Below are positions 1 through 64,000 of a DNA stretch of 64,000 nt, piece after piece. Origin of the DNA: Anaerococcus vaginimassiliensis (GTDB lineage: Bacteria > Bacillota > Clostridia > Tissierellales > Peptoniphilaceae). The DNA lies in the NCBI RefSeq assembly GCF_900626155.1, contig NZ_LR130844.1, positions 62,001 through 126,000 of the forward strand, written 5' to 3'. Numbering within the stretch: position 1 is the first letter of the stretch; each line of letters begins with the position of its first letter. The translations under genes were made by a program, and so were the position numbers. Below the pieces are notes generated by a model. That model saw only the letters and a list, made by a program, of their open reading frames with translations, was not told the origin of the DNA and made no database searches.

Positions 1-1
1 C

Positions 2-1018
2 GAAACCATTGTTAGAAACTATCCAGTATCTAAAGAAAACGAAGACAATTTCAACACCTATGTTAAAAATAAAGAAGCCTACCAAAGAAGAATAAAAGCA
101 ACTAAAACTGACGAGGAATTTTTCTCAATCTTGGATGAAAATTTGGCCCTATTAGGTGATAACTACACATTTATTTTAGGCAAGAATTCATATACAAGTC
201 TATTCAATTATTACAGAAATAAGAATAATTCAACTAAGGCAACTATTTTTGGCAACGATCAAGCAGTTAATAGATATGGAAGAATGATTAACAAAGAAAA
301 AATCAAAGAAGACATATCCATAAATTCATCAAATGATAAGAAACTAATAATAAGATTATCAGATTTTGATATAAATAAACTTGATAGTGATCTTGATTCT
401 ATAGCGGAAGCCCTAGAAAAATCTGAAATAGACACTCTAATATTTGATTTATCTAATAATAATTCAATTGACCATGCTTATGTAAATGAATTCGCTTCAT
501 ACTTTCTTGATAAAAATTATGAGTTGAAAGATTTATACTTTTATAGGGGTTGGGTATTTGACAATACATTAGATGAAATCAAAAATAGCGATGATAGTAT
601 ATATAAGACCAGCAAGGCAAAAAATCTAGCTGAAAAATTTAAGGATTCTATAGATAAAATAAACCTTGAAAATTACCAATACTATGATCAAGTTGAACAA
701 AAAATATATAAAAAAGATGATTTTAGAAAAAGAGATATTTATGTTTTAACTAATGAAAATACTGCTAATGAAGCAATAAGGCTCGCTAGTATTTTAAAAA
801 GCCAAGGAGCTGTAACTATTAAAAACGGCCTAGATTCTTCTAAGAATAAGATAGATAAAATAAAAGATATTCCTTCAGATTTTATAATACTAGATCATTC
901 TGGCCTGATTGTTTCTGTATCATCTTCTATTGGACTAGCTGAAGATAGATTTTTAGAATATGATTATAGAATAAATACTGAAAATCCTGACAAAGCCGTT
1001 TTGGATTTAATTAAATAA
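2..1018 (+). CDS. S41-like (tail-protease fold) protein, 5' end missing
   Basis: The reading frame is open from base 2, so this is the 3' part of a longer gene that starts before the window; the TTG at 131 is internal. The visible 338 codons contain a stretch like the core of S41 C-terminal processing peptidases: a run reading DTLIFDLSNN followed about 110 residues later by VLTNENTANEA, which resembles the S41 segment VLVNxxTASASE that carries the catalytic serine. Here Asn stands where that Ser would be, so I infer a non-catalytic or degenerate homologue. The signal peptide or PDZ region, if any, lies outside the window. No operon partner is visible: a terminator follows directly and the next gene is convergent. 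Family assignment rests on pattern recognition by eye only. Confidence 0.5.
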   Translation, partial: ETIVRNYPVSKENEDNFNTYVKNKEAYQRRIKATKTDEEFFSILDENLALLGDNYTFILGKNSYTSLFNYYRNKNNSTKATIFGNDQAVNRYGRMINKEKIKEDISINSSNDKKLIIRLSDFDINKLDSDLDSIAEALEKSEIDTLIFDLSNNNSIDHAYVNEFASYFLDKNYELKDLYFYRGWVFDNTLDEIKNSDDSIYKTSKAKNLAEKFKDSIDKINLENYQYYDQVEQKIYKKDDFRKRDIYVLTNENTANEAIRLASILKSQGAVTIKNGLDSSKNKIDKIKDIPSDFIILDHSGLIVSVSSSIGLAEDRFLEYDYRINTENPDKAVLDLIK

Positions 1019-1029
1019 TATCAAAACTT

Positions 1030-1062
1030 ACCTCAGTTCTTTATAAGAGTTGAGGTTTTTTT
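1030..1062 (+). terminator. Rho-independent terminator of the S41-like gene
   Basis: ACCTCA pairs with TGAGGT around an inner TTCTT/AAGAG helix and is followed by seven T residues. It lies 12 bases after the stop codon. Confidence 0.8.
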
Positions 1063-1065
1063 GTA

Positions 1066-1098
1066 CAAAAAAAGCCTTTAGGATAATCCTAAAGACTT
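1066..1098 (-). terminator. Rho-independent terminator of the LEA-like membrane protein gene
   Basis: Read on the minus strand, a 12-bp stem (AAGTCTTTAGGA with TCCTAAAGGCTT, one wobble) with a TTA loop is followed by a T-tract. It sits just after the stop at 1109. Confidence 0.8.
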
Positions 1099-1108
1099 AA
1101 TTTATATA

Positions 1109-2194
1109 CTATTTTCTAACAAAATCTTTTGCTTTTCTTTCACCAAGTCTACCAGCATATGCTGAAATACATAGTGCAAGAACTAATCCAACAAATACTA
1201 GTACAGATCCAGCTGATACTTTGTTAGCTGCTTTGTCGGCACCTTCCTTAGCATTCTCAACTGTTTCATCAACTTTTTGATTAGCTTCGCTTGATAATCT
1301 AGAGATTTCATCAGAAGCATTGTTTAGAGATTCTTCTGCTGATTTAGAAGCTTCTTGGATACCTTCGTAGATGTTTTCAGAAACTTGAGCAGCCTCATCT
1401 TCTGTCAAATCAGTGTTCTTAGATACTGCCTCATCAATTGCATCTTTATCAGCTGCATCAGCTATTGTTTTAGCTCTGTTAGATAGTGATTCTGTCAAAT
1501 CATTGACGATTTTATCAGAATCATCTGGATTTAGAGCAATATCCTTAACAGCTTGAGTAATTTCATCTCTAGATGCTTGAAGTTGACCTTCGATATATTC
1601 TGGTTGTAATTCTTCAACGTCTGTATCAGAAAGATATTGTTCAAGATTTCCTTTAAGTTCTTCTGTATCAACATCTGAAATAGCTGCGCCAGCTTTTTCA
1701 AGTCCTGCGCTTGCAGCATCTCCTGCTACACTTGAAATTCCACCTGCTACATCGCTTACTGCACTTCCTGCAGTGCTAGCTGCCTTACCTACTACATTTC
1801 CTGCAAATCCAAGTGCAGATGAAACTGCATTAAAGATAAGTGTAAATAGAAGTAGAATTGTAAGAGCCCATGTGATTGCTCCGTGTAACAGACCTGTTGA
1901 TCTTGCAGAATAACCTGCTACGAAACCACCTGCACAGAAGGATATAAGTAAAGTAATGATTGTCCAAATACCTGTACCTACTCCAACTCCACTTAATGGA
2001 TTAGCGCTTTGTGCTGAAAATAATCCAAATCCTAAAGCTGCTGTTAAAAGGCTAAGTACTGTAAATACTGCTGCTGCAGTTACTGCACCTGCAAATATAG
2101 AAGCCCAGGATAAGTTTTTTCCTGCTTGAAGAGTGCTTGTCGCTTGTTCATAAACAACAGGTTCTTCTATTCTTCTTTTGTTTTTATCTGTCAT
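1109..2194 (-). CDS. Membrane protein with long LEA-like helical insert
   Basis: 361 residues, no confident family. Three hydrophobic segments lie in roughly residues 28-130 and a fourth near 330-345. Between them is a hydrophilic, Ala/Glu/Asp/Lys-rich segment of about 190 residues without Cys or Trp, predicted to be helical and resembling late-embryogenesis-abundant or coiled-coil stress proteins. The N-terminal motif SWASIFAGAVTAAAVF recalls a widespread family of small bacterial membrane proteins that begin WGAIFAGA. A role in envelope stress is only a guess. Start: ATG preceded by GAGGAGG at good spacing. It has its own promoter and terminator, and a palindrome sits in its leader, so it is probably a single-gene, regulated unit. 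Confidence 0.6.
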   Translation of the reverse strand: MTDKNKRRIEEPVVYEQATSTLQAGKNLSWASIFAGAVTAAAVFTVLSLLTAALGFGLFSAQSANPLSGVGVGTGIWTIITLLISFCAGGFVAGYSARSTGLLHGAITWALTILLLFTLIFNAVSSALGFAGNVVGKAASTAGSAVSDVAGGISSVAGDAASAGLEKAGAAISDVDTEELKGNLEQYLSDTDVEELQPEYIEGQLQASRDEITQAVKDIALNPDDSDKIVNDLTESLSNRAKTIADAADKDAIDEAVSKNTDLTEDEAAQVSENIYEGIQEASKSAEESLNNASDEISRLSSEANQKVDETVENAKEGADKAANKVSAGSVLVFVGLVLALCISAYAGRLGERKAKDFVRK

Positions 2195-2225
2195 TTTTCC
2201 TCCTCATAATAACATAAAAATTAAA

Positions 2226-2304
2226 TATTCGTAATATTCGAATAAATCTAGGCAACAACCTTGCCTTGTTCAATATTATACCCTTTTTATTAGAAATTAA
2301 TCAA
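2226..2304 (-). promoter_or_regulatory. Promoter and operator-like palindrome of the LEA-like gene
   Basis: On the minus strand a -35 TTGATT (2304-2299) and a perfect -10 TATAAT (2280-2275) are separated by 18 bases. Between the -10 and the ribosome site lies the palindrome TATTCG-N7-CGAATA at 2226-2244, a plausible repressor site in the leader. The regulator is unknown. Confidence 0.5.
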
Positions 2305-2405
2305 TTATAATTATGGTATTTCTGATCTCTAAGGATTTCTCCTACCATATCCCTACCCTTTTGCATTTTCTTGATATTTTTAATATCTAAGATTAAGACA
2401 TTTTA
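2301..2405 (-). pseudogene. In-frame tail beyond the TAA of the HEPN-nuclease gene
   Basis: Reading through the TAA at 2405-2403 in the same frame gives 33 more codons to a TGA at 2303-2301. The encoded peptide starts NVLILDIKNIKKMQ, which looks like the usual last strand and helix of Mrr-type nucleases, where a 'LxDIxNL' element follows the catalytic core. I infer that the TAA may be a recent nonsense change (from AAA, GAA or CAA) and that the intact protein had about 306 residues. It could also be chance. Confidence 0.4.
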
Positions 2406-3221
2406 TCTAACAAGCTCTTTTTTAATATCATCATCCAAATAATTAGAATTAATTATTAATAGAGGTCTAATATCAGAATCAATTCCATGAATTTTATCAA
2501 TCATTTCATATATAAAATCTTTAGTTAGCTTCCTATTGTAGTCATAATTTTTAATCTCTATTGCAAAGCGATTATCATCTTTTTTTGCATATAAATCAAA
2601 TTTATGAGACCTTTGATATTGTTCTTGGAAGGGTTCAATCCAATAACCACACCTTTTAAAAGCTTTAGATATAAATTCTTCACTAGTAAAATCATTATTA
2701 ATTTTTCTTAGTGCTCTTAAAAGTCCACTTGGATTTATCTTAAAAATAGACTTATACTCAGTTTTTTCTCCAAACTTCTTGATGTCAAAACCAATCACCA
2801 AATCATTTATAACATTAAAATTGCCATGAGCTATTGCGTTTCTTATATGTCTTAAAAGGGCCATAGTTTTTGTTTCATCATTATCGGCAAGAGTCATAAT
2901 TAACTTTTGCTCATCTACTCTGACCTTTCCTCTAAAATATTTAACCAAATTCGGTTTTATTTCATCAGTTATAAGAACGTCTTCATCTCTAAGATTCATT
3001 GACATCATAATATCTGTAAATATATAATCATCATAAGCTGGATTTAGAAGCAAGTCATTGTGTTTTGCTTGCTCTGATGATATATTTGGCACATACCACA
3101 AGAGCATTTTAATAGCCTCATCTAAATCTTTGCTTAAATCTATTGGTATATCCTTATGCTTTATAGAAAAATCTTCCATATGTCCTGCTGCATCTATTTT
3201 AAATTTGTTAGTAATATCCAT
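2403..3221 (-). CDS. HEPN + PD-(D/E)XK (Mrr-like) nuclease fusion, possibly truncated
   Basis: 272 residues from the ATG at 3221, which has AAAGG six bases upstream; a longer frame begins at a TTG in the T-tract of the preceding terminator and is rejected. Residues 127-132 read RNAIAH, the R-x4-H signature of HEPN ribonucleases. The C-terminal part has a Mrr/restriction-endonuclease core: FDLY (D209) followed by AIEIK (E222, K224), i.e. D-x(n)-E-x-K. This gives an RNase-type and a DNase-type domain in one chain, an arrangement typical of toxins and anti-phage effectors. It lies directly downstream of the TerB-C/ATPase/helicase operon but has its own promoter. The frame continues for 33 codons past the TAA with plausible protein sequence, so the gene may carry a nonsense mutation. 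Substrate unknown. Confidence 0.65.
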   Translation of the reverse strand: MDITNKFKIDAAGHMEDFSIKHKDIPIDLSKDLDEAIKMLLWYVPNISSEQAKHNDLLLNPAYDDYIFTDIMMSMNLRDEDVLITDEIKPNLVKYFRGKVRVDEQKLIMTLADNDETKTMALLRHIRNAIAHGNFNVINDLVIGFDIKKFGEKTEYKSIFKINPSGLLRALRKINNDFTSEEFISKAFKRCGYWIEPFQEQYQRSHKFDLYAKKDDNRFAIEIKNYDYNRKLTKDFIYEMIDKIHGIDSDIRPLLIINSNYLDDDIKKELVR

Positions 3222-3258
3222 ATTTTGCCTTTCAGTTCTCATCTCATCTTTACCTATA

Positions 3259-3287
3259 AGCATACATCTAGCTTGATCTTTTGTAAA
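3259..3287 (-). promoter_or_regulatory. Promoter of the HEPN-nuclease gene
   Basis: On the minus strand TTTACA (3287-3282), a 17-base spacer and TATGCT (3264-3259) lie about 40 bases upstream of the ATG at 3221. This promoter is downstream of the helicase terminator, so the nuclease is expressed separately from the upstream operon. Confidence 0.55.
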
Positions 3288-3295
3288 ATACAAAT

Positions 3296-3321
3296 TAAAA
3301 AGAGAAGCACTAAGCTTCTCT
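3296..3321 (-). terminator. Rho-independent terminator of the TerB-C/ATPase/helicase operon
   Basis: AGAGAAGC and GCTTCTCT form an 8-bp stem with a 5-base loop, followed by TTTTT on the minus strand. It is 140 bases after the helicase stop; the intervening sequence is AT-rich with no other feature seen. Confidence 0.8.
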
Positions 3322-3460
3322 AAATTCTAGAATGACCATTGATGGAAAACTTGATCTTGAGTTTTGTTATAGGTAATATAAGCCATTCTTATATTTTTCC
3401 TTATAAAAACTTCTCTTTGATTTTACTTTTTCTTTTAACTAATAATATATATATATTATA

Positions 3461-5545
3461 TTATTTATCAAGAAACTCGTACGTTCCATCTAGGTCTAAT
3501 AGATTATTAATTATATATATACTCTTTAACTTTTGAGGTATAAGATTTTTGTATTTGTTATTACTTAAGTAAGAATCAACTTGTTTAGGATTTTTATCCA
3601 AGTGTGATTTTATTTCATCTAGGCTTACCTTTTGTGTAATTATATTTTTTAGGGCTTTTCTTATGTTTTTCCCAATAATAGTTGACGATCTTTCGTCTTG
3701 TTTATAGTTATTGATTGATCTAATATTTAGCATCAGGGTTAGAGTTCTATTTATTTTGCTACCTTTATATGTCCTTAGTCCTTGACCTTTTTCATCGTTT
3801 ATTAGATAAAATCCTCCCTCATCTCCAATATATAAACTGTCTAGAATATTATTTATTTTATCGTTATAAGAGTATTTTTTTCTATCTTTTATAATTTCTT
3901 CCATTTTTTCTCTTATTTCGTTTGAGATGTCTTCACCGCTGTTTGAACCAAAGGAAACTGCCTCCCCTTTTTCTGCCCTTGTTACTAATATTTTTTTAGA
4001 TTTTATATTAATAGTGTCTATTTTCCAAACAAGACCTGATAGATAGATATTATCTCCTTTTTTTAGGTCTAAGTTCTTTTCAATTTCTCCTATTTTCGCT
4101 TTATTTGAATATACGGAAAAGTTATCTGTACTCACAAATTGATTATAAAAAGATCCCATTTTTAAAAGTTTCTCTGCTTCTAAGCCAATTATATATTCAT
4201 CTTCTAGTTTTTCTATAAATGAATTTTCTAACAAATGACTTGTTATTTCGTGAAATTCTTCCTTGTCTATATCAGACAATGCAGATAGTTTAGTGATTAG
4301 ATTATTATAATTATCGTATCTTAGCCCGTTATTTTCTATAAGTTCTGACAAGATTTGGTGAGCAAATATGTCGTAGGGTTTTTTTACTTGACTGATTTTA
4401 TCGAGCTTTCCTTCCTTATAAAGGGATATTGTTGCCAAAGCTTGGAGTAAATCCCAAGGATTGGTAGCTATTTGGTGGAGAATAGATTTGTGAGTTTTTC
4501 TCCCAGATCTACCCAACTTTTGAGCCAAGGATAATACTGAATATGTGGACCCATACTGACAAATAGAGTGAACACTACCTATGTCGATTCCCAATTCTAA
4601 AGTAGATGTGGCACATATAATGAATTTATCTGAGTCTCCTCTCTTGGCAAAATTTTCAATTTCTTTTCTTCTTTGCTTGCTAACAGATGAATGATGAGCG
4701 AATATTTCTGTAGATATTTTTAACTCATCAGCTTTTTTTCTTAAGGATACTGCTAAATTTTCAACATTTTTTCTAGAATTTGGGAAAACAAGCATTGATC
4801 CATCTTGAGAAAATTTTAATATTCTTTCTGTTGTTTCATCTGTTATGGATTCTTCTTCTATATAAGAAATACTTGCTACTAGCTCATTTTTGCTTTGATC
4901 TATCAAGATATTTGTCTCTTTCCCATTATCAAAAAAATCTTTTGCTAGCTTATAGTTTGCATCTCCAATGGTTGCAGATAAGCCTATAAAACGAGGAGTT
5001 TTTTCGGTATATTTAACTATCCTCGTTAACAAACTTTTAAGTTGAACTCCCCTGTTTCCAGACAAAAATCCGTGGATTTCATCTACTATTATATAATCGA
5101 GTCCTCCGAATAATTTATCCAAGTCATTTGCTCTATTTACAAAAAGAGCCTCCAGAGATTCTGGAGTTATAAGAGCTATTCCACTAGGATTAGCTACTAG
5201 CTTATCTTTTTTAGTTTTTGATGCTTCTCCATGCCAGCTCGTTACAGGTATTTCCATGTCTTCACACATTTTCTCAACTCTTTTAAATTGGTCATTTATT
5301 AGAGCAATTAGTGGGGAAATATACAAAATTCTTAGTCCTGATGAAAAATCATTTGCCGTTGATATGGTAGGAAGAAAGGCTGCTTCAGTTTTACCTTGAG
5401 CTGTTGGAGCTACCAAAATCAAGTTGTTATCACTAGTGCAAACTCCTTTTATTGAAGCAGCTTGAATTTTAGTTAGTGATGGCCATTTATTTTTGTATAC
5501 GTATTCTCTCATTGGCCTTGAAAGAAGTGAATAATAATCTGTCAT
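3461..5545 (-). CDS. Lhr-like DEAD/DEAH-box helicase (BrxHI-type) of a TerB-C system
   Basis: 694-residue superfamily 2 helicase. Walker A VAPTAQGKTE is at residues 45-54, motif II is DEIH at 154-157, motif III SAT at 189-191, then a LELGIDIGSVH segment and motif VI GRSGR near 345. The pattern DEIH-x-FLSGNRG and the overall layout resemble Lhr-type helicases, which in BREX and Ter-linked gene clusters pair with a DUF2791 ATPase. The start overlaps the stop of the upstream ATPase gene by 4 bases, implying coupled translation. Likely role (inference): ATP-driven translocase or unwinding motor of a DNA-processing or defence complex. It is the last gene of the operon and is followed by a terminator. 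Confidence 0.85.
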   Translation of the reverse strand: MTDYYSLLSRPMREYVYKNKWPSLTKIQAASIKGVCTSDNNLILVAPTAQGKTEAAFLPTISTANDFSSGLRILYISPLIALINDQFKRVEKMCEDMEIPVTSWHGEASKTKKDKLVANPSGIALITPESLEALFVNRANDLDKLFGGLDYIIVDEIHGFLSGNRGVQLKSLLTRIVKYTEKTPRFIGLSATIGDANYKLAKDFFDNGKETNILIDQSKNELVASISYIEEESITDETTERILKFSQDGSMLVFPNSRKNVENLAVSLRKKADELKISTEIFAHHSSVSKQRRKEIENFAKRGDSDKFIICATSTLELGIDIGSVHSICQYGSTYSVLSLAQKLGRSGRKTHKSILHQIATNPWDLLQALATISLYKEGKLDKISQVKKPYDIFAHQILSELIENNGLRYDNYNNLITKLSALSDIDKEEFHEITSHLLENSFIEKLEDEYIIGLEAEKLLKMGSFYNQFVSTDNFSVYSNKAKIGEIEKNLDLKKGDNIYLSGLVWKIDTINIKSKKILVTRAEKGEAVSFGSNSGEDISNEIREKMEEIIKDRKKYSYNDKINNILDSLYIGDEGGFYLINDEKGQGLRTYKGSKINRTLTLMLNIRSINNYKQDERSSTIIGKNIRKALKNIITQKVSLDEIKSHLDKNPKQVDSYLSNNKYKNLIPQKLKSIYIINNLLDLDGTYEFLDK

Positions 5546-6861
5546 ATCAGTAAAATATCATCTTGATCTAATGGATCTTTTTCTATTGGATCTAGTACAT
5601 TAGAATATTTATCATCAAGGATTTGGTCAACCGTAACATCTGGATTCTGTCTTTTTAAATCCAAAATTTCTAGAAAATCTTTGATAACTGATCTAGGCGT
5701 CAAGAATTCATCTGCTCCAGGTCTGTTCAATTGTCCTTCCATATATCTAATTATTTGATTTTGATTAATATCTATATCTATCTTGTAGTTTGTATTATAA
5801 ATATTTACGAGATTTTCAAGTAAAGTGTATATTTCTTCCTCACTTAGAGGTTTTAGTAAAAGAGCTGTTCTTTTTGTATTTATTAAGGACGAATTGATAT
5901 CTTTTTCATCTCCCAATCTTCCAGAAAGCGCACCATAGGAAGACATTCCTCTGTTTGTATCAAATACAGTTTTTCTTGTTGCACCGAAGTTTACAAAAAG
6001 CCCCTTAGCCTTTCCTGATTTACATTCATTGTAAATATTTAATATTCTCTCATAATTTCTCTCTCTGGTTACCGATTGAGGAATCTTGTAGAGATTTACA
6101 GCTTCATCGAAATTGATAACAAAGCCAGAATAGCCAATAGCCAAAAACAATTCAGCTAAGTTTTTTAGGGCATCAAAATAGTTATCATCGTTAATTATTT
6201 GATTGATGCCAAGCTCTTTTTTCGCTTCAGTTTTGGTAGATATATCTCCCCTTATCCATCTTATAGCTTTTAATTTTAGCATTCTATCATTTTCTACAAA
6301 AGCTTGGTAATATTTGTTAATAGCCTCACCAAACTCAAAGGATAAACCAACAGAAGAAAAACTTGCCATGGCATTTAAAATTTCATTTCTAACTTCTTGC
6401 TTATTAGATCCCTTTAACAAATCTTCCATAGGAATATCATTTTTTTGGGATAAATCAGAGAAAATCCTCATAAGCCACTGATCTATAATTTGCTCTATTA
6501 CGTTTCCTGACCTTGCTGTTTTAGTCTTTATATTGTCTACAATTTCACTATATAAAGCCTGAGCCTTCTTATCCGTCGCATAAAATCTTCTTTGAGGTGC
6601 AAGATCTATTGTAGATGTTACGAAATTTTTCCCTAGGGCAAATTGTTCTATGGTATTTAACATAAAGGATTTGCCTGATCCAAAATCTCCTACCCAAAAT
6701 CTTATGTCACTACCGCCGTTTGACACATCATCGAGCACACCTAAGACTTCTTCAACTTCTTTCTTTCTACCTACTAAAAGATGTTCTATTCCTAGATTTG
6801 GGACAACTCCCCCTTCCAAAGATTTAATAATAACAGCTGCTTGTTTTGGATTAATTTTCAT
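5542..6861 (-). CDS. BrxD/DUF2791-family ATP-binding protein
   Basis: 439 residues with an N-terminal P-loop: WVGDFGSGKSF at about 57-67 and a Walker B-like FVINFDEA around 247-254. The sequence around the P-loop (GxGHLLVGRxxE entry, then a long helical region) matches the DUF2791 family, called BrxD when found in BREX loci, where it stands next to an Lhr-like helicase exactly as here. ATP hydrolysis is expected since both Walker motifs are intact. Its first codons overlap the TerB-C gene by 11 bases and its end overlaps the helicase start by 4, so the three proteins are probably made in fixed ratio. No methyltransferase, PglZ or BrxL of a complete BREX locus is in the window. Confidence 0.85.
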   Translation of the reverse strand: MKINPKQAAVIIKSLEGGVVPNLGIEHLLVGRKKEVEEVLGVLDDVSNGGSDIRFWVGDFGSGKSFMLNTIEQFALGKNFVTSTIDLAPQRRFYATDKKAQALYSEIVDNIKTKTARSGNVIEQIIDQWLMRIFSDLSQKNDIPMEDLLKGSNKQEVRNEILNAMASFSSVGLSFEFGEAINKYYQAFVENDRMLKLKAIRWIRGDISTKTEAKKELGINQIINDDNYFDALKNLAELFLAIGYSGFVINFDEAVNLYKIPQSVTRERNYERILNIYNECKSGKAKGLFVNFGATRKTVFDTNRGMSSYGALSGRLGDEKDINSSLINTKRTALLLKPLSEEEIYTLLENLVNIYNTNYKIDIDINQNQIIRYMEGQLNRPGADEFLTPRSVIKDFLEILDLKRQNPDVTVDQILDDKYSNVLDPIEKDPLDQDDILLI

Positions 6862-8212
6862 CTAATATCTCCTTAACTATATCTATGTAAAACGGATCTA
6901 TAACAACCCTATCATCTTCTATCAATAAACTTTGATCATCTACATAAGGATACAAAGCATCATTTATTTCATTTACAAATACATTTACCATTTGTCCTGA
7001 TTTAAGGGCGATACTCTTAGCTTCTTCAACAGAAACACCATTATTATTTATAATAGTTTCTAAAAAGCTATAAGTTTTATCGTCTAATTTAACTTTATCA
7101 TCACTTTCGGGAGTTGTTTTTTCATCTTCCTTCTCTTCTGTTTTAGTAACCTCACTTTGAGATAAATTTTCTCCACTATCCATAAACTCACTGACTCTTT
7201 CTACAGTAGAGCTTAACTCTTTCCTTGATTTTTTGACCTTATCTTTGTCTATTGTAATTCTTTTAGCTTCTTTTTTATCTAAGTCTAGGAGTCTATCTAT
7301 AAGCTCAATTGACAAGTTATTCTCATTTACAAGGGTTATGAATTTGGGATAATTTTCTTTTAAAATTAGCTTAAATAGCCTATTTTCATCTGCCTTAGTC
7401 ATTTCATTATCCCTGACAAGGTAAAAGAAGCCAAGCATACTTGTAAAGTTAAAATCTGATTTGCTTAAAGTTTTCTTTAATTTTCCTATTTTTTCATCTA
7501 TGATAAATTTATTAGACAAATCAATTTGCTTGATTAGATTTGAATTTTCAATATATCTAGCTATATCATTAACTTTATTGGGATTTTCTAAGAGAAATTC
7601 TTCGTAAATTTCATCTTTACTTCCATGATCTAAATTTAAGTAGAATTCATTCAACTTCTCTGTAAAAAAGTCCAACAAGTCTAGCAAATCATTTTCTTTT
7701 AAAAAAGATAGGTGCTTATCAACATCAATACCAGCAAATATTGTAAATTCACTTCTTAGCCTCTCTTCAGCAATAATCATCAAGGAATCTAGAATATTGG
7801 CTGAAAGTCTGTAGGGTTTTCTATATTTTATGATCTTATCAGTATTTAGGTCACTTCTATTAAATACATCTTCCATTACAGAAAAGTATGATTTAAATAG
7901 TAGGACTTTTGCTTTCTTATATTTCCAAACTTGGTTGTTTCTCTTTGAAACTTCACTAAGGGCATCTTCACTCTCTTTATCGAAGTTATACTCTCTTAAT
8001 AATCTTTGATAATCATCTAATTGTTCTTTTAATTCTAAATTTCCTTTTTTATTTTTCTCTATATTTTTGTTATCAATACTTTTTTCAACTAGTTCTTTTA
8101 TTCTTCCCTTATCTATTCTTCTTTTAAAGGATTTCTTGTGTTCATTTTTGTCAATAGTTGAAATATCTTCTAATAATTCATTTATTAAATCAAATATCCC
8201 TTCAAAATTCAT
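6851..8212 (-). CDS. TerB-C domain protein, first gene of the ATPase/helicase operon
   Basis: 453 residues, highly charged and helical. The last 80 or so residues (about 375-453; LDDKTYSFLETIINNNGVSVEEA, then INDALYPYVDDQ-LLIEDDRVVIDPFY) have the layout of the TerB-C domain found with tellurite-resistance-type and DNA-processing gene clusters. A low-complexity acidic linker (about 330-375) separates it from the N-terminal region, which has no recognised domain but could be a divergent TerB-N-like helical module. Start ATG has GGAGG upstream. Known family context: TerB-C proteins occur with DUF2791 ATPases and Lhr-like helicases in predicted stress or defence systems. Function of this protein itself is unknown. 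Confidence 0.65.
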   Translation of the reverse strand: MNFEGIFDLINELLEDISTIDKNEHKKSFKRRIDKGRIKELVEKSIDNKNIEKNKKGNLELKEQLDDYQRLLREYNFDKESEDALSEVSKRNNQVWKYKKAKVLLFKSYFSVMEDVFNRSDLNTDKIIKYRKPYRLSANILDSLMIIAEERLRSEFTIFAGIDVDKHLSFLKENDLLDLLDFFTEKLNEFYLNLDHGSKDEIYEEFLLENPNKVNDIARYIENSNLIKQIDLSNKFIIDEKIGKLKKTLSKSDFNFTSMLGFFYLVRDNEMTKADENRLFKLILKENYPKFITLVNENNLSIELIDRLLDLDKKEAKRITIDKDKVKKSRKELSSTVERVSEFMDSGENLSQSEVTKTEEKEDEKTTPESDDKVKLDDKTYSFLETIINNNGVSVEEAKSIALKSGQMVNVFVNEINDALYPYVDDQSLLIEDDRVVIDPFYIDIVKEILDEN

Positions 8213-8238
8213 ATCTCCTCCGACAAGCTCTTCTTACC

Positions 8239-8244
8239 ATTATA
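8239..8244 (-). promoter_or_regulatory. -10 element of the TerB-C/ATPase/helicase operon
   Basis: A perfect TATAAT on the minus strand lies 27 bases upstream of the ATG at 8212. A good -35 at 16-18 bases is not evident, so the promoter may be weak or activator-dependent. Confidence 0.4.
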
Positions 8245-8280
8245 CTTCTTGTATAGAATTTCAAAGAAAATTGGCAAAAT

Positions 8281-8306
8281 AAAAAAGCTAGCAACAAACT
8301 AGCTTT
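8281..8306 (-). terminator. Rho-independent terminator of the fructosamine-kinase-like gene
   Basis: AAAGCTAG and CTAGCTTT form an 8-bp stem followed by T residues on the minus strand. The stem overlaps the stop codon of the upstream gene and separates it from the TerB-C operon. Confidence 0.8.
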
Positions 8307-9171
8307 AATTGATTTTAGACTTATTTATAATTTTTTCAATTTCTATATCTACTGCACTCATATAAGTTTTTCCAAATTTATGCAAATGAATCATAAGCAA
8401 ATATAGTTTGTAAAACTCAAGTCTAAGTATATACCCATCTTCAAGTGGGTATATTTTGTTGTATTCCTGGTAGAAATTCTTATCAAAACCAGAAAACACC
8501 ATGGAAATTCCTATATCAAACTCTCTATCACCAAACAAAGGTGATGGATCAAATATGGCAGGCTCTCCATTTTCTAGGAACATAAAATTACCTGCCCACA
8601 AATCTCCATGAAGAAGTGAAGGTCTACTCTTATGATCATCTAGGGATTTTTCTATGATTTCTCTTACCTTTTTGTAAGTTTCTAATCTCTCCTTGCCCCA
8701 TAGACCATTTTGTGATAATAAATTTGCCAATTTATCCATTCTCTCATTTAGAAAAATCTCTTTCCATGTATCCCTATAGGAATTGGAAAAAGAAATCTTG
8801 GATCCTTCATAGGAATAATCAAAGCCAAACTGACCGTTAGGATTTTCTACCCTATGCATTTTAGCTACTAGCTCAGCTAACTTCCTTTGATCTCCATCAA
8901 AAGCCTCCTCTAGGTATTCTAATAAAAGATAAGAATCATCTCCTACTTTCCCATCATTAATATATCTAGGTGCTCTTATATTATTTTCTTCAAATAACTT
9001 TAGACCCTCGATTTCACCTTGAAAGAAATTTTTTCGAGCATTCTTCTGAATCAAACAAAAATATATACCTTCGTCAGAATAAATCTTGTAAGCTTCGTTT
9101 ACATCTCCTCCGCTTAGTACCCTAACATCGTATATATTTTTAATCGGTAAATTATCAAAAATATCACCCAT
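8305..9171 (-). CDS. Fructosamine kinase family protein
   Basis: 288 residues from ATG 9171 (GAGG eight bases upstream; a GTG at 9180 would be too close to that site). The catalytic motif LLHGDLWAGNFMF followed by PAIFDPSPLFGDREFDIG is diagnostic of fructosamine-3-kinase/ketosamine-3-kinase proteins of the aminoglycoside phosphotransferase fold: HGDLWAGN is the catalytic loop and FDPS the metal-binding aspartate. These enzymes phosphorylate sugar-amine adducts so that the glycation breaks down. Substrate in this organism is not known. It follows marR after 88 bases on the same strand and ends at a terminator, so a two-gene unit controlled by MarR is possible. Confidence 0.88.
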   Translation of the reverse strand: MGDIFDNLPIKNIYDVRVLSGGDVNEAYKIYSDEGIYFCLIQKNARKNFFQGEIEGLKLFEENNIRAPRYINDGKVGDDSYLLLEYLEEAFDGDQRKLAELVAKMHRVENPNGQFGFDYSYEGSKISFSNSYRDTWKEIFLNERMDKLANLLSQNGLWGKERLETYKKVREIIEKSLDDHKSRPSLLHGDLWAGNFMFLENGEPAIFDPSPLFGDREFDIGISMVFSGFDKNFYQEYNKIYPLEDGYILRLEFYKLYLLMIHLHKFGKTYMSAVDIEIEKIINKSKIN

Positions 9172-9259
9172 AGACCTCACCTCGTATGTACAATATTTCT
9201 AGTCTAGCGTAGCTATAGATAAGAAATATTATTTTGTCAAAATCAAATATATTAATATA

Positions 9260-9709
9260 TCAAGGTTTTAACATATCCTTTTCCCATTTTGTAGTAGATT
9301 CAACCATCATTTTCATAAGTTGGTAAAATTTCTCTTGGTCTTCTTCGCTGATTCCCTCGACAGCATGGTCGATGAAATCCATAGACATATCTTCTACCTT
9401 ATCTAGTTTACTTCTACCCTTTTGAGAAAGAAATATTGACTTTTTCCTCATATCATCCGTATCGACTTTTCTTTCAATCAAACCATCTCTTTCAAGCCTA
9501 TCTAAAAGACCTGTCATTGTTGACTCTCTGATATGCATATTTTGAGCTAATTCTTTTTGGTTGATTGTTTCAGCCTTACTGATATGATACATAGCTACAC
9601 ATTGACTCCTAGTAACGCCATATTTAGCTACAACATTATTAAATGAGTCTGCCATCGCTTTCGATGCAATACTTATAGCAAATGCTATATCTTTTTCAAA
9701 ATCCATCAT
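9260..9709 (-). CDS. MarR family transcriptional regulator
   Basis: 149 residues with the winged-helix layout of MarR proteins: a helical dimerisation start, QKELAQNMHIRESTMTGLLDRLERDGLIERK as the helix-turn-helix plus recognition helix, a wing MRKKSIFLSQKGRSKL, and a C-terminal dimerisation helix. It has AAGGAG five bases before the ATG. A perfect 18-base palindrome lies between its promoter and its ribosome site, which predicts autorepression. Ligand unknown; the target may include the downstream fructosamine-kinase-like gene. Confidence 0.92.
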   Translation of the reverse strand: MMDFEKDIAFAISIASKAMADSFNNVVAKYGVTRSQCVAMYHISKAETINQKELAQNMHIRESTMTGLLDRLERDGLIERKVDTDDMRKKSIFLSQKGRSKLDKVEDMSMDFIDHAVEGISEEDQEKFYQLMKMMVESTTKWEKDMLKP

Positions 9710-9722
9710 AATAATCTCCTTA

Positions 9723-9740
9723 TTAGATATTAATATCTAA
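9723..9740 (-). promoter_or_regulatory. Candidate MarR operator
   Basis: The sequence TTAGATATTAATATCTAA is a perfect two-fold palindrome immediately upstream of the marR Shine-Dalgarno. MarR proteins usually bind 16-20-base palindromes at their own promoters. A binding regulator here would block elongation or ribosome access. Confidence 0.6.
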
Positions 9741-9750
9741 CCTAATTTCT

Positions 9751-9806
9751 CCGGAAAGTAACTCTTTCCAGTATATCATTATAGCAGCTTGGGTGGCTTT
9801 TGTAAA
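9751..9806 (-). promoter_or_regulatory. Promoter of marR with a leader hairpin
   Basis: On the minus strand TTTACA (9806-9801), 17 bases, then a perfect TATAAT (9783-9778). The start of the transcript can form the hairpin CTGGAAAG-AGTTA-CTTTCCGG (9771-9751) just before the operator palindrome. Confidence 0.7.
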
Positions 9807-9903
9807 ACATTGTTATTTTTCGTTACATCTTTTTATATTTATTATAAATTTTCATTAAATGTCTTAGATATCACATATATTTTACTAATTTTTCTCATAT
9901 TTA

Positions 9904-9937
9904 TAAAAAATAATAGAGTGAGTTGTATCTCACTCTA
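9904..9937 (-). terminator. Rho-independent terminator of the potABCD-capA operon
   Basis: TAGAGTGAG and CTCACTCTA form a 9-bp stem with a 6-base loop, followed by TTATTTTTT on the minus strand. Confidence 0.85.
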
Positions 9938-9942
9938 CTTTA

Positions 9943-11172
9943 CTATATTCCATTTTCTATAGTTTCTGTATTCATTTGATCAGCAAGATTTAATAAGTAT
10001 AAAGTTCCTTCATCAATAGATGATGCTTTTTCGTCATCTTCCAAATATGGTGTTGCAACAAAAGTTTTATCCAAAGTACCATATTCATCATAGCTTCTAT
10101 CAACAACTGTTGAGTGATAACGAGAAGATTTGATATTGGCTTTATTTTTACCGATTTTTTCAATATTTGCTTCTACTAATAACCCTTGCTCTACCCTGTA
10201 ATCACCTTCAAATGCTTCTGCCTTTTGGTTTGATAGGAGATTACCTAGAGAATAATATATTATTCCCTTTCTGCCATCTTTACTTTCATATTCTTCCATT
10301 GGTTGGATGACGTGAGGGTGATTTCCAATAACCATATCAGCTCCCCAGTCTATCATATCTCTTGCAAGTTCTATTTGATATTCTTCTGGATAAGAAGAAT
10401 ATTCCACTCCCCAATGTGGATATACAACTATAAAGTCGACTTTATCTTTTACCTCGCTTATATCTTCTTTTATCTTTTCACTATCTAACCTATTAACCAT
10501 CTCTTCTTTTTCTTTAGTATCAAGGAGAAAATCTAGTCCATTTAAGCTTTCCGCATAGGAAAATATAGCTATTTTTATACCATTTACTTCTTTTATTATA
10601 TATGGAGTGTACTTATCTTTGCTAGTGCCAACATGACTAATATCGTGACTTTCTATAGCGTCAATAGTTGACTTAAGTCCATCTATACCTGTATCTAGGG
10701 CGTGATTGTTAGCCGTTGTCATGACATCTACCCCCATATCTTTTAAGGATAGGTATATATCTTCGCTTGAGTTAAAGGTAGGGTAACCTGAAAGTTCCAT
10801 ATTAGGATTTACAGAAAATTCATTGTTAACCATAAAAAAATCATAGTCTTTGGCAAATTCTTTTAAGTCTGAAAAGCATGGCGAATAATCATAGCTTTCC
10901 CAACCACCATAACTTAGAGCGTAATCGTTTATTGGCATATGAGGAAGGATATCTCCTCCAAAAAGGAGTTTTGCTTCTTTTTTCTCTTTTAAAGATTTAT
11001 CCTCTTTTTCATCTAATGATTTTTCTGTTTTATCTTCATTTTTTACATCTTCTATTGCCTGTTCTATAGCCTTATCCATTTCACTGGTATTTTTACTTGC
11101 TTTGTTAGTACAAGCTACTAAAAATACCAAGGCTAGGATAAGAAAAGATATTTTTTTAATAAATTTGTTCAT
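9943..11172 (-). CDS. CapA family lipoprotein (poly-gamma-glutamate synthesis/metallophosphatase type)
   Basis: 409 residues. Signal peptide with lipobox LVAC (Cys21), then an acidic/lysine-rich linker, then a CapA/PGA_cap domain: LLFGGDILPH, NNEFSV, TTANNHALDTG and IGNHPHVIQPME are the metal-ligand motifs of the calcineurin-like metallophosphatase fold. CapA proteins act in capsular poly-gamma-glutamate export or anchoring, but many homologues have no known substrate and no capB/capC is present here. The start is 3 bases after the potD stop, so it is cotranscribed with the polyamine transporter. An outer-surface role linked to polyamines is inference. Confidence 0.88.
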   Translation of the reverse strand: MNKFIKKISFLILALVFLVACTNKASKNTSEMDKAIEQAIEDVKNEDKTEKSLDEKEDKSLKEKKEAKLLFGGDILPHMPINDYALSYGGWESYDYSPCFSDLKEFAKDYDFFMVNNEFSVNPNMELSGYPTFNSSEDIYLSLKDMGVDVMTTANNHALDTGIDGLKSTIDAIESHDISHVGTSKDKYTPYIIKEVNGIKIAIFSYAESLNGLDFLLDTKEKEEMVNRLDSEKIKEDISEVKDKVDFIVVYPHWGVEYSSYPEEYQIELARDMIDWGADMVIGNHPHVIQPMEEYESKDGRKGIIYYSLGNLLSNQKAEAFEGDYRVEQGLLVEANIEKIGKNKANIKSSRYHSTVVDRSYDEYGTLDKTFVATPYLEDDEKASSIDEGTLYLLNLADQMNTETIENGI

Positions 11173-11175
11173 AAT

Positions 11176-12255
11176 TTACTCCGCTTGTGGAGATATCTTA
11201 AGGTCTAAGAAAAGATCATTATATAAAATTGTGCTTTCCTTATCCAAGGCCTTAAACACCTCGAGTTTGTCTATTACATCATCATCTGGATACAATGTCT
11301 TATCATTTCTTGCCTCTGGATCAATTAAATCCAAGGCTTTTTTGTTTGGGGTAGCATACCAAATATAATCAGCGTTTTGAGCGGCATTTTCTGGCTCCAA
11401 CATGAAGTTTATAAAAGCATAGGCTGCCTTTTGATTTTTACTAGTTTTAGGAATAACCATAGTATCAAACCAAATATTAGATCCTTCTTTTGGTATAGCA
11501 TATGAAAGATTTTCGTTAGATTCTATTGCACTTGATGCATCACCAGAGAAAGTTATACCTACATTTGCCTCTTCAAGAGCCATATACATTCTAATTTCAT
11601 CTGCGAGGATTGCTTTTACATTTCCCATAAAACCAATAAGCTCATTTCTAATTTCGACAAGCTTTTTAGGGTCAGTTGTATTTAGGCTAAGATTGTTTGC
11701 CAATAGTCCTATACCAAGTGTTTCTCTTGCACCATCAAAACTAAGGATTTCACCTTCAAATTTCTTATCCCATAAGTTTTTCCAAGAAGAGAAATCTGAT
11801 TCTTCATATTTTTTAGTGTTATAGACTATACCAAATGTACCCCATAGGTATGGAATAGAATATTCATTGCCCGGATCATAGGCAACATCTAGAAACCTTT
11901 CGTCTATATTATCGAGACCTACGATTTTCTTATGGTCTAGCTTTTCCAAAAGTCCTTGGTCTCTCATCATTTCAACTGCATACTCACTTGGGATACAAAT
12001 ATCGAAATTTGTAGACTTTTGTTTTATCTTAGTAATCATCGCTTCATTAGAATCGTAAGTTTCCATAACAATCTTGTAGCCTGATTCCTCTTCAAATTTA
12101 TCAATCAAGTCCGGATCGATATAATCACCCCAATTATATAAATATAAAGTATTAGAATCTGAAATTTGTCCATTTCCAACAATAAGAATCTTTGCTGCAA
12201 ATAATAGGGCGATCGCAAGTAAAGATGATAGGAAAAATTTATATAACTTATTCAT
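11176..12255 (-). CDS. potD: Spermidine/putrescine-binding protein PotD
   Basis: 359 residues. Periplasmic-binding-protein-type extracellular receptor: TLYLYNWGDYIDPDLIDKFEEESG is the classical PotD/PotF entry, followed by DICIPSEYAVEMM, IPYLWGTFGIVYN and FDTMVIPKTSKN. The N-terminal hydrophobic segment (about 7-27) has no lipobox cysteine, so this receptor is probably anchored by an uncleaved signal or released, which is unusual for a Gram-positive solute-binding protein. It overlaps potC by 8 bases and lies in the order potA-potB-potC-potD, as in many bacteria. Exact polyamine preference cannot be read from the sequence. Confidence 0.93.
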   Translation of the reverse strand: MNKLYKFFLSSLLAIALLFAAKILIVGNGQISDSNTLYLYNWGDYIDPDLIDKFEEESGYKIVMETYDSNEAMITKIKQKSTNFDICIPSEYAVEMMRDQGLLEKLDHKKIVGLDNIDERFLDVAYDPGNEYSIPYLWGTFGIVYNTKKYEESDFSSWKNLWDKKFEGEILSFDGARETLGIGLLANNLSLNTTDPKKLVEIRNELIGFMGNVKAILADEIRMYMALEEANVGITFSGDASSAIESNENLSYAIPKEGSNIWFDTMVIPKTSKNQKAAYAFINFMLEPENAAQNADYIWYATPNKKALDLIDPEARNDKTLYPDDDVIDKLEVFKALDKESTILYNDLFLDLKISPQAE

Positions 12256-13054
12256 TGACTGCTCTCCTTTTTACAAAAGTATTTTCTTTCTGACTAATGA
12301 TGTAATATATTACTACAAGTAATAAAGATATTATAAACATTAGCGTAGAAAGAGCATTTATTTCAAGAGAAATCCCTGTCCTAACTCTAGAATAAATCTC
12401 GACAGATAAGGTTGTAAACCCTGAGCCTGTTACAAAAAATGTTACAGCAAAATCATCCAAAGAATAAGTTAAAGCCATGAAAAATCCTGTCAAAACCCCT
12501 CCAGTGATATTTGGAAGAATTATTTTATTTAATATAGTAAAATCACTCGCTCCCAAATCCTCTGCTGCAAGAATCATCGATTCATTTAAGGCATAAAGTC
12601 TAGGAAGAACCATAAGTACAACTATGGGAATGGAAAATGCAATATGAGATAATAGCACAGTCATAAAACCCATAGGAATTTTTATTAAAAATGTAAAAAG
12701 AACTAAAAATGATGCACCCATCATAACATCAGGCATTACCATTAGTACTGAGTTAAAGTTTAGTATTCTTTTTCTTGCTTTTTCATTTTTTAGATAATAA
12801 ATCGCTATAGCTCCAATAGTTCCAATTATGGTAGCTATGAGTGATGACAATAGTCCAAGTATTATCGTGTTTATTACAATAACCCAAAGCCTAGTATCTT
12901 TGAATACCTCTTGGTAATGGGATAGGGAAAATCCATCAAAACTATTCATATTGTTACCACTATTAAATGAATAAAATATAAGATAAGCTATAGGTAAATA
13001 TAAAAGGATAAAAATAAATACTAGATACAAATATGATTTTTTAAATTTTTTCAT
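12248..13054 (-). CDS. potC: Polyamine ABC transporter permease PotC
   Basis: 268 residues, six predicted membrane segments of the MetI-like permease fold. The EAA loop, which contacts the ATPase, is ESMILAAEDLGASDFTILNKIILPNITGG. Placement after potB (2 bases apart) and before potD (8-base overlap) identifies it as the second permease subunit. It imports spermidine/putrescine with PotA, PotB and PotD. Confidence 0.93.
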   Translation of the reverse strand: MKKFKKSYLYLVFIFILLYLPIAYLIFYSFNSGNNMNSFDGFSLSHYQEVFKDTRLWVIVINTIILGLLSSLIATIIGTIGAIAIYYLKNEKARKRILNFNSVLMVMPDVMMGASFLVLFTFLIKIPMGFMTVLLSHIAFSIPIVVLMVLPRLYALNESMILAAEDLGASDFTILNKIILPNITGGVLTGFFMALTYSLDDFAVTFFVTGSGFTTLSVEIYSRVRTGISLEINALSTLMFIISLLLVVIYYIISQKENTFVKRRAVNE

Positions 13055-13056
13055 AA

Positions 13057-13854
13057 TTATCTATTATCCTTTCTTAAATTAAGTAAACTCATTACCACGA
13101 ACATTAAAACTATAAGGACAAGTCCAATTGTCGCACCCATGCCCCAGTTTTGAGTTACTAGGTAGTGCTCTTCTACAGCTGTACCTAGCGTTATAATTTT
13201 ATTTCCACCGATTATCCTTGTTATTAAAAATAGTGATAAGGAAGGAATGAATACTGCTTGGCTACCTGCTATTACCCCATCCATTGATAAAGGTAAAACC
13301 ACCTTTCTAAATGTCTGCCACTTGCTTGCTCCCAAATCTTCACTTGCTATCATGTATTCGTTTGGAATTGAATCTAAGGACCTAAAGATTGGTAGAATCA
13401 TAAATGGTAGCTCAACGTAAGAAGCAACTAATACAAAGGCTGGATTTGTGAAAAGTAAGCCAGAACTTGCCATACCAAATATTTCTGCAATCGGTCCGTT
13501 TTTACTTAAAAGTCCAATAAAAGCGTAGGCTTTTAATAGTAAGTTTATCCATGTTGGCAAAGTTACTAGAAGTAGCAAAAACTCTTTGTTCTTTGAATTT
13601 GTCAAAAAATATGCAAATGGATATGACAACAATAGAGTTGTTATCGTTATGAGAAAGGCTGTTAAAAATGAATTTAGGGTCATTTTTATATAATTTCCTG
13701 ATGAAAAATAGGAAATATAATTATCAAATGTGAAGTTGCCGTATATATCAAAGAAAGATTGGTAGAATAGTAGTCCTATTGGAACGATAATAAATAGAAC
13801 AATCCACATATAATAAATTATAGATAATCCCTTATACTTTTTATTCATCATCAT
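13057..13854 (-). CDS. potB: Polyamine ABC transporter permease PotB
   Basis: 265 residues, six predicted membrane segments. EAA loop: [29 protein letters not shown]. The sequence begins with a hydrophobic segment following [11 protein letters not shown]; the start overlaps the potA end by 14 bases, so translation is coupled. Forms the transmembrane channel with PotC. Confidence 0.93.
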
Positions 13855-14953
13855 CTCCTAGAGAGTATTTCTCAATTCTCTTGTCAAAATCATCTTCAGA
13901 TTCATTAAATCTCATAACGTGAATATCACTAGGATCAATAGTTATACCAACTGTATCGCCTTCTTCAAATTTTTTGGTAGTATGGATTTTCCACCTAAAG
14001 TCATCTTCGTCATAGCAGATTAATTCGTTAAATACTCCTCTAAACATGACATTATCTACTGTCATCTTTATATCAGTATCTTCAGATTTAGATACAGAAA
14101 TATCTTCTGGTCTGATTACAACTTCTACCTTTTCACCCTTTGGTATACCAGCATCTTCGCAAGAAAATACTTTATTAGAAAACTCTACCAAGTAGTCATC
14201 TTTCATAACTGCATCTAGAATATTTGATTCTCCAATAAACTCCGCCACATACCTATTGATTGGTTCATCATAAATATCTGTAGGTGATCCTGACTGAACA
14301 ATTTCCCCCTTATCCATTACAAATATTTCATCTGACAAAGCGAGGGCCTCTTCTTGGTCGTGAGTTACAAATACAAAGGTAATCCCAAGTTCCCATTGTA
14401 AATTAGATAGTAAAACTTGCATGGATTTTCTAAGTTTCATATCTAGGGCAGATAAGGGTTCATCAAGTAACAGCACATCAGGTCTATTTACTATTGCTCT
14501 AGCTATTGCGACCCTTTGCCTTTGCCCTCCTGACATTTGAGATATTTTTCTTTTCTCAAAACCAGAAAGATTTACCATTTCCAAAGCTTTCTTAACTTCT
14601 TCATCTATAACCTTTTTATCTACTTTTTTAATATTTAATCCAAAAGCCACATTTTCATAAACATTCATATGGGGAAATAGTGAATAATTTTGAAAAACTG
14701 TATTTACAGTTCTCTTGTTGGCAGGAGTATCATTCACATTTTCTCCATTTATATATACATCGCCACTTGTTTGGTCTACAAAACCTGCTATTATGTTTAA
14801 TATAGTAGTCTTGCCGCAACCAGATGGTCCCAAAAGAGTGTAGAATTTGCCCTTTTCTAGCTCTAAGTCCACAGTTTTTAAAACTAATTCGTCATCGTAG
14901 CTTTTGCTTACAGACTTTAAGACTACACTCATATCTTTATAATTATTTTCCAT
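13841..14953 (-). CDS. potA: Polyamine ABC transporter ATP-binding protein PotA
   Basis: 370 residues. Walker [11 protein letters not shown]-loop [11 protein letters not shown], signature [14 protein letters not shown], Walker [12 protein letters not shown] and the H-loop FVTHDQEEA are all present, followed by a C-terminal TOBE-type regulatory domain. It is the first gene of potABCD-capA. It energises polyamine import at the inner face of the membrane. Confidence 0.94.
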
Positions 14954-14984
14954 AGGCTACCTACTTTCTTATATCTATAAAATG

Positions 14985-15012
14985 AGTATACCATACATTA
15001 TTGATAATTTTT
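14985..15012 (-). promoter_or_regulatory. Candidate extended -10 promoter of the pot operon
   Basis: On the minus strand TGG-TATACT gives an extended -10 element about 35 bases upstream of potA. A consensus -35 is not seen. The divergent cysteine desulfidase promoter lies about 70 bases away, so the two units could share a regulator. Confidence 0.35.
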
Positions 15013-15051
15013 AATATATTTGGTATTTCTTTTTATAATAACAAATACTGC

Positions 15052-15080
15052 TTGCATATAGAAAACGTTTGTATTATAAT
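15052..15080 (+). promoter_or_regulatory. Promoter of the cysteine desulfidase gene, with cre-like core
   Basis: TTGCAT (15052-15057), 17 bases, TATAAT (15075-15080). The spacer contains the palindrome AAACGTTT, the core of CcpA catabolite-responsive elements, placing a possible repressor site between the two promoter boxes. A weak ATATACA/TGTATAT hairpin follows in the leader. Confidence 0.6.
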
Positions 15081-15140
15081 TGGAGTGGATATATACATGA
15101 TTTTTGTATATTTTAACTTAGTAATTAGTAAGGATAATTT

Positions 15141-16415
15141 ATGTGTAATAGTAAAGAATATATAGAAATAATAAAAAAAGAATTAATCCCTGCCTTTGGA
15201 TGTACAGAGCCAATAGCCATAGCCTTTGCCTCTGCAAAAGCTTCTGAAACACTTGGTTCTACTCCAAAAAAGTTAATAGCTAGTCTTTCAAGTAATATTA
15301 TAAAAAACGCAAATTCAGTTACAGTTCCTGGAACAAACGGCAGAAAAGGAATAGAAATCTCCCTTGCTGCTGGCGCCCTTTTAGCTGATTCGTCAAAAGG
15401 TCTTGAGCTATTAAGTGGTATAGATAAAAATAAACTTTCCTTGTGCGATAAAATGATAGAAGATGGCTCAATTGAAGTAAGCCTTGCCAAAGATAAGGCT
15501 GAACTTTTCATTGAAGTAACCTGTATAAATGATGATTCTACGGCAAGTGTAACAATCTTAGATAGCCACACAAATATAGTAAAAATCGTAAAAGATAGGA
15601 AAATCATTTTCAAAAAACCAACAAATGAAAGTGAATTTGAGAAGTTTGATTTCTCTTTTGATAAAATTTATGACTTTGCTAAAAATTGTGATTATGGAGA
15701 AATCAAAGAAATATTGGATAGGCAAATTTCTTATAATAAAAAAATCGCAGATGAAGGTTTAGATAATGATTGGGGTGCTAACATTGGAAAATTAATATTA
15801 AATAACGAATCGTCAAATTATTATGAAAAACTAGCTGCTTTTGCAGCTGCAGGATCTGATGCTAGAATGAACGGGTGTGAGCTTCCTGTTGTTATAAATT
15901 CTGGTTCTGGCAACCAAGGGATAACAACATCTGTCCCAATATTATTATATGCTAATGATAATGGATTTTCTGACGATGACCTGTACAGGGCTTTGATATT
16001 TTCAAATCTAATCTCATTATATATTAAAAGTGAAGTAGGAAAACTATCTGCCTATTGTGGAGTTGTATCTGCCTCCGCAGCATCAATATCATCAATTGCT
16101 TTTATAAATAATGAGGATAAAAAAATAGTTGAAGAAACTATAACAAACGCCCTAGCAGTCAATTCTGGTATTATTTGTGACGGTGCAAAATCATCTTGTG
16201 CTATGAAGATTGCATCAAGCATTAGAAATGCATCCCTTGCTTACCTTCAGGCAAAATCAGATAATTCATTTGAAGTTGGCGATGGTATTGTAAAAGAAAA
16301 TATAGACAAAACTATCGAAACTGTAGGTCACATTGCTAAATATGGTATGAAAACAACAGATGAAGTTGTCCTTAGCGAAATGATTGGTGATAGCTCTTAT
16401 AAAAAAGAAAATTAA
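15141..16415 (+). CDS. L-cysteine desulfidase family protein (UPF0597)
   Basis: 424 residues, full length for the family (about 430). Near the start GCTEP (Cys21) corresponds to the catalytic cysteine of archaeal L-cysteine desulfidase, and the later cysteines in SAYCGVV and GIICDGAKSSCAMK match the ligands of its [4Fe-4S] cluster. The reaction releases sulfide, ammonia and pyruvate from L-cysteine; bacterial members (YhaM/CyuA) support anaerobic cysteine catabolism. Single gene, SD AAGGA before ATG, ending at a terminator shared with the convergent dehydrogenase. A serine dehydratase-like activity is an alternative. Confidence 0.9.
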   Translation: MCNSKEYIEIIKKELIPAFGCTEPIAIAFASAKASETLGSTPKKLIASLSSNIIKNANSVTVPGTNGRKGIEISLAAGALLADSSKGLELLSGIDKNKLSLCDKMIEDGSIEVSLAKDKAELFIEVTCINDDSTASVTILDSHTNIVKIVKDRKIIFKKPTNESEFEKFDFSFDKIYDFAKNCDYGEIKEILDRQISYNKKIADEGLDNDWGANIGKLILNNESSNYYEKLAAFAAAGSDARMNGCELPVVINSGSGNQGITTSVPILLYANDNGFSDDDLYRALIFSNLISLYIKSEVGKLSAYCGVVSASAASISSIAFINNEDKKIVEETITNALAVNSGIICDGAKSSCAMKIASSIRNASLAYLQAKSDNSFEVGDGIVKENIDKTIETVGHIAKYGMKTTDEVVLSEMIGDSSYKKEN

Positions 16416-16424
16416 ATCCATTAA

Positions 16425-16470
16425 ATATCCCCCCAATCTTAAAATATAATAGTAAGATTTGAGGGGATAT
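16425..16470. terminator. Terminator hairpin between convergent genes
   Basis: A long imperfect inverted repeat (ATATCCCCCCAATCTTA against TAAGATTTGAGGGGATAT) lies between the desulfidase stop and the dehydrogenase stop. It probably serves both strands; the T-tract is poor. Confidence 0.65.
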
Positions 16471-16483
16471 TAATTTAATATAG

Positions 16484-17431
16484 TTACTTATTTATTACTT
16501 CTAAGGCTAATTTATAATTATCGTTTAGGTCTTGGCATGATTTGTCGAACATTTTTTGTTCCCTATCATCTATTGGCATTTCTAGGATTTTTTCTGCTCC
16601 ATTTTTGCCAATTATAGTTGGAACACCTGTATATAGTCCTTCGTTATTATACTCTCCATTTAAGTAGCTTGATGCCATCAACACTCTTTTTTCATCAAGT
16701 AAGATCGCCTTAGTAAAGGCAAGCAGACAATTTGCTATACCAAAGTGTGTAGCTCCTTTACCTTTTATAATCTTAAAGGCCTTATCTCTAATTAACTCAC
16801 CAACTTCATCTTTGTAATCATCGTCTATTTTATCTATAAATTCTCTAATATTAATTCCATTTACATTGGCATTTGACCAAACAGCTACAGAAGAATTTCC
16901 ATGTTCGCCTATTACATAAGCGTTTATATCAGAAACATTCAATTTACTTTCTAAGGCTAAATATTGGTTAAATCTTGCAGTATCTAGGCTTGTTCCTGTT
17001 CCAACGATTTTTTCTTTAGGGAAACCAGATACTTCAGCAACGACTCTAGCAATTACATCTACTGGATTTGTCGCAAGTAAAATTACCCCGTCGTAACCAG
17101 CTTCTACAACTTGTGGGATAGTATCAACTACCATTTGGCTCGCTATTTTTATATCATTTAATCTATTTACAAGATTTTTTTGACTATTACCATAGGCAAG
17201 AACAACCAAATCTGCATCCTTGCAGTCTTCAAATGTTCCGGTTTTAACTATAGTAGGTGATGATGTTAGAACTGTTGCATCTAGTAAGTCATTTACATCA
17301 GCAAGTTCCTTATCTTTTCTAATATCAATTATAGCTAGCTCTGTAGCAAGGCCAGAATTAATTAAGGCGAAAGCATAAGAACTTCCTACAAAACCATCTC
17401 CTATAAGTACAACTTTATTTCCATTACTCAT
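16484..17431 (-). CDS. L-lactate dehydrogenase family protein with unusual substrate loop
   Basis: 315 residues with the LDH/MDH fold: NAD-binding GDGFVGSS near the start, ATNPVDV, the GTGTSLDTARFN segment carrying the conserved Asp and Arg, and the catalytic His in GEHGNS. The substrate-specificity loop is atypical: LDHs normally read Q-x-PGETR, whereas here it is Q-K-NLVN-R. Gln and Arg remain, but the PGE triad is gone, recalling L-2-hydroxyisocaproate dehydrogenases. Expected reaction: NADH-dependent reduction of pyruvate or a bulkier 2-oxoacid. Start ATG has AGGAGG. Rex-like palindromes upstream predict control by the NADH/NAD ratio. Confidence 0.8.
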   Translation of the reverse strand: MSNGNKVVLIGDGFVGSSYAFALINSGLATELAIIDIRKDKELADVNDLLDATVLTSSPTIVKTGTFEDCKDADLVVLAYGNSQKNLVNRLNDIKIASQMVVDTIPQVVEAGYDGVILLATNPVDVIARVVAEVSGFPKEKIVGTGTSLDTARFNQYLALESKLNVSDINAYVIGEHGNSSVAVWSNANVNGINIREFIDKIDDDYKDEVGELIRDKAFKIIKGKGATHFGIANCLLAFTKAILLDEKRVLMASSYLNGEYNNEGLYTGVPTIIGKNGAEKILEMPIDDREQKMFDKSCQDLNDNYKLALEVINK

Positions 17432-17470
17432 AATTTCCTCCTGAATAATTATTTTAAACGTACCTACTTA

Positions 17471-17538
17471 TTGTACAATATTTTTACAATTATTTAAAAT
17501 TATTATCAGAACAATTTATTTGTAAGTTTTTTTACAAA
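17471..17538 (-). promoter_or_regulatory. Dehydrogenase promoter with Rex-like palindromes
   Basis: Minus strand: -35 TTTAAA (17498-17493), 17 bases, -10 TACAAT. The palindrome TTTGTAA-N6-TTACAAA at 17519-17538 has the spacing of Rex operators (TTGTGAA-N4-TTCACAA). A second TTGTA...TACAA repeat (17471-17489) overlaps the -10. Rex represses fermentative dehydrogenases when NADH is low; no rex gene is in the window. Confidence 0.5.
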
Positions 17539-17539
17539 G

Positions 17540-17568
17540 AAAAAACCTAGCAAGTAGGTCTTGCTAGG
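17540..17568 (-). terminator. Rho-independent terminator of the hydrolase/small-protein unit
   Basis: CCTAGCAAG and CTTGCTAGG form a 9-bp stem followed by six T residues on the minus strand, eight bases after the small ORF stop. Confidence 0.85.
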
Positions 17569-17575
17569 CTAAATT

Positions 17576-17731
17576 TTATTTTTTATCTGGATTCTTAAAT
17601 CCTTCTTCTACTATCTCTTCTCCATTGCAAGTATTGAATTTCTCTCCGTTAAATTCTTCTACTCCACAATATTCACCGTCTTTTATATTCTTTTCTTCTT
17701 TTTTGATATCTTTTTCTTTCTTTTCAGTCAT
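17576..17731 (-). CDS. Small 51-residue charged protein
   Basis: ATG at 17731 with AGGAGG six bases upstream, stop TAA at 17578-17576, directly followed by a strong terminator. The peptide starts MTEKKEKDIKKEEK, then has two cysteines (in EYCGVEEF and FNTCNGEE) spaced 13 residues apart. It is hydrophilic with no membrane segment. No family recognised. The excellent ribosome site and flanking terminator argue for a real gene. It lies 43 bases after the alpha/beta hydrolase gene on the same strand, so it may be cotranscribed. Confidence 0.7.
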   Translation of the reverse strand: MTEKKEKDIKKEEKNIKDGEYCGVEEFNGEKFNTCNGEEIVEEGFKNPDKK

Positions 17732-17774
17732 AATATCCTCCTGTCCTTGCTATTATTTTACCCATATTTGATAA

Positions 17775-18782
17775 TTAGTCTTCTAATATTTTTATAATAT
17801 CCTCATAAACTATATCTTTTTCTGTTTCGTTTAATATTTCGTGACGCATTTTGTCATAGGTTTTACTTGCTATATTTTTATATCCCAAATCTCTTAAGAG
17901 GCTTAGGGACCTTTTGACTCCCTTCTCTCCTTTTGTTATCATATCATCTTTTCCAGTTAGATTATATATAGGTAGATTTCTATTTTTCATTTTATATTTT
18001 GATTTTTGGGATAACTTTTTATTTATTTCTATCAAAACCTTGGTATAACCAATGGTAAAGTTAAATATTCTCATTGAATCGTTGTATTTATCTTCTCTAT
18101 TATCTTGATCATAAGAAATAAAATCTAATGATCCATCTCCTGTTCCAACTAAATGATTTATAATATTTGATCTTTGATGACTTCCTATATAAAAGCAAAA
18201 TACATTAGCAAAAAAGTATGCTATTTTTACAAATCCATCTTGTGGTGGTGTACCAGTTAGGATAAGTTTGTTTATCAAATCATCATTTTCTTGTAAGAAT
18301 ACCCTAGCTGTCATAGATCCCATAGAGTGACCCAGCATGTATATTGGCACATCCTTGTACTTAGCTTTTATATATTTTGTAACCATAGATGTATCATTTA
18401 CAAGTTCGCTTGCCCTTTGCATATGACCATTTGGATATCTTTCACTTAGGGACTTGCCATGTCCCCTATGATCGTGAATGACAACAGCATAGCCATTATC
18501 ACTTAGATATTTTGCAAAGTCCATGTAGTTACCACTATGCTCACTCATTCCATGAACTAGTTGGACGACTGCCTTAGGATTCTCATTTTCAAGCTCTCTT
18601 ACAAAACTGTCAAAACCATCTGCTCCTGTTAGATAATATTCTCTATAGTTTGAAATACTTCTAACGTCATACTTTTTGTAAAATTTCTTGCCTGAATTGA
18701 TCGACTTATACCTTCTTTCTTGTATGTAATAGTAGATTTGAGGTATAAGTAGGATTAATGCTATTATTAAAACATATTTCAT
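17775..18782 (-). CDS. Membrane-anchored alpha/beta hydrolase (monoglyceride lipase/S33 type)
   Basis: 335 residues. One hydrophobic N-terminal segment (about 3-20) then an alpha/beta-hydrolase core: oxyanion region LVHGMSEHSGNY, DHRGHGKS, the nucleophile elbow GHSMGS (Ser153), an Asp in TGKDDMIT and a His in YDKMRHE. The HGMSEHSGRY-like motif is typical of monoacylglycerol lipase/lysophospholipase L2-type enzymes. Likely acts on lipids or esters at the membrane. It starts downstream of the pcp operon terminator and thus has its own promoter, with the small ORF behind it. Confidence 0.87.
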   Translation of the reverse strand: MKYVLIIALILLIPQIYYYIQERRYKSINSGKKFYKKYDVRSISNYREYYLTGADGFDSFVRELENENPKAVVQLVHGMSEHSGNYMDFAKYLSDNGYAVVIHDHRGHGKSLSERYPNGHMQRASELVNDTSMVTKYIKAKYKDVPIYMLGHSMGSMTARVFLQENDDLINKLILTGTPPQDGFVKIAYFFANVFCFYIGSHQRSNIINHLVGTGDGSLDFISYDQDNREDKYNDSMRIFNFTIGYTKVLIEINKKLSQKSKYKMKNRNLPIYNLTGKDDMITKGEKGVKRSLSLLRDLGYKNIASKTYDKMRHEILNETEKDIVYEDIIKILED

Positions 18783-18815
18783 ATAAGTCCTCCCTTCTTA
18801 TATTCATACCCAAAA

Positions 18816-18853
18816 TAAAAATCCCTAAAGGTTATTAGCCTCTAGGGATTTTT
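18816..18853 (-). terminator. Rho-independent terminator of the DUF969-DUF979-pcp operon
   Basis: AATCCCTAAAGG and CCTCTAGGGATT form a stem with a 7-base loop and T residues at both ends, so it could act on either strand; on the minus strand it closes the pcp operon. Confidence 0.8.
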
Positions 18854-18854
18854 C

Positions 18855-19499
18855 TTAGTGGGTTGCTCCACCTGTTACATTTAAATCTTCTTTATCATTG
18901 TATTTTACAATTGCTCTAACAGCTGCATTTAGCCCTTTTACTATGTCATCAAGACTCATAGATGCTGTATTTTTCTTATCTAAAACTTGTTCTGGCAAGA
19001 AAGGTACATGGATAAAACCAGCCTTTATATTGCCATATTTTTCTGCTAGATATAAATCTTGATACATTACGTGGTTACAAACAAATGTTCCCGCTGTATT
19101 TGATACTGATGCCGGAATATTTTCTTTCTTAATTTCTTCAACCATTGCTTTTATAGGAAGGGTTGCAAAGTAAGCATTTTTACCATCTTCTCTAATTTTC
19201 ACATCAATTGGTTGATTATCTTCATTATCAGGGATTCTAGCATCGTCTTCATTTATAGCGACTCTTTCAACACTTATTTCATATCTTCCGCCAGCTTGGC
19301 CAATAGATAAAATTGCATCTGGTTTAATTTCCTTAATTTTTTCTTCAATTAAGGCTGCAGATTTATGAAATACAGTTGGAATTTCTAGCTTATAAATTTC
19401 TGCTCCTTCAATATTTTCGTCGATTCTTTTTACAGATTCAATTGCTGGGTTAGTCGCTTCTCCGCCAAATGGATCAAATCCTGTTATTAAAATTTTCAT
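18855..19499 (-). CDS. pcp: Pyroglutamyl-peptidase I
   Basis: 214 residues, the usual size. Family motifs: [14 protein letters not shown] at the start, [17 protein letters not shown] with the catalytic Glu78, [11 protein letters not shown] with Cys141, and [10 protein letters not shown] with His164 completing the cysteine-peptidase triad. It removes N-terminal pyroglutamate from peptides in the cytoplasm. It lies 9 bases after DUF979 and is the last gene of a three-gene operon, a conserved arrangement that suggests pyroglutamate or pyroglutamyl-peptide uptake followed by cleavage. Confidence 0.95.
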
Positions 19500-19508
19500 T
19501 TATTCCTC

Positions 19509-20453
19509 CTAAAACGCCCAAAATCTCATAAGTAGTATATGAACTACAATAAGAGCTATAGAAAGTAGGGCTTGTTCTTTTATTATCTTGTTCTTATCAT
19601 TCATCTCTAAAAGTGCAACAGGTAAAAGGTTGAAGTTACCTGCCATAGGTGTTAGAAGTGTTCCGCAATAACCTGATGTCATCGCCAAAGCTGCAGCTAT
19701 CGCTGGGTTTGCACCTTGAGCTAGGACAAATGGAACTCCTATACCTGCGGTAATTACTGTAAAGGCTGCAAAGGCATTTCCCATTATCATAGTGAATATT
19801 ACCATACCAAGTACATAAGCTATAGCTCCTGTCCATGGGTTAACTGTTGGGATTATTCCGCCTATTATCTTAGCTATTACATCTCCAACTCCTGCTGCAG
19901 AAAAGATTGCACCAAGAGCTGCCAAAAGTTGTGGCAAGATTGCAACTGCACCAACTTGTTGGACCATTCTGTCAGATGAATCGAGCATATCTTTGAAACT
20001 AGATTTTGTCATTATCATTGCAAAGCAAATTGCTATGATTGCTGTTAGACCTAGAACAGAAGATGATGATTCAGGTATAATCTTTGCAATAACAATAGCA
20101 AGAACTGCCATGATAATTACTGGCAAGAATACCTTAGCTCCAAGTTTTTTACTTGAGGCAATTTGTTGGTTTTCATCAACTTCTTTGCTACCCTTAATCT
20201 CAATTCCATTTACCAGAGAAATTAGGGCAATTATTACAACTAATATTCCGCTTATTTGTGATGGAATTACTTTTCCTAAGGCAAATAATACACCCAAGAT
20301 TACCCAGAAAACTACAGTTGTAAGTTTTTTTTCACTTGATGGATCTTTACTTGCTCTATAAGCTGTGTAGAAAAATTGAAGTCCTATTATCACAAAGATA
20401 AACTCCAAGAATACTGGGAAAAATTCAGCAGGGGATGAAAATATTTTACTCAT
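19509..20453 (-). CDS. DUF979 family membrane protein
   Basis: 314 residues with about nine hydrophobic segments. Motifs PWTGAIAYVLGMVIFTMIMGNAFAAFTVITAGIGVPFV and SGYCGTLLTPMAGNFNLLPVALLEM are characteristic of DUF979. It overlaps DUF969 by 8 bases. The two proteins resemble halves of a gluconate/ion-transporter-like permease, and with pcp downstream I infer an importer of pyroglutamate-type substrates. Transport has not been inferred from any specific substrate-binding residue. Confidence 0.88.
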   Translation of the reverse strand: MSKIFSSPAEFFPVFLEFIFVIIGLQFFYTAYRASKDPSSEKKLTTVVFWVILGVLFALGKVIPSQISGILVVIIALISLVNGIEIKGSKEVDENQQIASSKKLGAKVFLPVIIMAVLAIVIAKIIPESSSSVLGLTAIIAICFAMIMTKSSFKDMLDSSDRMVQQVGAVAILPQLLAALGAIFSAAGVGDVIAKIIGGIIPTVNPWTGAIAYVLGMVIFTMIMGNAFAAFTVITAGIGVPFVLAQGANPAIAAALAMTSGYCGTLLTPMAGNFNLLPVALLEMNDKNKIIKEQALLSIALIVVHILLMRFWAF

Positions 20454-21117
20454 CTTTGCCTCCTTTTATTTTCTTATCATCTATGATATTTTTAACAACA
20501 CCTAAAGCAAGTGTTATAAGGGCTATTGGAATTGAATATTGGGCAAGTTCGATATTTGTTACCTCATACCCTAATTCAGCCATAGTTCCAACCATCATCA
20601 AAACTCCTGCTGCTCCAACAAATGTGTTTTGTGCAAAGAAGTTTCCGAAGTTTTCCATAGATGCTGCACGAGCCTTAAGCTTTTCTCTTTGACCGTCTGA
20701 TAATTTGCCGTGTTTTTTCTCAGCTGATGCTTCAGCCATAGGGAAAATTATAGGCCTAACGAATTGAACTAGACCGTAAATTCTCATAGATAAAAATCCT
20801 GCAAGCTCTCTAAAGGCAAGATAAACTGTAAGAAGGGCTCCTGCTGACAAGTTTTCTCTTTTCTTTACTATATTTTCTGCGACTTGCTTTAGACCATGCT
20901 CTTCCGATAAGCCAATTACTGGAAGCGTTATGATAAATATTGTAACTATTCTTTGGGAAACAAAACTTTCCCCAAGGATAGATAGGAATTCACCTACGCT
21001 TAGGCCTGATACCAAAGCAGTTATGAATCCTGATAATACTACTGTAAAGATAATATTTAGTTTAAAAATAAAACCTAAAACAATAATAAGGATTCCTATT
21101 AACTTTATATATTCCAT
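20446..21117 (-). CDS. DUF969 family membrane protein
   Basis: 223 residues with five or six hydrophobic segments. Motifs LPVIGLSEEHGLKQVAENIV and FRELAGFLSMRIYGLVQFVRPIIFPMAE match DUF969. First gene of the operon with DUF979 and pcp; AAAGGAG precedes the ATG. Probably forms a heteromeric permease with DUF979. Confidence 0.88.
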   Translation of the reverse strand: MEYIKLIGILIIVLGFIFKLNIIFTVVLSGFITALVSGLSVGEFLSILGESFVSQRIVTIFIITLPVIGLSEEHGLKQVAENIVKKRENLSAGALLTVYLAFRELAGFLSMRIYGLVQFVRPIIFPMAEASAEKKHGKLSDGQREKLKARAASMENFGNFFAQNTFVGAAGVLMMVGTMAELGYEVTNIELAQYSIPIALITLALGVVKNIIDDKKIKGGKDE

Positions 21118-21227
21118 AAAATCTCCTTTTTATTACTTTTCTAATATTGTACCAATAAAAATAATAAATAAAAATATAAATGTAAAAATTACCTAAATTG
21201 ATGTATAGTAGGTATAAAGGAGATGTT

Positions 21228-21524
21228 ATGATAACTAAAATTATTTCTGGAAAAGAAGTTGAAAAAAACAAGGATTACTTTGATATTATAGATGTAAGAA
21301 CTAAGGAAGAATATGATATGGGCCATGTAAAGGGTGCTATAAATATTCCTTTTGATGAAATACTCGATCATTTAGATAGGATAAATAAAGATAATCCTAC
21401 TATCCTTTATTGTAAGTCAAATCGTAGAGCTGAATTTGCATCATTGGCCTTACAATCTAGTGGTTATTCTAATATTTATATTGGAGATGGAGTCGACTTA
21501 TACGATTACGACCTTGTAAAATAA
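21228..21524 (+). CDS. Rhodanese-like domain protein
   Basis: 98 residues from ATG 21228, chosen because AAGGAG lies five bases upstream; the longer frame starts at an unsupported TTG. A single rhodanese domain: DIIDVRTKEEYDMGHVKGAINIP is the CH2A-like entry and ILYCKSNRRAEFAS the active loop with the catalytic Cys. Predicted to carry persulfide sulfur. No partner gene is adjacent; a strong terminator follows. Confidence 0.92.
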   Translation: MITKIISGKEVEKNKDYFDIIDVRTKEEYDMGHVKGAINIPFDEILDHLDRINKDNPTILYCKSNRRAEFASLALQSSGYSNIYIGDGVDLYDYDLVK

Positions 21525-21559
21525 AAAGCTGTTGGTTTAAATTTACCAACAGCTTTTTT
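21523..21559. terminator. Bidirectional terminator between rhodanese and cold-shock genes
   Basis: AAAGCTGTTGGT and ACCAACAGCTTT form a 12-bp stem with an 8-base loop, with T residues on the plus side and A residues on the other. It sits between two convergent genes. Confidence 0.88.
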
Positions 21560-21760
21560 CTATTCGACAATTTTAACATTTATAGCTTGGGGTCCACGAG
21601 GAGCATCTATCCTATCAAACTCGACTATTTGTTTGGGATAAAGCGCCTTAAATCCATCCTTATCTATATCTGAGTAGTGGACGAAGAGATCTTCACCTTC
21701 GCAAGTGATAAATCCAAAACCTTTTTTGTTATCAAATATTTTTACTTCTCCTCTTTTCAT
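21560..21760 (-). CDS. Cold-shock domain protein
   Basis: 66 residues, a single OB-fold cold-shock domain. RNA-binding motifs RNP1 (KGFGFI) and RNP2 (DLFVHYS) are both intact. It binds single-stranded nucleic acid and prevents mRNA secondary structure. It lies 1 base after the methyltransferase gene on the same strand and so belongs to the valS operon. Confidence 0.94.
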   Translation of the reverse strand: MKRGEVKIFDNKKGFGFITCEGEDLFVHYSDIDKDGFKALYPKQIVEFDRIDAPRGPQAINVKIVE

Positions 21761-21761
21761 A

Positions 21762-22490
21762 CTACTCCTTTACACATGAGAATAGGATTCTTAGACTATC
21801 CTCTCTTACTTCTTTCATATTGTCTTCATCATAGATATTTATATCTTTAAAGCCAAGCTCTGAAATAATACTTGTAACTTCATCTATTTCATACAATCTT
21901 TCTTGCTGAAACTCCCTAACTCTCCTATAAGTTCCATCTTCATTTTCTATAAAGAAATCTAGGTGCATATCAACCAAATCATCTTCAAAAAAGTTATCCC
22001 AAGTATAGAAAATATCTTCGTATTCATAAACATAACAATTAGATCCAAATATTTCCCTTATTTTGTAGGGAGAATTTATATCAAAAACTAATAGTCCTCC
22101 TTTTTTGAGGTTCTTATAAGAATTTTTAAAAAGTTTAACTAAGTCTTCTTTTTCAGTGACATAATTCACAGAATCTAGAAGAATTACTATAAGATCATAG
22201 GTATTTTCATTTTCAAATTCTACCATATCATAATGAATCAAATCTACATTATTAGGATCGTAATTGTTAGCAAAAACTGTAAGCATATCAGATGAAATAT
22301 CCAAAGCGTCAATATTGTCAAAATCATCGAAGAAATATTTAGTCAACATGCCAGAGCCTGCTGCAAGCTCTAGCATATTTTCTTTTTTGATATTATATTT
22401 ATCTACTAATTTCTTGATGTTGTCAGCATATTTTTCATAATCTAGGTCAAAGCTTAACTTATCATAGATATAGGAAAATTCATCGTACAT
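21762..22490 (-). CDS. Class I SAM-dependent methyltransferase
   Basis: 242 residues. Motif I is LELAAGSGMLTKYFF, followed by ALDISSDML (acidic residue binding the SAM ribose) and YDLIVILLDSVNYVTE as the post-II region. Substrate unknown; such proteins often follow valS in related anaerobes. The ATG overlaps the valS TAA (TAATG), so it is translationally coupled to valS. Confidence 0.88.
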   Translation of the reverse strand: MYDEFSYIYDKLSFDLDYEKYADNIKKLVDKYNIKKENMLELAAGSGMLTKYFFDDFDNIDALDISSDMLTVFANNYDPNNVDLIHYDMVEFENENTYDLIVILLDSVNYVTEKEDLVKLFKNSYKNLKKGGLLVFDINSPYKIREIFGSNCYVYEYEDIFYTWDNFFEDDLVDMHLDFFIENEDGTYRRVREFQQERLYEIDEVTSIISELGFKDINIYDEDNMKEVREDSLRILFSCVKE

Positions 22491-25129
22491 TATTTATCCT
22501 TAATTTCTTCTAGCGAAGCCTTTGTTTTTTCTAATAAATCTTCATAACCGTTTAGTTTCTCACGCTCTTGGTTAACTACAGCTTCTGGAGCTTTTTCTAC
22601 GAAACCTTTGTTAGAAAGCTTGCCACTAGCTCTTTTTATTTCTCCCTCGAGTCTTTTGATTTCATCTTTTAGTCTTTGTCTTTCTTTTTCATAATCAACA
22701 AGTTCATCAAGACTCATAAGAACAGAAAATTCATTAAATACTAGTCTAACTAGTCCTTCATCATCAGTTGACTCAACATCCTCTTTGTATAATACTTCTA
22801 CTTCACTTGCACTTGCCAAGTTTTGGAATTGGTCTTTTATTTCTTCAATTAGTGAAATATTGTCCTTATTTTCAACTAAAATCGTTAGTTTTTGTTTTGT
22901 TTTTGAAGGAACATTCAAGGTTGCCCTTTGGTTTCTGATGGCAGTTATCGCTTCTATAACTGAGTTTACATTTGCTTCTTCATTGACAAAATTAAATTCT
23001 TCTACGAATTCTGGCCAATCTTCTACAATTAGTAAATCTTTTGTATCTGGGAGAGCCACAAATATTTCTTCTGTTATAAATGGCATAAATGGATGCAAGA
23101 GGGCAAGCATTTTTCTTAGAACATAAAGAAGTACCTTCTTGACATTTGCCTTAGCATCTTCATCCTCACCGTAGAGTCTAATTTTAGCAAATTCGATGTA
23201 CCAATCACAGTATTCGTTCCAAATGAAATCTTCAATTCTATCTGCTGCAAGTCCTATTTCATACTTATCTAAGTTTTTGCTTACATCAACGATAACATCG
23301 TTAAGTCTTTTTAGGATCCATTTATCCTCTAACTCTAAGTTTTCTCCATTAAAGCTAAGGTCGTCACCTTCTTCGATATTCATTAGGACAAATCTTGAAG
23401 CATTCCACAATTTATTTGCAAAGTTTCTGCTTGCAAGGATTCTCTTTTCATCATAACGCATATCGTTTCCTGGAGAGTTTCCAGTTATTAGGGTAAATCT
23501 AAGGGCATCAGCTCCATATTCATTTACTACATCTATAGGATCAACACCATTTCCTAGGGACTTACTCATCTTCCTTCCTTGAGGATCTCTGATAAGACCT
23601 GTAAACAATACATGGTGGAAAGGAACTTTGCCTGTGTTATACATTGATGAGAAAATCATTCTTATAACCCAGAAGAAAATTATATCATAACCTGTTACCA
23701 AGATATCTGTTGGGAAGAAATAATCAAACTCTTCATTTTCATCTGGCCATCCCAAGGTTGCGAAAGGCCATAGGGCAGATGAGAACCAAGTATCTAATGT
23801 ATCTTCTTCTTGGGTCACATGAACTCCATTTAGCATTCCATTTTCATCTGGTTCGTCCTCTGATACTATTATTTCTCCATCATCTGTATAGAAAACTGGA
23901 AGTCTGTGTCCCCACCATAATTGACGGGATATAGTCCAATCTCTAATATTGTTTAACCAGTTCATATATGTTTTAGATAGTGAATCAGGTATTAGAGTTA
24001 CTTCTCCATTATCATAAGCATCTATGCACATTTGGGCAAACTCGTCCATTTTTACAAACCATTGTTTAGAAATTAGAGGTTCTATTACTACATTTGTTCT
24101 CTCAGAATATCCAACAGCATGCTCTATTTCTTCTATTTTTTCTAGTTGATTTAATTCTTCTAAATCTTTTACTATTTCTTTTCTTGCCTCATAACGATCC
24201 ATTCCTGAATATTTTCCATATCCATCAACTATATGAGCTGTTGTATCTAATACAATACATTGACCAAGGTCATGTCTTTGTCCAACCTCAAAGTCGTTAG
24301 GGTCGTGTGATGGTGTGATTTTTACAAGTCCTGTACCATATTCCATATCAACATAAGAATCTTCAATTAGAGGTATTTTTCTACCTACTAATGGCAAAAT
24401 TAGGTTTTTACCTATTTTATCTTTAAATCTAGGATCTTCTGGGTTTACTGCAACTGCCAAGTCTCCTAGCATTGTTTCTGGTCTAGTTGTTGCAATAGTT
24501 ACATACTCATCACTATCTTCAAAGAAATATTTTATATACCATAAATGACCTGTCTGATCTTCGTGGTATACTTCAGCATCTGAAATTGCAGTTTCTGCCT
24601 TAGGATCCCAGTTTACAATTCTATTTCCCCTATAGATTAGACCATCGTCATACATTTTTTTGAAAACTCTTTTGACTGCCTTAGTCAAGTTCTCATCCAT
24701 AGTGAAAGAATCATGATCCCAATCACAAGATACACCTATAGTACGAAGTTGTTGTTTTATAGTTCCTCCGTATTTGTGAGTCCAATCCCACGCTTCTTCC
24801 AAGAAGCCATCTCTACCAAGATCAGCCTTAGTTTTGCCTTCCTTGGATATCTTATCTACAACTTTGCTTTCTGTAGAAATAGAAGCATGGTCAGTTCCTG
24901 GTATCCAAAGGGCTTCATAGCCTGCCATTCTCTTGTAGCGAATGATTATATCTTGAATTGTATTATTTAGGGCGTGACCTAGGTGTAGGTAGCCTGTAAC
25001 ATTTGGTGGTGGCATAACTATTGTAAATGGTTTTTTATCAGGATTTACCTTAGCTTTGAAATATCCACCATCTTCCCACTTTTCATATATTTGTTTTTCA
25101 AACTGGCTTGGATTATATTTTGTATCCAT
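22490..25129 (-). CDS. valS: Valyl-tRNA synthetase
   Basis: 879 residues, class I synthetase. HIGH motif is in PPPNVTGYLHLGHALN near residues 40-55, KMSKS is in GRKMSKSLGNGVDP, and the CP1 editing domain and a C-terminal coiled-coil (KERQRLKDEIKRLEGE) of the ValRS type are present. Charges tRNA-Val. The upstream T-box leader with a GUU specifier predicts induction when uncharged tRNA-Val accumulates. Confidence 0.97.
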   Translation of the reverse strand: MDTKYNPSQFEKQIYEKWEDGGYFKAKVNPDKKPFTIVMPPPNVTGYLHLGHALNNTIQDIIIRYKRMAGYEALWIPGTDHASISTESKVVDKISKEGKTKADLGRDGFLEEAWDWTHKYGGTIKQQLRTIGVSCDWDHDSFTMDENLTKAVKRVFKKMYDDGLIYRGNRIVNWDPKAETAISDAEVYHEDQTGHLWYIKYFFEDSDEYVTIATTRPETMLGDLAVAVNPEDPRFKDKIGKNLILPLVGRKIPLIEDSYVDMEYGTGLVKITPSHDPNDFEVGQRHDLGQCIVLDTTAHIVDGYGKYSGMDRYEARKEIVKDLEELNQLEKIEEIEHAVGYSERTNVVIEPLISKQWFVKMDEFAQMCIDAYDNGEVTLIPDSLSKTYMNWLNNIRDWTISRQLWWGHRLPVFYTDDGEIIVSEDEPDENGMLNGVHVTQEEDTLDTWFSSALWPFATLGWPDENEEFDYFFPTDILVTGYDIIFFWVIRMIFSSMYNTGKVPFHHVLFTGLIRDPQGRKMSKSLGNGVDPIDVVNEYGADALRFTLITGNSPGNDMRYDEKRILASRNFANKLWNASRFVLMNIEEGDDLSFNGENLELEDKWILKRLNDVIVDVSKNLDKYEIGLAADRIEDFIWNEYCDWYIEFAKIRLYGEDEDAKANVKKVLLYVLRKMLALLHPFMPFITEEIFVALPDTKDLLIVEDWPEFVEEFNFVNEEANVNSVIEAITAIRNQRATLNVPSKTKQKLTILVENKDNISLIEEIKDQFQNLASASEVEVLYKEDVESTDDEGLVRLVFNEFSVLMSLDELVDYEKERQRLKDEIKRLEGEIKRASGKLSNKGFVEKAPEAVVNQEREKLNGYEDLLEKTKASLEEIKDK

Positions 25130-25136
25130 ATTTTCT

Positions 25137-25345
25137 CCTTTTAATTAAAAAAGGTGGTAACGACATCGACATAGGACGAATGACCGTGTTACCACCTAAC
25201 TTTCTTATAATAAGACTCTCTTTGCACCAATGCGTGCGACATGAAACATATACAAAAGCAACCTTCAAAAGTTCATCCTAGAAACTTCCACCACACATTT
25301 CCTCTCTGTGAAGAATATCCCTTCCTACTCCTCTTTTATTGTTTC
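25137..25345 (-). ncRNA. T-box riboswitch of valS (specifier GUU)
   Basis: The leader between the promoter and valS ends in the T-box element AGGTGGTAACACGG (with a CGTCCT partner) and a terminator GGTGGTAAC/GTTACCACC followed by T residues. In stem I the region GAAG-GTT-G-CTTTTG aligns with the specifier regions of the other two T-boxes in this window (TCT-A-CCTTTG for serS and ATG-G-CCTTTG), giving GUU (25262-25260), a valine codon. Uncharged tRNA-Val would favour the antiterminator and expression of valS. Confidence 0.9.
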
Positions 25346-25360
25346 TATATTATTTATAAT

Positions 25361-25388
25361 ATTATATTAATGTTAAAGATTTTGTCAA
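25361..25388 (-). promoter_or_regulatory. Promoter of the T-box-valS operon
   Basis: Minus strand perfect TTGACA (25388-25383), 16 bases, perfect TATAAT (25366-25361), just upstream of the T-box leader. Confidence 0.8.
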
Positions 25389-25445
25389 TTTTAAAAATTT
25401 CATAAATAGTCTTCCTTATTTAAAATAACATATATTAAATATACT

Positions 25446-25544
25446 TATGGAATCTTTTCCATATATAGATGCCTTTGTTTTATAAGGATTTTATTATTTT
25501 TATGGAAAAGTTTTCATAATTAATTTTTTTTGATATAATATAAT
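25446..25544 (+). promoter_or_regulatory. PPDK operon promoter with two operator-like palindromes
   Basis: Two related 18-base inverted repeats precede the -10: TATGGAATCTTTTCCATA at 25446-25463 and TATGGAAAAGTTTTCATA at 25501-25518. Both carry TATGGAA half-sites; the second resembles a CcpA cre (TGNAANCGNWNNCA) with one mismatch in the central C. Tandem TATAAT boxes follow at 25534-25544. This suggests two binding sites for one regulator, consistent with carbon control of gluconeogenic PPDK. Confidence 0.55.
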
Positions 25545-25571
25545 AAGAATCAAGAATAAGGAGTGAAACAA

Positions 25572-26387
25572 TTGGATATTTATATTATTTCAGATACAGC
25601 TGGGCTCGCCATATCAGAAATAGTAAATCTATCTTTAAAGCATTTTGATGTTTCTTACAATGTTCACATCAAATCTCCAATTAGAGATATAGATTTACTA
25701 AGCCAAACCCTAGCTAGTATAAAAAACAAAAATATACTTATATATCACTCTTTCCAGGATTCTAAGATGAGTGCGTATATACAAAATTTTACACAAACTC
25801 ATGAAATAAGCTCTATAGACCTTATGGCCTATTCTATTAATAGCCTTAGTAAAGTTTTGGGTGAAAATCCTATAAAAGATCCAAAGTTTAGTGACGTTTA
25901 TGAAAACGATCACTTTAGAAAACTTGACGCCCTAGATTTTGCTATGAAGTTTGATGATGGAGCTGATTTTAGAGGGATTAAATTTTGTGATATTGCAATA
26001 ATTGGAGTTTCGAGATCATCCAAGACTCCACTCTCGATGTATCTTGCAAGTAAGGGACTTAAGGTATCAAACATTCCCCTTATCATAGATTCAAAGGCTC
26101 CCCGAGAATTATTTGAAATAGATCCTAGAAGAATATTTGGACTAACTATTGATAAGGAAGTTTTGAAAAAAGTAAGGGATGCAAGAATTAAATCTCTAAA
26201 ATTATCTAATGATTCTATTTATTCTAGTATGGAAAGAATAGAAAAAGAGTTAAAATACGCAAATGAGTTTATGGAAGATTTGGGATGTCGTGTAATAGAT
26301 GTTACTTACAAATCTATAGAAGAAACTTCAGATATTATTCTTAATTATTTAAACGAAAATAAGTTATTGGAAAGGAAAGAAGAATGA
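25572..26387 (+). CDS. PPDK regulatory protein (bifunctional Ser/Thr kinase/pyrophosphorylase)
   Basis: 271 residues from TTG 25572; AAGGAG ends eight bases upstream, whereas the GTG at 25563 would overlap that site. The start DIYIISDTAGLAISEI and the P-loop-like GVSRSSKTPLSMYLASKG are family hallmarks of DUF299/PPDK regulatory proteins. They inactivate and reactivate pyruvate, phosphate dikinase through a threonine next to its catalytic His. Its stop overlaps the ppdK start by 4 bases (ATGA), confirming functional coupling with ppdK. Confidence 0.92.
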   Translation: MDIYIISDTAGLAISEIVNLSLKHFDVSYNVHIKSPIRDIDLLSQTLASIKNKNILIYHSFQDSKMSAYIQNFTQTHEISSIDLMAYSINSLSKVLGENPIKDPKFSDVYENDHFRKLDALDFAMKFDDGADFRGIKFCDIAIIGVSRSSKTPLSMYLASKGLKVSNIPLIIDSKAPRELFEIDPRRIFGLTIDKEVLKKVRDARIKSLKLSNDSIYSSMERIEKELKYANEFMEDLGCRVIDVTYKSIEETSDIILNYLNENKLLERKEE

Positions 26388-29014
26388 GCACAAAATACGT
26401 TTATAACTTTAACGAAGGAGACATGTCAATGAGAGCCCTCTTGGGCGGTAAAGGTGCAAACCTAGCTGAGATGACTAATTTAGGTATTACAGTACCTTAT
26501 GGTTTTACCATCACAACTGAGGCTTGTACGAGATTTTATGAAGAAGATAAAAAACTTTGGGATGATCTTAATAAAGAAGTAACTGAACATATTAAAGATC
26601 TAGAAAAAGAAAACGGTAAAACATTCGGTTCAACTGAAGATCCACTTCTAGTTTCAGTTAGATCTGGTGCACCTATCTCCATGCCAGGTATGATGGATAC
26701 TATCCTAAACCTTGGTTTAAATGATGATGCTGTAATTGGTCTTGCTAAAAAAACTGATAACGAAAGATTTGCTTACGATTCATACAGACGTTTTATTCAA
26801 ATGTTCTCAGACGTAGCAATGGAACTTGATAAGAATAATTTCGAAAATTTATTAACTGCAAAGAAAGAAGCTAAAGGTGTAAAACAAGATACTGACCTAG
26901 ATGCAAAAGATTTAAAAGAATTAGTTGAAGAATATAAGGAAAAGTATAAAGAACTTATGGGAGAAGATTTCCCACAAGAACCTAGAGAACAACTTGACCT
27001 TGCTATTTCTGCAGTATTTAGATCCTGGGGTAATGAAAGAGCAATCCTATATAGAAAACTAAATGATATAGATGATGCAATGGGTACAGCTGTTAACGTT
27101 CAATCAATGGTATTTGGTAATATGGGCGATACATCTGGTACTGGTGTAGCATTTTCTAGAAACCCAGCTACAGGTGAAAACAAGCTATTTGGTGAATATC
27201 TAATCAACGCTCAAGGTGAAGACGTCGTTGCAGGTGTACGTACTCCTCAAGAAATTCAAACTCTTGCAGATAAAATGCCAGAAGTATATCAACAATTCTT
27301 CGAAACATCTGAAAAACTAGAACAACATTACAAAGATATGCAAGATATGGAATTTACTATCCAAGATGGTCAACTTTTCCTACTACAAACTAGAAATGGT
27401 AAAAGAACTGCCCAAGCTGCTGTAAATGTTGCTGTAGACATGGTTCACGAAGAACTTATAACTAAAGAAGAAGCAGTACTAAGAGTTAATCCAAAAGATT
27501 TAGATGGTCTACTCCACCCTACATTTACAGATGAATCTATCAAATCTAATGAACCAATAGCTAAAGGTCTTGCTGCATCTCCAGGAGCAGCAGTTGGTAA
27601 GATTGCTTTCTCTGCAAAAGAAGCAGCATCAAGAGCAGCTGAAGGTGAAGCAGTAATCTTAGTTCGTGAAGAAACATCACCAGAAGATCTTGAAGGTATG
27701 GTTTCAGCAAAAGGAATCTTAACTGCTCGTGGAGGTATGACAAGCCATGCTGCTGTAGTTGCAAGAGGTATGGGTAAATGCTGTGTTGCAGGTGCAGGAG
27801 AACTACACGTAAATGAATTCGAACATACAGTTAGAGTTGGAGATAACGTATACAAAGCTAATGATGTAATATCTATAGACGGTTCAACTGGTGCGATATA
27901 TGCTGGTAACCTTGAAACTCAACCACCACAACTAGAAGGAGCTTTCGGTGAATTCATGGGATGGGTTGACGAGTTTAGACAAATGAAAGTTAGAACAAAT
28001 GCTGATACTCCAAGAGATGTATCACAAGCCTTAGAATTTGGAGCTGAAGGTATTGGTCTATGTAGAACAGAGCACATGTTCTTTAAAGAAGATAGAATAT
28101 TCCAAGTTAGAAAGATGATTCTAGCAAGCGATCTTGAAACAAGAGAAGCTGCTTTAGATAAAATCCTACCTATGCAAGAAGATGACTTCTATCAAATCTA
28201 CTCACTTATGAAAGAAAGACCAGTGACTGTTAGACTTCTTGACCCACCATTACACGAATTCCTTCCAAGAGGAGATCAAGAAATTATGGATCTTGCTCAT
28301 GAGTTAAAGGTTGAACCTGCTCGTGTAAAAGAAAGAATTGTAGAACTACAAGAAGTAAACCCAATGCTAGGTTTTAGAGGACTAAGACTTGCAGTTATCT
28401 ATCCAGAAATCGCAAGAATGCAAGCTCGTGCTATAATCCAAGCTGCTATCCACTGCCACGAAGACGGAATTAAAGTTGTTCCTGAAATAATGATTCCACT
28501 TTCAAGTGATGCCAAAGAACTTAAGACAGTTAAAGAAACTGTAAGAGAAGAAATCGAAAAAGTATTTGAAGAAAAAGGTAAAAAAATCGACTACCTACTA
28601 GGTACAATGATTGAAATCCCAAGAGCAGCAATTACAGCTGATGAAATTGCAGATATTACTGACTTCTTCAGTTTCGGAACTAATGATTTGACACAAATGA
28701 CATTTGGTCTATCAAGAGATGACGCTGGTAAGTTCCTACCTAAATATATAGAAAAAGATATCCTTGAAAAAGATCCATTCCAAGTTCTTGATCAAAAAGG
28801 TGTTGGTTTCTTAATCGAAACAGCAGTAGAAAAAGGTAGAAAGACTAACAAAGATTTACACATTGGTATATGTGGTGAGCATGGTGGTGAACCAAAGACA
28901 GTTAAATACCTATACAATGTAGGTCTTGATTATGTATCTTGTTCTCCATTTAGAGTTCCTATTGCAAAACTTGCCGCAGCACAAGCTTCAATAGAAAACC
29001 CAAGAAACAAATAA
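26384..29014 (+). CDS. ppdK: Pyruvate, phosphate dikinase
   Basis: 876 residues, full length. N-terminal nucleotide-binding domain with GGKGANLAEMTNLG, central phosphohistidine domain with GGMTSHAAVVARGMG (His455, with the regulatory Thr453 next to it), and C-terminal PEP/pyruvate TIM-barrel with the GICGEHGGEP loop. Interconverts pyruvate, ATP and Pi with PEP, AMP and PPi; in fermenting bacteria it can run either way. Translationally coupled to its regulator upstream. Confidence 0.96.
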   Translation: MSTKYVYNFNEGDMSMRALLGGKGANLAEMTNLGITVPYGFTITTEACTRFYEEDKKLWDDLNKEVTEHIKDLEKENGKTFGSTEDPLLVSVRSGAPISMPGMMDTILNLGLNDDAVIGLAKKTDNERFAYDSYRRFIQMFSDVAMELDKNNFENLLTAKKEAKGVKQDTDLDAKDLKELVEEYKEKYKELMGEDFPQEPREQLDLAISAVFRSWGNERAILYRKLNDIDDAMGTAVNVQSMVFGNMGDTSGTGVAFSRNPATGENKLFGEYLINAQGEDVVAGVRTPQEIQTLADKMPEVYQQFFETSEKLEQHYKDMQDMEFTIQDGQLFLLQTRNGKRTAQAAVNVAVDMVHEELITKEEAVLRVNPKDLDGLLHPTFTDESIKSNEPIAKGLAASPGAAVGKIAFSAKEAASRAAEGEAVILVREETSPEDLEGMVSAKGILTARGGMTSHAAVVARGMGKCCVAGAGELHVNEFEHTVRVGDNVYKANDVISIDGSTGAIYAGNLETQPPQLEGAFGEFMGWVDEFRQMKVRTNADTPRDVSQALEFGAEGIGLCRTEHMFFKEDRIFQVRKMILASDLETREAALDKILPMQEDDFYQIYSLMKERPVTVRLLDPPLHEFLPRGDQEIMDLAHELKVEPARVKERIVELQEVNPMLGFRGLRLAVIYPEIARMQARAIIQAAIHCHEDGIKVVPEIMIPLSSDAKELKTVKETVREEIEKVFEEKGKKIDYLLGTMIEIPRAAITADEIADITDFFSFGTNDLTQMTFGLSRDDAGKFLPKYIEKDILEKDPFQVLDQKGVGFLIETAVEKGRKTNKDLHIGICGEHGGEPKTVKYLYNVGLDYVSCSPFRVPIAKLAAAQASIENPRNK

Positions 29015-29023
29015 TAAGAATTT

Positions 29024-29060
29024 TAGAGCTTAAAGGCTAATGCTTTTAGGCTCTTTTTTT
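29024..29060 (+). terminator. Rho-independent terminator of the ppdK operon
   Basis: AGAGCTTAAAGG and CTTTTAGGCTCT form an imperfect stem followed by seven T residues. Confidence 0.75.
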
Positions 29061-29234
29061 GTCAAGAAAAATACAAATACTAATTTACAGGGTGACATTA
29101 AACCTATCCCCTATTATAAGTACAAAACATCACCAAAATAATACCTTATACGAAATACAGTCCATATTAAGTTATAAAAAGCAAAATAAATTATTACAAG
29201 ATACTAAAATCATTTTAAAATTCATATAAATTAT

Positions 29235-29251
29235 AACAAATGCAATTTGTT
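29235..29251 (+). promoter_or_regulatory. Palindrome upstream of the aldehyde dehydrogenase gene
   Basis: AACAAAT-GCA-ATTTGTT is a 7-bp inverted repeat in the 250-base AT-rich gap before the gene. It is a candidate operator. A weak TTGATA...TATAGA promoter lies further downstream; nothing else was recognised in this gap. Confidence 0.35.
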
Positions 29252-29311
29252 TTAAGTTATTGATAGTGGGTATCATTATTCTATAGACAGTAGAAAGTTA
29301 AAGGAGAGTTT

Positions 29312-30784
29312 ATGGAATTTAAAGATAGATACGAATTATATATAAATGGTGAGTGGGTTAAGCCAAATTCTGGTGAATACCTTGATATAATAAATCCCGC
29401 TACAGGAGAAAAACTATCAGAGTTTGCAACAGCAAATGACAAGGATGTTGATAAAGCAATTGAAGCTGCAAGAGCTTGCTTTGAAGGTGAATATGGTTCT
29501 TATTCAAAGGAAGAAAGAGCAAAACTTTTAAACAAGATTGCTGATAGAATAGAAGAAAATCTAGATCATTTGGCAAAGATTGAAAGTATGGATAATGGTA
29601 AGGCTATAAGAGAGACATCAGGTGTTGACCTTCCTTGGGTAGTTGATCACTTTAGATACTTTGCAAGTGTTCTTAGGGCAAGTGAAGACGAAATATCTAA
29701 ATTAGATGGAAGATTCTTATCCATTAGAACTAGAGAACCTCTAGGAGTTGTTGGACAAATGATTCCATGGAACTTCCCTCTATTGATGGCTGCTTGGAAG
29801 CTTGCACCAGCTATAGCAGGAGGAAATACAATTGTTATATCCCCTTCTTCAAATACATCTTTGAGCCTTTTGGAAATGATTAGACTAATAGAAGACTTAC
29901 TACCAAAGGGACTTATAAATGTTGTTAGTGGTAAAGGATCTAAGACTGGAGAATATCTCCAACATCATAAGGGACTAGATAAACTTGCCTTTACAGGCTC
30001 AACAAGCGTAGGTCGTCATATAGGAATATCTGCAGCAGAAAACCTAATTCCTTCTACCCTAGAGCTTGGTGGAAAATCTGCTCACATTATCTTTGATGAT
30101 TGTGACGTAGAAAAGGCTCTTGAAGGAGCACAAGTTGGTATTTTATTTAACCAAGGAGAGGTTTGTTCAGCAGGATCTAGACTTTTCATTCAAGAAACAA
30201 TCTACGACGAATTTGTAGAAAAATTAGTAAAGGCTTTTGAAAATGTAAAAGTAGGCGATCCATTAGATCCTACAACTCAAATGGGTGCCCTAAGAGATGA
30301 AAAAAGAATCCCAGTTATCCAAGAATTTGTAGATAAAGCTGTAGCTGCTGGCGGAAAAATCCTAACAGGCGGCAAGAGACTAACAGAAAACGGACTAGAT
30401 AAGGGTGCATTCTATGCTCCAACTATCCTTGCTGATGTGCCAAAAGATAACGATGCTTACAACGAAGAAATCTTTGGTCCAGTTCTTGTAATCAACAAAT
30501 TCAAAGATGAAGATGATATAATCAAAATGGCAAATGACTCCCACTATGGACTCGGTGGCGGTATCTACTCAAATGATATGTACAGAATTATGAAGGTTGC
30601 AAACGGACTTGAAACCGGAAGAATTTGGGTAAATACTTACAACCAATTCCCAGCAGGTGCTCCATTTGGAGGTTACAAAGATTCAGGTATAGGTAGAGAA
30701 ACAGACAAGCTCGCTCTTGAAGCTTATACTCAAGTTAAAAATATAATAATAGATACATCTAAAGATAAATTAGGTTTCTATTAA
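29312..30784 (+). CDS. NAD(P)-dependent aldehyde dehydrogenase
   Basis: 490 residues, typical family size. Motifs: FINGEWV-like start, PWNFPLLMAAWKLAPAIAGGNT, FTGSTSVGR for cofactor binding, ELGGKSAHI with Glu251, and FNQGEVCSAGSR with catalytic Cys285. The close resemblance to betaine/phenylacetaldehyde-type ALDHs does not fix the substrate. Single-gene transcript with AAAGGAG before the ATG and a strong terminator behind. Confidence 0.93.
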   Translation: MEFKDRYELYINGEWVKPNSGEYLDIINPATGEKLSEFATANDKDVDKAIEAARACFEGEYGSYSKEERAKLLNKIADRIEENLDHLAKIESMDNGKAIRETSGVDLPWVVDHFRYFASVLRASEDEISKLDGRFLSIRTREPLGVVGQMIPWNFPLLMAAWKLAPAIAGGNTIVISPSSNTSLSLLEMIRLIEDLLPKGLINVVSGKGSKTGEYLQHHKGLDKLAFTGSTSVGRHIGISAAENLIPSTLELGGKSAHIIFDDCDVEKALEGAQVGILFNQGEVCSAGSRLFIQETIYDEFVEKLVKAFENVKVGDPLDPTTQMGALRDEKRIPVIQEFVDKAVAAGGKILTGGKRLTENGLDKGAFYAPTILADVPKDNDAYNEEIFGPVLVINKFKDEDDIIKMANDSHYGLGGGIYSNDMYRIMKVANGLETGRIWVNTYNQFPAGAPFGGYKDSGIGRETDKLALEAYTQVKNIIIDTSKDKLGFY

Positions 30785-30795
30785 AAACAAGCACT

Positions 30796-30830
30796 TTAAA
30801 AGCCAATCCCTAGAGATTGGCTTTTTTTTA
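30796..30830. terminator. Bidirectional terminator between ALDH and NSS symporter genes
   Basis: AAAGCCAATC and GATTGGCTTT form a 10-bp stem with a 6-base loop and a T-tract on the plus side; genes converge here. Confidence 0.85.
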
Positions 30831-32132
30831 GAATGAAACTTTAAATATCAAAGCTATTAGACATAAAATTATTGCTATTGGAGTGTAGAGGTATTTACCG
30901 ATTTTATACCAGCTATCTCCATATTCTTTGCTAGATCCTTGGTTAATTTCTCCTATTAATTTATCCTTTCCTAAGATATAAAACCAAGTTACAGCTCCAA
31001 TTGAAGCTCCTATTGGAATAATATATATAGAAATTATATCCATAAATGGTCCCCATTGGCTGATCATTTCTAGATTGACGCCAATACCAAATACGAATAT
31101 TCCGATTATTACTAAGGCGATAGATCTTTTTATCTTTGGAAATCTATTTATCAAGGATTCTGCAACTACCTCAAACATATTTTGTAAAGATGATATACCA
31201 GCAAGGATTACAGCCAGATATAAAATTATAGCGAACAATCTTCCTAAGAACATATTTTGTAAAATTGTTGGTAGAACTTGGAATAACAAACCAGGGCCTC
31301 CCGCTTGATCCATATTAAATACCATAATTGCAGGTATTATAACACAAGATGCAATGAGCGCTGAAATAGTATCTAATAAACCTGTTGTTTTGGAGGATGA
31401 AACTATATCTTCATCTTTACTTAGATATGCACCACAAACAATCATTCCCGACCCTGTAACAGACAAAGAGAAAAACGCCTGCCCCATGGCTTGGACGATT
31501 GTTTTTATATTTAAGTTATTTTTATCAAACCTAAACATATATTTGTATCCTTCAATAGCTCCATCAAGAGTCAATATTCTTATAGCTAAAATAACGAACA
31601 AGACAAAGAAAGTTGGCATCATAAACTTATTTGATTTTTCAATGGTGCTAGCTCCCCCTATGCATGTTATAAGTGTGGTAAGAATTACTAAGAAATGAAA
31701 AATAACAACTGAGTATTCTTGATTTGAAAATGAGTCAAACCACACGCTAGTATCAACTGTCATAAGCTCACCAGTTAGAGAATCAAATAAGGCCTTGCAA
31801 ACATAGGCTACTATTACAGAGTAGCCTACAGCAATAAGTAAAGATCCTAATAATGGTATGTATCCTATATTTTTTCCTATAAAATTATCTTTATTTTTAC
31901 TTTTGAAAGATTTGTAATATGCGCCCAGAGTTCCTGTTTCTGAGTATCTACCTACTGCAAATTCGCTAGAAAGTCCCACATAAGAAAACAAAATTACAAA
32001 CAAAAGATAGAATAATAAAAATACAAGTCCACCTTGTTGGAATTTGTAAGGAAATCCCCAGACATTCGCCATTCCAACTGCAGATCCTACTGCCGTTAGT
32101 ATAAATCCTAATTTCGAATTAAATTTGTTCAT
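30828..32132 (-). CDS. Neurotransmitter:sodium symporter family transporter (second copy)
   Basis: 434 residues with about 11-12 hydrophobic segments and the NSS signature GSAVGMANVWGFPYK in unwound TM1. It is a close relative of the gene immediately upstream; bacterial NSS members of this length (such as MhsT and TnaT) import amino acids with sodium. Location two genes from trpS suggests tryptophan or another hydrophobic amino acid, by inference. Preceded by its own promoter and an inverted repeat. Confidence 0.9.
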   Translation of the reverse strand: MNKFNSKLGFILTAVGSAVGMANVWGFPYKFQQGGLVFLLFYLLFVILFSYVGLSSEFAVGRYSETGTLGAYYKSFKSKNKDNFIGKNIGYIPLLGSLLIAVGYSVIVAYVCKALFDSLTGELMTVDTSVWFDSFSNQEYSVVIFHFLVILTTLITCIGGASTIEKSNKFMMPTFFVLFVILAIRILTLDGAIEGYKYMFRFDKNNLNIKTIVQAMGQAFFSLSVTGSGMIVCGAYLSKDEDIVSSSKTTGLLDTISALIASCVIIPAIMVFNMDQAGGPGLLFQVLPTILQNMFLGRLFAIILYLAVILAGISSLQNMFEVVAESLINRFPKIKRSIALVIIGIFVFGIGVNLEMISQWGPFMDIISIYIIPIGASIGAVTWFYILGKDKLIGEINQGSSKEYGDSWYKIGKYLYTPIAIILCLIALIFKVSF

Positions 32133-32146
32133 AAATACTCCTATTC

Positions 32147-32205
32147 TTAACGCAAAATTTGCCGCGTTAAAGCATGTTAGTATTATATCCCAAACTTTAA
32201 ATAAG
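32147..32205 (-). promoter_or_regulatory. Promoter and operator-like repeat of the second NSS gene
   Basis: Minus strand TATAAT at 32187-32182 with CTTTAC/TTTACT 16-17 bases upstream. Just downstream of the start site lies TTAACGC-N10-GCGTTAA at 32147-32170, a 7-bp inverted repeat that may be a repressor site. Confidence 0.5.
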
Positions 32206-32218
32206 TAAAGTTTTTAAA

Positions 32219-32243
32219 TAAAAAATTCCCCAAAGGGAATTTC
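32219..32243 (-). terminator. Rho-independent terminator of the first NSS gene
   Basis: AAATTCCC and GGGAATTT with a 4-base loop followed by T residues on the minus strand. Confidence 0.8.
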
Positions 32244-33536
32244 TTACATAAAAATTGTTAATATACAAATTATAATTACTAGTGGTGTATAGATATATTT
32301 TCCAATATTATACCAAGTATCGCCATATTTTTTAGATGCACCAGAATTAATTTCATCGACAAGAGTTTTTTTGTCGAGAATATAATACCAAGTCACCGCT
32401 CCAATCATAGCTCCTATTGGAATGATATAGATTGAAATTATATCCATAAATGGACCCCATAGGCTTATTTTTTCTATGTTAATACCAACTATAAATACAA
32501 ATAAGGCTAAGGCGAATAAAACTACTTTCCTGTTTAATTTTTCAAACTTATAGTCAAGGGATTCAACTAATACCTCAAACATAATTTGTAAGGAAGAAAT
32601 GCCTGCAAATAATACCGCAAGATATAAGATTATTGCAAAGAATCTTCCTCCTTCAATATTTTGTAGGATAGTCGGAAGCACTTGGAATAATAAGCCTGGC
32701 CCTCCTGCTTGATCCATAGAAAAAACTATCACAGATGGAATCATAACTAAAGCTGCAACCATAGCTGCTATTGTATCTAATAGACCTGTCATCTTTGATG
32801 AGTAGATAATATCCTCATCTTTGTGTAGGTAGGCCCCACAAATCATCATGGCAGATCCTGTTATAGATAGGGAGAAAAATGCTTGGCCCATTGCTGATAC
32901 CAGAGTTTCTATGTTTAAGTGATCATAGTCAAGCCTAAACATATACTTATATCCTTCAAGTGCATTTGGTAGTGTTAATATTTTTATAGCTATGACTAAA
33001 AATAAAATAAAAAATGCTGGCATCATAAATTTGCTAGATTTTTCCAAAGTTTTTGCTGATCCTAGACAATTTATTAGGGTAAGTATTATTACTGCCAAAT
33101 GAAATGGCCATACGGAAAAATCTTTATTTGATAAATCTTCATACCAAATTGAAACATCATTTGTCATGAGAGTTCCTGTTGCTGAGTCAACTAATGCTTT
33201 GAATATATAAGAAACTACAACTGCATAACCAATAGTAAGAAGCACTAAACCAAAAAGTGGCAGGATTGAAATGCACATTCCTATTTTTTTGTTTTTATTT
33301 TTGCTCTCAAAGGCTTTTTCGTAAGAACCTATTGTCCCTGTTTCTGCTATCCTTCCAATTGCAAACTCACTTGATAGTCCAACATATGAAAACAAGGATA
33401 TAAAAAATATATAGGCTATTAAGAAAAATAAGCCACCTTCTTGGAGCTTGTAGGGAAATCCCCAGACATTGGCCATGCCGACAGCAGATCCAACCGCTGT
33501 CAGAATAAAGCCTAACCTTGAACTAAATTTATTCAT
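32244..33536 (-). CDS. Neurotransmitter:sodium symporter family transporter (first copy)
   Basis: 430 residues, 11-12 hydrophobic segments, same GSAVGMANVWGFPYKLQEGG motif as its neighbour. The two proteins align along their whole length without gaps of note, which points to tandem duplication followed by divergence and separate promoters. It starts 26 bases after trpS with AAAGGA in the SD position, so it may be cotranscribed with trpS. Sodium-coupled amino acid import is expected. Confidence 0.9.
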   Translation of the reverse strand: MNKFSSRLGFILTAVGSAVGMANVWGFPYKLQEGGLFFLIAYIFFISLFSYVGLSSEFAIGRIAETGTIGSYEKAFESKNKNKKIGMCISILPLFGLVLLTIGYAVVVSYIFKALVDSATGTLMTNDVSIWYEDLSNKDFSVWPFHLAVIILTLINCLGSAKTLEKSSKFMMPAFFILFLVIAIKILTLPNALEGYKYMFRLDYDHLNIETLVSAMGQAFFSLSITGSAMMICGAYLHKDEDIIYSSKMTGLLDTIAAMVAALVMIPSVIVFSMDQAGGPGLLFQVLPTILQNIEGGRFFAIILYLAVLFAGISSLQIMFEVLVESLDYKFEKLNRKVVLFALALFVFIVGINIEKISLWGPFMDIISIYIIPIGAMIGAVTWYYILDKKTLVDEINSGASKKYGDTWYNIGKYIYTPLVIIICILTIFM

Positions 33537-33562
33537 TATTATTCCTTTTAACGTTACAAATC

Positions 33563-34645
33563 TTACTTATACTTTTCTTCTAGAGACTTAATTAAATCGG
33601 TATCTTCGAAATAATTTATTCCCATTGCTTTTTTGACTTGTGCTACTTTTTCAACGCCAACTTTTCTGGCTTTGGCAGTTCCTTCTTCTAGTATTTTAAA
33701 CACTTTCGAAAGGTCTTTTTCATATTCCTTGCGTCTTTGTCTGATAGGCTCTAGCTCTTCTTCCAAAACTTTAATCAAGAACTTCTTACACTTAACATCT
33801 CCAAGTCCACCTCTTCTGTAGTGGTCTTTTAGAGCATCTAGATTTTCATAATCAGGCAAGAATTTTTGGAAGTGCTCTGGTTTTGAGAATACATCAAGAT
33901 AAGTAAATACAATGTTTCCCTCGACCTTGCCAGGATCATCTATATTAATGTGATTTGGATCTGTGTACATACTCATTACTTTTTTCTTTATAGTTTTTTT
34001 GTCATCTGCTAAATATATGGCATTTCCTAAAGACTTGCTCATCTTAGCTCCGCCATCTATACCAGGCATTCTTCTCGCAATTTTTGCTTCCGGTAAAACT
34101 GCTTTTGGCTCTACAAAAGTCTTTCCATAGATGTTATTAAAGCTTCTAGCTATCTCTCTAGCTTGCTCTATCATCGGTTCTTGGTCTTCTCCAACTGGGA
34201 TAATATTTGCATCAAATAATAAAATATCCGCAGCTTGGCTTACAGGATAGATTAAGAATCCTGCAGGTAAAGAATTTTCAAAATTTCTTAATTTAATTTC
34301 AGATTTAACTGTTGGATTTCTCTCAAGTCTAGATAGAGTTACTAAATTTAGAAAATAAAAAGTTAGTTCTGTTAGCTCTGGTATTTGTGATTGAACAAAA
34401 AATGTTACCTTATTAGGATCAAGTCCAACACTTAAGTAATCAAGGGCAACCTCTATTAGGTTTTCTCTTATTTTTGCTGGATTGTCAAAATTATCTGTAA
34501 GAGCTTGGCTATCAGCAATCATAACATACATTTGGTCATAAGAAGCTTCATTTTGCATCTTTACTCTATTTTTTAGACTTCCTACATAATGGCCAAGATG
34601 AAGTCTACCTGTAGGTCTATCACCTGTTAGTATAATATCTTTCAA
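33563..34645 (-). CDS. trpS: Tryptophanyl-tRNA synthetase
   Basis: 360 residues from TTG 34645: GGAGG lies five bases upstream, while the in-frame ATG at 34657 contains that site. The start MKDIILTGDRPTG matches other TrpRS proteins. Class I motifs: RLHLGHYVG (HIGH) and AKMSKSLGNA (KMSKS). Charges tRNA-Trp. It lies downstream of the prfB terminator and upstream of the NSS symporter. No T-box was seen in front of it. Confidence 0.95.
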   Translation of the reverse strand: MKDIILTGDRPTGRLHLGHYVGSLKNRVKMQNEASYDQMYVMIADSQALTDNFDNPAKIRENLIEVALDYLSVGLDPNKVTFFVQSQIPELTELTFYFLNLVTLSRLERNPTVKSEIKLRNFENSLPAGFLIYPVSQAADILLFDANIIPVGEDQEPMIEQAREIARSFNNIYGKTFVEPKAVLPEAKIARRMPGIDGGAKMSKSLGNAIYLADDKKTIKKKVMSMYTDPNHINIDDPGKVEGNIVFTYLDVFSKPEHFQKFLPDYENLDALKDHYRRGGLGDVKCKKFLIKVLEEELEPIRQRRKEYEKDLSKVFKILEEGTAKARKVGVEKVAQVKKAMGINYFEDTDLIKSLEEKYK

Positions 34646-34662
34646 AATTTCCTCCATATTTT

Positions 34663-34688
34663 AAAAAAGGGAAGGTCTACGCCTCCCT
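34663..34688 (-). terminator. Terminator between prfB and trpS
   Basis: AGGGAGG and CCTTCCCT form a short stem with one wobble, followed by TTTTTT on the minus strand. It lies only about 20 bases before the trpS start, so trpS expression must come from read-through or an overlapping promoter. Confidence 0.65.
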
Positions 34689-34693
34689 CTTTC

Positions 34694-35798
34694 CTAATTG
34701 CTCGCAAGATAGGCATCTATAAATCCTTGGATATTGCCATCCATAACTGATTCTACATTTCCCATCTCATAATTTGTTCTGTGGTCTTTGACCATAGTGT
34801 AAGGTTGGAAAACATAGGACCTTATTTGGCTTCCCCAAGCGATTTGTGAATACTTACCTTGTATATCTTCTATTTTTTCTCTTTGTTCTTCTTCTTTGAT
34901 CTGAACTAGTTTACTCATAAGCAAATTCATAGCTGTCTGTCTATTTTGAATTTGGCTTCTTTCTGCTTGACTAGTAGCTACAACACCTGTTGGAATGTGA
35001 GTAATCCTTACTGCAGAGTCGGTTTTATTGACGTGTTGGCCACCAGCTCCGCTCGCCCTATAGGTATCTATCCTTAAATCAGATGGATCTATATCTATTT
35101 GGATATCATCATCTAATTCTGGAAAAATATCTACAGATGAAAATGAAGTATGTCTTCTAGATTGGCTATCGAAAGGGGAAATTCTAACTAGTCTGTGAAC
35201 TCCCTTTTCTCCTTTAAGATATCCATAGGCATAGGCTCCCTTGACATGAATGGTTACAGATTTGATTCCACCGGCTTCTTCGTTATTTAAGTCTTTTATC
35301 TCGTATTTAAAGCCACGGTCATCAAAGTATCTTGTATACATCCTAAAGAGCATATCTGCCCAATCTGTCGCCTCAAGACCACCTGCTCCAGCATTTATTG
35401 ATAGGTATGCGTTATTTTTATCATACTCTCCACTAAGCTGAGTCTTAAGTTTCATAGCTTGAGCAAGCTTGTCGAGTTTTTTTAGAGAAATTTCTACTTC
35501 CTCTATAGTTTTAAGCTCGCTATCCTCACTTAGCTCTACCAAATCTAGCATATCTATATTATCTGCTATGCCATCTTTGAGCTTATTATAATCTTCTAAG
35601 TCATCTTTTTTTAGAGCCAAATCTGCCATAGTTTTTTGGGCAGCATCAGAATCATTCCAAAAGTCTGGACTTTGAGATTTTTTCTCAAGATTTTCTATTT
35701 CCTCTTTTAACCTAGCTGGGTCAAAGAGAATCTCCAATCAAATTCAATTTTTTTGTCAGATCGTCAATCTCTGATCTTAATTCAAAAATTTCTTTCAT
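34694..35798 (-). CDS. prfB: Peptide chain release factor 2, programmed +1 frameshift
   Basis: The first frame starts at ATG 35798 and runs 25 codons to CTT-TGA (TGA at 35723-35721); a +1 shift at CTT-T-GAC continues as DPARLKEEIENLE to the stop at 34694, giving about 367 residues, the normal RF2 length. The slippery site CTTTGAC with a GGAG element just upstream is the classical autoregulatory signal by which RF2 controls its own synthesis. Later motifs: ISPFDSQSRR (the SPF stop-codon-reading loop) and SGAGGQHVN (GGQ). It terminates translation at UGA and UAA. The start lies one base after the secA stop. Confidence 0.95.
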
Positions 35799-35799
35799 A

Positions 35800-38517
35800 T
35801 TATTTCTTTACGTTAGATTTCTTTGCTTCACGTTCAAGTCTTCTTCTCTCAGCTCTATTTAGATTTTCTAGATTATCTTCATCTTCGACATCTTCTAGAC
35901 TTTCTTCAGCTGGTCTTAGGACTTGTTTTCTTTCAATATTTTGTCTGATTTCAACACCGAGCATGTATTTCACTGTGTCTTCTTGGATTGATCTTGTCAT
36001 ATCCTCATACATTTCGAAACCTTCGTTAGTGTATGCTCTAACTGGATCTTCTTGACCCATAGCTCTTACGCCGATTTCTTTTCTCATTTGATCCATTGCG
36101 TCGATGTGATCCATCCATTTTTGATCTATTACTCTAAGAAGAATTACTCTTTCAACTTCTCTCATGTTTTCAGATCCAAATTGAGCTTCTTTATCTTCAT
36201 ATTTAGCAAGAGTTGCATCTGTAATATAGTCAATTAAATCTTTTTGAGTATAAGAGTTGATATTTTCAAAGTGTAGGCTTGCTACTGGCATTGATAGACC
36301 ATTTAGATAGTTTAGGAGTGCAGTCATTTCCCAGTTTTCTGGTTTTACTTCAGGGTTAGTGAATGTATATACTGCATTTTCTATAACATCTTTGATCATG
36401 CCAATGATTGTTTCTTTCATGTCTTGACCAAATAGAACTTCTCTTCTTTCGTTGTAGATGATTGTTCTTTGTTTGTTCATAACATCGTCATATTGAAGGA
36501 CTCTTTTTCTTGTTGCGAAGTTATTTGCTTCTACTCTTGTTTGAGCACGTTCAACTGCCTTTGTTACCATCTTAGAAACTATAGGTTCATTTTCATCATA
36601 ATTGTATTTATCAACAAATTTAGCTACAGCTTCTCCACCATTTAGTCTTACCAAATCATCTTCTAGTGATATGAAGAATCTTGACCTACCTGGGTCTCCT
36701 TGACGTCCTGAACGACCTCTTAACTGGTTGTCGATACGACGTGATTCGTGTCTTTCAGATCCTATGATATAAAGACCGCCAGCTTCCTTTACCTCTTCAG
36801 CTTCTGCCTTTATTTCTGGTCTGTAGATATCTTTGTAGTGTCTATATTTCTTTCTAGCATCAAGAACTGCTTGGTCAGTTGTTTCTGCAAAGGAATCAAC
36901 TTGTTCTAGCACTTCTTCAGCTACACCTTCTCTTTTAAGTCTTGACATAGCCATATGATCTACGTTACCACCTAGCATAATATCAGTACCACGTCCAGCC
37001 ATGTTGGTTGCGATTGTTACTTGGTTTAATCTACCTGCTTGAGCAACTATATCTGCTTCTCTTTCGTGGTTTTTAGCATTTAAGACTGTGTGAGATATAC
37101 CAGCCTTTTTAAGGGCTTCTGATAATCTTTCACTCGCTTCTATTGAAATAGTACCTACTAGGATTGGTTGACCTGTAGCGTGAACTCTATTAATTTCATC
37201 TATAATTGCATTATATTTTCCACGTTCATTTATATATACATAGTCAACATCATCTTTTCTTTGAACAGGTCTGTTAGTTGGAATTTCTACAACGTCTAGC
37301 TTGTAGATTTCATCAAACTCATCTTCTTCTGTCTTAGCAGTACCTGTCATACCAGATAGTTTGTCATACATTCTAAAGTAGTTTTGGAAGGTAATTGTAG
37401 CAAGTGTTTTACTTTCTGCTTTTACTTCTACGCCTTCTTTAGCCTCTATTGCTTGGTGTAGACCATCTGAGAACCTTCTACCTTGCATGATACGACCAGT
37501 AAACTCATCTACTATCTCTACTTCGCCGTGGTTTACTACATAGTCAATATCCCTTGTCATTGTAGTATTTGCCTTTAGGGCGTTGTTGATATAGTGAGCA
37601 AGCTCGATATTATCAGTATCAGATAGGTTTTCTATACCAAAGAATTTCTCTGCTTTAGCTGTACCTTTTTCAGTTAGGTTAGATGTTTTTCTCTTTTCAT
37701 CTACTAAGAAGTCTACATCTTCTACCTTAAATTCCCTATCAAATGGATCGATATCAGCATCTTCATTTGGATCTAGGATTCTTCCTTCAAGAGTTTGGAT
37801 AAATTCATTTGCCTTCATATAAGTATCTGTAGATTCATCCCCTTGACCAGATATAATAAGAGGAGTTCTAGCCTCATCTATGAGGATAGAGTCAACCTCA
37901 TCGACTATAGCATAGTGAAGGTCTCTTTGAACCATATCATCTTTGTAAATTACCATGTTATCTCTTAGGTAGTCAAAACCGAATTGGTTGTTTGTACCGT
38001 AAGTTATATCTGCATTGTAATTTTTCTTTCTTTCATTATTTGTAAGTCCATAAACTATACAACCAACAGTTAAACCAAGGAAGGTATGTACCTTACCCAT
38101 CCACTCTTGGTCACGCTTAGCTAAGTAGTCGTTTACTGTAACTACATGAACTCCCTTTCCTGATAGAGCGTTTAGGTATGATGGAAGGGTTGCTACAAGA
38201 GTTTTACCTTCACCAGTTCTCATCTCTGCGATTTGTCCGTTGTGAAGAACAATACCACCTAATAATTGAACAGGGTAATGTTTAAGTCCCAAAACTCTAG
38301 AACTTGCTTCTCTAACAACTGCAAATGCCTCAACTAATAGATCATCTACAGTTTCTCCTTGTTGTAATCTTTGTTTAAATTCACTTGTCTTATTCTGTAA
38401 TTGTGTATCAGTCAGTTGTTGCATTGATTCATCTAGGGCAAGGATTTGATCGACAAGTTTTTGGTTTTGTTCGATTTCCTTTTCACTAAATGACTTAAAT
38501 AAATTAAATAACGCCAA
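35800..38517 (-). CDS. secA: Protein translocase ATPase SecA
   Basis: 905 residues from TTG 38517, eight bases after GGAGAG; the GTG at 38526 abuts the SD. Helicase-type motor: MRTGEGKTLVATLP (Walker A), DEVDSILIDEARTPL (Walker B) and GRSGRQGDPGRS (motif VI); preprotein cross-linking and helical scaffold domains follow. The C-terminus ends without the CXCX8CH zinc motif, as in many Firmicutes. Drives Sec-dependent export. It is followed directly by prfB, so these are probably one transcript. Confidence 0.95.
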   Translation of the reverse strand: MALFNLFKSFSEKEIEQNQKLVDQILALDESMQQLTDTQLQNKTSEFKQRLQQGETVDDLLVEAFAVVREASSRVLGLKHYPVQLLGGIVLHNGQIAEMRTGEGKTLVATLPSYLNALSGKGVHVVTVNDYLAKRDQEWMGKVHTFLGLTVGCIVYGLTNNERKKNYNADITYGTNNQFGFDYLRDNMVIYKDDMVQRDLHYAIVDEVDSILIDEARTPLIISGQGDESTDTYMKANEFIQTLEGRILDPNEDADIDPFDREFKVEDVDFLVDEKRKTSNLTEKGTAKAEKFFGIENLSDTDNIELAHYINNALKANTTMTRDIDYVVNHGEVEIVDEFTGRIMQGRRFSDGLHQAIEAKEGVEVKAESKTLATITFQNYFRMYDKLSGMTGTAKTEEDEFDEIYKLDVVEIPTNRPVQRKDDVDYVYINERGKYNAIIDEINRVHATGQPILVGTISIEASERLSEALKKAGISHTVLNAKNHEREADIVAQAGRLNQVTIATNMAGRGTDIMLGGNVDHMAMSRLKREGVAEEVLEQVDSFAETTDQAVLDARKKYRHYKDIYRPEIKAEAEEVKEAGGLYIIGSERHESRRIDNQLRGRSGRQGDPGRSRFFISLEDDLVRLNGGEAVAKFVDKYNYDENEPIVSKMVTKAVERAQTRVEANNFATRKRVLQYDDVMNKQRTIIYNERREVLFGQDMKETIIGMIKDVIENAVYTFTNPEVKPENWEMTALLNYLNGLSMPVASLHFENINSYTQKDLIDYITDATLAKYEDKEAQFGSENMREVERVILLRVIDQKWMDHIDAMDQMRKEIGVRAMGQEDPVRAYTNEGFEMYEDMTRSIQEDTVKYMLGVEIRQNIERKQVLRPAEESLEDVEDEDNLENLNRAERRRLEREAKKSNVKK

Positions 38518-38720
38518 ATTATTCACTCTCCAATTCTTCTTATGTAAGATCCTTAATTAGGATAGAAAGGATTTTACTCTTATATATTAAAGCATAATCA
38601 TCAATTTGTAAAATAAATTGCCTAAGCTTTAGATATTCGCTTCTTATACTATACCAGTTAATTCTGATAAAAAAATTATTTTAGAAGATTTTTATTATTT
38701 TTTGACTAAATGGGTACAGA

Positions 38721-38744
38721 AAAATGAGGACCTAAAAGGCCCTC
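38721..38744 (-). terminator. Rho-independent terminator of hpf
   Basis: GAGGGCCT and AGGTCCTC form an 8-bp stem (one wobble) with a TT loop, followed by ATTTTT on the minus strand. The 180 bases between it and secA show only a short ATCCT-rich inverted repeat near 38540-38560. Confidence 0.7.
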
Positions 38745-38776
38745 ACAAATTATATATAAATAACAAAAGTTTTAAG

Positions 38777-39313
38777 CTAGTCTAAGTGTGGAATTATTTG
38801 ACCATAATCCCCTTTCTTTCTTCTATATACAACTCTAACTTGCATATCGTCTGCGTCTAGGTATACGAAGAAGTTGTGGTCCAAAAGCTCCATTTGTAAG
38901 ATTGCTTCTTCAGCACTCATTGGCTTAACATGAATCTCTTTTTTTCTTACAATGTTTACTTCTTTGTCATCGTCATCTTTATAAGGATCAAAGTTATCAA
39001 ACTTAATACTTTGACCACTTTGCCTATCTCTCATAAGTTTTGTCTTATTTTTTCTGATTTGACGAACTAGACCATCTATATTTTTATCTATAGCAGTTTG
39101 GTAGGTAGGATCAGTAGTTTCGGATCTTAGAATTTTGCCTCCATCTAAGATAGCAGTAGTTTCAACAACAAAGTCGTTACCCTCTTTGGCAAATCTAACA
39201 TCCATTTCTTGTTGGTCGTGGAAGTATTTATCTAGCCTATCAAATTTCTTTTCTGATTCATTTCTGATATCATCTGTAAGTGTAAAATTCTTGGCTATTA
39301 AATTCAATTTCAT
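38777..39313 (-). CDS. hpf: Ribosome hibernation-promoting factor, long form
   Basis: 178 residues: an N-terminal ribosome-binding domain (about 1-100, MKLNLIAKNFTLTDDI) and a C-terminal dimerisation domain (about 120-178, FFVYLDADDMQVRVVYRRKKGDYG). The long form joins 70S ribosomes into inactive 100S dimers in stationary phase. AGGAGG precedes the ATG. Single-gene unit. Confidence 0.95.
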   Translation of the reverse strand: MKLNLIAKNFTLTDDIRNESEKKFDRLDKYFHDQQEMDVRFAKEGNDFVVETTAILDGGKILRSETTDPTYQTAIDKNIDGLVRQIRKNKTKLMRDRQSGQSIKFDNFDPYKDDDDKEVNIVRKKEIHVKPMSAEEAILQMELLDHNFFVYLDADDMQVRVVYRRKKGDYGQIIPHLD

Positions 39314-39428
39314 AATATCCTCCTATTGTCTTTTTATATTATTACCCAATAAAAATAAAAATAAACGTTTTCTTTTCAAAAAATCAAAATATAAAGTATA
39401 ATGTGAAAAGATATATAAAGGAGTAAGT

Positions 39429-41348
39429 ATGGAAGATACAAAATTAAAAGATATTCTAAATTACGAGTTTTTATCAGATCTTTCTATAACTGATGATGGG
39501 AAAAAACTTTTCTACAAGAAAACTCGTCCTAACTATAAAGAAAACAAGTACGATACTAATATTTTTATCTATGATCTAAAAACTAGCGAAAATTATAAGG
39601 CTACAGATGATGATAAAGCTACAATATTCACTTTTAATGAAGATTCTAATCTTATCTACAAGAAATCATCCACCGATGAAGAAGATGTATTTTTTGTAAA
39701 AGAAGGATCTGGTGTAGGTAGAAAATTCTTTTCTATTAAAAAAGATGTTCAATCTATCAAGTTTTTAAAAGATAATCTCTACCTAATAAAAGCTTCAGAA
39801 AAAAAGACAAAAGAAGAAAAAGATAGAAAAAAGGAAAATTCTTATTTCAAAGAGATAGATAAACTTCCTTTTTATTTAAATGGAGCTGGATTTATCGAAG
39901 AAGAAAAATCTTCTTATTACATCTACAATATTGCTAATGATGAGCTTAAGTTAATAACAGAATCGACTTACGAAAACAAGCTATACTTTTGTGATATAAA
40001 CAAAAATTTAGACAAAATCTTATTTTTAAGGGAAAATTCCACACCAAACAAAGTCATGGATCTTAGGGAAGATTTAATTCTTTTCGACTTAAAAACCAAT
40101 TCAGAAAAAACCTTAGTAGCCAATGAATTTTCTTTTTTTACGGCTAAATTTATAGAAGATGAGATAATTTTCGTAGCTACTGATATGAAAAAAGGTGGTA
40201 TAAACGAAGACTGTTTCATATACAAAATAAATTTTGATGGTGCATATGAAATAATATCTCCTAGCGATTTTGATATGTCCTTTGGCAATTCTCTTGGCAC
40301 AGACAGCCGTTTTGGAGGAGCTAAAACTTTTGATGTTTATAATGATAGGCTTTATTTTGTAGTAACCCATTTTGAAAATGCCCCACTTTATTCCATAGAT
40401 CTTAGAGGAAACCTCAGAAAAGAAATAGAAGATGAAGTGGAAGATTTTGCTGTAAATGATGACGATATTTATTACTTGTCTATGGGGGCTGATACATTAG
40501 GCGAAATAAAGAAAAAGGGATGCAAAAAGCCTCTAGTAGAAAATAAAATTAAAACAAATGTATGCAAGATAGAAACATTTGACTTTAAGTCAAACAACGA
40601 TACCTTGAAAGGCTATGTTGTTTTGCCTAGAGATTTTGATATTAACAAAAAATATCCTACCCTTCTTTCTGTTCACGGAGGACCAAAAACCGAATTTTCT
40701 GATATTTTACACCACGAACACCAAATGTTTGCAAACGATGGATATATTATAATTTATACCAATCCTCATGGCTCAAGTGGTAGAGGTGTCGAGTTTTCTG
40801 ATATAAGAGGAAAATACGGCGATATAGACTATGATGATTTGATGACTTTTACCGATCTTGCTATAGAAAAATATCCTCAAATAGATACTAATAAAATGGG
40901 TGTCTATGGCGGAAGCTACGGTGGATTTATGACCAATTGGATAATAGGACATACTAATAGGTTTAAGGCAGCTTGTGCCCAAAGATCTATATCTAACTGG
41001 ACAAGTTTTTATGGAGTCTCTGACATAGGATATTATTTTGCAAATGATCAAACTGCAGGAGATATTTGGGATAATCTTGAAAAAATGTGGGACCAATCCC
41101 CTATTAAATACGCAAAAAATGTTAAGACACCAACTCTATTTATCCACTCTGATGAAGACTACAGGTGTCCATTAGAACAAGGGCTACAAATGTATACTAG
41201 GATAAAATTAAATGGAGTTGATACAAAAATGTATCTATTCCACGGAGAAAACCACGAACTATCTAGGTCTGGAAAACCAAAGGGCAGAATAAAAAGACTA
41301 GAAGAAATCAAAGCTTGGTTTGACAAATATTTAAAAGATGAAAATTAA
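39429..41348 (+). CDS. Prolyl oligopeptidase family serine peptidase (S9C)
   Basis: 639 residues: an N-terminal seven-bladed beta-propeller (about 1-390) and a C-terminal alpha/beta-hydrolase domain. Catalytic Ser is in GVYGGSYGGFMTN (about 496), Asp in HSDEDYRCP, His in ENHELSRSGKP. Acylaminoacyl-peptidase/dipeptidyl-peptidase type; no signal peptide, so it degrades small peptides in the cytoplasm. Its stop overlaps the next gene by 11 bases. AAAGGAG before ATG. Confidence 0.92.
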   Translation: MEDTKLKDILNYEFLSDLSITDDGKKLFYKKTRPNYKENKYDTNIFIYDLKTSENYKATDDDKATIFTFNEDSNLIYKKSSTDEEDVFFVKEGSGVGRKFFSIKKDVQSIKFLKDNLYLIKASEKKTKEEKDRKKENSYFKEIDKLPFYLNGAGFIEEEKSSYYIYNIANDELKLITESTYENKLYFCDINKNLDKILFLRENSTPNKVMDLREDLILFDLKTNSEKTLVANEFSFFTAKFIEDEIIFVATDMKKGGINEDCFIYKINFDGAYEIISPSDFDMSFGNSLGTDSRFGGAKTFDVYNDRLYFVVTHFENAPLYSIDLRGNLRKEIEDEVEDFAVNDDDIYYLSMGADTLGEIKKKGCKKPLVENKIKTNVCKIETFDFKSNNDTLKGYVVLPRDFDINKKYPTLLSVHGGPKTEFSDILHHEHQMFANDGYIIIYTNPHGSSGRGVEFSDIRGKYGDIDYDDLMTFTDLAIEKYPQIDTNKMGVYGGSYGGFMTNWIIGHTNRFKAACAQRSISNWTSFYGVSDIGYYFANDQTAGDIWDNLEKMWDQSPIKYAKNVKTPTLFIHSDEDYRCPLEQGLQMYTRIKLNGVDTKMYLFHGENHELSRSGKPKGRIKRLEEIKAWFDKYLKDEN

Positions 41349-42312
41349 GAAGAAAAACTTCAAAAACTTTTTATTAAATCTATTAAATAGGATGTCAAGA
41401 CACGATATAACTACGTATTCTGCTGCCCTATCCTTTTACCTCTTGCAAGCCTCAATTCCGCTAATGATGGTACTTGTAACTGTGCTTTCATATTTTTTGG
41501 CAGGCAAGGAAGATATAATATTTAAGTTTGTAGATTTTTTACCTAATACAACGAGTAAACTAATTGTAGATGCAATTAATATTTTGTTAATTTCATCCCA
41601 ATCAACAACAGTAACGACCCTTACAATCTTGTTTGCATTGTGGTCTGCTACTTCTGGTATCAACAAATTAATAAACGCTATAAACCACGCTTACGGACTT
41701 CATAACAACAAGCAAGCTATCAAGCAAAGGTTGATGAGTATAGTATTTACCCTAGTATTTATATTTTTGATAGTCTTTTTGCTGATATTTCAGATTTATG
41801 GGTCAAGTATCATAGGAATATTTAATTCTCAGATAATTGAAAAAATCACAGTGCACTTTAATACAAATATCCAATCGGCCCTTGATATGATATCATCACC
41901 ATTATTTAAACTATTTTCCTATATAGTTCCATTTTTAATAATGGCCTTAGCAGTTGGTTTATTTTACAAATATTCCCCATCCAATTCTAAAAATAGGATT
42001 AGGAATAGGGAGGCTTTCTTGGGTGGGCTGTTTGTAAGTATTGCAATATCTCTTGCAACCTTTATTTACTCTTATTTTATAAATAACTTCTCCAACCAAT
42101 CACTAGTTTATGGAGCCTTGGCTGGAATATTAGCCTTATTTATCTGGCTGTTAATAGTTTCTACCATGTTAATTTTAGGAGCAGAATGTATAGCTGCCTA
42201 CAGAGAAGGATACAAGAAAGATTTCTTTGATAAAAATGTAGACAAGGCTCAAAACGGAAAGATAAAGAAAAAAGTTACTGACTTATTTAAAAGGAAAACC
42301 AATGAAAAGTGA
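41338..42312 (+). CDS. YihY/BrkB family membrane protein
   Basis: 324 residues, about six hydrophobic segments. The motifs YSAALSFYLLQASIPLMM and GALAGILALFIWLLIVSTMLILGAE are typical of YihY/UPF0761. The C-terminal tail is lysine-rich. Function is uncertain in the whole family. It overlaps both neighbours, so the S9 peptidase, YihY and formyl-THF cyclo-ligase genes form one operon. Confidence 0.9.
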   Translation: MKIKKKNFKNFLLNLLNRMSRHDITTYSAALSFYLLQASIPLMMVLVTVLSYFLAGKEDIIFKFVDFLPNTTSKLIVDAINILLISSQSTTVTTLTILFALWSATSGINKLINAINHAYGLHNNKQAIKQRLMSIVFTLVFIFLIVFLLIFQIYGSSIIGIFNSQIIEKITVHFNTNIQSALDMISSPLFKLFSYIVPFLIMALAVGLFYKYSPSNSKNRIRNREAFLGGLFVSIAISLATFIYSYFINNFSNQSLVYGALAGILALFIWLLIVSTMLILGAECIAAYREGYKKDFFDKNVDKAQNGKIKKKVTDLFKRKTNEK

Positions 42313-42835
42313 AATGAGACGATTTATTAAAAATCTTAGACGTGAGATGACTGAAGAAAAAATTACCGAAATCTCAAATCAAATCTATAAGAATTTGATA
42401 GAACTTGACCTATATAAAAATGCAAAATCAATATTCGTCTATCTATCAATGGATAAAGAAATTGATACCTACAAAATCATAAATCACGCACTAGAAAATG
42501 GCAAGAAAGTTTTTGTTCCCTACCTTGAAAATAAGAAAATGTATCTAAGAAGACTAAAAAGTTTAGATGATCTAACTGAAGGATCCTTTGGGATAAAAAC
42601 TTCTACGAATGAAGAAAGCATAGCTAATCCAGATCTTAGCCTTGTGCCTGGCCTTTCATTTGATGAGAATAAAAATAGGTTAGGCTACGGCGGTGGATAT
42701 TATGATAGGTTTTTAGCAAACTCTGATACAATTTCTATCGGATTATTTGCAGAGATAACTAAATCAATTGAAATTCCAACAGATGAAACTGATGTCAGCC
42801 TTGATTATATTCTCACAGAAAATGGAATTTTTTAA
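42302..42835 (+). CDS. 5-formyltetrahydrofolate cyclo-ligase
   Basis: 177 residues. The ATP-binding signature NRLGYGGGYYDRFL is present and the start MRRFIKNLRREMTEE is family-like. Converts 5-formyl-THF with ATP to 5,10-methenyl-THF, returning it to the one-carbon pool. Overlaps YihY by 11 bases. The next transcription unit (Met T-box) begins 17 bases after the stop. Confidence 0.93.
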   Translation: MKSEMRRFIKNLRREMTEEKITEISNQIYKNLIELDLYKNAKSIFVYLSMDKEIDTYKIINHALENGKKVFVPYLENKKMYLRRLKSLDDLTEGSFGIKTSTNEESIANPDLSLVPGLSFDENKNRLGYGGGYYDRFLANSDTISIGLFAEITKSIEIPTDETDVSLDYILTENGIF

Positions 42836-42852
42836 AAATTATGAAAATATAT

Positions 42853-42881
42853 TTGACACTTTTAAAAAGTCTGTGTATAAT
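42853..42881 (+). promoter_or_regulatory. Consensus promoter of the methionine T-box operon
   Basis: Perfect TTGACA (42853-42858), 17-base spacer, perfect TATAAT (42876-42881); the strongest promoter in the window. Confidence 0.9.
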
Positions 42882-42887
42882 TTGAAC

Positions 42888-43146
42888 CATAGAAAATAAA
42901 CTGTGATAAGAAAAGTAGATTTGACGGACCTACCCAGAGAGACTATGGTTGGTGGAAATAGTTTAGCGAAATCAGATTGAAAATGGCCTTTGAGTTTCTT
43001 ACCTGATATTTAAGGTAAGACGTGTTCGCACGTTATAGCGATAGAGTATGTTGGTACTCGATGAGTTATTAATTGTGAGATTAATTTAAATTTTAGGTGG
43101 TAACACGTGGCAGAGCCTCGTCCTTTATAGGATGGGGCTCTTTTTG
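42888..43146 (+). ncRNA. T-box riboswitch, methionine specifier (AUG)
   Basis: A 260-base leader filling most of the 402-base gap. It contains the T-box AGGTGGTAACACG at 43095-43107 and a terminator AGAGCCTCGTCCT/AGGATGGGGCTCT ending in TTTTT (43112-43145). The stem I region GAAA-ATG-G-CCTTTGAG aligns base for base, from the right, with GAA-TCT-A-CCTTTGAG of the serS T-box in this window, so the specifier is ATG at 42983-42985. Uncharged tRNA-Met would switch on the downstream genes. The remainder of the gap is AT-rich. Confidence 0.88.
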
Positions 43147-43237
43147 AATTAATTTTTAAGGATACATAGTGAATTTTCTAATGGCGCCAAATTTGTAAGA
43201 ATGTTGAAAGTAGAAAATAATATAAGAGGTAAAGAAA

Positions 43238-44398
43238 ATGACAAAAAGATTTTTAACAGTTGGTTCGTTACTTAGAGATGAAGATTTACTAAAATACAAA
43301 AGAGAAATAGAAAAAAGAGATGACATATCATATCCTTTCTACGATGACCTTGACGGTTATAAGGAATGTGAAGATAAAGCAGTAGCTAATGTTGTGGAAG
43401 AACAAATAAAAAGAGGTCTTCCAGAAATAACTGATGGTGAATATTCTAAGTCCTTGTGGCACCTTGACTTCGTTTGGGGTCTTAGCGGTTGTGAGAGATT
43501 TATAAAAGATAACGGATATTTCTTTAGAGAAAAAGATTCTGATGATAAATTTGAAACAAGAAAAGATATAGGTATTAAGATAACTGGAAAATTATCCGGC
43601 AAAAATCACCCATTTATTGAGCATTTCAAAAGACTAAAAAAACTAGCAAATGGAAGAAGCATTGTAAAACAATGTATCCCTTCCCCATCTCATATTTATG
43701 GTGAGCTTTTAAACTTCGGTTTCATAGATGAATCTACCTATTATGAATCTAGCGAAGATTTCTTAGAGGATTTAATTAAAGCCTACAAAGAATTTTTAGA
43801 CGATTATAAAAATGCAGGTGGAGAGATCATCCAATTTGATGATTGTCTATGGGAGCAATTTGCCAAGGAAAACAAGGAAAACCAATATGATAACAACCAA
43901 ACTGACCTTGATAAGGACCTTACCCTCGCCCAAAAATATATTGATATAAATAATGAGCTAATAGATTACGCTCACAGTCTTGGGCTTAAAGTTTACACCC
44001 ACAATTGTAGGGGAAACTATGCATCAAGAAACTTCTCTGATGGTACTTATGAATCCATAGCAGATTTATTCTTTAAAAACCTAAAATACGATAGATTTTA
44101 CCTAGAGTGGGACGATGACAGAGCTGGATCAATAAATGCCCTAAAGGCTTTCTCAAATAGAGATGATGTGGAGGTTGTCCTAGGACTCTTGTCAAGTAAA
44201 ACTAATAGCCTAGATGATGAAAAAAGAGTATTAGATCTCTTAGATGAGGCAAGCAAAATTATTCCAAAAGATAGGCTCTACCTCTCTCATCAATGTGGTT
44301 TTGCTTCTTGTGATTGTGGAAATGAGCTAACAATCGATGAGCAATGGAAGAAAATTAACCAAGGTCAGAAAATTGCACAAGAGTTTTGGGGTGAATAA
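43238..44398 (+). CDS. MetE-like (C-terminal domain) cobalamin-independent methionine synthase family protein
   Basis: 386 residues, about the size of YxjG/YxjH proteins, which contain only the catalytic C-terminal barrel of MetE. Barrel motifs: EITDGEYSKSLWHLDFVWGL, IIQFDDCLWEQF, YTHNCRGNYAS, and LSHQCGFASCDCGNEL, which supplies the Cys/His zinc ligands expected for homocysteine activation. The methyl donor is not obvious; related proteins may use methylcobalamin or other methyl-thiol donors. It is controlled by a methionine T-box, supporting a role in methionine formation. Confidence 0.85.
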   Translation: MTKRFLTVGSLLRDEDLLKYKREIEKRDDISYPFYDDLDGYKECEDKAVANVVEEQIKRGLPEITDGEYSKSLWHLDFVWGLSGCERFIKDNGYFFREKDSDDKFETRKDIGIKITGKLSGKNHPFIEHFKRLKKLANGRSIVKQCIPSPSHIYGELLNFGFIDESTYYESSEDFLEDLIKAYKEFLDDYKNAGGEIIQFDDCLWEQFAKENKENQYDNNQTDLDKDLTLAQKYIDINNELIDYAHSLGLKVYTHNCRGNYASRNFSDGTYESIADLFFKNLKYDRFYLEWDDDRAGSINALKAFSNRDDVEVVLGLLSSKTNSLDDEKRVLDLLDEASKIIPKDRLYLSHQCGFASCDCGNELTIDEQWKKINQGQKIAQEFWGE

Positions 44399-45132
44399 TG
44401 ACAGATCCAAGATTATTATTAGAAAAATTGAAAGAAAAAACTTGGCTTAGTTTAAGTCACCCAGTTAATGATGAAATACCACACTTTGAAGCCTTCGATA
44501 AAGTAAAAATTGAGGATGTGGCAAGTATAGATAAGGATGGATTTTGGGGTTGTCAGATAAATATAGGTAGCCAATATGGAACCCACATAGACGCTCCCAA
44601 CCACTTCGCTAAAAATACCAGAAGTCTTTTAGAAATTCCTTTTTCTGAAAGATGTTTGAATCTTTTTGTAATAGATATAAGTAAAAAAGTAGAAGATAAT
44701 CCTGACTATGAGCTAAGCCTTGAAGATATCAAACAATTTGAAGAAAAATATGGACAAATAGAAGAAAATTCTTTCGTAGCCCTTAGAACTGATTGGGCAA
44801 AAAGGTTCTCAGATAAAGATTCCTTTATCAATAAAGATAAGAACGGAGTTGAGCACACCCCTGGTTGGTCCCTTGAAGCTCTCACCTTTCTCAATGAAAA
44901 AAGAAAGGTCTGTGCTATAGGTCATGAAACTTTAAATACTGATGCTGGTATAAAGCTATACGAAAATAAGGCTCTAGAAGCAGAATATTATTGGCTAAGC
45001 CAAAATAAGTACCAAGTAGAAATCCTAAATAACTTGGATAAACTCCCATATACAGGTGGAATCATTATAATTTCCTTCCCACAAATAGAAGATATCTCAG
45101 GTTTTGGAGTAGAAGCAACTGCAATTTTTTAA
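44398..45132 (+). CDS. Cyclase family protein (kynurenine formamidase-like fold)
   Basis: 244 residues. The metal-binding signature GSQYGTHIDAPNHF and the later motif PGWSLEALTFLNEK and AIGHETLNTDAG place it in the cyclase/KynB-type hydrolase family. Members hydrolyse amides or esters such as N-formylkynurenine; here the substrate is not known, and the partner gene points to methionine or a related compound rather than tryptophan. The ATG overlaps the MetE-like stop (TAATG), so the two are coupled. Confidence 0.85.
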   Translation: MTDPRLLLEKLKEKTWLSLSHPVNDEIPHFEAFDKVKIEDVASIDKDGFWGCQINIGSQYGTHIDAPNHFAKNTRSLLEIPFSERCLNLFVIDISKKVEDNPDYELSLEDIKQFEEKYGQIEENSFVALRTDWAKRFSDKDSFINKDKNGVEHTPGWSLEALTFLNEKRKVCAIGHETLNTDAGIKLYENKALEAEYYWLSQNKYQVEILNNLDKLPYTGGIIIISFPQIEDISGFGVEATAIF

Positions 45133-45171
45133 ATAAATATTCCAAAACTTATACATTTAAATCTCCTAAAT

Positions 45172-45206
45172 AAAAAGCTTAGCGATAAAATCCGCTAAGC
45201 TTTTAA
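45172..45206. terminator. Bidirectional terminator between the cyclase and serS genes
   Basis: AAAAGCTTAGCG and CGCTAAGCTTTT form a 12-bp stem with an 8-base loop and T residues on both sides. Confidence 0.85.
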
Positions 45207-45211
45207 AATAC

Positions 45212-46501
45212 CTATTTATTTTTTGGTTCAATTTTATCTTTGCCGCCCATATACATTTGAAGTGGTTCAGGAATTCTAACGCTTCCATCTTCTTGTAATA
45301 GATTTTCAAGGAAAGCTATTAGCATTCTAGGTGGGGCAACTACAGTATTGTTTAGAGTATGAGCAAAGTATGTTCCGTCTTCTCCTCTAAGTCTTATACC
45401 TAAACGTCTTGCTTGAGCATCTCCTAGGTTAGAACAAGATCCAACTTCGAAATATTTTTTCTGTCTTGGACTCCATGCTTCAACGTCACAAGATTTTACC
45501 TTAAGATCTGCAAGGTCTCCTGAACAACATTCTAGAGTTCTTACTGGAATTTCTAGACTTCTAAAGAAATCTACAGTGTTGTTCCACAATTCATCGTAAA
45601 ATTTCTTAGAATCTTCCGGTTTACAGATTATAACCATTTCTTGTTTTTCAAATTGGTGGATTCTGTATACTCCACGTTCTTCTATACCGTGAGCTCCAAC
45701 TTCTTTTCTAAAGCATGGAGAATAAGATGTCATTCTAAGTGGCATCTTTTCTTCTTCAGTTATAGTATTGATAAACTTACCAATCATTGAGTGTTCACTT
45801 GTACCTATTAGGTAAAGATCTTCTCCCTCAATCTTATACATCATATCTTCCATTTCTGAAAAGCTCATTACACCAGTAACAACATCAGATCTAATCATAA
45901 ATGGAGGGATGTAATATGTGTATCCCCTATCAATCATGAAATCTCTCGCATAAGAAAGGATTGCTGAGTGAAGTCTTGCTATATCTCCTCTTAGATAATA
46001 GAAACCTGCACCTGAAGTTTCTCTTGCAGCATCAAGGTCTACTCCGTCAAAGCTTTCCATAATATCAATATGATATGGCACTTCATAATCTGGTACTACA
46101 GGATCTCCGTACTTTTCGATTTCAACATTTTCGCTGTCGTCTTTTCCTATTGGAACAGTATCATCTATAATTTGAGGGATGACTTGCATTCTCTTCTTAA
46201 CTTCAGCTGCAAATTTTTCTGTATCAGCTTCTATATGCTCTAGTTTATCATTTATATCCTTAACTAGTTTCTTAGCATCTTCTGCAGCTTCCTTCTTGCC
46301 TTGTGCCATTAGAGCACCGATTTCTTTACTAGTTTTATTTCTTTGACTTCTTAGGTTATCCCCCTCAGTTTTAAATGATCTAAGTTTTTCATCAAGGTCT
46401 AAAACTTCATCAACTAGCTTTAGTTTATCATCTTGAAACTTCTTTTTAATATTCTCTTTTACAAGATCAGGGTTTTCTCTAAGTAACTTAATATCAATCA
46501 T
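45212..46501 (-). CDS. serS: Seryl-tRNA synthetase
   Basis: 429 residues, class II synthetase. N-terminal coiled-coil arm (about 30-105) binds tRNA-Ser; motif 2 reads CFRKEVGAHGIEERGVYRIHQFEK and motif 3 includes GSCSNLGDAQARR. Charges tRNA-Ser and tRNA-Sec if present. Controlled by the upstream T-box with a UCU specifier. Confidence 0.97.
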   Translation of the reverse strand: MIDIKLLRENPDLVKENIKKKFQDDKLKLVDEVLDLDEKLRSFKTEGDNLRSQRNKTSKEIGALMAQGKKEAAEDAKKLVKDINDKLEHIEADTEKFAAEVKKRMQVIPQIIDDTVPIGKDDSENVEIEKYGDPVVPDYEVPYHIDIMESFDGVDLDAARETSGAGFYYLRGDIARLHSAILSYARDFMIDRGYTYYIPPFMIRSDVVTGVMSFSEMEDMMYKIEGEDLYLIGTSEHSMIGKFINTITEEEKMPLRMTSYSPCFRKEVGAHGIEERGVYRIHQFEKQEMVIICKPEDSKKFYDELWNNTVDFFRSLEIPVRTLECCSGDLADLKVKSCDVEAWSPRQKKYFEVGSCSNLGDAQARRLGIRLRGEDGTYFAHTLNNTVVAPPRMLIAFLENLLQEDGSVRIPEPLQMYMGGKDKIEPKNK

Positions 46502-46529
46502 AATTTCTCCTTATAAAATATAAAATAAA

Positions 46530-46720
46530 TAAAAAAGACCTCTCCCCAATTGGGACGAAGGTCTCGTGGTGCCACCCAAATTATGCAAATAAATGCCTTA
46601 ATTCTTATATGCTCAAAGGTAGATTCACTAGGTCCGTACAAGAGATTTTCACCAACCATCTCCTCTCTAAATGCCTTCACTAGCTACTAAGTCTTCTCAG
46701 CGCACTATCAAATTTACTAA
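46530..46720 (-). ncRNA. T-box riboswitch of serS (specifier UCU)
   Basis: The leader contains the T-box GGTGGCACCACG, the terminator AGACCT...AGGTCT with TTTTTT, and stem I with GTGAA-TCT-A-CCTTTGAG; TCT (46623-46621) is a serine codon followed by a purine as the T-box model requires. It fills most of the 314-base gap. Confidence 0.92.
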
Positions 46721-46721
46721 C

Positions 46722-46749
46722 ATTATACAGTAATTATCAAATATCTCAA
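46722..46749 (-). promoter_or_regulatory. Promoter of T-box-serS
   Basis: Minus strand TTGAGA (46749-46744), 16 bases, TATAAT (46727-46722). Confidence 0.7.
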
Positions 46750-46783
46750 GAACATAATTTTTATAAAAAATTAACCCTACTTG

Positions 46784-46792
46784 TGTTATAAT
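46784..46792 (+). promoter_or_regulatory. Extended -10 promoter of the OatA-like gene
   Basis: TGT-TATAAT is an extended -10 element about 24 bases upstream of the ATG; no consensus -35. Confidence 0.55.
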
Positions 46793-46815
46793 AAGTAAGT
46801 TAGGACGGAGTTAAA

Positions 46816-48648
46816 ATGGAAAAGAAAAGAATAAAAAAAATAAAGTTTAACTATATTACCATGCTAAAAGCACTAAGCTTAATTGCGGTATCTCTCTATC
46901 ATTTATTTAGTCACAGACTTTCTGGAGGGTTTTTAGGTGTAATAATCTTTATGATTATATCGGGATTTTTCCTAGCCAAATCTTCTAAGAAAAGCTCTGA
47001 GATTAGCGATATTAATTTTTTTATTGGAAAAATAAAAAGAAGGATATTTAAGATAGTATCTCCAATGTGGATCATAGTTTCTATATCGCTTTTGGTCTCT
47101 TTGATATTTGCAAGAGATATCTTCGATGATAGTATAAGAAGTTCTATACCTACAATATTGGGTTTTGAAAATATCAGAGCAATCATAAAAGGAATATCCT
47201 ATTTTGATAGGTCTGGAAATTTCAATATATTTACCCACCTTTGGTATATTTCAGTATACGTGCAATTTATAATAATCTACTACACTATAGATTATCTTAT
47301 TAATAGATACCAACTAAATAGCAAAAGAATAGAAATATTTGCCATACTTACAATAATTTCAACTGCTATTAGCTACTATCTTTCTTTTGCAAAAGCAAGT
47401 ATAGTTAGAATCTACTATGGAACAGACGTAAGACTTTCTGCATTTTTTGTAGGTGTAATAGGGTTTTTAATCTATGAAAAATTTAAAGATGAACTAGATA
47501 AATTAGACTTAAAGAAAATAATTTATGTGCTATTAGCTCTTGTAATTGTGCCTTTTTTCTTTATAAATGGTAAAAACTTGCGGGTTTACAGGACATTTTT
47601 CCTAGTCTATCAATTAATCGTAGTAGTTCTTATTATAGTTATCTATAGATTTGAAGAAACAAACCCTAAGAAATACAAGGATTATAATCCTTTTTTCAAA
47701 TTTCTAATTTGCTTGGGAGATAGGTCTTACTATTACTATTTGTGGCAGTATATTGTCCAAGTTTTTATGACTTATCTTTTCATAAATAAGATAGCTAATA
47801 GAGTTTTATTTTATCTTGTGGGATTAGTAGTGTTAGTTGTATTAGCAGAAATATCTTATTATTTTAGAAGAGTTAAAAAATCCTTAAAGATTAAAAGCTT
47901 GATAGGTGCCCTTTTTCTTGTAGGAATATTAAATATAGTTTCTTTGGCTATTGGCAATAAAAAAGAAGCTCAAATGAATGAATTTAAGAAAGAATTTTCT
48001 AAAAATGAAGAAGAAATTGATAAGAGAAATGAACTAGCTAAGAAAAATAACAAAAATAAGCCTAAAAAAAATATAGGTAATAAAGATAAGAAACAAGTAA
48101 ATGATAACTTTAAAGAAAAGCCTTACGATGATTTTGATTTCACAGAAAATGAGCTAACTTACCTAAAAAATATATCAATCACAGCAATTGGCGATTCAGT
48201 TTTAGTTAATATCGACTCTTATCTAAGAGAATTTGTTCCAAACCTCTACTTAGATGGTGAAGTTGGTAGAAGCATGTCAGATGGTCCAAATACACTTTTA
48301 AATATCGAATCTCAAGTTGGTTTAAATGATTTTATCTTAGTTGTATTGGGTTCTAACGGACTAGAATCAACTGACGATATGCAAAAAATTGTAGATGAAG
48401 CAGGTGGACGAGATGTGTATTTTGTAAATACTAGCCACTTACAATCATATATGGATCAGGTAAATAAAGAAATTAAAACTTTTACTGATAATAATCCCAA
48501 GGCACACCTAGTAGATTGGAGAAGTTTTGTAAAAGATCGTGATGACCTTCTTGCAGTCGACAGAGTCCACCCAAATGTTGATGGAAGCTATGGTTTTGCT
48601 AAACTAATTTTAAGAAAAATCCTCAATACAAATAAGGTAAACCCTTAA
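46816..48648 (+). CDS. OatA-like acyltransferase with SGNH domain
   Basis: 610 residues. N-terminal acyltransferase-3 domain of about ten membrane segments (MLKALSLIAVSLYHLFSHRLSGGFLGV carries the conserved His of the family), a lysine-rich linker near 385-445, then an extracytoplasmic SGNH-type domain with GDS (Ser about 461) and DRVHPN (Asp582, His585). This is the layout of OatA peptidoglycan O-acetyltransferases that confer lysozyme resistance, but other extracellular sugar acceptors are possible. Single gene with terminator. Confidence 0.88.
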   Translation: MEKKRIKKIKFNYITMLKALSLIAVSLYHLFSHRLSGGFLGVIIFMIISGFFLAKSSKKSSEISDINFFIGKIKRRIFKIVSPMWIIVSISLLVSLIFARDIFDDSIRSSIPTILGFENIRAIIKGISYFDRSGNFNIFTHLWYISVYVQFIIIYYTIDYLINRYQLNSKRIEIFAILTIISTAISYYLSFAKASIVRIYYGTDVRLSAFFVGVIGFLIYEKFKDELDKLDLKKIIYVLLALVIVPFFFINGKNLRVYRTFFLVYQLIVVVLIIVIYRFEETNPKKYKDYNPFFKFLICLGDRSYYYYLWQYIVQVFMTYLFINKIANRVLFYLVGLVVLVVLAEISYYFRRVKKSLKIKSLIGALFLVGILNIVSLAIGNKKEAQMNEFKKEFSKNEEEIDKRNELAKKNNKNKPKKNIGNKDKKQVNDNFKEKPYDDFDFTENELTYLKNISITAIGDSVLVNIDSYLREFVPNLYLDGEVGRSMSDGPNTLLNIESQVGLNDFILVVLGSNGLESTDDMQKIVDEAGGRDVYFVNTSHLQSYMDQVNKEIKTFTDNNPKAHLVDWRSFVKDRDDLLAVDRVHPNVDGSYGFAKLILRKILNTNKVNP

Positions 48649-48654
48649 CTAGAT

Positions 48655-48685
48655 AAATCCTTTGATTTAATTTCAAAGGATTTTT
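48655..48685 (+). terminator. Rho-independent terminator of the OatA-like gene
   Basis: AAATCCTTTGA and TCAAAGGATTT form an 11-bp stem followed by T residues. Confidence 0.85.
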
Positions 48686-48723
48686 ACTTTACTTAATTTG
48701 ATAATTTAGTTATAATTTTAATA

Positions 48724-48861
48724 GTCTATAAATCTAAGTCAGACATTTGGATTTCACAAATTTGGAGATACCAAATTTATTACTTGATTTATAGAAAATA
48801 TATTTTGGCATCGAAAGATGCGATGAACGGTATCCTTTGTGAACCGTATCAGGAGGTAACA
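48724..48861 (+). ncRNA. Candidate structured regulatory leader (riboswitch-like)
   Basis: A 12-bp closing stem (CTATAAATC/AAG at 48726-48738 with CTT/GATTTATAG at 48783-48794) encloses the hairpin AAATTTGG-AGATA-CCAAATTT (48758-48778). It is followed by a GNRA-capped hairpin GCATC-GAAA-GATGC (48808-48821) and an ACGGT/ACCGT hairpin (48827-48847) directly before the SD. An alternative fold is possible: TTCACAAA (48753-48760) and GATACC (48767-48772) pair with TTTGTGAA (48836-48843) and GGTATC (48829-48834) as one nested helix. I do not recognise a known riboswitch class. Confidence 0.5.
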
Positions 48862-49611
48862 ATGAAAAATAAAACAATCAGCAGTAGAAAGCTTGTGACT
48901 TCGGCAATGCTTGGTGCAATCACTATAGTATTAAGCCTAACTCCACTCGGTCTTATTCCATTAGGATTTATTAATGCGACTACCATGCACATTCCTGTAA
49001 TAATAGGTGCTATAGCAGAAGGTCCAATCGTTGGAGCACTAGTTGGACTCATTTTTGGAGTTTCATCATTACTAAACGCTCTACTAAGAAATCCTAGCCC
49101 GGTATCATTTGTATTTTACAATCCATTAATATCTGTTCTTCCAAGAATTCTAATTGGAATTACCAGTTATTATGCCTACAAGGCTTGCCTTAAGATAAAT
49201 GATAATAAACTAAAAAATCTAGCCAAAGTTTTATGGGCTACAATTTCCCTAGCTTTAGTTTACCTACTAGTTAAAAACATCAAGGCTGGAAAATCAACAA
49301 CAAATATTATCTTTGTTGTAATCTTGCTTTTGGTAGTTGTGGGACTATTTATCTATTCCAAAAAATCAGCCAAAGGCGATTTCCCAATAGCAATAGGTGC
49401 TTTTGTAGGATCTATGACAAATACAATCTTAGTTCTAGGTGGAATATATCTAATATATGCAGAAGAATATGTAAAGACTCTTGGCATTCCTTTAGAAAGT
49501 GCAAGATCTGCTATTCTTGGAGTGACGATTACAAGTGGAATACCTGAAGCGATTCTTTCAGTTATCCTATCTACAGCAGTTATAAAGGCCCTTAAATCAT
49601 CAAGGAGGTAA
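48862..49611 (+). CDS. ECF transporter S component, likely vitamin (pantothenate) specific
   Basis: 249 residues from ATG 48862 (AGGAGG five bases upstream); the longer frame starts inside the leader RNA. About six hydrophobic segments; RKLVTSAMLGAITIVLSLTPLG and PVSFVFYNPLISVLPRILIGI are typical of ECF_trnsprt S components. It would dock on a shared EcfAA'T module encoded elsewhere. The adjacent coaX (overlapping SD/stop) suggests pantothenate (PanT-like) as the substrate. Substrate is inference only. Confidence 0.85.
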   Translation: MKNKTISSRKLVTSAMLGAITIVLSLTPLGLIPLGFINATTMHIPVIIGAIAEGPIVGALVGLIFGVSSLLNALLRNPSPVSFVFYNPLISVLPRILIGITSYYAYKACLKINDNKLKNLAKVLWATISLALVYLLVKNIKAGKSTTNIIFVVILLLVVVGLFIYSKKSAKGDFPIAIGAFVGSMTNTILVLGGIYLIYAEEYVKTLGIPLESARSAILGVTITSGIPEAILSVILSTAVIKALKSSRR

Positions 49612-49612
49612 G

Positions 49613-50389
49613 ATGCTTCTAGCAATTGATATAGAAAATAGAACTACTAATTTTGGATTATTTGAAAGTGATAAAATGCTTGCAAATTTCACTCTTGCCA
49701 GTAGCAAAGATAGGTCTGCTAGTGAACTTTACCTTGTAATTAAATATCTACTTCTAGACAAAAAAATAGATATGGATAAAATAGATGACGTAATAATATC
49801 ATCTGTTGTCCCAGAACTAGATAAAACTTATGCTACAATTGGAGAAAACATCATTGGAAAAAGTCCAACATTTATATCTGCCGGTCTTAAGATTGGAATA
49901 AATATAAAATGCGACAATCCAAAGGACGTTGGAAGTGATAGAATAATTAGGGCAGTTGGTGCAAGAGATAGATTTAAAGATGACCTAATAATAATTTCCG
50001 CATCAACTATAACAACCATTGACTATATCAACAGCAAAAAAGAATTTGTAGGTGGTTTGATTATGCCAGGCATAAATCTCTTCCAAGAATCCTTATTCAA
50101 GGAAAGCGCCAAGCTTCCTCAAGTTGAAATAATTAAAAGTGAAAAGATCTTAGGAAAAACTACAACTAGCGCTATGCAAAACGGTATATATTTTGCCTAC
50201 AAATCAGCAATTATTTCTATAATTGATAGAATAATAGACCAACATAAATTAGATATTAAAAACACCAAAATAATTATAAGTGGTGAGTACAATAGTCTTA
50301 TACAAAATGAAAAATATAAGCTAGAGACCATTTCGAACCTTGGTCTATATGGGTTAAATAAAATTTATAAACTAAATATGAAAAAATAA
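49613..50389 (+). CDS. coaX: Type III pantothenate kinase, divergent
   Basis: 258 residues, normal CoaX size. ASKHA-fold motifs: LAIDIENRTTNFGLF (normally DxGNT), GSDRIIRAVGARDRF (GxDR, catalytic Asp kept), and SASTITTIDYI where most members have DxGTATTxD, so the first Asp is replaced by Ser. Phosphorylates pantothenate as the first step of CoA synthesis. The altered nucleotide/phosphate-binding motifs make activity uncertain. SD AGGAGG overlaps the stop of the S component: coupled operon. Confidence 0.85.
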   Translation: MLLAIDIENRTTNFGLFESDKMLANFTLASSKDRSASELYLVIKYLLLDKKIDMDKIDDVIISSVVPELDKTYATIGENIIGKSPTFISAGLKIGINIKCDNPKDVGSDRIIRAVGARDRFKDDLIIISASTITTIDYINSKKEFVGGLIMPGINLFQESLFKESAKLPQVEIIKSEKILGKTTTSAMQNGIYFAYKSAIISIIDRIIDQHKLDIKNTKIIISGEYNSLIQNEKYKLETISNLGLYGLNKIYKLNMKK

Positions 50390-50395
50390 GTACTT

Positions 50396-50426
50396 TAAAA
50401 GAGCTCATAATTGAGCTCTTTTATTA
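50396..50426. terminator. Bidirectional terminator between coaX and the DUF4349 gene
   Basis: AAAAGAGCTC and GAGCTCTTTT form a 10-bp stem with a 6-base loop. Confidence 0.85.
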
Positions 50427-50437
50427 TCTAATAACTT

Positions 50438-51301
50438 TTATTTGACCTTTTTTCTTTTTCTTAACACTACTATTATCAAAACTAGAAGAATTATTATAAA
50501 TGGCCAGAACCTCACTACGAATACTATCGTATCAAATACAAAGGCTTTTACTAAGGCAAAGGAATCTTCAAAGGCGATTTTTATCCTCTCACCCAAGTTA
50601 GGGTTTTTATTTATTCTCCTATTATAGGAAAAAACTTCTCTTACATAAATATTGAATGTATCGTAGCTAATTCTTTCATCCAAATCATTTTTATCTTCAT
50701 TTATTTGGTCCAGTTCTGTTTCAATCTCAAGTATTTTACTTTGAATAGCCAAAGTATCTTCTATAGTAGCAGCACTTTTCAAAAGCTCATTCAGTTTGGC
50801 GATTTCTTTTTCTTTGCTAGAAATTAGCTTATTTATATCTACATATGGCTTATTTAAGTCATTTATGTATTCGTTACTCGAAGATAATCTCCCGAGTTTT
50901 TCGATGTTTTCTTTGAAATCTTTTGACTTATCTTTAGGTATTTTTACAGTCACATTAAGATTTCTAAGAGTCCCTTCATCTGTGACATAAGAATTGTAAT
51001 TTTGAGATAAAACCATTATCTCATCATCATTTATTAGATCTTTTACTTTTGATACATCACTATCGAAATCAACAGTCTCAAGTTCTATATCATATATTTT
51101 CTCTTTATTATCTTTATCGTAAGAATACTCTCTATTTTCTAGACTGCTATCATCCTCGATAGTCTTCTCCTCTGCATAATCTACTGCTTCTTTTGTAGAG
51201 ATTACACTTCTATCTTCAGTCACATAAGAATTGTAGGCAGCGCACGATGTTAGAGATATGGATAAAGTTAAAACTAAAGCTATAAATGATTTTTTCCTCA
51301 T
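50438..51301 (-). CDS. DUF4349 lipoprotein
   Basis: 287 residues. Lipobox LTSC (Cys20), then an extracytoplasmic domain with VTVKIPKDKSKDFKENIEKLG, a coiled-coil (about 155-215, EIAKLNELLKSAATIEDTLAIQSKILEIETELDQI), and a C-terminal membrane segment with a basic tail. This layout is typical of DUF4349, whose function is unknown. Both ends are anchored to the membrane. Monocistronic, convergent with coaX. Confidence 0.88.
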   Translation of the reverse strand: MRKKSFIALVLTLSISLTSCAAYNSYVTEDRSVISTKEAVDYAEEKTIEDDSSLENREYSYDKDNKEKIYDIELETVDFDSDVSKVKDLINDDEIMVLSQNYNSYVTDEGTLRNLNVTVKIPKDKSKDFKENIEKLGRLSSSNEYINDLNKPYVDINKLISSKEKEIAKLNELLKSAATIEDTLAIQSKILEIETELDQINEDKNDLDERISYDTFNIYVREVFSYNRRINKNPNLGERIKIAFEDSFALVKAFVFDTIVFVVRFWPFIIILLVLIIVVLRKRKKVK

Positions 51302-51323
51302 ATAATCACCTTCCTTTTTATTT

Positions 51324-51593
51324 TTATACCCCTTTAGCTAAATAAAATATAAATATATGTGCCAAAGTCATTAACGGAAGAGTAATCATAAACTTTTTAT
51401 GTTTGGTCTTGTGGTGGATTATTTTCATTGTAATATACATAGTAAAAGCTGACCCCAACATTCCTACAAGTAAGAGTACATTTTCTCTTATCCTATTTCT
51501 CCTAAATTTCTTGCTAGCTATTTTATCGTAACAAGTTAGAATTATTCCTATAATGTTGATAGTAATCAGATAAATTATAAGCTCTATTTCCAT
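51324..51593 (-). CDS. DUF1294 family membrane protein
   Basis: 89 residues from ATG 51593; a GTG start at 51617 would lie inside a terminator stem. Three hydrophobic segments; YDKIASKKFRRNRIRENVLLLVGMLGSAFTMYITMKIIHHKTKHKKFM is the DUF1294 signature. Function unknown. It lies behind nnrE with a terminator between them, so expression is by read-through or an unseen promoter. Confidence 0.8.
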   Translation of the reverse strand: MEIELIIYLITINIIGIILTCYDKIASKKFRRNRIRENVLLLVGMLGSAFTMYITMKIIHHKTKHKKFMITLPLMTLAHIFIFYLAKGV

Positions 51594-51596
51594 AAC

Positions 51597-51622
51597 AAAA
51601 AACTGGTGAAAATCCACCAGTT
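51597..51622 (-). terminator. Terminator after nnrE
   Basis: AACTGGTG and CACCAGTT form an 8-bp stem with a 6-base loop and a T-run on the minus strand. Confidence 0.7.
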
Positions 51623-51634
51623 AACCGCCTTTCC

Positions 51635-52297
51635 TTATTTATTGATAAAGTTATCAATTGCCTTTTGAGGAATTCCTATATCTTCTATAACACACTTATC
51701 TCTAAGTCTATTTATATTATAAATCCCTTTTTTCATAACTTGCATACAAACAATCAAATCGCTATCAACAACCTCTCCCCACTCTTTTCCAGTACTTGCA
51801 TCAAGCCCTGACGGAATGTCGATAGATATTGTATATTTCATTGTCCTATTGATAAGAGAGATAACAAAAGCCTCAACTCCTTGAACAGTCCTGTTTAAAC
51901 CTGTACCAAAGATTCCTTCAACTATGGTTGATACTTCACTTAGGTTTTCTTCCATTTGATTTATATCATCTATGCTTATTACTTCATATATTCTATCAGT
52001 TAGTTTTTCGCAAGCTCTATAATTTAAAATAAATTCTTCACTAGCTTTATTTAAATCACCGACTATATATATTTCAACATAGAAATTGTTTGCTAATAAA
52101 TTTCTAGCAAGAGCAAGACCATCTGCTCCATTATTGCCACATCCAACAACTATGGCAAAGGACTTTCTAATATCCAAATTTATATTTTTCATAAGAGCAA
52201 GCCCTGATCTTTCTACCAAACAAATAGCTGGGATTTTTAAGACATTTATGGCATAATTATCAATTTGTTGCATCTTATCTCTATCAACTACAAGCAT
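51635..52297 (-). CDS. nnrE: NAD(P)H-hydrate epimerase (stand-alone YjeF_N domain)
   Basis: 220 residues, covering only the YjeF N-terminal domain. Motifs VVGCGNNGADGLALARNLL and a conserved Asp in SIDIPSGLDASTG match the epimerase active site. It repairs damaged NAD(P)H by interconverting R and S hydrates. The dehydratase (NnrD) is often fused; here it is not in the window. It starts 4 bases after the dnaI-like gene, so it is the last but one gene of the replication operon. Confidence 0.92.
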   Translation of the reverse strand: MLVVDRDKMQQIDNYAINVLKIPAICLVERSGLALMKNINLDIRKSFAIVVGCGNNGADGLALARNLLANNFYVEIYIVGDLNKASEEFILNYRACEKLTDRIYEVISIDDINQMEENLSEVSTIVEGIFGTGLNRTVQGVEAFVISLINRTMKYTISIDIPSGLDASTGKEWGEVVDSDLIVCMQVMKKGIYNINRLRDKCVIEDIGIPQKAIDNFINK

Positions 52298-52300
52298 TTT

Positions 52301-53269
52301 TTACCTCAATCTCAAATCTTCACCAAATATTTCATATATCCTACTATTATTGCCCATTATCCTAGAAAAAATTCTAGAACCGTAGACTTCTTGGAGAGCC
52401 TCTTCGTCCAAATTTGATGAAAATATTATTGGCTTTCCATCGTTCATTCTTTCATTTACAACATCAAATAAATTTGACCTATCGGATTGACGGCTGGCTT
52501 CTGCGCCTAAATCATCTATTATTAGTAGGTCACAATCAAATATCAACTTGTATTTTTCCTCTAAGTTCTCACGTCTATCCTCAAATGCATATAGATAATC
52601 ATTTAAAAATTTAAAAAGTTTGGTTGATGTCATATATACAACAGAAAAATTCCTATCTAGTATTTCTTTAGCAATTGAATTAATCAAAAATGTTTTTCCC
52701 CTACCTACATCACCATATATGTAGACATTTCCAGTTTCATAGACGAAATTATTAATAAATCTCTTTAAATCATTTACAACATATCTCATATTTTCATATG
52801 GACTTGCACCCTTTTCTATGTTTACATTCTTTGAAAATAGGTTTATATTAAATGAATTAAAGTTTTCTTCTGCTATTTGATTTTTGATGTTTGATTGGCT
52901 GTATTTTTGATCGATTATTAGTTGTTTTCTGCATGAACACATCTTAGTTCCTACGAAACCTGTATCCTTGCAAGCTTCGTGGAAATATTTTATATCCATA
53001 TAATCTCTGGAAAAACCATTTATCTCTAATAATCTTCTTTTTTCTTTAGTTAGAAAGTTGATTTTTTCCTCATAGCTTCTTGTATCAACTCCACTTGCTA
53101 TTAGCTTTAGAGTAGTAAAACCAATTTCTTTGATTTGCTTATCCAAAGATTTTATTTGTGGGACTTTTTCATAAACTTCCGCTATCCTTCTATCTTGGTT
53201 AATCTTGTCATCTTTCCTTCTTTGTTCAAGAATGGCACTTGCCTTTTGACTAGGAGTCATTGTCCTCAC
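52301..53269 (-). CDS. Helicase loader, DnaI/DnaC-like AAA+ ATPase
   Basis: 322 residues. A cysteine cluster CKDTGFVGTKMCSC near 113-126 may bind zinc as in DnaI; the AAA+ core has GDVGRGKTFLINSIAKEI (Walker A) and LLIIDDLGAEA (Walker B), with a sensor arginine in SRIMGNNSRIYEI. It loads the replicative helicase DnaB onto DNA. Overlaps the DnaD-like gene by 20 bases. Confidence 0.92.
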   Translation of the reverse strand: MRTMTPSQKASAILEQRRKDDKINQDRRIAEVYEKVPQIKSLDKQIKEIGFTTLKLIASGVDTRSYEEKINFLTKEKRRLLEINGFSRDYMDIKYFHEACKDTGFVGTKMCSCRKQLIIDQKYSQSNIKNQIAEENFNSFNINLFSKNVNIEKGASPYENMRYVVNDLKRFINNFVYETGNVYIYGDVGRGKTFLINSIAKEILDRNFSVVYMTSTKLFKFLNDYLYAFEDRRENLEEKYKLIFDCDLLIIDDLGAEASRQSDRSNLFDVVNERMNDGKPIIFSSNLDEEALQEVYGSRIFSRIMGNNSRIYEIFGEDLRLR

Positions 53270-54014
53270 CTCTTTGTTCTAGGATTTGATTTAATCTTTC
53301 TTCTTTTCTTCTTTGGATAAAAGATGAAACTTCTTTATTTGTATTGTTATTTTGTCCAGATCTAGGATTTGCCTTTCTTCTGTACTGGCGAGGAGATCTT
53401 GATCTTAGAAGTTTGTCTCTTTCTTCTTTCATCCTTAGATCATTTAGACTTGATATGTTTTGATCTCTCCATGTTTTTACAAAACCCATTACATATTTGA
53501 CATCAACATTTCCACTTAACTTAGCCTGCCTAAAAGCTTCAGTTACAAGTTCTGGATCACAATTATATTCGAGAATTGTTTCTTGAATCCTCGTAATATC
53601 TGCCGGTGTTAGATTTCTATTTATCATTGTTTCAATATTTGTAAACATGATTGATTTTCTTTGAGCTAAATCATAAGCAGATTCACTTGACTCGTTATCC
53701 TCACTGTCGCCAAAATACATCTGCCTTAGGGAAACTATTTCTATATAATCAGTTCCATTGTCAGCTCTTTTTTGTCTAAAAATCCCCATGTTGACCCAAT
53801 ATTCAACAGCCTTATCGAATCTTTCATCAGAAAATCTCAACTGCCTTTTAATTTTTCCCGCATCTACCCTGTTGTAGTTATAACAATCCTTATAAATTAA
53901 AAGATAGACTTTAATAGCATCGCCGTCAGCCATTTGAACGTAGGTATTTAAAAACATATTTTCCAGTGGAGTTGTTCCCATATCTAGTTTCAAATCTTGC
54001 ATCTTAAAGTCCAT
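53250..54014 (-). CDS. DnaD domain replication protein
   Basis: 254 residues from the second ATG at 54014 (SD nine bases away; an ATG at 54023 is also possible). N-terminal winged-helix-like part (LDMGTTPLENMFLNTYVQMADGDAIKVYLLIYKDC) and a C-terminal DnaD/DnaB-like domain (AYDLAQRKSIMFTNIETMINRNLTPADITRIQETI) followed by YVMGFVKTWRDQ. Remodels DNA for primosome assembly with DnaI and DnaB. Confidence 0.9.
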   Translation of the reverse strand: MDFKMQDLKLDMGTTPLENMFLNTYVQMADGDAIKVYLLIYKDCYNYNRVDAGKIKRQLRFSDERFDKAVEYWVNMGIFRQKRADNGTDYIEIVSLRQMYFGDSEDNESSESAYDLAQRKSIMFTNIETMINRNLTPADITRIQETILEYNCDPELVTEAFRQAKLSGNVDVKYVMGFVKTWRDQNISSLNDLRMKEERDKLLRSRSPRQYRRKANPRSGQNNNTNKEVSSFIQRRKEERLNQILEQRGEDNDS

Positions 54015-54558
54015 AATAATCATCCTTTTTAATTTTCATAGTGAGTATTTTAGTATATATCAACCCCGATTTACACTCAAAATACTCTTCGTCACATTCT
54101 ATATCTTGATTTTCAAATACTTCTTCCTTGTAGTAATCTTCTACAAAACCACATTTTTTGTAAGCCTTTAGAGCTCTTTTATTAAACAGATTTACATCAA
54201 GAGAAACTTCCCTTAGCTTGTATATCAAAAAAGCTTTTTCTAATAATAAGTTGATAGCTTCTGGTCCATAACCCATTGAGGTATAGGCACTATCAAATAC
54301 AATTCCAAGCTTGGCTTTTTTAGTAAGTGGATTAATTTGTTTTAGTCCTATAAATCCTATAAATCTATCGTCTTCTAATTTTTTTACTGCAAAATATTTC
54401 TTTCTTGGAGTAGAAATTGATCCATACCAAAGTTTTATTTCAAAATCTGATAGCTTGGAATAGTTGTAACCAACAAGCCTTGGATCAGAAAAGTCAATCC
54501 AAGTTTTTATTTCTTCTGCAGTTTCTTGATTCATTTTCTCTAAATAAATCCTAGGCAT
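54004..54558 (-). CDS. GNAT family N-acetyltransferase
   Basis: 184 residues with the GNAT core: a beta-strand GFIGLKQINPLTKKAKLGIVFDSAYTSMGYGPEAINLLLEKAF (acetyl-CoA loop) and LDVNLFNKRALKAYKKCGF, typical of RimJ/RimL-type enzymes. Substrate unknown. It is inserted between dnaB and the DnaD-like gene and overlaps both, so it belongs to the replication operon. Confidence 0.9.
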   Translation of the reverse strand: MPRIYLEKMNQETAEEIKTWIDFSDPRLVGYNYSKLSDFEIKLWYGSISTPRKKYFAVKKLEDDRFIGFIGLKQINPLTKKAKLGIVFDSAYTSMGYGPEAINLLLEKAFLIYKLREVSLDVNLFNKRALKAYKKCGFVEDYYKEEVFENQDIECDEEYFECKSGLIYTKILTMKIKKDDYYGL

Positions 54559-55882
54559 TTTCTTCTCTTTGACTTAGGTCTCTAAAGGTTGTACATGGTT
54601 TGTTGAAAAATAACTCAACAGTACCTGTTGCACCATTTCTGTGTTTAGCAAATATTAATTTCGCTATATTTGGATTATCTTCCTCATCATAATAATCTTC
54701 TCTATATAAAAGCATAACAACGTCTGCGTCTTGTTCTATAGCTCCAGATTCTCTCAAGTCTGATAGAATAGGTTTATGATCTGATCTTTTGTCTGCTTCA
54801 CGAGAAAGCTGAGCTAGGGATAAAATTGGGCAATTTAATTCTTTTGATAAAGATTTTAATCCTCTAGAAATAGAAGCAATCTCATTTTGCCTATTTTCTT
54901 GTCTACCATCAGCTTGCATCAACTGTAAATAGTCAATAACAACAAGATCGAGTCCTGCTTCTGCCTTTAGTCGTTTTAGTTTACTTCTCATCTCTGAAAG
55001 TGTAATTCCAGGTGTTTCGTCGACATATATATCTTTTGAAGTAATTTCTTTGGTAGCGTGAATTAGAAGCTGCCAATCTTCATCTCTAATTGATCCGTTG
55101 ATAATATTTTCAAGGTTTACCATAGAAACCATAGATAAAAGTCTTTGGTTAAGTTGGTAGGTACTCATCTCTAGTGAGAAAAAGGCAACAGATTTACCAG
55201 CTTTCGCTGCATTCCAACCTATAGTTAGACCAAGAGCAGTCTTACCCATAGCAGGTCTTGCTGCAAGAAGAATTAGCTGAGATTGTTGAAGACCTGACAG
55301 TTTGTTATCTACCATGTTTAAACCAGTAGTAACACCAGTTATAGTTCCATCGGCAAGAGTTAATTCGTTAATCTTTTGAAGTGTCTCTTCCATAGTATCT
55401 GAAAGTCTTACCAAGCCTTGATTGTGATTAACTTGAGAAACTTCAAATATCTTTGATTCTGCTGTTGATAATATAGAATCGATCTTTCCATCATGCCTGT
55501 AGCTTAAATCGATAATATCCTCACTTGCCCCTATTAGACTTCTTAGAATAGATTTTTCTTTTACTGATCTGGCATATGTATCGATATTTGGAGTATAAAA
55601 TGAGGAGAGGGTAATCTCTGTGATAAACTCCTCCCCTCCAACTTCTTGTAAAATATTTTCATTCTTTAACTGGGATAACAAAGAAATCTCATCTACCTTG
55701 ATGTCCTTTTCAAACATCTTGATGATGGACTTATATATCCTCTGTGTTCTAGAATCATAAAAGTCTACAGGTTTAATAATTTGATTGACACTATCGAAAG
55801 TTTCATTTTTTGCGAGAATACTTCCGATTATAGCTTGTTCTGCTAAGAAGTCATGTGGTAGGGGCCTTAGGCCCTCAGTCAT
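54551..55882 (-). CDS. dnaB: Replicative DNA helicase
   Basis: 443 residues, intein-free. N-terminal helical domain PHDFLAEQAIIGSI, then RecA-like motor with AARPAMGKTALGLTI (Walker A), FFSLEMSTYQLNQRLLSM, IDYLQLMQ (Walker B region) and SDLRESGAIEQDADVVM. Unwinds DNA at replication forks. It shares one base with the rplI stop. Confidence 0.96.
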   Translation of the reverse strand: MTEGLRPLPHDFLAEQAIIGSILAKNETFDSVNQIIKPVDFYDSRTQRIYKSIIKMFEKDIKVDEISLLSQLKNENILQEVGGEEFITEITLSSFYTPNIDTYARSVKEKSILRSLIGASEDIIDLSYRHDGKIDSILSTAESKIFEVSQVNHNQGLVRLSDTMEETLQKINELTLADGTITGVTTGLNMVDNKLSGLQQSQLILLAARPAMGKTALGLTIGWNAAKAGKSVAFFSLEMSTYQLNQRLLSMVSMVNLENIINGSIRDEDWQLLIHATKEITSKDIYVDETPGITLSEMRSKLKRLKAEAGLDLVVIDYLQLMQADGRQENRQNEIASISRGLKSLSKELNCPILSLAQLSREADKRSDHKPILSDLRESGAIEQDADVVMLLYREDYYDEEDNPNIAKLIFAKHRNGATGTVELFFNKPCTTFRDLSQREENA

Positions 55883-56331
55883 TATTCTGCCTCAGCAACT
55901 ACGTTAACTTTAAGGTCTGCGTTTACTCCTTCATAAAGTCTAGCATTAAGTACGAATTCACCAACTCCGTTGATTTGTTCAACTTCTTCGATTCTCTTTC
56001 TATCGATTTCGATTCCTTCTTCAGCTAGGCTCTCAGCAATGTCTTTGTTAGTTACTGAACCAAATAGTTTGCCGTCTTCTCCAACTCTTACTTTCTTTGT
56101 GATTGTTAGAGCTTCGATTTTTTCCTTAAGAGCTTCAGCTTCTTTTCTATTTTCAGCTTCTTCTTTCTTAAGTTCTTCTCTCATTTTTTCAAGTTCAGCC
56201 ATATTTTCTTTAGTAGCTTTTACAGCTTTGCCTTGTGGATCTAGGAAATTTCTAAAATATCCTGGTTTAACATCTACAAGGTCTCCCTTAACTCCAACTC
56301 TTACAATATTATCTGTTAGTATTACTTTCAT
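55882..56331 (-). CDS. rplI: Ribosomal protein bL9
   Basis: 149 residues: N-terminal rRNA-binding domain MKVILTDNIVRVGVKGDLVDVKPGYFRNFLDPQG, a long lysine/glutamate helix (about 40-75), and the C-terminal domain KLFGSVTNKDIAESL. Overlaps gdpP by 23 bases. Part of the 50S subunit. Confidence 0.97.
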   Translation of the reverse strand: MKVILTDNIVRVGVKGDLVDVKPGYFRNFLDPQGKAVKATKENMAELEKMREELKKEEAENRKEAEALKEKIEALTITKKVRVGEDGKLFGSVTNKDIAESLAEEGIEIDRKRIEEVEQINGVGEFVLNARLYEGVNADLKVNVVAEAE

Positions 56332-58318
56332 TTTCTTCTTCCTCTCTTAAATATTCATTTATTGCTTTCCTTAACATGTCTTCAGCATTTTCCAGCGTCA
56401 TATCTAATTGGGTTGCAGCAGCTGTTAAGTGACCGCCACCTCCGATGCGCTCTAATATTAATTGTACCGATATATCGCCTAAGCTTCTACCTGATATGTG
56501 AATTTTATTGTTAGAAATGGTTAGCACAAAGCTTGCCAAAACTCCCTTAATATTTAACAAATCATCCGCAGCTTGCGAAGCTATTAAAGTCGATCCATCA
56601 ATATCTCTTTTAAAGTGGGCTATAGCTATAAAATCATTCACTATAAATGAGTCTGCAATGACTTCTGATTTATATTTTACTATTTCAAAATCATCTTTAA
56701 ACATTCTCTTGATATAAACAGAATCTGCACCCCATCTTTTAAGAATTGATGCTGCTTCAAAGGTCCTTACTCCAGTTTGGTAGACAAAGTTTTTGGTATC
56801 TACTGTTATTCCTGCAAGAAGGGATTCTGCAACAGCTGTCCTTGCCTTAAAGTCCTCATCTAGATAAGATAAAATCTCTGTAACTAGCTCTGATGCACTT
56901 GAAGCGTAAGGTTCGATATATGAAATAGTCGCATTTTCAATATAATCCTTACCCCTTCTGTGATGGTCGATAATAAATATATTATCGCTCTTTTCAAGAA
57001 GAGCTGGCGATTCAGTAGAATTCTTCCTATGGTTATCAGTTACTATTATAAGTGATTGGGGACTAATCTTTGCTAAAGCTTCACTTTCGGTTAAGATGTT
57101 TCCCTTTAGTTCATCTAATTCACTGGTGACCCTATCATACATATTTTCAATAGGTCTAGTAACTTCATTTAGGACGATGTAAACATCCTTTCCCATATCA
57201 AAAGTTCCTTCATATATTCCTAGTGACGAACCAAAAGAGTCCATATCAGGATTGTTGTGACCCATGATGTAAATATCAGGTGATGATTGGATCATTCTCT
57301 TTAGAGCTTGGGATATTACCCTAGATCTTACCTTGCTAGTTTTCTCTATCGCCTTAGTTTTTCCACCAAAGTATTCATAATTATCTTCAAGTTTGACTAC
57401 AGCTTGGTCTCCTCCACGAGATAGGGCAATATCAACTGCCTCTCTTGAATCCGAATATATTTCTGTTGGATTTGATCCAGCTATACCAACACCAATTGAT
57501 AAAGTTGGTGGCAAGCTATTTCCCTTGTCAATATTTCTAACTTCATCTAAAATAGAAAACTTAGATTCGTGAACATCTCTATAGTCTTGATATTCACTAA
57601 TAACCATGAACCTATCATTTTCATATTTTCTTATCAGACAATTATGCTTTTTAAAATACTCATTTATAACCCTATCAATTTCGCCAAGAACAGCTGGTCT
57701 ATCAACTGACTCGGTTGCATTTCTAATATCTTCATAATTATCTATGAAAACAGAATAGAAAACTAGTCTCTTATCCTTAAATAGCTGCTTGATGGACTCA
57801 TCATAGGTATTATCTATACCATATAAGAGCGTCTGACTTTTGCCAGTTTCCTTGTTAGTTACAGTTTGATAATAAAATTGTAAAATTTTATCTTTGATGG
57901 TTATATTTTTAGGTAGTTTCAAACCATCACTTTTAAAATCTACTTCCTTAAAATCCGGTAGAAAACTTTCTAATTCACTACCTACAATAGATTTATTATC
58001 AAACAAGTCTCTAAAATATGTGTTATGCCACTTGATTGTTCTATCATCCTCAACGATTACTATAGGAAAGGGCATCTCAAAGACTACGTTTTTAGTTATA
58101 ATGTCAAAAGAAACATTCATATCATCAACGTAGGCTTGGAGATCATCTAATCTCTGTTTGTTGATACTTTTTAGATAAAAGTACAAAACAACAGTCAGGA
58201 TTATACCAATCGTTCCAAGAATCTGATTATAATAGAATAAAATCAAAGAGACAAGACTAGGCAGGAGTATTATAGCAATAATATTACTCTTTCCTACATA
58301 CTCATCTTTCTTCTTCAT
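56309..58318 (-). CDS. gdpP: Cyclic-di-AMP phosphodiesterase GdpP
   Basis: 669 residues: two N-terminal membrane segments, a PAS-like domain (about 75-160), a degenerate GGDEF domain (about 170-300), a DHH domain with IMGHNNPDMDSFGSS, VTDNHR and IIDHHRRG, and a DHHA1 domain ending GGGGHLTAAATQL. Hydrolyses c-di-AMP; typical partner of rplI/dnaB in Firmicutes. Confidence 0.95.
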   Translation of the reverse strand: MKKKDEYVGKSNIIAIILLPSLVSLILFYYNQILGTIGIILTVVLYFYLKSINKQRLDDLQAYVDDMNVSFDIITKNVVFEMPFPIVIVEDDRTIKWHNTYFRDLFDNKSIVGSELESFLPDFKEVDFKSDGLKLPKNITIKDKILQFYYQTVTNKETGKSQTLLYGIDNTYDESIKQLFKDKRLVFYSVFIDNYEDIRNATESVDRPAVLGEIDRVINEYFKKHNCLIRKYENDRFMVISEYQDYRDVHESKFSILDEVRNIDKGNSLPPTLSIGVGIAGSNPTEIYSDSREAVDIALSRGGDQAVVKLEDNYEYFGGKTKAIEKTSKVRSRVISQALKRMIQSSPDIYIMGHNNPDMDSFGSSLGIYEGTFDMGKDVYIVLNEVTRPIENMYDRVTSELDELKGNILTESEALAKISPQSLIIVTDNHRKNSTESPALLEKSDNIFIIDHHRRGKDYIENATISYIEPYASSASELVTEILSYLDEDFKARTAVAESLLAGITVDTKNFVYQTGVRTFEAASILKRWGADSVYIKRMFKDDFEIVKYKSEVIADSFIVNDFIAIAHFKRDIDGSTLIASQAADDLLNIKGVLASFVLTISNNKIHISGRSLGDISVQLILERIGGGGHLTAAATQLDMTLENAEDMLRKAINEYLREEEENESNTNR

Positions 58319-59210
58319 TAAAGCTCCTTTTCTTTCTTACATCTAATATTATATCAATAAATCCCAAGATTATGAACAATATTATAAGAAATTGTAGCAA
58401 AATAATTACAAAAAACCACTGGAATCCCCTAGATAAGGGAATATTTGACTTTGAAATCATGTAATCATATGCTGACAATCCATTAAAGGCGAGAATTTCT
58501 ACAAGTATAGCCAAAATATTGACTTTAACATAAGTCATATTTAACTTAAGAAAATTGCAGACAATATATATAATAGCCATAAATGCAATAATAGTCAAAA
58601 TATCTTTGCTTTCAATTCTTATTTCGTTTATATTATCTAAATCCTCTAGGCTTCCTTCTTTTATATTTACATAATTTCTAATTAACTTTATCCCTAAAAT
58701 AGAATAAATAACAGAAAAGAATGTAAACATACTTGGAAAAAGCGCAAGGCTTAATTTGTAAACATCTAAGGAGAAGTTATAGTCCAAACTACTTTCCAAA
58801 TATTCTTTCATGTTACCTGCCAAAGAATCTAAACTTGCGCCTTCCCTTTTCATAGCAAAAACATATAGGCCAATGAAGATCAAGCTTAAAACTATAGCTA
58901 CTAGAACAATCTCAGCTTTATCACTCTTGATATATTTAATCGCTAGTGTAAAGAGCAAACTTATAGCCAAAATCGAGATAAAAATAGCAAGGCTATCATA
59001 CAAATCCAAATATAAAAGACTTATGCTAAAACTTAAAACAAATACTAAGAAAAACTTCCTAAAGCCATTTCTAAATATGTAAATACTAAAAAGTACGGGA
59101 ACTAAAGCCAAAGGAATAATTGAAATATTAGATACGAATACTAAAATCCCAACCAAAGATAGCATAAAAACAGCTTCAACTATATTATTTAATTTCTTGT
59201 TAATATCCAT
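58302..59210 (-). CDS. DUF2232-like membrane protein (YybS family)
   Basis: 302 residues, about eight hydrophobic segments. Pattern and position immediately upstream of gdpP (17-base overlap) match YybS, a DUF2232 protein of unknown function that resembles ECF S components. AAAGGAA lies before the ATG. First gene of the gdpP-rplI-dnaB operon. Confidence 0.8.
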   Translation of the reverse strand: MDINKKLNNIVEAVFMLSLVGILVFVSNISIIPLALVPVLFSIYIFRNGFRKFFLVFVLSFSISLLYLDLYDSLAIFISILAISLLFTLAIKYIKSDKAEIVLVAIVLSLIFIGLYVFAMKREGASLDSLAGNMKEYLESSLDYNFSLDVYKLSLALFPSMFTFFSVIYSILGIKLIRNYVNIKEGSLEDLDNINEIRIESKDILTIIAFMAIIYIVCNFLKLNMTYVKVNILAILVEILAFNGLSAYDYMISKSNIPLSRGFQWFFVIILLQFLIILFIILGFIDIILDVRKKRSFNEEER

Positions 59211-59318
59211 AAATTTCCTTTCACTTAATCTAATAATAATTAAGCTATAGATATTTTACTACATCTTTCTCTTTACTCAATTATAAAGATTATAAATCAT
59301 ATCTTATAAGGCTTGGAT

Positions 59319-59867
59319 TTATAACAAAGAATAAGTATCTTCATCAATTAATTTTCTCCTCTTAAATATTTTTATAGTAGATATTGAACATAGTAAAGAA
59401 AGACCATAAACTAATACCGAAACTAAAAGAGTTAAAAGACCTGCGACCTGAACAAACTTTGAATCTGGCACAAAAATGTTTACTATAAAAAAAGATGTCC
59501 ATACAGAAATTGATGAATTTAGGGGAACACTTAAATATATTGATTTGAAATCAGTATATTTTCTAAAGATTATAAATGTTATAAAGTCAGCAAGAAAACC
59601 TGCTAGACCTACAGCAATACCTCCATAGATACTAAACCTAATTAATAAAAGTCCTAAAAGTCCTGTAATTATTGACACGGTACCAATTTTTTTTGTTTTT
59701 AAGACTGCCCCAGTTAAGATAAAGGTAAAAAGTGGGGTAGTCGTAAAAATTCTAGATCCAGGTATTGGGAAAAACCTAGATAATATGTAGAGTCCCTTAC
59801 CAAATATAAACATCAAAGCAAGTGATATACCCATAATACTAATATCTTTTGTAGTTAACTTTTTCAT
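59319..59867 (-). CDS. ECF S-component-like membrane protein
   Basis: 182 residues with five or six hydrophobic segments (KKLTTKDISIMGISLALMFIFGKGLYILSRFFPIPGSRIF). Short length and start pattern recall S components of ECF vitamin transporters (MptD-like); no substrate motif. It follows the ccsA terminator, so it may have its own promoter or depend on read-through. Function unknown. Confidence 0.55.
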   Translation of the reverse strand: MKKLTTKDISIMGISLALMFIFGKGLYILSRFFPIPGSRIFTTTPLFTFILTGAVLKTKKIGTVSIITGLLGLLLIRFSIYGGIAVGLAGFLADFITFIIFRKYTDFKSIYLSVPLNSSISVWTSFFIVNIFVPDSKFVQVAGLLTLLVSVLVYGLSLLCSISTIKIFKRRKLIDEDTYSLL

Positions 59868-59885
59868 AAAATCCCCAGTCTATTT

Positions 59886-59920
59886 TAAAATTTATCCTGA
59901 ATAGAATAGCTATTCAGGAT
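59886..59920 (-). terminator. Terminator of the resB-ccsA unit
   Basis: ATCCTGAATAG and CTATTCAGGAT form an 11-bp stem with a 5-base loop, followed by an AT-rich minus-strand tail. Confidence 0.7.
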
Positions 59921-59926
59921 GATTTT

Positions 59927-60748
59927 TTAAGCATAAGAATGCAGCGATGGAAGGAGGGTGTTTACTCCAATATAGGTAAAGATTACACAAATAAAACCTA
60001 CTATAGAAAAAATAGCAGCTCTCTTACCAGACCAACCCCTAGATTTTCTTAAGTGAAGATAAATTGCATAAACTATCCAGGTAATTAAAGACCAAGTTTC
60101 TTTAGGATCCCATGCCCAATACCTACCCCAAGCTGATTCTGCCCAGATAGATCCAGTAATCATAACTAGAGATAAGAAAATAAAACCAAATGCAGATACC
60201 CTATAAGATATTAAGTCTAAGTTTTCTTTATCAGGAAGGTTCTTAGAAGAAAAGTTATCATTAGTGAATTTATCTCTTGCAAGATACATCGCAGATACTC
60301 CTGCTGCAACTGCAAAGGCACCATAAGATACTATTGCAAGAGTAACGTGGACTGCCAACCACTTGCTATCAAGGGCTGGCATCAAAGGTCTAACTGATTT
60401 ATCTCTCATAGCTGCATATCCGATTATTAAAAATAAAATTGGACTGACAAAAGTACCCATTGCTAATAGTTTGTACTTTCTCTCAAATATTAAGAAGCAT
60501 AAACTAACTCCCCAAGCAAAGGCATTCGCAAATTCGTACTGATTGGATAAAGGAATCCTTCCTGCATTTACCCATCTTACTATAAGCGCTAATGTATGAG
60601 CAATAAAACCTGCTGTTAATACTTTCTTTCCAAGTTGACCCCATTTTTCGCTTTTGTTTACAAACAAAAGAACGAATAATACAACCGATACAAGATACCC
60701 TGCCAAGGCAAGATAAAATAATATATGTTCAATTTTTAATAAATCCAT
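59927..60748 (-). CDS. ccsA: Cytochrome c biogenesis protein CcsA/ResC (heme handling)
   Basis: 273 residues with eight hydrophobic segments and the WWD-type motif WGRYWAWDPKETWSLITWIVYAIYLHLR. Together with ResB it forms the system II heme export and attachment complex. The start overlaps resB's stop (TAATG). Serves maturation of the pentaheme nitrite reductase encoded upstream. Confidence 0.93.
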   Translation of the reverse strand: MDLLKIEHILFYLALAGYLVSVVLFVLLFVNKSEKWGQLGKKVLTAGFIAHTLALIVRWVNAGRIPLSNQYEFANAFAWGVSLCFLIFERKYKLLAMGTFVSPILFLIIGYAAMRDKSVRPLMPALDSKWLAVHVTLAIVSYGAFAVAAGVSAMYLARDKFTNDNFSSKNLPDKENLDLISYRVSAFGFIFLSLVMITGSIWAESAWGRYWAWDPKETWSLITWIVYAIYLHLRKSRGWSGKRAAIFSIVGFICVIFTYIGVNTLLPSLHSYA

Positions 60749-62040
60749 TATCTATTCTCCAATTCTTCTAAAATTTTATTTACTTTTCTCTCAAAAATTT
60801 TATCATTTTTACTTTGCTTTATAAAAATTTTGTTTTTATTTCCATCTTCTTCTACTAGTATCATTTCTTTAGGATTCACATAGAAGGATAAAAATAAACC
60901 TACTAATAAAATTATCCCTCCAACAAGAGCTATTGGAACCGCTGGATCTTTTGCTACTTGTAGCAAGGTAAACATCCTAGGATTTTCTAATACAAAGGTG
61001 TATTCTTCCCACTCGATTGGATCTCCTACGTGATTTAAACCCATATCCACTCTTTCTCCATCATAAAATAGTGCATATAAAGCTACAGGATGTTTCAAAA
61101 ATGGAGTCACAGTTCTAGGTTTTGTAGGATTTTTCGAATCAAAATCTGGATAAAAATCTGCAAGCTGCAAGGCTATTTTCTTATCATCTTCTACAAATAC
61201 TTCAGATTTGTATAAAATTTTTTCCTTATATGATTTTTCATTCTTAAACAACAAAGCATCTACAGCCCATCCCGTTGAATTTTGATAAACATTAAAATCA
61301 CCAAACCTAAAAGGATGATTTACCATAGATGTACCTTTTTTTACTTCCTTGCCATCTTTGTCAAGGACAGTCAGCTCAGTTATGTATTGTTCAACAGTAA
61401 AATCTTCTCTAAATAATACATTATAATTATCTATTCTAATTTTATAGTCCGAATTTTCTAGCTCTAAAGTTTCACCTGGAACTCCATACACTGTTTCATC
61501 GAAACCTTTGTATCTACCATAACCAAAGGCAAGTATGATCACTATTATGGATAGGTGGGTTAACCATGAACCTAAGTGACCAATTTTATTTGAAAACTTG
61601 TATTTTATATTATTCCCATTTATGGTAGTTTCTTTGTAGTCGCCAAAACCTAAGTCCTTAAAAAGTTTTCTACTATCATTAACCTCGCCTATATCTCTAA
61701 AATCATTGATACTAACTAGCTTTTTTTCTAGATCCGGGTCTTTAAAGGAACTTTTTATTATAGGTCTAAATCTGTTCACAGAACATAAAAATAGATTAAT
61801 TAGTAAAAGTCCTGTTAAAAACAAATACCATGGTGAAAAATACATATCATCAAGCTTGAATGCTAGAATAATTTCAGCCATTAGCGGTGAATAAGTATGC
61901 CTATAAAAGCTAGGATCGTTTCCTTGAGGAATTACCGTTCCAATTAGCGATGCAAGAGCTATCACTACTAGAAGGATTATCCCAACTTTCATAGTATAAA
62001 AAGATTTTATTATTCTTTTAAATATGTTATCTTTTTTCAT
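60748..62040 (-). CDS. resB: Cytochrome c biogenesis protein ResB
   Basis: 430 residues: three N-terminal membrane segments, an extracytoplasmic domain (about 175-370, VNHPFRFGDFNVYQNSTGW) and a C-terminal segment near 375-395. Matches ResB/Ccs1. AAAGGAG before the ATG. Works with CcsA to hold reduced apocytochrome and deliver heme. Follows the nrfA terminator. Confidence 0.92.
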   Translation of the reverse strand: MKKDNIFKRIIKSFYTMKVGIILLVVIALASLIGTVIPQGNDPSFYRHTYSPLMAEIILAFKLDDMYFSPWYLFLTGLLLINLFLCSVNRFRPIIKSSFKDPDLEKKLVSINDFRDIGEVNDSRKLFKDLGFGDYKETTINGNNIKYKFSNKIGHLGSWLTHLSIIVIILAFGYGRYKGFDETVYGVPGETLELENSDYKIRIDNYNVLFREDFTVEQYITELTVLDKDGKEVKKGTSMVNHPFRFGDFNVYQNSTGWAVDALLFKNEKSYKEKILYKSEVFVEDDKKIALQLADFYPDFDSKNPTKPRTVTPFLKHPVALYALFYDGERVDMGLNHVGDPIEWEEYTFVLENPRMFTLLQVAKDPAVPIALVGGIILLVGLFLSFYVNPKEMILVEEDGNKNKIFIKQSKNDKIFERKVNKILEELENR

Positions 62041-62054
62041 GTAACTCCTTTAAT

Positions 62055-62091
62055 ATAAAAGGACTCAATTATTTAGTCTAATTGAGTCCTT
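62055..62091 (-). terminator. Terminator between nrfA and resB
   Basis: AAGGACTCAATT and AATTGAGTCCTT form a 12-bp stem with a 9-base loop, then TTTTATATT on the minus strand. It probably attenuates rather than blocks resB-ccsA transcription. Confidence 0.75.
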
Positions 62092-62096
62092 GAATT

Positions 62097-63305
62097 TTAT
62101 TTGTACTTATTTAATATCTCCATACCTTCATCAACAAGCTCTTCTGCTTCATCAAGGTTTTTGTGAGCTTTATTAGAATTGTGGAATCCTTCTCCATTTT
62201 CTACAAATACAAAATCCCATTTGAATTGAGCTTTTCTATGAATATCTTGAAGTTTAGCCTTGTCTTCTTCTGACAAGTCTCCTTTTTCGATATGAACTGC
62301 AAGCTCATCAATATAAGCTTTCAATTTATCACTAACTTCATTGGTTCTATCAAATACTCCGCCTTGAACTTCCTCAACCCATGCTATCAATTGATCTGCA
62401 TCTTTATCTTTATGACAAGCAGTACAAGTATTTTCTAAAGTTTCCTTATTCTTTAGTGGACTTGTCCAGTGATGAGATTTAACCATAGACCCATCTTCTG
62501 CCTCTACTTCTGGCATATGACAATCTATACAGGTTAGTCCTGCTGACTCATGAGCTGATCCGTGGAATGTTTCGAATTCAGGATGTTGAGCCTTCAATAA
62601 GGATGCTCCCGTTTGTGGATGCTCCCAATCCTTAAATTCAATTTCGTCATAATACTTTAACATGTCGTCTGTCTCGACTCCATATTTTGTTGGCATGATT
62701 ACTTCTTTAGTTTCATCATCTAAGTAATACTCAACGTGACATTGGGCACAAGCCAAAGTTTCAACTTTAGTTGTACTTGGCATTTCACCTTTTTCTATTG
62801 CATTTTTAGTATGTTGTCTAGTTACTTGGATATTAGGAACATCGTTCATATGACAATCATAACAAGATATAGTAGACATATCTGGCTTTGAATCTACAAA
62901 TTCATCAAAATCCATAGAGTTTACATCTACTCCATCTTTCTCTAAGGCTACAACAAAATCAGCAGTTTTACATGCCAAACAACTTGCACCAGCCTTAGGT
63001 CGTTTAGTATTTAGTACATCCTCCAAAGCATAGTTGTGTCCTCTTGCCCTATCATATTGTTTAGAAAATCCATAACCTTCATAGAACTCTTTTAGATTAG
63101 GATTTTCTTCTAGATAGTCAACTTGGACGGAACCACCATATTTGGTCTCACTCATGTCAGCATTAGCTTGATATGTAGCATAAACATCTGGGTACATTTC
63201 TTTCCAATCTTCTGCTCTTTTTATTTCTGTATCTTGATTTGAACAAGCAGAAAGAGAAAATGCAAAAGCGAGGGAAGCTACTATACCCAACAATTTCTTT
63301 TTCAT
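62097..63305 (-). CDS. nrfA: Ammonia-forming cytochrome c nitrite reductase NrfA (lipoprotein)
   Basis: 402 residues. Signal peptide with lipobox LSAC (Cys21). Five heme sites: CLACK (109-113, the catalytic heme with Lys ligand), then CYDCH (148), CAQCH (186), CIDCH (259) and CTACH (294). VEYYL after the third heme and the GSAHESAGLT stretch match the active-site and calcium regions. Six-electron reduction of nitrite to ammonium outside the membrane. It is shorter than E. coli NrfA, and no NrfH quinol-oxidising partner is in the window. Confidence 0.94.
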   Translation of the reverse strand: MKKKLLGIVASLAFAFSLSACSNQDTEIKRAEDWKEMYPDVYATYQANADMSETKYGGSVQVDYLEENPNLKEFYEGYGFSKQYDRARGHNYALEDVLNTKRPKAGASCLACKTADFVVALEKDGVDVNSMDFDEFVDSKPDMSTISCYDCHMNDVPNIQVTRQHTKNAIEKGEMPSTTKVETLACAQCHVEYYLDDETKEVIMPTKYGVETDDMLKYYDEIEFKDWEHPQTGASLLKAQHPEFETFHGSAHESAGLTCIDCHMPEVEAEDGSMVKSHHWTSPLKNKETLENTCTACHKDKDADQLIAWVEEVQGGVFDRTNEVSDKLKAYIDELAVHIEKGDLSEEDKAKLQDIHRKAQFKWDFVFVENGEGFHNSNKAHKNLDEAEELVDEGMEILNKYK

Positions 63306-63334
63306 AGCTCCTCCTTTATATTTCTTATACTTTA

Positions 63335-63363
63335 TTTATAACTTATAAGTAAAAATTTGTAAA
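63335..63363 (-). promoter_or_regulatory. Promoter of nrfA
   Basis: Minus strand TTTACA (63363-63358), 17 bases, TATAAA (63340-63335), about 30 bases upstream of the ATG with AAAGGAGG between. Confidence 0.65.
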
Positions 63364-63412
63364 AGAATTATCATGTTATTTTTGTAATTTATAATGTCGA
63401 TATGATACGAAA

Positions 63413-63446
63413 GAAAAAAGTGCAAGTAAATATAAAACTTGCACTT
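63413..63446 (-). terminator. Rho-independent terminator after the ABC ATPase gene
   Basis: AAGTGCAAG and CTTGCACTT form a 9-bp stem followed by TTTTTTC on the minus strand. Confidence 0.85.
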
Positions 63447-63451
63447 AAAAG

Positions 63452-64000
63452 TTAATCAATGTTCAATTTTTCTAGAATTTCATTTCTATATTTTGTAAAT
63501 TGTTCACTAGTTCTTTGCCTTGGATAAGGAAGATTTATATCTACTACATCCTTTATCCTTCCAGGATTTGCTTGCATGATTATTACCTTTGTTGACATGT
63601 AGATTGCCTCATCTACATCGTGGGTTACCATTATGGTTAGGTTTTTTTCTTCTTGCCACAAGTCTAAGATTAAATCTTGCATATTCATTCTTGTAAAGGC
63701 ATCTAAAGCTCCTAATGGTTCATCTAACAGCATTATTTCAGGCTTATTTATTAGAGTCCTAATGAGAGATACTCTTTGTGCCATACCACCTGAAAGTGCG
63801 TTTGGATACAGATTCTTAAAATCTTCTAGTCCTACTTTCTTTATAAGACTTTCTACTTGTTTGTTATCTGTATTTTTCTTTAAGTCACTTGCAAAGGACA
63901 CATTTTCTTTAACGCTTAGCCATGGGAATAAATTCGCCTTTTGAAATACCATTCCCCTATTTACAGAAGGACCTTCGATATTTTCCCCATCGAGACTTAG
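63452..64000 (-). CDS. ABC transporter ATPase (nitrate/sulfonate/taurine type), 5' part missing
   Basis: 183 codons; the frame runs off the window edge, and the ATG at 63952 is internal. Q-loop MVFQKANLFPWLSVKENV, signature LSGGMAQRVSLIRTLI, Walker B LLDEPLGALDAF and the H-loop VTHDVDEA resemble the SsuB/TauB/NrtC family; the Walker A lies beyond base 64000. Probably imports sulfonates, taurine, nitrate or a related substrate with a permease and binding protein further along. Terminates before nrfA. Confidence 0.88.
   Translation of the reverse strand, partial: LSLDGENIEGPSVNRGMVFQKANLFPWLSVKENVSFASDLKKNTDNKQVESLIKKVGLEDFKNLYPNALSGGMAQRVSLIRTLINKPEIMLLDEPLGALDAFTRMNMQDLILDLWQEEKNLTIMVTHDVDEAIYMSTKVIIMQANPGRIKDVVDINLPYPRQRTSEQFTKYRNEILEKLNID

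Follow-up and report, generated by a model that had tools for sequence, protein, structure and literature searches.

Do the genes at the left end of this window (the whole stretch of 64,000 nucleotides analysed here) form a new four-gene defence system, or a known system next to an unrelated gene? Anaerococcus is a genus of human-associated anaerobes. Our reading, to which we give a probability of roughly 85%, is that the locus consists of the Shango operon sngABC and an independent neighbour gene encoding a HEPN and Mrr-like protein. The features are listed in Table 1.

Table 1. Features of the sngABC locus and its surroundings (positions in the window)
Feature	Position	Strand	Description
HEPN (RNAIAH) and Mrr-like gene	2403..3221	minus	neighbour, not assigned to Shango; 272 aa from the likely ATG
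terminator-like hairpin, sngC/HEPN gap	3301..3321	minus	hairpin scan
sngC	3461..5545	minus	Lhr/BrxHI-type SF2 helicase of Shango, DEIH box
sngB	5542..6861	minus	BrxC/BrxD-family ATPase of Shango
sngA	6851..8212	minus	TerB-C protein of Shango, 453 aa, short form
terminator-like hairpin, fructosamine kinase/sngA gap	8284..8306	minus	hairpin scan
fructosamine kinase gene	8305..9180	minus	Pfam Fructosamin_kin 1.7e-73

Identity of the three-gene operon

The operon is formed by three adjacent ORFs on one strand in the order A-B-C, and the genes do overlap, as the original prediction had stated, by 11 bases (sngA and sngB) and 4 bases (sngB and sngC) in the ORF list. SngC matches the PADLOC model PDLC03960 at 4.5e-178 over residues 4–692 of 694, compared with 6.3e-117 for BrxHI; SngB matches PDLC03959 at 1.7e-142 over residues 2–419 of 439, compared with 2.6e-44 for BrxD; and SngA matches PDLC03958 at 7e-18, in the C-terminal part only (profile positions 237–527 of 528). 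The Pfam matches are TerB_C in SngA (5.9e-14, residues 312–446), BrxC_BrxD in SngB (1.9e-122), and DEAD (1.1e-30), Helicase_C and WH_Lhr (27.5 bits, the cut-off being 27) in SngC. BrxC_BrxD is, we assume, the former DUF2791, and the initial description of the products as a TerB-C protein, a DUF2791-type ATPase and an Lhr-like DEIH helicase is upheld by Pfam and PADLOC. SngB contains the GDFGSGKS and FDE motifs, which we take to be Walker A and a Walker B-like motif, respectively; the motif residues are invariant in 14 alignment rows.

Since all three proteins match the Shango models best, the trio is assigned to Shango and not to BREX. Judging by its sequence, the segment 3461–8212 is almost certainly sngABC, an anti-phage system that has already been published. 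The trio had been read as a defence system, and this stands, although for known Shango; the nuclease as its effector is not supported. A passage of PMC10250203 reports that Shango, namely that of strain PA14, protected P. aeruginosa from several phages, and one in PMC12278908 groups SngC with BrxHI, DruE and DpdJ. A literature search for Anaerococcus and Shango returned nothing related; the items concerned colorectal cancer, as judged from the listing. The window copy has the same three genes as Shango in the same order, but its SngA is short, with no TerB or TerB_N part detected, and the copy is chromosomal and mostly vertically inherited in Anaerococcus.

The ATPase and the helicase are homologous to the BrxD–BrxHI pair of type 2 BREX, and the BrxD and BrxHI scores given above would fit a leftover of such a system that has lost its other genes. 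This is very improbable: the Shango models score far better for both proteins, a TerB-C gene stands at the head of the operon, and the trio recurs at other loci. Moreover, PglZ (PF08665) has no match in the whole genome, and the only genome match of PF10923 (BrxC/D type) is SngB, with no BrxC besides. The locus thus differs from type 2 BREX in the absence of PglZ, the single BrxC/D-type protein and the TerB-C partner; it had rightly been called not ordinary BREX, and we reject a BREX remnant by the PADLOC scores, the single PF10923 match and the lack of PglZ.

The short form of SngA

Among 50 genes for each subunit, the length of SngB is 427–454 aa and that of SngA 438–1321 aa by ORF; among the SngA proteins with a TerB_C match the maximum is 1191 aa. 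The window protein has a gap of about 130 columns in the SngA alignment, in a region present in most relatives; in all five genomes of the window clade, SngA lacks about 110–130 N-terminal residues. No match to TerB_N (PF13208) was found in the window SngA, nor any to TerB (PF05099) in the entire genome, which has TerB_C only. PF13208 is found in six of nine divergent SngA proteins (one below the cut-off), in none of five long-form or neighbouring-genus proteins and in none of six further ones. When the Anaerococcus SngA profile was compared with six divergent SngA proteins, the TerB-C part alone aligned, with a probability of 13%. A search against solved structures yielded nothing for SngA at E 0.1 and nothing for SngB at E 0.01.

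The HEPN and Mrr-like gene

A TTG at 3293 opens the listed ORF of this gene, but the homologues begin at the position of the ATG at 3221. An in-frame TAA (2403–2405) ends the window copy, whereas the profile match continues to 2313, and the protein is 22–38 residues shorter than the 39 aligned relatives. The R, N and H residues of the HEPN motif are invariant in all 40 sequences; the PD-(D/E)XK residues are not conserved. Profile searches, proposed as a check of the original prediction, found TerB_C and BrxC_BrxD as described above, but no Pfam model scores above its cut-off in the window nuclease. Mrr_cat exceeds the cut-off in three of the four relatives scanned, and HEPN pEK499_p136 (PF18736) matches the window protein and four relatives below it. 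The proposed HEPN plus PD-(D/E)XK nuclease keeps its HEPN motif and, in most of the relatives scanned, its Mrr_cat match, while the catalytic residues of the second domain vary and the window copy is cut early.

The gene shares the R-N-x-x-x-H motif with the pEK499_p136-like family, members of which, according to a passage of PMC3710099, occur in operons with restriction-modification genes, Macro and Pgl components. It differs from them in being joined to an Mrr-like domain with unconserved catalytic residues, and in being genus-wide with varying surroundings. The search for solved structures gave four weak matches (E 0.03–0.07) to an interferon-inducible GTPase, which we attribute to chance. 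With the window protein as query, neither 50,697 phage records nor 72,556 plasmid records gave a match, and no viral contig with the gene was confirmed; an origin of the gene from a mobile element is not supported by these searches.

All 31 Anaerococcus genomes carry the HEPN gene, the 19 with Shango as well as the 12 without it. It is absent from the seven Shango genomes that belong to two further genera of the family, and from the surroundings of all 40 SngB loci outside Anaerococcus, 20 of which had shortened flanks. Among 391 genomes sampled from the class, the HEPN gene is seen in 11 (E <= 1e-10) and SngB or a close BrxD in 31 (E <= 1e-40); only two have both, and both are Anaerococcus. 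An obligate partnership with Shango is rejected as the default, since the Shango-free genomes carry the gene and other genera lack it. The gene is probably an independent chromosomal gene and not the Shango effector. The nuclease had been expected to travel with sngABC across lineages; in fact it is missing from the operon copies examined outside Anaerococcus, although inside the genus it is present in every Shango genome.

A four-gene system, in which the HEPN and Mrr-like protein acts as effector, or as a backup RNase for abortive infection triggered by SngABC, is unlikely. It would agree with the invariant HEPN residues, with the fact that every one of the 19 Anaerococcus genomes with Shango has the gene downstream of sngC and on its strand, and with a spacing of 3–49 bp, with no terminator found by a simple scan, in the other four members of the window clade (A. 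marasmi, A. tetradius, MAG SUG34 and G023). A passage of PMC12839542, moreover, counts HEPN RNases among the most frequent backup RNases in BREX and related systems. However, besides the distribution just described, the gene lies directly behind sngC in only five of the 19 genomes and 1.7–9.9 kb away in 14, and in the window a terminator-like hairpin precedes it and it has an early stop. The predicted terminator after the operon is this hairpin; the interval 1000–9500 contains 13 terminator-like sites, compared with 2.8 in shuffles. Promoter-like sites, on the other hand, are close to chance (50 against 40.8, sd 6.0), and a separate promoter of the nuclease gene, which had also been suggested, finds no support. 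Given the genus-wide presence, the 40 other-genus loci and the hairpin, the role of effector or abortive-infection toxin originally ascribed to the nuclease is not borne out.

The five genomes with the short SngA are exactly the five with the HEPN gene directly after sngC. Since they form one clade, the two traits count as one event and not as independent support. It is improbable that Shango was rebuilt in this clade, with the N-terminal region of SngA lost and the resident HEPN and Mrr-like gene becoming a fourth cistron with an RNase output. Late recruitment of the HEPN gene in the clade might nevertheless have occurred, because the short spacing without a terminator is seen in the other four members; in the window, however, sngC and the HEPN gene look to have become uncoupled again.

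Distribution and inheritance

Shango was found in 19 of the 31 Anaerococcus genomes and not in the other 12, some of which are incomplete; one of the 27 SngB matches (G041, 66 residues, 4.3e-4) was left out of the genome count. The order A-B-C is observed at all 13 named Anaerococcus loci. Outside the genus, our own profiles recognise all three genes at 27 of 40 SngB loci, and at least one is missing at 13, partly because of cut contigs and of divergent SngA proteins recognised by Pfam only. The order is B-C-A at two Ruoffia loci, and at one Ligilactobacillus locus sngA is on the other strand. At each of the five plasmid loci inspected, the annotation runs TerB_N protein, ATP-binding protein, DEAD/DEAH helicase. 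A total of 682 plasmid records carry SngB relatives, with Shango and BREX counted together, hence the wider SngB family is mobile; no SngB relative was confirmed in viral contigs.

On the HEPN gene tree of the 31 genomes, the presence of Shango requires two changes, and none of 500 shuffles was as low. The SngB+C tree agrees with the HEPN tree in 12 of 16 splits. From these trees, Shango looks mostly vertically inherited in Anaerococcus; the four conflicting splits, several of them well supported, leave room for exchange within the genus. In five genome pairs, dN/dS is low for sngA, sngB and sngC alike (0.03–0.22), which also counts towards the Shango reading. A fructosamine kinase gene is situated near sngA in 15 of the 19 Shango genomes, and G027 and G028 feature an empty site, with this gene 61 bp before the HEPN gene. 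The site shows no remnant of Shango in G027, G028 or G030 (best E 0.08 with 57 queries for each genome), and hence, together with the absence from 12 genomes, Shango is dispensable.

Possible mechanism

Tentatively, and with somewhat less than even odds, we suggest that SngB, an ORC/Cdc6-like AAA+ ATPase, would load the helicase SngC onto phage DNA or replication intermediates or activate it there, that the TerB-C part of SngA would recruit the SngB–SngC pair or sense the target, and that phage DNA replication would be blocked as a result. A similar role, loading or activating BrxHI, is proposed for BrxD in a passage of PMC12839542.

Alternatively, the Anaerococcus trio could descend from Shango but now serve as a motor in DNA repair or replication stress, with anti-phage defence no longer its main role. 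This would be consistent with the mostly vertical inheritance, the low dN/dS, the lack of confirmed SngB relatives in viral contigs, and the mostly metabolic functions of those neighbours that were assigned by Pfam or by inspection, the PADLOC scan having covered five window proteins. We regard it as improbable, since the system is dispensable, and dN/dS is higher for sngA than for sngB and sngC in all five pairs, as expected of a defence component.

The anti-phage reading of the trio is retained, and Shango is recorded as a long-held chromosomal system in Anaerococcus. The neighbour gene illustrates that adjacency to a defence operon can reflect synteny alone. SngA is the variable Shango subunit, which makes testing its contribution practical.

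Identity of the operon

The three overlapping ORFs on the minus strand are sngA, sngB and sngC (see the table), and the trio is Shango: one more example of a described type of system, differing slightly in SngA. The best BREX scores of the same proteins are 2.6e-44 for BrxD and 6.3e-117 for BrxHI (PADLOC). The original prediction of a candidate defence system read the domains correctly, but missed the identity of the trio as Shango. According to the accessible part of PMC10250203, the PA14 Shango comprises a TerB-like protein, an ATPase and a helicase, and its expression in PAO1 produces 10–100-fold plating effects for many phages, while an E. coli Shango modestly inhibits two phages. SngC, BrxHI, DruE and DpdJ possibly form one helicase clade (PMC12278908, in part).

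Features in the window and compared genomes (G, genome; C, contig; L, locus)
Feature	Location	Strand	Evidence
sngA ORF	6851–8212	−	PADLOC SngA 7e-18; Pfam TerB_C
sngB ORF	5542–6861	−	PADLOC SngB 1.7e-142; Pfam BrxC_BrxD
sngC ORF	3461–5545	−	PADLOC SngC 4.5e-178; Pfam DEAD/Helicase_C/WH_Lhr
Early stop of HEPN gene and continuing frame	2313–2405	−	in-frame TAA; matching frame runs on behind
Antisense sigma-70 consensus within HEPN gene	2999–3028	+	perfect, 12/12, spacer 18
T-box leader	42894–43128	+	Rfam RF00230, 117.5 bits
Peptostreptococcus russellii SngA	L120:6714–9002		N-terminal TM2 domain, 6.3e-07
Second HEPN-type match	G009:C1:616580–617308		within 34–36% identity range of the three
Second HEPN-type match	G014:C248:384557–385303		within 34–36% identity range of the three
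Second HEPN-type match	G018:C2:1915581–1916309		within 34–36% identity range of the three

Variation of SngA

SngA is 453–473 aa long in the window and its four nearest relatives, and 556–583 aa in the other 14 Shango genomes of the genus; about 130 alignment columns are empty in the short form. The SngB+C tree groups the five genomes with short SngA in a single clade (100/100). Over the 53 named loci, 50 SngA ORFs, counted from the ORF starts, are between 438 and 1321 aa long, whereas 50 SngB proteins span 427–454 aa. The longest SngA ORF has no Pfam match, and the second-longest (1191 aa) contains TerB_N and TerB_C. TerB_N is present in six of nine divergent SngA proteins, in one of them under the cut-off, and TM2 in one of six others; the TM2 domain of P. 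russellii SngA suggests that some Shango systems may be membrane-anchored. SngA is thus the variable subunit.

Gene order differs in three rearranged loci (L121, L122, L124): it is B-C-A in two Ruoffia loci, and Ligilactobacillus salitolerans carries an SngA-like gene on the other strand. In two of the five plasmid loci opened (L206 and L208, from Sulfitobacter and Paracoccus), Shango is directly followed by genes annotated as PD-(D/E)XK family nuclease and UvrD helicase.

Distribution in Anaerococcus

SngB is present in 19 of 31 Anaerococcus genomes; the window genome is a single contig of 1.84 Mb. In all 19, the HEPN gene is situated downstream of sngC on the same strand, at 3 bp to 9.9 kb. 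The sngA side is less constant, with a fructosamine kinase gene in 15 of 19. As the reference for gain and loss we used the HEPN gene tree rather than a core-gene set; on this tree of 31 genomes, Shango presence requires 2 changes, compared to the shuffled mean of 9.8. For the 19 genomes, the SngB+C and HEPN trees share twelve of 16 splits, but four conflict, several of them well supported, which argues against strictly vertical descent of Shango. At the empty site of two genomes (G027, G028) the fructosamine kinase gene is separated from the HEPN gene by 61 bp, and in G030, also without Shango, one other gene lies between them. A complete search of the site in these three genomes, using 57 SngA/B/C queries, detected no Shango remnant (best E 0.08).

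The HEPN gene

The nuclease had been proposed to act together with the operon. In the four nearest relatives (G026, G023, G015, G034) the HEPN gene starts 49, 48, 49 and 3 bp from sngC, respectively, and no terminator turned up between them in a simple scan, hence their co-transcription there is likely. This tight spacing favours the link. In the window itself, a T-tailed hairpin separates the two genes. The remaining 14 Shango genomes of the genus have a gap of 1.7–9.9 kb, which in 11 of them is occupied by a cassette encoding an FtsX-type permease and a two-component system (from a domain scan of one example). The wide spread of this cassette suggests that the direct adjacency may be a derived state.

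The gene is found in 67 of 130 family genomes and is missing from all seven genomes with Shango in two further genera of this family. In a class sample of 391 genomes, the HEPN gene is found in 11 (E ≤ 1e-10), SngB or a close BrxD in 31 (E ≤ 1e-40), and the two together in two genomes, both Anaerococcus. In other genera (37 loci) the neighbours of the gene vary by genus; a tadA-like deaminase (named by eye; deaminase by Pfam on one) is directly downstream in five. Within 9 kb of SngB, the HEPN gene occurs in 10 of 13 named Anaerococcus loci and in none of 40 from other genera (20 with shortened flanks), and all 31 genomes of the genus carry it. Hence the membership of the nuclease in the defence system is not borne out, and we conclude that the HEPN gene is independent and has mostly been inherited vertically.

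Of the 31 Anaerococcus genomes, 16 have a Macro-domain gene close to the HEPN gene (L062–L069, L089, L091–L097; Pfam on two), and in nine it is directly upstream; Macro genes have been described in operons with pEK499_p136-like HEPN (PMC3710099, in part).

The likely start of the HEPN gene is the ATG at 3221. All 40 sequences keep R, N and H of the HEPN motif unchanged, and the PD-(D/E)XK residues are variable (ExK or DxK in 19, ExR in 16, other in five), with ExK in the window protein. Mrr_cat exceeds the Pfam cut-off in three of four relatives scanned and does not reach it in the window protein. The dN/dS is 0.02–0.09 over eight genome pairs, and lower than that of sngA in each of the five pairs having both genes. 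The window copy is stopped prematurely, unlike the intact copies in relatives. The exact antisense sigma-70 consensus is absent from the four nearest relatives. Second, remoter HEPN-type matches are located away from the Shango site in three Anaerococcus genomes.

Possible mechanism

A literature search, with thin coverage of subscription journals, found no paper on the Shango mechanism. BrxD is an ORC/Cdc6-type ATPase that may load or activate BrxHI (PMC12839542, the accessible part of which contains neither Shango nor TerB as terms). In the window trio the ATPase and helicase motifs are in place, next to a TerB-C protein and in overlapping genes. By extension from BrxD and BrxHI, SngB would load or activate SngC, and SngA may serve as a recruiter or sensor.
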